Of a DNA stretch of 11,251 nt, positions 1 through 11,251 are shown piece by piece. Positions within the stretch are counted from its first letter, which is position 1; every line of letters starts with the position of its first letter. A program made the translations under genes and the position numbers. This DNA comes from Chloroflexota bacterium (lineage in GTDB: Bacteria; Chloroflexota; Anaerolineae; B4-G1; DUEL01). The stretch spans positions 1 through 11,251 of the forward strand of contig JAGHZG010000020.1 of assembly GCA_017743275.1 (NCBI GenBank). Direction: 5' to 3'. A model generated the notes under the pieces. It did not search any database. It was not told the origin of the DNA and worked only from the letters and a program-made list of their open reading frames with translations.

Positions 1-252
1 AAGGGGCGCTTTAGCGCCTCGTCTTCGCCTGAGCCTGGCCGTTTACGGCCAGGCGAAAAGCCAGCGGCCCAGCCCGACAAAACTGGGACACACCCATCCT
101 TATGTGCGCGCAGAGAGACCTGGTCGGCGAAGGCCGATCATCACCGCAGGCCCAGGAAGGGTGACTTCAGCCAGCGCTGAATAGTTACGTCGCAATTTTA
201 TTTTACCCCACTACCCACAGGAAGCAAATGCGCCGCTGGTGACGGGAATCCC
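1..252. other. Intergenic region downstream of rpoC, no assignable gene
   Basis: I find no supportable gene here. Two plus-strand frames stay open to about position 180, but they have no start codon inside the window, and their translations are Ser/Pro/Arg-rich without any domain I recognise. The region holds several small hairpins: one near 5-17 (GGCGC/GCGCC around TTTA), a strong one at 33-54, and a six-pair stem near 121-138. It could contain the tail of a gene starting left of the window, or a decayed mobile element. Confidence 0.5.
33..54. repeat. Perfect 9-bp hairpin with TTTA loop
   Basis: The arm GCCTGGCCG at 33-41 pairs perfectly with CGGCCAGGC at 46-54 around the loop TTTA. A short A-run follows on the plus strand, not a T-run, so it is not a clear intrinsic terminator in that direction. 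Its centre resembles the centre of the large palindrome at 7431-7443 (GGCC, TTAC, GGCCA), so it may belong to a common short-palindrome family in this genome. No function can be assigned. Confidence 0.5.
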
Positions 253-288
253 ATAAAAAAAGAGGCGACCCCTGTGGGTCGCCTCTTT
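253..288 (-). terminator. Rho-independent terminator of rpoC
   Basis: A 13-bp perfect stem (259-271 with 276-288) closes a 4-nt loop. Read on the minus strand, the stem is followed at once by a run of T (complement of the A-run at 255-261). It lies 15 bp beyond the rpoC stop codon, in the correct orientation. The plus strand has only three T after the stem, so termination should mainly act on minus-strand transcripts. Confidence 0.9.
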
Positions 289-302
289 GCTATCCCTTCA
301 CC

Positions 303-4745
<4,443 letters not shown>

Positions 4746-4790
4746 AAACCCCCTCCAATCCCCCTTGCGTTTACGAGGGATAAACACAAA

Positions 4791-4820
4791 CAAAGCGCTT
4801 GAGCCCTTGTCTCAGCGCTT
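4791..4820 (-). promoter_or_regulatory. Terminator-like hairpin in the rpoC leader (possible attenuator)
   Basis: In the predicted rpoC leader, AAGCGCTGAG pairs with CTCAAGCGCTT (10 bp with one bulged A, 7-nt loop). On the minus strand a U-rich stretch follows (TTTGTTTGTGTTT), then about 30 nt to the Shine-Dalgarno sequence. A stem followed by a U-rich tract inside a leader suggests transcription attenuation, but the U-tract is interrupted by G and no competing antiterminator stem was identified. Confidence 0.35.
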
Positions 4821-4867
4821 GATGAAGATGGTCACAAGTTTACCGGTACCTGCTGGAAAGTGGAAGT

Positions 4868-4895
4868 ATTATAAACCCTTTTGAGGTTTTGTCAA
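4868..4895 (-). promoter_or_regulatory. Consensus housekeeping-sigma promoter of rpoC
   Basis: On the minus strand, TTGACA (4895-4890) and TATAAT (4873-4868) are both perfect consensus hexamers separated by 16 bp. Predicted transcription starts near 4861, giving a leader of about 115 nt before the rpoC ATG. The promoter lies just past the terminator of the upstream operon, so rpoC appears to be transcribed independently. Confidence 0.85.
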
Positions 4896-4914
4896 GTTTG
4901 CGCGCTGAAAGACC

Positions 4915-4951
4915 GTTTTTATGGCGGCGGCTTCGCCGCCGCCATAAAAAC
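4915..4951 (-). terminator. Strong hairpin terminator of the tusA operon
   Basis: A perfect 16-bp stem (4915-4930 with 4936-4951) has a GCC/GGC-rich core and a 5-nt loop. T/A runs flank it on both sides, so it can act on either strand. For minus-strand transcription it closes the tusA-cytochrome b-CCG operon 41 bp after the last stop codon, and it separates that operon from the rpoC promoter. Confidence 0.85.
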
Positions 4952-4957
4952 TCTAAT

Positions 4958-4992
4958 AAGGTGACAGTCACCCTCAAGGTGACTGTCACCTT
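4958..4992. repeat. 15-bp inverted repeat made of two 13-bp palindromes
   Basis: The arm at 4958-4972 is the exact reverse complement of 4978-4992, with the 5-nt spacer CTCAA. Each arm is itself a palindrome, GGTGAC-N-GTCACC, with N being A in one and T in the other; the centres (4966 and 4984) are 18 bp apart. The right arm touches the stop codon of the CCG protein gene. It has no T-run of its own, and the real terminator follows at once. It could be a protein-binding site, an mRNA 3' structure or a REP-like dispersed palindrome. Confidence 0.7.
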
Positions 4993-6239
4993 CACACCAC
5001 CAGTGCGTCGGCGATCAGGTCCACCGCGCCCCTGACCTCCACGCCCAGGCCGTAACGGTCGCTAAGGTCGGCCAGTTGCGTCTTACAGTTCTCGCAGGTG
5101 GTGACGACCCACCGGGCACCGGTGCGCTGAATCTGCTCCACTTTGGGCCGTCCGGCCTTCATCCGGACCTCAAACATATCCGGTTCAGCAATCAACCCGC
5201 CGCCCCCGCCGCAGCACCAGTTCAGTTCCCGGTTCGGCGAGAGTTCCCGGAAATCGGTGGCGACGGCACGGATCATCATCCGCGGTTCCTCAAAGATGCC
5301 CGCGTTCCGGCCCAGGTTGCAGGGGTCGTGGTAGGTCATCGGCACATCAAAGGCACCCTCCCGGACCCGGATGCGCCCCTCCTGCAGGTACGACGCGACC
5401 AGTTGTACCACGCTGACCCGCTGGATGCCCGCGATTTCGTCCCCGAACCAGTGGTCCCAGAAATTCCGCAGGGTCCGGGTGGCGTGGCCGCACTCCGCGT
5501 AGGCAATGACCTGCGCGCCCAGGCGACGGGCCTCCTGGACGATCCAGTGGGCCGCCTGTTTCGCCTTCTCTATGTCGCCGACGAAGAACGAATGGTTGGT
5601 GGCGGTGAACATGCTCAGCGACCAGGACTCCTTCGCGGCGTGGAAGATTTTCGCCAGCGGGATGATGGCGTGCTCGCCGACCACCGGCACGTAGAGGACG
5701 CGCGCCGGTTCGTCCACCGGAATGCGCAGGTCGGGGACACCCCACTCCTCCCGGATTCGCCCCTCCAGTTCCCGGATCTGGTCCACGTAGAACTCTTTGA
5801 GGGCATCAATGATCTCCCCTTTGCTCACCTCGGCGTTGCCGATTTCAGCCACCATCTCCATCCCCATCCCCTCCTGGCCCAGGGCATACCGGCCCATATT
5901 GACCAGCAGTGCCGTGTCCAGGTCAAAGGGGCAGAAGACGGAGCACCTTCGGCAGCCCGTGCATTCCCAGAGCGCCTGCCGGAGTTCGGAGACTGTCCGC
6001 TCGTCGGCGAGATCGGTTTCCCGGTACCAGCTCAGGAGCCCCTTCCGGCCGTTGCCTCCTCGCTGGAGCAGTTTCTTGACCAGCATCATCCGGTAGGCTG
6101 GAATGTGCGCGGGATTGCCGGAGGCGACGTAGAAGTGGCAGGCGTCTATACAGGCCCCGCAGCGGACGCAGATGTCCTGGTAGTACTGAAGCGGGCGGGT
6201 AATGCGCTGACGAACTGTATCCAGGAATTTGGTCAACAT
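4992..6239 (-). CDS. HdrD/DsrK-like iron-sulfur CCG-domain oxidoreductase subunit
   Basis: This 415-residue protein resembles the catalytic iron-sulfur subunit of heterodisulfide-reductase-like membrane complexes (DsrK, HdrD, TmcB). Two ferredoxin-type [4Fe-4S] motifs are visible: C24, C27, C30, C34 and C93, C96, C99, C103, the second ending CP. The C-terminal CCG domain is complete: C307 (DPCNLGR), C342-C343 (CCGGGGG), C382 and C385. The N-terminal CCG half keeps only C250 (AECGH). There is no signal peptide or membrane segment, so it is expected on the cytoplasmic face, bound to the cytochrome b encoded 9 bp upstream. AGGAGG overlaps the end of that gene, 5 nt before the ATG. Known family members exchange electrons between quinones and thiol-disulfides; the neighbouring TusA suggests a sulfur-carrier thiol or persulfide as partner (inference). 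GlcF-like or ETF:quinone oxidoreductase subunits are alternatives. Confidence 0.85.
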   Translation of the reverse strand: MLTKFLDTVRQRITRPLQYYQDICVRCGACIDACHFYVASGNPAHIPAYRMMLVKKLLQRGGNGRKGLLSWYRETDLADERTVSELRQALWECTGCRRCSVFCPFDLDTALLVNMGRYALGQEGMGMEMVAEIGNAEVSKGEIIDALKEFYVDQIRELEGRIREEWGVPDLRIPVDEPARVLYVPVVGEHAIIPLAKIFHAAKESWSLSMFTATNHSFFVGDIEKAKQAAHWIVQEARRLGAQVIAYAECGHATRTLRNFWDHWFGDEIAGIQRVSVVQLVASYLQEGRIRVREGAFDVPMTYHDPCNLGRNAGIFEEPRMMIRAVATDFRELSPNRELNWCCGGGGGLIAEPDMFEVRMKAGRPKVEQIQRTGARWVVTTCENCKTQLADLSDRYGLGVEVRGAVDLIADALVV

Positions 6240-6248
6240 CGCGTCCTC

Positions 6249-6962
6249 CTAACTCCGGGCGACCATTTTGGAGAGCACCGAGCCAGCGATATGGCTCAGT
6301 TTCCCGAAGGGGAAGTAGACCATCAGCAACTGGACCAGGGCGAAGTGCCAGATGAACGCGGGCCCCGTGCTTTCCGGAACCGGCTGCCAGCGGAAGGAAG
6401 CCAGTCCGGCGAAGAAACGGTGCAGTTCCTCCACCTCCACCGTCCGCAAGAGGCGCATGTGGAACCCGGTCAGGGCGATGCCAATGAGGAGAAAGAGGAC
6501 GAAGAAGTCCTCCGGGACGGAGAGCCACTTGACCGCGCCGCTCAACCGTCGGGCCAGCAGGTAGAAGAGGGGAATCGTGAAGAGGGTCCCGGCAATGGTC
6601 CCGGCGATGGCGGAGAAGGCGTGCTGCTGCTCCTTGCCCCAGTTCAGCAGTTTCCAGAGGAAATAGAAGTCGGTGAAGGCCCGGATGTGACCGACCAGGA
6701 CGAAGAGGAGCCCCAGGTGCATGATAAAACCACCAGCCCAGAGGAGCGGATTGACCCGTAGCAACCCCTTCAGGGTAAACATATCCACCAGCGCGTCCGC
6801 CAGCCGTCCCAGGCGGTTCTGGGGGCGGGGGAAGAGGGAGAGATGGGCCGGAGCCGGCCTTTTTTGCCACCACAGGTAGACCCGGTATGCCAGCCCGCCG
6901 AAGAAGACGACGACAGCGATGTAGGGGGTGATGTAGTAGAACAGAAAGGCCAGGGTTGTCAT
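6249..6962 (-). CDS. NarI/DsrM-type di-heme membrane cytochrome b
   Basis: This 237-residue integral membrane protein has about five hydrophobic segments (near residues 8-31, 72-95, 115-138, 150-170 and 200-220). Histidines H82 and H92 are 10 residues apart and H206 and H224 are 18 apart. These are the spacings of the four heme b ligands in E. coli NarI, so a di-heme quinone-reactive cytochrome is well supported. Family knowledge: NarI/DsrM subunits move electrons between menaquinol and a cytoplasmic partner, here probably the adjacent CCG protein. I chose the ATG at 6962 because AGGAGG lies 5 nt before it; a GTG six bases upstream would overlap the Shine-Dalgarno site. The gene is shorter than DsrM, which usually carries extra helices. 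The stop codon overlaps the next gene's ribosome-binding site, indicating coupled translation. Confidence 0.85.
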   Translation of the reverse strand: MTTLAFLFYYITPYIAVVVFFGGLAYRVYLWWQKRPAPAHLSLFPRPQNRLGRLADALVDMFTLKGLLRVNPLLWAGGFIMHLGLLFVLVGHIRAFTDFYFLWKLLNWGKEQQHAFSAIAGTIAGTLFTIPLFYLLARRLSGAVKWLSVPEDFFVLFLLIGIALTGFHMRLLRTVEVEELHRFFAGLASFRWQPVPESTGPAFIWHFALVQLLMVYFPFGKLSHIAGSVLSKMVARS

Positions 6963-6979
6963 AGACACCTCCTGGGGCT

Positions 6980-7007
6980 GTAGGACAACTGCGAGCAGTT
7001 GTCCTAC
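6980..7007. repeat. 12-bp perfect palindrome spanning the tusA stop codon
   Basis: A perfect 12-bp stem (6980-6991 with 6996-7007) with loop CGAG covers the tusA stop codon. It ends 6 bp before the Shine-Dalgarno sequence of the cytochrome b gene. There is no T-run, so read-through is expected. In the mRNA it could set a processing or stability boundary or influence initiation of the next gene. Its sharp, perfect symmetry suggests a dispersed REP-like element. Confidence 0.7.
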
Positions 7008-7243
7008 TTCACGCGGCGGATGTAGAACTTGAAAACACCCTCGCCCTTCTCCATCCCCAGCAGTTCGTTGCCGGTGCTCTTACACCAGGCCTGAACGTCG
7101 GCGACGGAGCCGGGGTCGGTAGCCAACACTTCCAGAACGCCGCCCACGGAGACGTTCTTGATCTCCTGGCTGGTCTTGACCACCGGCATGGGGCATTTCA
7201 GCCCACGGGCGTCCAGGGTCTTTTCGGGGGTGTATTCTGCCAT
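7004..7243 (-). CDS. tusA: TusA/SirA-family sulfur carrier protein
   Basis: This 79-residue protein has the TusA fold signature DARGLKCPMPV, with the sulfur-carrying cysteine at C17 followed by P18 and P20. Family members carry persulfide sulfur on this cysteine between desulfurases, rhodaneses and acceptors in the cytoplasm, for example in tRNA thiolation, molybdenum cofactor work or dissimilatory sulfur metabolism. I chose the ATG at 7243 because AGGAGG lies 6 nt upstream; an upstream in-frame codon would add nine residues without such a site. It is first in an operon with a DsrM-like cytochrome and a DsrK-like CCG protein. No DsrE, rhodanese or desulfurase is visible in the window. A second cysteine (C59, AWCKS) is not part of the family motif. 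Confidence 0.9.
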   Translation of the reverse strand: MAEYTPEKTLDARGLKCPMPVVKTSQEIKNVSVGGVLEVLATDPGSVADVQAWCKSTGNELLGMEKGEGVFKFYIRRVK

Positions 7244-7263
7244 TTTGTGCCTCCTGTTTTTGA

Positions 7264-7292
7264 GATTCACCGCAATCTTTGCGCCCTGTCAA
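7264..7292 (-). promoter_or_regulatory. Possible tusA-operon promoter in the palindrome arm
   Basis: On the minus strand, a perfect TTGACA (7292-7287) lies at the outer end of the left palindrome arm, 44 bp upstream of the tusA start. At 17-bp spacing the -10 candidate is TGAATC, a poor match, so only the -35 element is convincing. The corresponding place on the right arm carries the same TTGACA facing the gene on the other side. Confidence 0.3.
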
Positions 7293-7450
7293 GTCTCTTA
7301 AAATCGTACCGGGGGCAGAAAGCCCAAAGTCCTGAAAAACCGTACCTCCAGAGTGCCGTAACGGCTGAGACTGGCTGCGCTCACCGGCTTTTATTAACCC
7401 CTCACCCCCCTTGATCCCCCCTCTCCCCTTGGCCTTACGGCCAGGGGAGA
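7285..7450. repeat. Left part of a split 292-bp palindrome (foldback or MITE-like element)
   Basis: 7285-7392 is the inverted copy of 9043-9149, with about eight differences over 108 positions. Inside it, 7403-7434 is the inverted counterpart of 7439-7450 plus 9024-9042, with only three substitutions and one extra base. The centre is the loop TTAC at 7435-7438. With the IS110 element removed (7451-9023), the two parts form one continuous imperfect palindrome of about 292 bp. The left arm has about 11 extra bases near 7393-7402. No open frame is supported inside, so it looks like a noncoding foldback or MITE-like element. I see no clear target-site duplication at its outer ends. Confidence 0.8.
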
Positions 7451-7565
7451 TGCTCTCAAAATTGTCAAGGAAGCGATGGGGGAGAGGTGTAGGAGGGGAG
7501 CGAAAAAGTGACAATACTTCCCCTCCCCCTCTTCTGAGAGGGTTTGCATATGTTTAAAATTGAGC

Positions 7566-7595
7566 GACGGCGAAGAGCGCTTTCTTCGCTCCGTC
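7566..7595 (-). terminator. Hairpin over the transposase stop codon
   Basis: Five pairs (7566-7570 with 7591-7595) and five more (7571-7575 with 7584-7588) form a stem with a 2-nt bulge and an 8-nt loop, covering most of the transposase stop codon. On the minus strand it is followed by GCTCAATTTTAAAC, a weak U-tract. It may be a terminator or an mRNA 3' structure of the element. Confidence 0.45.
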
Positions 7596-8607
7596 ACACC
7601 CGGGCGATGTGCCGCCGGAGGTCAAACGGCTCTCCACAGCAGTACACTGCCCAGGCCCAGACCACGATTTTGCGTGCCGCCGCCACCAGGGCAACCATAT
7701 GGGGCTTCCCCCGCTGGCGGAGCCGACGGTAAAATCGGGCCAGAGGACTACTTGTCCCCTTCAACCCGCCCCGAGCGGCCGCTACCAGGAGGGAACGCCA
7801 GCGGGTATCCCCCTGCTTGCTAATGCGCCCTCGGGGAGGCCGCTTCCCGCTCTGGTGGATGCGGGGGTCCAAACCCAGATAGGCGACCAACCCTTTGGCA
7901 TCCCGACGGCCCAACTGCGCCCAGCGGATCAGCAAAGCCACCAGTGCGTGGACCGTCTTCTCCCCCACTCCGGGCACGCTGAGCAGACGGCGTCGTAGCC
8001 CGTCCAGGTCGGGAAAATCCCGGTACAGACGGCCGATATGCTTCTTCGTCCGCCGGATCAGCCCTTCCAGGAACTGAATATGTTCCTGCAAATCCCGGAC
8101 TTCGGGGGCATCAGGGGAGATCCCCTGGCTCAGGTAGGCCTCCAGGCGGTTCTGCTCCCGCTGTCGTTCTACCTCCAGTTCCCGCCATCGCTCGGCCAGG
8201 CGGAGGAGGTGACCTGCGGGTTCTGGCCAGGGCTTCCAGGGGTGGAGGTCCTGGCGATGCTCGGCCCCGTAGAGGGCCAGCATCTGGCTATCCAGAGGGT
8301 CGGTCTTGGCCCGGTATCCTCGCCCCTGCTGCCATTGGCGTACCTGCCGGGGGTTGGGGTACAGGATGCACTGGCGATGTTCGTACAGCCAGTACATCAA
8401 GGGTCGTTCATACCCTCCGCAGGGTTCAATAACCCAGATCACCTCCTCGCCCCGGCTCTGCTGCTGCACTTGCCGGAAAAGGGTTTCAAACTTTTCCAGC
8501 CGATTGGGGAAGGAGCCCAGGTACTGGGGAGAAGAGTCCTGGCCTGCCCGGAAGAGAGCCACGGCCAGGGTATCCCGACTGCCGTCCACACCGATATAAA
8601 GGCTCAT
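7594..8607 (-). CDS. IS110-family transposase (DEDD RuvC-like plus Tnp C-terminal domain)
   Basis: This 337-residue protein is the recombinase of the element. The N-terminal RuvC-like domain shows the DEDD residues D8 (GVDGS), E61 (WVIEPCG), D103 and D106 (KTDPLD). A helix-hairpin-helix segment LLSVPGVGEKTVHAL lies at 208-222. The C-terminal Tnp domain has the GRISKQGD motif at 260-267, where S263 is the likely catalytic serine. Length and motifs are complete, so it may be active. The ATG at 8607 has AGGAGG six bases upstream. Family knowledge: IS110 recombinases act on circular double-stranded intermediates, and in the IS110 group they are guided by a bridge RNA encoded upstream of the gene. 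A structured segment occupies that place here. Confidence 0.95.
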   Translation of the reverse strand: MSLYIGVDGSRDTLAVALFRAGQDSSPQYLGSFPNRLEKFETLFRQVQQQSRGEEVIWVIEPCGGYERPLMYWLYEHRQCILYPNPRQVRQWQQGRGYRAKTDPLDSQMLALYGAEHRQDLHPWKPWPEPAGHLLRLAERWRELEVERQREQNRLEAYLSQGISPDAPEVRDLQEHIQFLEGLIRRTKKHIGRLYRDFPDLDGLRRRLLSVPGVGEKTVHALVALLIRWAQLGRRDAKGLVAYLGLDPRIHQSGKRPPRGRISKQGDTRWRSLLVAAARGGLKGTSSPLARFYRRLRQRGKPHMVALVAAARKIVVWAWAVYCCGEPFDLRRHIARV

Positions 8608-8639
8608 CCTCCACCTCCTCGGTATAGGTGTAGAGGCCC

Positions 8640-8819
8640 ACTATTCCCGGGGGATGAGGGTTCAGGTATGGTCTGGTATACGGGCTGCGAGCCCTGGATG
8701 CTCTCCATACTGGTTTTTCCTGCCCTCCTCATCTCGGATTCGGGCTTGGGAGCCCTGAGGGGGAAGCAGTCTCCCGGGAAAGGGGCTGTCCCCCTTCCGC
8801 AGTGACGGTCAGAAGGGGC
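8640..8819 (-). ncRNA. Putative IS110 bridge RNA, about 180 nt
   Basis: Upstream of the transposase on the same strand, the sequence folds in the order known for IS621-type bridge RNAs. First comes a 5' stem-loop (GGAAGGGG with CCCCUUUCC, near 8777-8798). Next is a loop around the apical hairpin GGGCU-CCCA-AGCCC (8742-8755), possibly target-binding. Last is a well-formed internal loop: stem GUAUGG/CCAUAC (8666-8671 with 8705-8710), ten unpaired bases on each side (8672-8681 and 8695-8704), and apical hairpin GGGCU-CGC-AGCCC (8682-8694). The ten-base sides match the two element ends, as expected for a donor-binding loop. The 5' end is inferred from a promoter-like site at 8826-8831; the 3' end is approximate. 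No expression evidence is available. Confidence 0.6.
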
Positions 8820-8825
8820 AAGGAG

Positions 8826-8848
8826 AATATACCATATTTTGGTTAAAG
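8826..8848 (-). promoter_or_regulatory. Possible promoter of the bridge RNA (extended -10)
   Basis: On the minus strand, TGGTATATT forms an extended -10 (TATATT at 8831-8826). At 16-bp spacing the -35 would be TTGTTC, a weak match. A start near 8819 would give a transcript covering the whole structured segment. The local sequence is AT-rich inside a very GC-rich element, which supports a promoter role. Confidence 0.4.
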
Positions 8849-8852
8849 AACA

Positions 8853-9020
8853 AGGCCGGGGGCCGGGGACCTATCTCCCCGGAGGCTCAGGGCCTTGAGG
8901 GGGGAACGGCCTTCCCGGCCCCAACCCAATGATACCAGGCCGGGGGCCGGGGACCTATCTCCCCGGAGGCTCAGGGCCTTGAGGGGGGAACGGCCTTCCC
9001 GGCCCCAACCCAATGATACC
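8853..9020. repeat. Exact 84-bp tandem duplication at the left end of the IS
   Basis: 8853-8936 and 8937-9020 are identical. Each unit contains a perfect 7-bp hairpin (first copy 8863-8869 with 8876-8882, loop CCTATC) and a GGGAA/TTCCC stem. Each unit ends in the sequence next to the element terminus (GATACCAG). The outer copy has the full ATACCAGA that matches the RNA; the inner one reads ATACCAGG. Two copies without spacers exclude a CRISPR array. The perfect identity points to a recent duplication. An open frame across both copies is not coding. Confidence 0.95.
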
Positions 9021-9023
9021 AGA

Positions 9024-9149
9024 GGGGGGACAAAGTGGGGTGAAAAGCCGGTGAGCGCAGAAAGTGCCAGCCGTTACGGCACTCCGGAGGTACGGTTTTT
9101 CAGGACTTTGGGCTTCTACCCCCGGTACGATTTTAAAAGACTTGACAGG
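9024..9149. repeat. Right part of the split 292-bp palindrome
   Basis: 9043-9149 is the inverted copy of 7285-7392. 9024-9042 continues the GC-rich inner stem that pairs with 7403-7421. Short hairpins lie inside the arm (for example AGTGCC with GGCACT near 9063-9083). The outer end carries TTGACA pointing toward the DUF885 gene. Confidence 0.8.
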
Positions 9150-9171
9150 TTTGTTAATTATTAATTATTTT
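9142..9171 (+). promoter_or_regulatory. Possible promoter of the DUF885 gene
   Basis: TTGACA at 9142-9147, at the outer end of the right palindrome arm, is followed by a strongly AT-rich stretch. The best -10 candidates are TTATTT (9165-9170, 17-bp spacing) and TATTTT (9166-9171). The start codon is about 40 bp further on. Only the -35 element is a good match. Confidence 0.4.
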
Positions 9172-9208
9172 GTGTCTTCGCGGTAAACATTCATCCAGGA
9201 GGCACTCA

Positions 9209-10849
9209 ATGACCACCGAGACTCAATTCTACCGCCGGGCCGAAGAATGGCTCTATCGGGCGGCCGAACGGAACCCGGTGATGGCCACCCAGATCGGCAT
9301 CCACCGGTACGATGACCGTCTGGGCGACCGGACGCTGGCGGCCCTGGAAGAGGAACAGCAGGAAGTCCGGGCCGCGCTGGCGGAACTGCGGGCGATGGAC
9401 CTTTCCGATTTCCGTCTGGATGCCCGCATTGACCACACCCTCCTCACCCACATCCTGGAATCGTTCGTCCGCTCCTACGAAAAGATACAGGTCCACCGCC
9501 GCCACCCGGGGGGCTACCTGGAGGAGCCCCTGGGGGGTGTCTTCCTGCTCATTGTTCGGGATTTCGCCCCGCTGCCGGAGCGGCTGCGGTCGGCCCTGGG
9601 ACGGGTCCGGGAGACCCCGCGCGTCCTGCGGGAGGCGATGGTAAACATTATTCCGGAGCAGGTGCCGCGGGTGTGGGCCGAGATTGCCCTGGAGCAGGCC
9701 CGCCAGGCCCCCGGCCTCTTCATCGGCCTGCTGCCCGCCATCGCCGCCAGCGCCGCCCCGGACCTCCAGGCCGACCTGGCCCAGGCCGGTCAGGCCGCCG
9801 CGCAGGCCGTCCAGGAGTACGCGTCCTTCATAGAGAACGACGTCCTCCCCCGCGCCGCCGGCGACTTCGCCGCCGGCCGGGCCCTCTTTGACGAGATGCT
9901 GCGGGAGGAGCATATGGTGGACTACGACGCCGACCAGTTGCTGCAGGTCGGTTGGGAGCAGTTCCACCTCACCCGCCGTCAGATGGAAGAGGTCGCCCGG
10001 CAGATAGACCCCAACCGGTCGGTGCAGGACCTGCTGGAGGAGGCCAAGGCCGACCACCCGACGGCGGAGGGACTGCTGGACGCCTACCGGGAGGCGATGG
10101 CGGCCGTCCGCCAGTACGTGATAGACCATGAAATCGCCACCATCCCGGAGGGAGAAGTCCTGCAGATTGTGGAAACCCCTCCCTACCTGCGGCCCATCAT
10201 CCCCTACGCGGCCTACATGCCGCCTGGCATCCTGGAGGAACGGCAGGAGGGTATCTTCCTGGTCACTCCCGTGGACCCCAGTGCCCCGCCGGAGGTCCAG
10301 GAGCAGACGCTGCGGGGGCACAGTTGGGCCAAACTGCCGGTGACGGCGCTCCACGAGGCCTACCCGGGCCACCACCTCCAACTGGTCTGGGCCAACCGCC
10401 AGGAGACCATCCCCCGGCGGATGGGCACGTTCCTGGCGACGCTCTTCATCGAAGGCTGGGCCTTCTACTGCGAAGAATTGATGGAGCAACTGGGCTACAT
10501 CGCCGGGCCGACCCAGCGCCTGGGCCGCCTCGCCGACCAGTTGTGGCGGGCCGCCCGCATCATCATAGACGTCTCCCTCCACACGCGCGGGATGTTGGTG
10601 GACGAGGCGGTGGACTTCCTGGTCCGGGAGTGTCAGTTGGAGCCGGCCAACGCGCTGGCAGAAGTCCGCCGGTACACCGCCAGCCCCACCCAGCCCCAGT
10701 CCTACCTGATGGGCAAACTGGCCATCCTGGAACTGGTGGCGGACTATCGGCGCGCCCATCCGGAGGCTTCCATGCGCCAGATTCACGACGCCATCCTGGG
10801 ATGCGGCAGCCTCCCGCCCCGCCTGATGCGCCAGCGGCTGCTGGGGTAA
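9209..10849 (+). CDS. DUF885-family protein (putative metallopeptidase-like)
   Basis: This 546-residue protein matches the DUF885 family in length and in its signature HEAYPGHHLQ at 382-391. A downstream EGWAFYCEELM segment (415-425) is a second family hallmark. The HE...HH arrangement with a following glutamate resembles zinc peptidase motifs, and some members are annotated as peptidases, but the substrate is not known to me. No signal peptide is apparent, so a cytoplasmic location is expected. I chose the ATG at 9209 because AGGAGG lies 6 nt upstream; the frame itself extends 13 codons further up. The gene follows the palindrome arm and is followed after 3 nt by a glycosyltransferase gene, suggesting an operon, though the pair has no obvious shared task. 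Confidence 0.9.
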   Translation: MTTETQFYRRAEEWLYRAAERNPVMATQIGIHRYDDRLGDRTLAALEEEQQEVRAALAELRAMDLSDFRLDARIDHTLLTHILESFVRSYEKIQVHRRHPGGYLEEPLGGVFLLIVRDFAPLPERLRSALGRVRETPRVLREAMVNIIPEQVPRVWAEIALEQARQAPGLFIGLLPAIAASAAPDLQADLAQAGQAAAQAVQEYASFIENDVLPRAAGDFAAGRALFDEMLREEHMVDYDADQLLQVGWEQFHLTRRQMEEVARQIDPNRSVQDLLEEAKADHPTAEGLLDAYREAMAAVRQYVIDHEIATIPEGEVLQIVETPPYLRPIIPYAAYMPPGILEERQEGIFLVTPVDPSAPPEVQEQTLRGHSWAKLPVTALHEAYPGHHLQLVWANRQETIPRRMGTFLATLFIEGWAFYCEELMEQLGYIAGPTQRLGRLADQLWRAARIIIDVSLHTRGMLVDEAVDFLVRECQLEPANALAEVRRYTASPTQPQSYLMGKLAILELVADYRRAHPEASMRQIHDAILGCGSLPPRLMRQRLLG

Positions 10850-10852
10850 AAG

Positions 10853-11251
10853 ATGAACGTGGGTTTTTCTCACACAAAGACACAAAGACACAAAGAAAAA
10901 CATCATAAGGTAAACTCTTTGTGGCCTTTGTGTCTTTGTGTGATTTTGCTGATAGCGGCTGGCCTGCGCTTCTACCGGCTGGACGCCCAGTCCTTCTGGA
11001 ACGACGAGGGGAATGCCATCCGGGCGGCACAGCGATCCATCCCGCTGGTCATCGCGGCGGCGCGGGGGGACATCCACCCCCCGGGCTACTACCTGCTGCT
11101 CCACTTCTGGCGCATCCCCACGGGCGATAGCGAGTTTGCTGTCCGCGCCCTTTCCGTATACATCGGTCTGCTGACGGTTGCCTTTACCGGGCGGCTGGGG
11201 CGGCGGATGCTGGGAGCCGGAGTGGGCGTGGGGGCAGCGTTTCTGGCGGCC
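10853..11251 (+). CDS. GT39/ArnT-like membrane glycosyltransferase, N-terminal part (3' end outside window)
   Basis: The frame starting at the ATG at 10853 stays open for 133 codons to the window edge. Residues 36-100 carry hallmarks of GT-C fold transferases: AGLRFYRLDAQSFWNDEG with the acidic pair D51-E52 in the first outer loop, then GDIHPPGYYLLLHFW (72-86), followed by membrane segments. Such enzymes transfer sugars from polyprenyl-phosphate donors to lipids or proteins at the outer face of the membrane. The first 23 residues are basic and hydrophilic (HTKTQRHKEKHHK), then the first membrane helix runs about 24-38. The start is 3 nt after the DUF885 stop, with only GGGG as a ribosome-binding site, so translation may be coupled. 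Codons 6-31 lie in an AT-rich inverted repeat, so a later start (TTG 10919, GTG 10940) is possible. Confidence 0.75.
   Translation, partial: MNVGFSHTKTQRHKEKHHKVNSLWPLCLCVILLIAAGLRFYRLDAQSFWNDEGNAIRAAQRSIPLVIAAARGDIHPPGYYLLLHFWRIPTGDSEFAVRALSVYIGLLTVAFTGRLGRRMLGAGVGVGAAFLAA
10870..10943. repeat. Inverted repeat of CACAAAGA units
   Basis: 10870-10895 pairs with 10917-10943 over 26-27 bases with one substitution and one indel, around a 21-nt AT-rich loop. The arms consist of repeated ACAAAGAC units (TTTGTGTC on the other strand). It is AT-rich between GC-rich genes, and TTTT follows on the plus strand. It lies in the reading frame of the glycosyltransferase. Degenerate relatives (GTGTCTTCGCGGT) occur near 9171-9185 and, inverted, near 7271-7284, suggesting a dispersed family. 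It could also work as a leaky terminator of the DUF885 gene. Confidence 0.8.

Follow-up and report, generated by a model that had tools for sequence, protein, structure and literature searches.

The stretch of DNA analyzed here, referred to as the window (11,251 nt from a Chloroflexota bacterium), contains a recombinase gene of the IS110 type, which is preceded by a candidate RNA loop whose two sides resemble the two ends of a putative mobile element. This locus raises the question whether insertion of the element is directed by a bridge RNA encoded within it and, if so, how many target-type loops this RNA carries. Bridge RNAs are programmable guides of DNA recombination that have been described with one target-binding and one donor-binding loop. 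The coordinates of all features are listed in Table 1.

Table 1. Coordinates of the IS110 element, its predicted loops and the host repeat around it.
Feature	Position	Strand	Remarks
IS110 element with one CT core copy, 1573 bp	7450..9022	-	donor matches at both ends; core deduced from L014, L017, L044 and L002
Second CT core copy, at right end of element	7448..7449	-	
CT core at left end of element	9021..9022	-	
IS110 recombinase gene, 337 aa	7594..8607	-	PF01548 and PF02371
Left donor AGAGCAT (element right end)	7450..7456	-	
Right donor GGTAT (element left end)	9016..9020	-	
Predicted donor-binding loop	8666..8710	-	left guide 8704-8697, right guide 8679-8673, next base 8672
Predicted target-binding loop 1, outer copy	8945..9004	-	left guide UCCCCCCUC 8989-8981, right guide GGGGAG 8964-8959
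Predicted target-binding loop 1, inner copy	8861..8920	-	from tandem repeat
Putative second target-type loop	8720..8769	-	left guide CCCCCUC 8763-8757, right guide region CCGAG 8737-8733
84-bp tandem repeat, two copies, 99% identical	8850..9017		
TTGACA, -35-like	7463..7468	-	
TATCAT, -10-like	9013..9018	-	
Left target flank TCCCCCCT	9023..9030	-	
Right target flank CCCC, next to core	7444..7447	-	
Host palindrome holding the target, left arm	7285..7424	+	inverted repeats I1-I3
Host palindrome, right arm	9021..9149	+	inverted repeats I1-I3
CCCCCCTCTCCCC in uninterrupted arm, mirror copy of inferred target	7416..7428	+	

The IS110 element and its donor-binding loop

The recombinase of the window matched IS621, whose structure is known, with an E value of 1.4e-25 and combines a RuvC-like DEDD domain with a Tnp domain carrying a conserved serine, the combination by which the IS110 family is recognized. 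Its residues D8, E61, D103, D106 and S253, which occupy the positions of the IS621 DEDD motif and serine in the alignment, were invariant in 32 aligned proteins. For IS621, the catalytic residues are given as D11, E60, D102, D105 and S241 (PMC11208158), the chain numbering of the alignment being offset by two. In a tree of 25 recombinases (L025 was left out of the 26 proteins), the clade of the window element formed a single branch with a support of 100/100. Single proteins used as queries found no relatives in viral contigs and none in plasmids or phages (E up to 1e-30); with the alignment as query, nine viral-contig loci were obtained that were 27-39% identical. For the clade, 80 proteins were counted at E up to 1e-30.

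At the two ends of the element in the window, TCT is shared (minus strand, region of 7449-7448 and 9022-9021), so that TC and CT are indistinguishable as core from the window alone. The ends of four related elements (L014, L017, L002 and L044) have only CT in common. The core is therefore CT, and not TC as proposed in the initial annotation, and this sets the limits of the element with a single core. The distance from the core to the start codon is 415 bp at the left end, the right end measures 144 bp, and the loops described below lie upstream of the gene. This is the organization of the IS110 group, with the bridge RNA 5' of the gene and the left end longer than the right end, and differs from that of the IS1111 group, in which the bridge RNA lies 3' of the gene in a long right end. 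We regard the window element as a bona fide IS110 bridge-RNA element.

The element is located between genes for a TusA-like protein (7004-7270) and a DUF885 protein (9170-10849), and a gene for a nitrate-reductase-gamma-like protein (6249-6968) is also found in the flank. A single copy of it was found in its own genome bin (76.5% complete). The same genome harbors a distant IS110 element on contig C271 (L002, 33% identical) with an ordinary left end containing one target loop, whose guides ACGGUUGC and AGGGGAG correspond to the ends and the flank of that element. In a related Anaerolineae bin, a broken or chimeric IS110 gene was observed (L015, 1-960); its middle part is 66% identical to the window recombinase and its start is unmatched.

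The candidate donor loop reads GUAUGG-AGAGCAUCCA-GGGCU-CGC-AGCCC-GUAUACCAGA-CCAUAC on the minus strand (8710-8666). The geometry noted initially, with a 6-bp outer stem, 10 nt on each side and a 5-bp apical stem, can be read directly from the sequence, and the loop was also part of the minimum free energy (MFE) structure of 8620-8830, in which five outer pairs are drawn next to it. The z-score of this fold was just -1.74, and 11 of 200 shuffled sequences folded equally well, so that the fold by itself proves little. The element ends read GAGAGCATC at 7457-7449 and TCTGGTAT at 9023-9016 on the minus strand. The left side of the loop, AGAGCAUC, is identical to the right end of the element at 7456-7449, and the right side, AUACCAG, is complementary to CTGGTAT at 9022-9016. 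The proposed agreement of the loop sides with both ends was hence confirmed; the eighth left-end base that had been included (9023) belongs to the flank. The predicted circle junction AGAGCATCTGGTAT was retained and would be divided as AGAGCAT-CT-GGTAT.

The initial annotation had named loops that fail to covary with the ends of their own elements as evidence against its reading. In 24 related loci (28 to 100% identical), we compared the sequence 5' of the gene with the 260 bases 3' of it, blindly and disregarding structure, and recorded the longest shared stretch whose last base is the C of a CT. Duplicates and fragments were omitted from this set (L016, L032, L034, L036 and L015), as were L003-L013, further pieces of the genome to which L002 also belongs; L044 and L045 were added after this test. 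Matches of at least 8 nt were obtained for 16 of the 24 own pairings compared to 69 of 552 swapped pairings, the latter count being raised by donors common to related elements, and none of 10,000 permutations reached the observed sum. Two of the 16 best hits were not donor matches, since the upstream partner lay within the coding region in L014 and in a flanking repeat in L029; direct inspection of L014 revealed a donor match of 7/7. The eight loci with shorter matches were L017, L018, L019, L020, L025, L027, L028 and L039.

The donors vary among the elements (AGAGCAT, ACGGTTG, ACAGTAT, ACGGTAT and others), and the loops track them. When eight elements were inspected one by one, the left guide equaled the left donor in six or seven of seven bases, and the right guide paired with CT and the following five bases in every case. 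This covariation, seen both in the 24 loci and in the eight tabulated elements, supports the assignment as the donor-binding loop of an IS110 bridge RNA with the layout known from IS621, its guides spanning the core and agreeing with both ends once these are joined. The base after the right donor guide, which corresponds to the handshake position of IS621 (PMC11208158), can pair with the last flank base in five of the eight elements (window, L017, L018, L020 and L044) and cannot do so in L014, L045 and L002. A search of Rfam gave no match at the gathering score, and we took two sub-threshold hits in 8600-9040 for chance.

Loop 1, the insertion site and the predicted extent of the RNA

The target loops had been missed alongside the correctly located donor loop. 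A loop termed loop 1, situated in the outer left end, matches the insertion site: its left guide UCCCCCCUC is identical to the left flank plus core over 9 nt, and its right guide GGGGAG is complementary to CTCCCC over 6 nt. This match was equaled by 4 of 1000 dinucleotide shuffles. The hairpin at 9004-8945, with the guides in its internal loop, was present in the MFE structure of a left end reduced to a single repeat unit.

Guides and targets were compared in 16 of 18 elements with a readable left end, as L030 and L040 failed the string match; the shuffle test of the loops covered the seven clade members with a readable left end, that of L019 being lost. Loop 1 matched its own target with 9+4 nt in L017, 10+4 nt in L018, 9+7 nt in L020 and 9+4 nt in L044, and in none of these four elements was this reached in 1000 shuffles. 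It was weak in two of the seven members: in L014, the match to the own target comprised just 4+7 nt (74/1000 shuffles) and the guides fitted the window target better (16 versus 11), and in L045 no paired match to the own target was found. The closing helix of loop 1 was of Watson-Crick type in 4 of 8 own combinations and in 5 of 44 swapped ones, which is less clear than for the second loop described below.

The insertion site lies within a long host palindrome. No empty copy that could be read throughout was found in the genome bin, the remaining arm copies being cut short at or near contig ends, and we therefore used the uninterrupted mirror arm for comparison. It contains CCCCCCTCTCCCC, which is exactly the site predicted by loop 1. 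This 13-mer target occurs at three sites in the genome bin, and a reversed control pattern occurs at one. The arm copies at or near contig ends of the bin were L004, L005, L007 and L008, and for this reason the palindrome probably fragments the assembly. Several other elements of the clade (L017 and the L018-L045 loci) were seen by eye to be located beside GCCC-CT-AC in palindrome-like repeats of the form GGGGCG...CGCCCC, and the clade may favor such repeats as sites.

Loop 1 falls within an 84-bp tandem repeat and is therefore present twice in the window; the repeat is also the reason why the left end occurs twice. It duplicates loop 1, the right donor and the -10-like box, with the unit boundary at CT, the core dinucleotide. 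L014, whose protein is 84% identical, has one left end. The repeat could be the result of slippage, a product of the recombinase or an assembly artefact. Its interpretation as a recombinase footprint, based on the boundary at CT, was abandoned, because two common bases are weak evidence and neither guide set fits the site by eye. In L019, no left end of the CTGGTAT type was found upstream of loop 1, and an inverted copy of the left-guide sequence (GGGGCGATGCATTGC) is located nearby. The right end of L045 reads AGAGAAT-GGGCAC and lacks the CT core, as if two bases had been lost or the core were different.

For IS621, a promoter formed at the circle junction was described (PMC11208160). When the ends of the window element are joined, TTGACA and TATCAT come to lie 17 bp apart, and this spacing was found in 8 of 8 elements, six of which have a complete TTGACA as first box. 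The arrangement TTGACA-17-TATCAT is that of a putative circle-junction promoter; in the inserted form, a promoter scan of 7400-9100 identified no site. Since the -10-like box and the first target loop both lie far out in the left end (9018-8945), an RNA of roughly 365 nt would be expected, starting near 9006, or of about 280 nt when the tandem repeat is disregarded. The RNA of about 180 nt starting near 8819 that had been predicted initially is not supported, as the -10-like box and loop 1 are located further out.

A second target-type loop in the clade

Between loop 1 and the donor loop, we found a second loop with a plan like that of loop 1, in which the left side ends with C-A before the apical hairpin and the right side ends with AG. 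This segment, 8720-8769, had first been taken for the target loop itself, an assignment that was dropped since loop 1 matches far better. Counterparts of the second loop, picked by eye, exist in 8 of 8 clade members (L001, L014, L017, L018, L019, L020, L044 and L045), and the order of loop 1, second loop and donor loop recurs in all of them; the modules were chosen by eye and their presence in the sequences was then checked.

The fit of the second loop to the insertion site differs between members. In the window, its left guide covers 7 nt of the own target and its right guide just 3 nt in register, and 55 of 1000 shuffles did as well, using an out-of-register right guide. The second loop was in register with the own target in L018 (7+4 nt), L020 (8+6 nt) and L044 (8+4 nt), and such matches were reached in 6, 1 and 0 of 1000 shuffles, respectively. 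In these three elements, both loop 1 and the second loop match the own target; the targets of L018 and L044 are similar and their second loops fit either one equally, so that these two cases are not independent. For L014, 87 of 1000 shuffles did as well, and for L017 and L045 no paired match of the second loop to the own target was found. If the loss of CT in L045 is supposed, its second-loop right guide covers 8 nt of the right flank compared to 5 nt for loop 1; the left end of L045 contains another 7-nt hit outside the second loop.

The closing helix of the second loop, located at a fixed distance from the right guide, was of Watson-Crick type in 6 of 8 members and in 0 of 50 swaps with a different tetramer. 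Tested singly with wobble pairs allowed, the helix failed to reach significance in the majority of members (147 to 1631 of 2000 shuffles), and the folding z-scores of the modules ranged from -3.1 to +0.3. The distance from the core to the start codon was 260-319 nt in the six other clade members whose left end could be read; the figure of 260 nt comes from L020, for which the start codon is uncertain. The corresponding distance is 331 in the window without the repeat and 180-255 nt in nine outgroup elements, of which five have one guide pair and four have none. These shorter left ends and guide-pair counts in nine elements are the basis on which the second loop is regarded as absent outside the clade. 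In place of the IS621-type set of one target and one donor loop, the window has loop 1 twice and a second target-type loop that presumably binds target DNA.

Taking these data together, we consider it probable, with good confidence, that the element is inserted by means of a bridge RNA from its left end comprising loop 1, the clade-wide second loop and the donor loop, under a junction promoter. The excision circle would join TTGACA of the right end to TATCAT of the left end and thereby create the promoter, from which the RNA would be made as one molecule. In this RNA, target-binding loop 1 (here in two tandem copies) would be followed by the second target-type loop and the donor-binding loop. 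The donor loop would pair with AGAGCAT-CT-GGTAT at the circle junction and loop 1 with CCCCCCT-CT-CCCC, located in one of the two arms of the host palindrome. Guided by this RNA, the recombinase would insert the element as is known for IS621, with the exchange taking place at the CT core. The second loop appears to be an addition of the clade that probably still binds target DNA and functions in targeting; the benefit would be redundancy, the use of variant sites or a tether of greater length linking the target loops to the donor loop. With the extra loop in its middle, the RNA might be long enough to bridge the target-donor distance or might address a second site variant, or the loop might serve purely as a scaffold.

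This last possibility deserves serious attention, and although we lean somewhat against it, it is quite conceivable that the second loop arose by duplication of loop 1 and is now degenerating, its remaining role being that of an RNA scaffold for the recombinase, which is apparently also the role of the IS621 5' stem-loop. Loop 1 and the donor loop alone would then act as guides. The tandem repeat of the window demonstrates that loop duplication happens, and the matches of the second loop are shorter than those of loop 1 in L018, L020, L044 and the window and absent in L017. The rarity of the L018, L020 and L044 matches among shuffles speaks against such decay, and L045, with its longer second-loop right guide, argues in the same direction if CT was lost there, subject to the other 7-nt hit in its left end. 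An unlikely alternative is that two RNAs are formed from the left end, one from the junction with all loops and one of about 180 nt from an internal promoter with one target loop and the donor loop. An AT-rich stretch between the loops, noticed by eye at about 8847-8822 in the window and in several relatives, would suit such a promoter, but the scan of the inserted form identified none, and the best-fitting target guides are those of loop 1, outside the shorter RNA.

Finally, the matches might have arisen by chance from the C-rich sequence of the region and the many repeats of the left end. The target and the guides of the window are indeed C-runs, the reversed control pattern occurs once in the genome and the z-score of the fold is small. 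This reading is largely disfavored, and we regard it as very improbable, by the permutation result for the donors, by the loop-1 matches of four relatives with other targets that no shuffle reached, and by the constant spacing of the junction promoter.

Comparison with known systems

The window element resembles IS621 in its recombinase family and catalytic residues, in the CT core, which is also that of IS621 (PMC11208160, PMC11208158), and in the donor layout of 7+CT+5. As far as can be judged from sequence, it also shares with IS621 a bridge RNA in the left end, a junction promoter and a target in a palindromic repeat. The bridge RNA of IS621 has a length of 177 nt and consists of a 5' stem-loop, one target loop and one donor loop (PMC11208160). 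In the window, the 5' position is instead occupied by the target loop (twice), followed by the second target-type loop and the donor loop, and the left end is longer than that of IS621. One target and one donor loop are described in PMC11208160, in which six diverse elements are shown, and its text mentions neither a third or additional loop nor two targets. Nor did searches of open-licence papers bring up a description of several target loops. Multiplied target-type loops, unlike the single one of IS621, are probably new.

ISEc21 and the seekRNAs of IS1111-type elements are similar in that the target is chosen with the help of an RNA encoded in the long non-coding end and short RNAs derive from a longer form, but in the IS1111 type the RNA lies downstream of the gene and subterminal inverted repeats are present (PMC11187229), whereas the RNA of the window element lies upstream. 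In the structure of IS621, target and donor loops are about 80 angstrom apart, which suggests the participation of two RNA molecules (PMC11208158). If the reading proposed here is true, the clade with two target-type loops would offer a natural multi-target RNA, with which one could examine directly if separate RNA molecules are required to supply the target and the donor loop.

The TIGR-Tas systems also have repeated units with two short guides each, and tigRNAs have been related to IS110 bridge RNAs, the bridge RNA being described as a single two-stem unit (PMC12045711). TIGR arrays differ by their Tas proteins and many units (PMC12045711) from the window element, which has one IS110 recombinase and three to four units; the protein adjacent to these units contains both IS110 domains, in contrast to a Tas protein with a Nop domain and without IS110 recombinase next to a long array. 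We tentatively propose, as an idea that might slightly sooner prove wrong than right, that this Anaerolineae IS110 clade makes bridge RNAs with two working tandem target loops before the donor loop, so that one RNA addresses two site variants or tethers target and donor in cis. The 84-bp duplication, which adds a further loop, would then be a possible route of guide-unit multiplication as in TIGR arrays, and the clade would serve as a model for this process.
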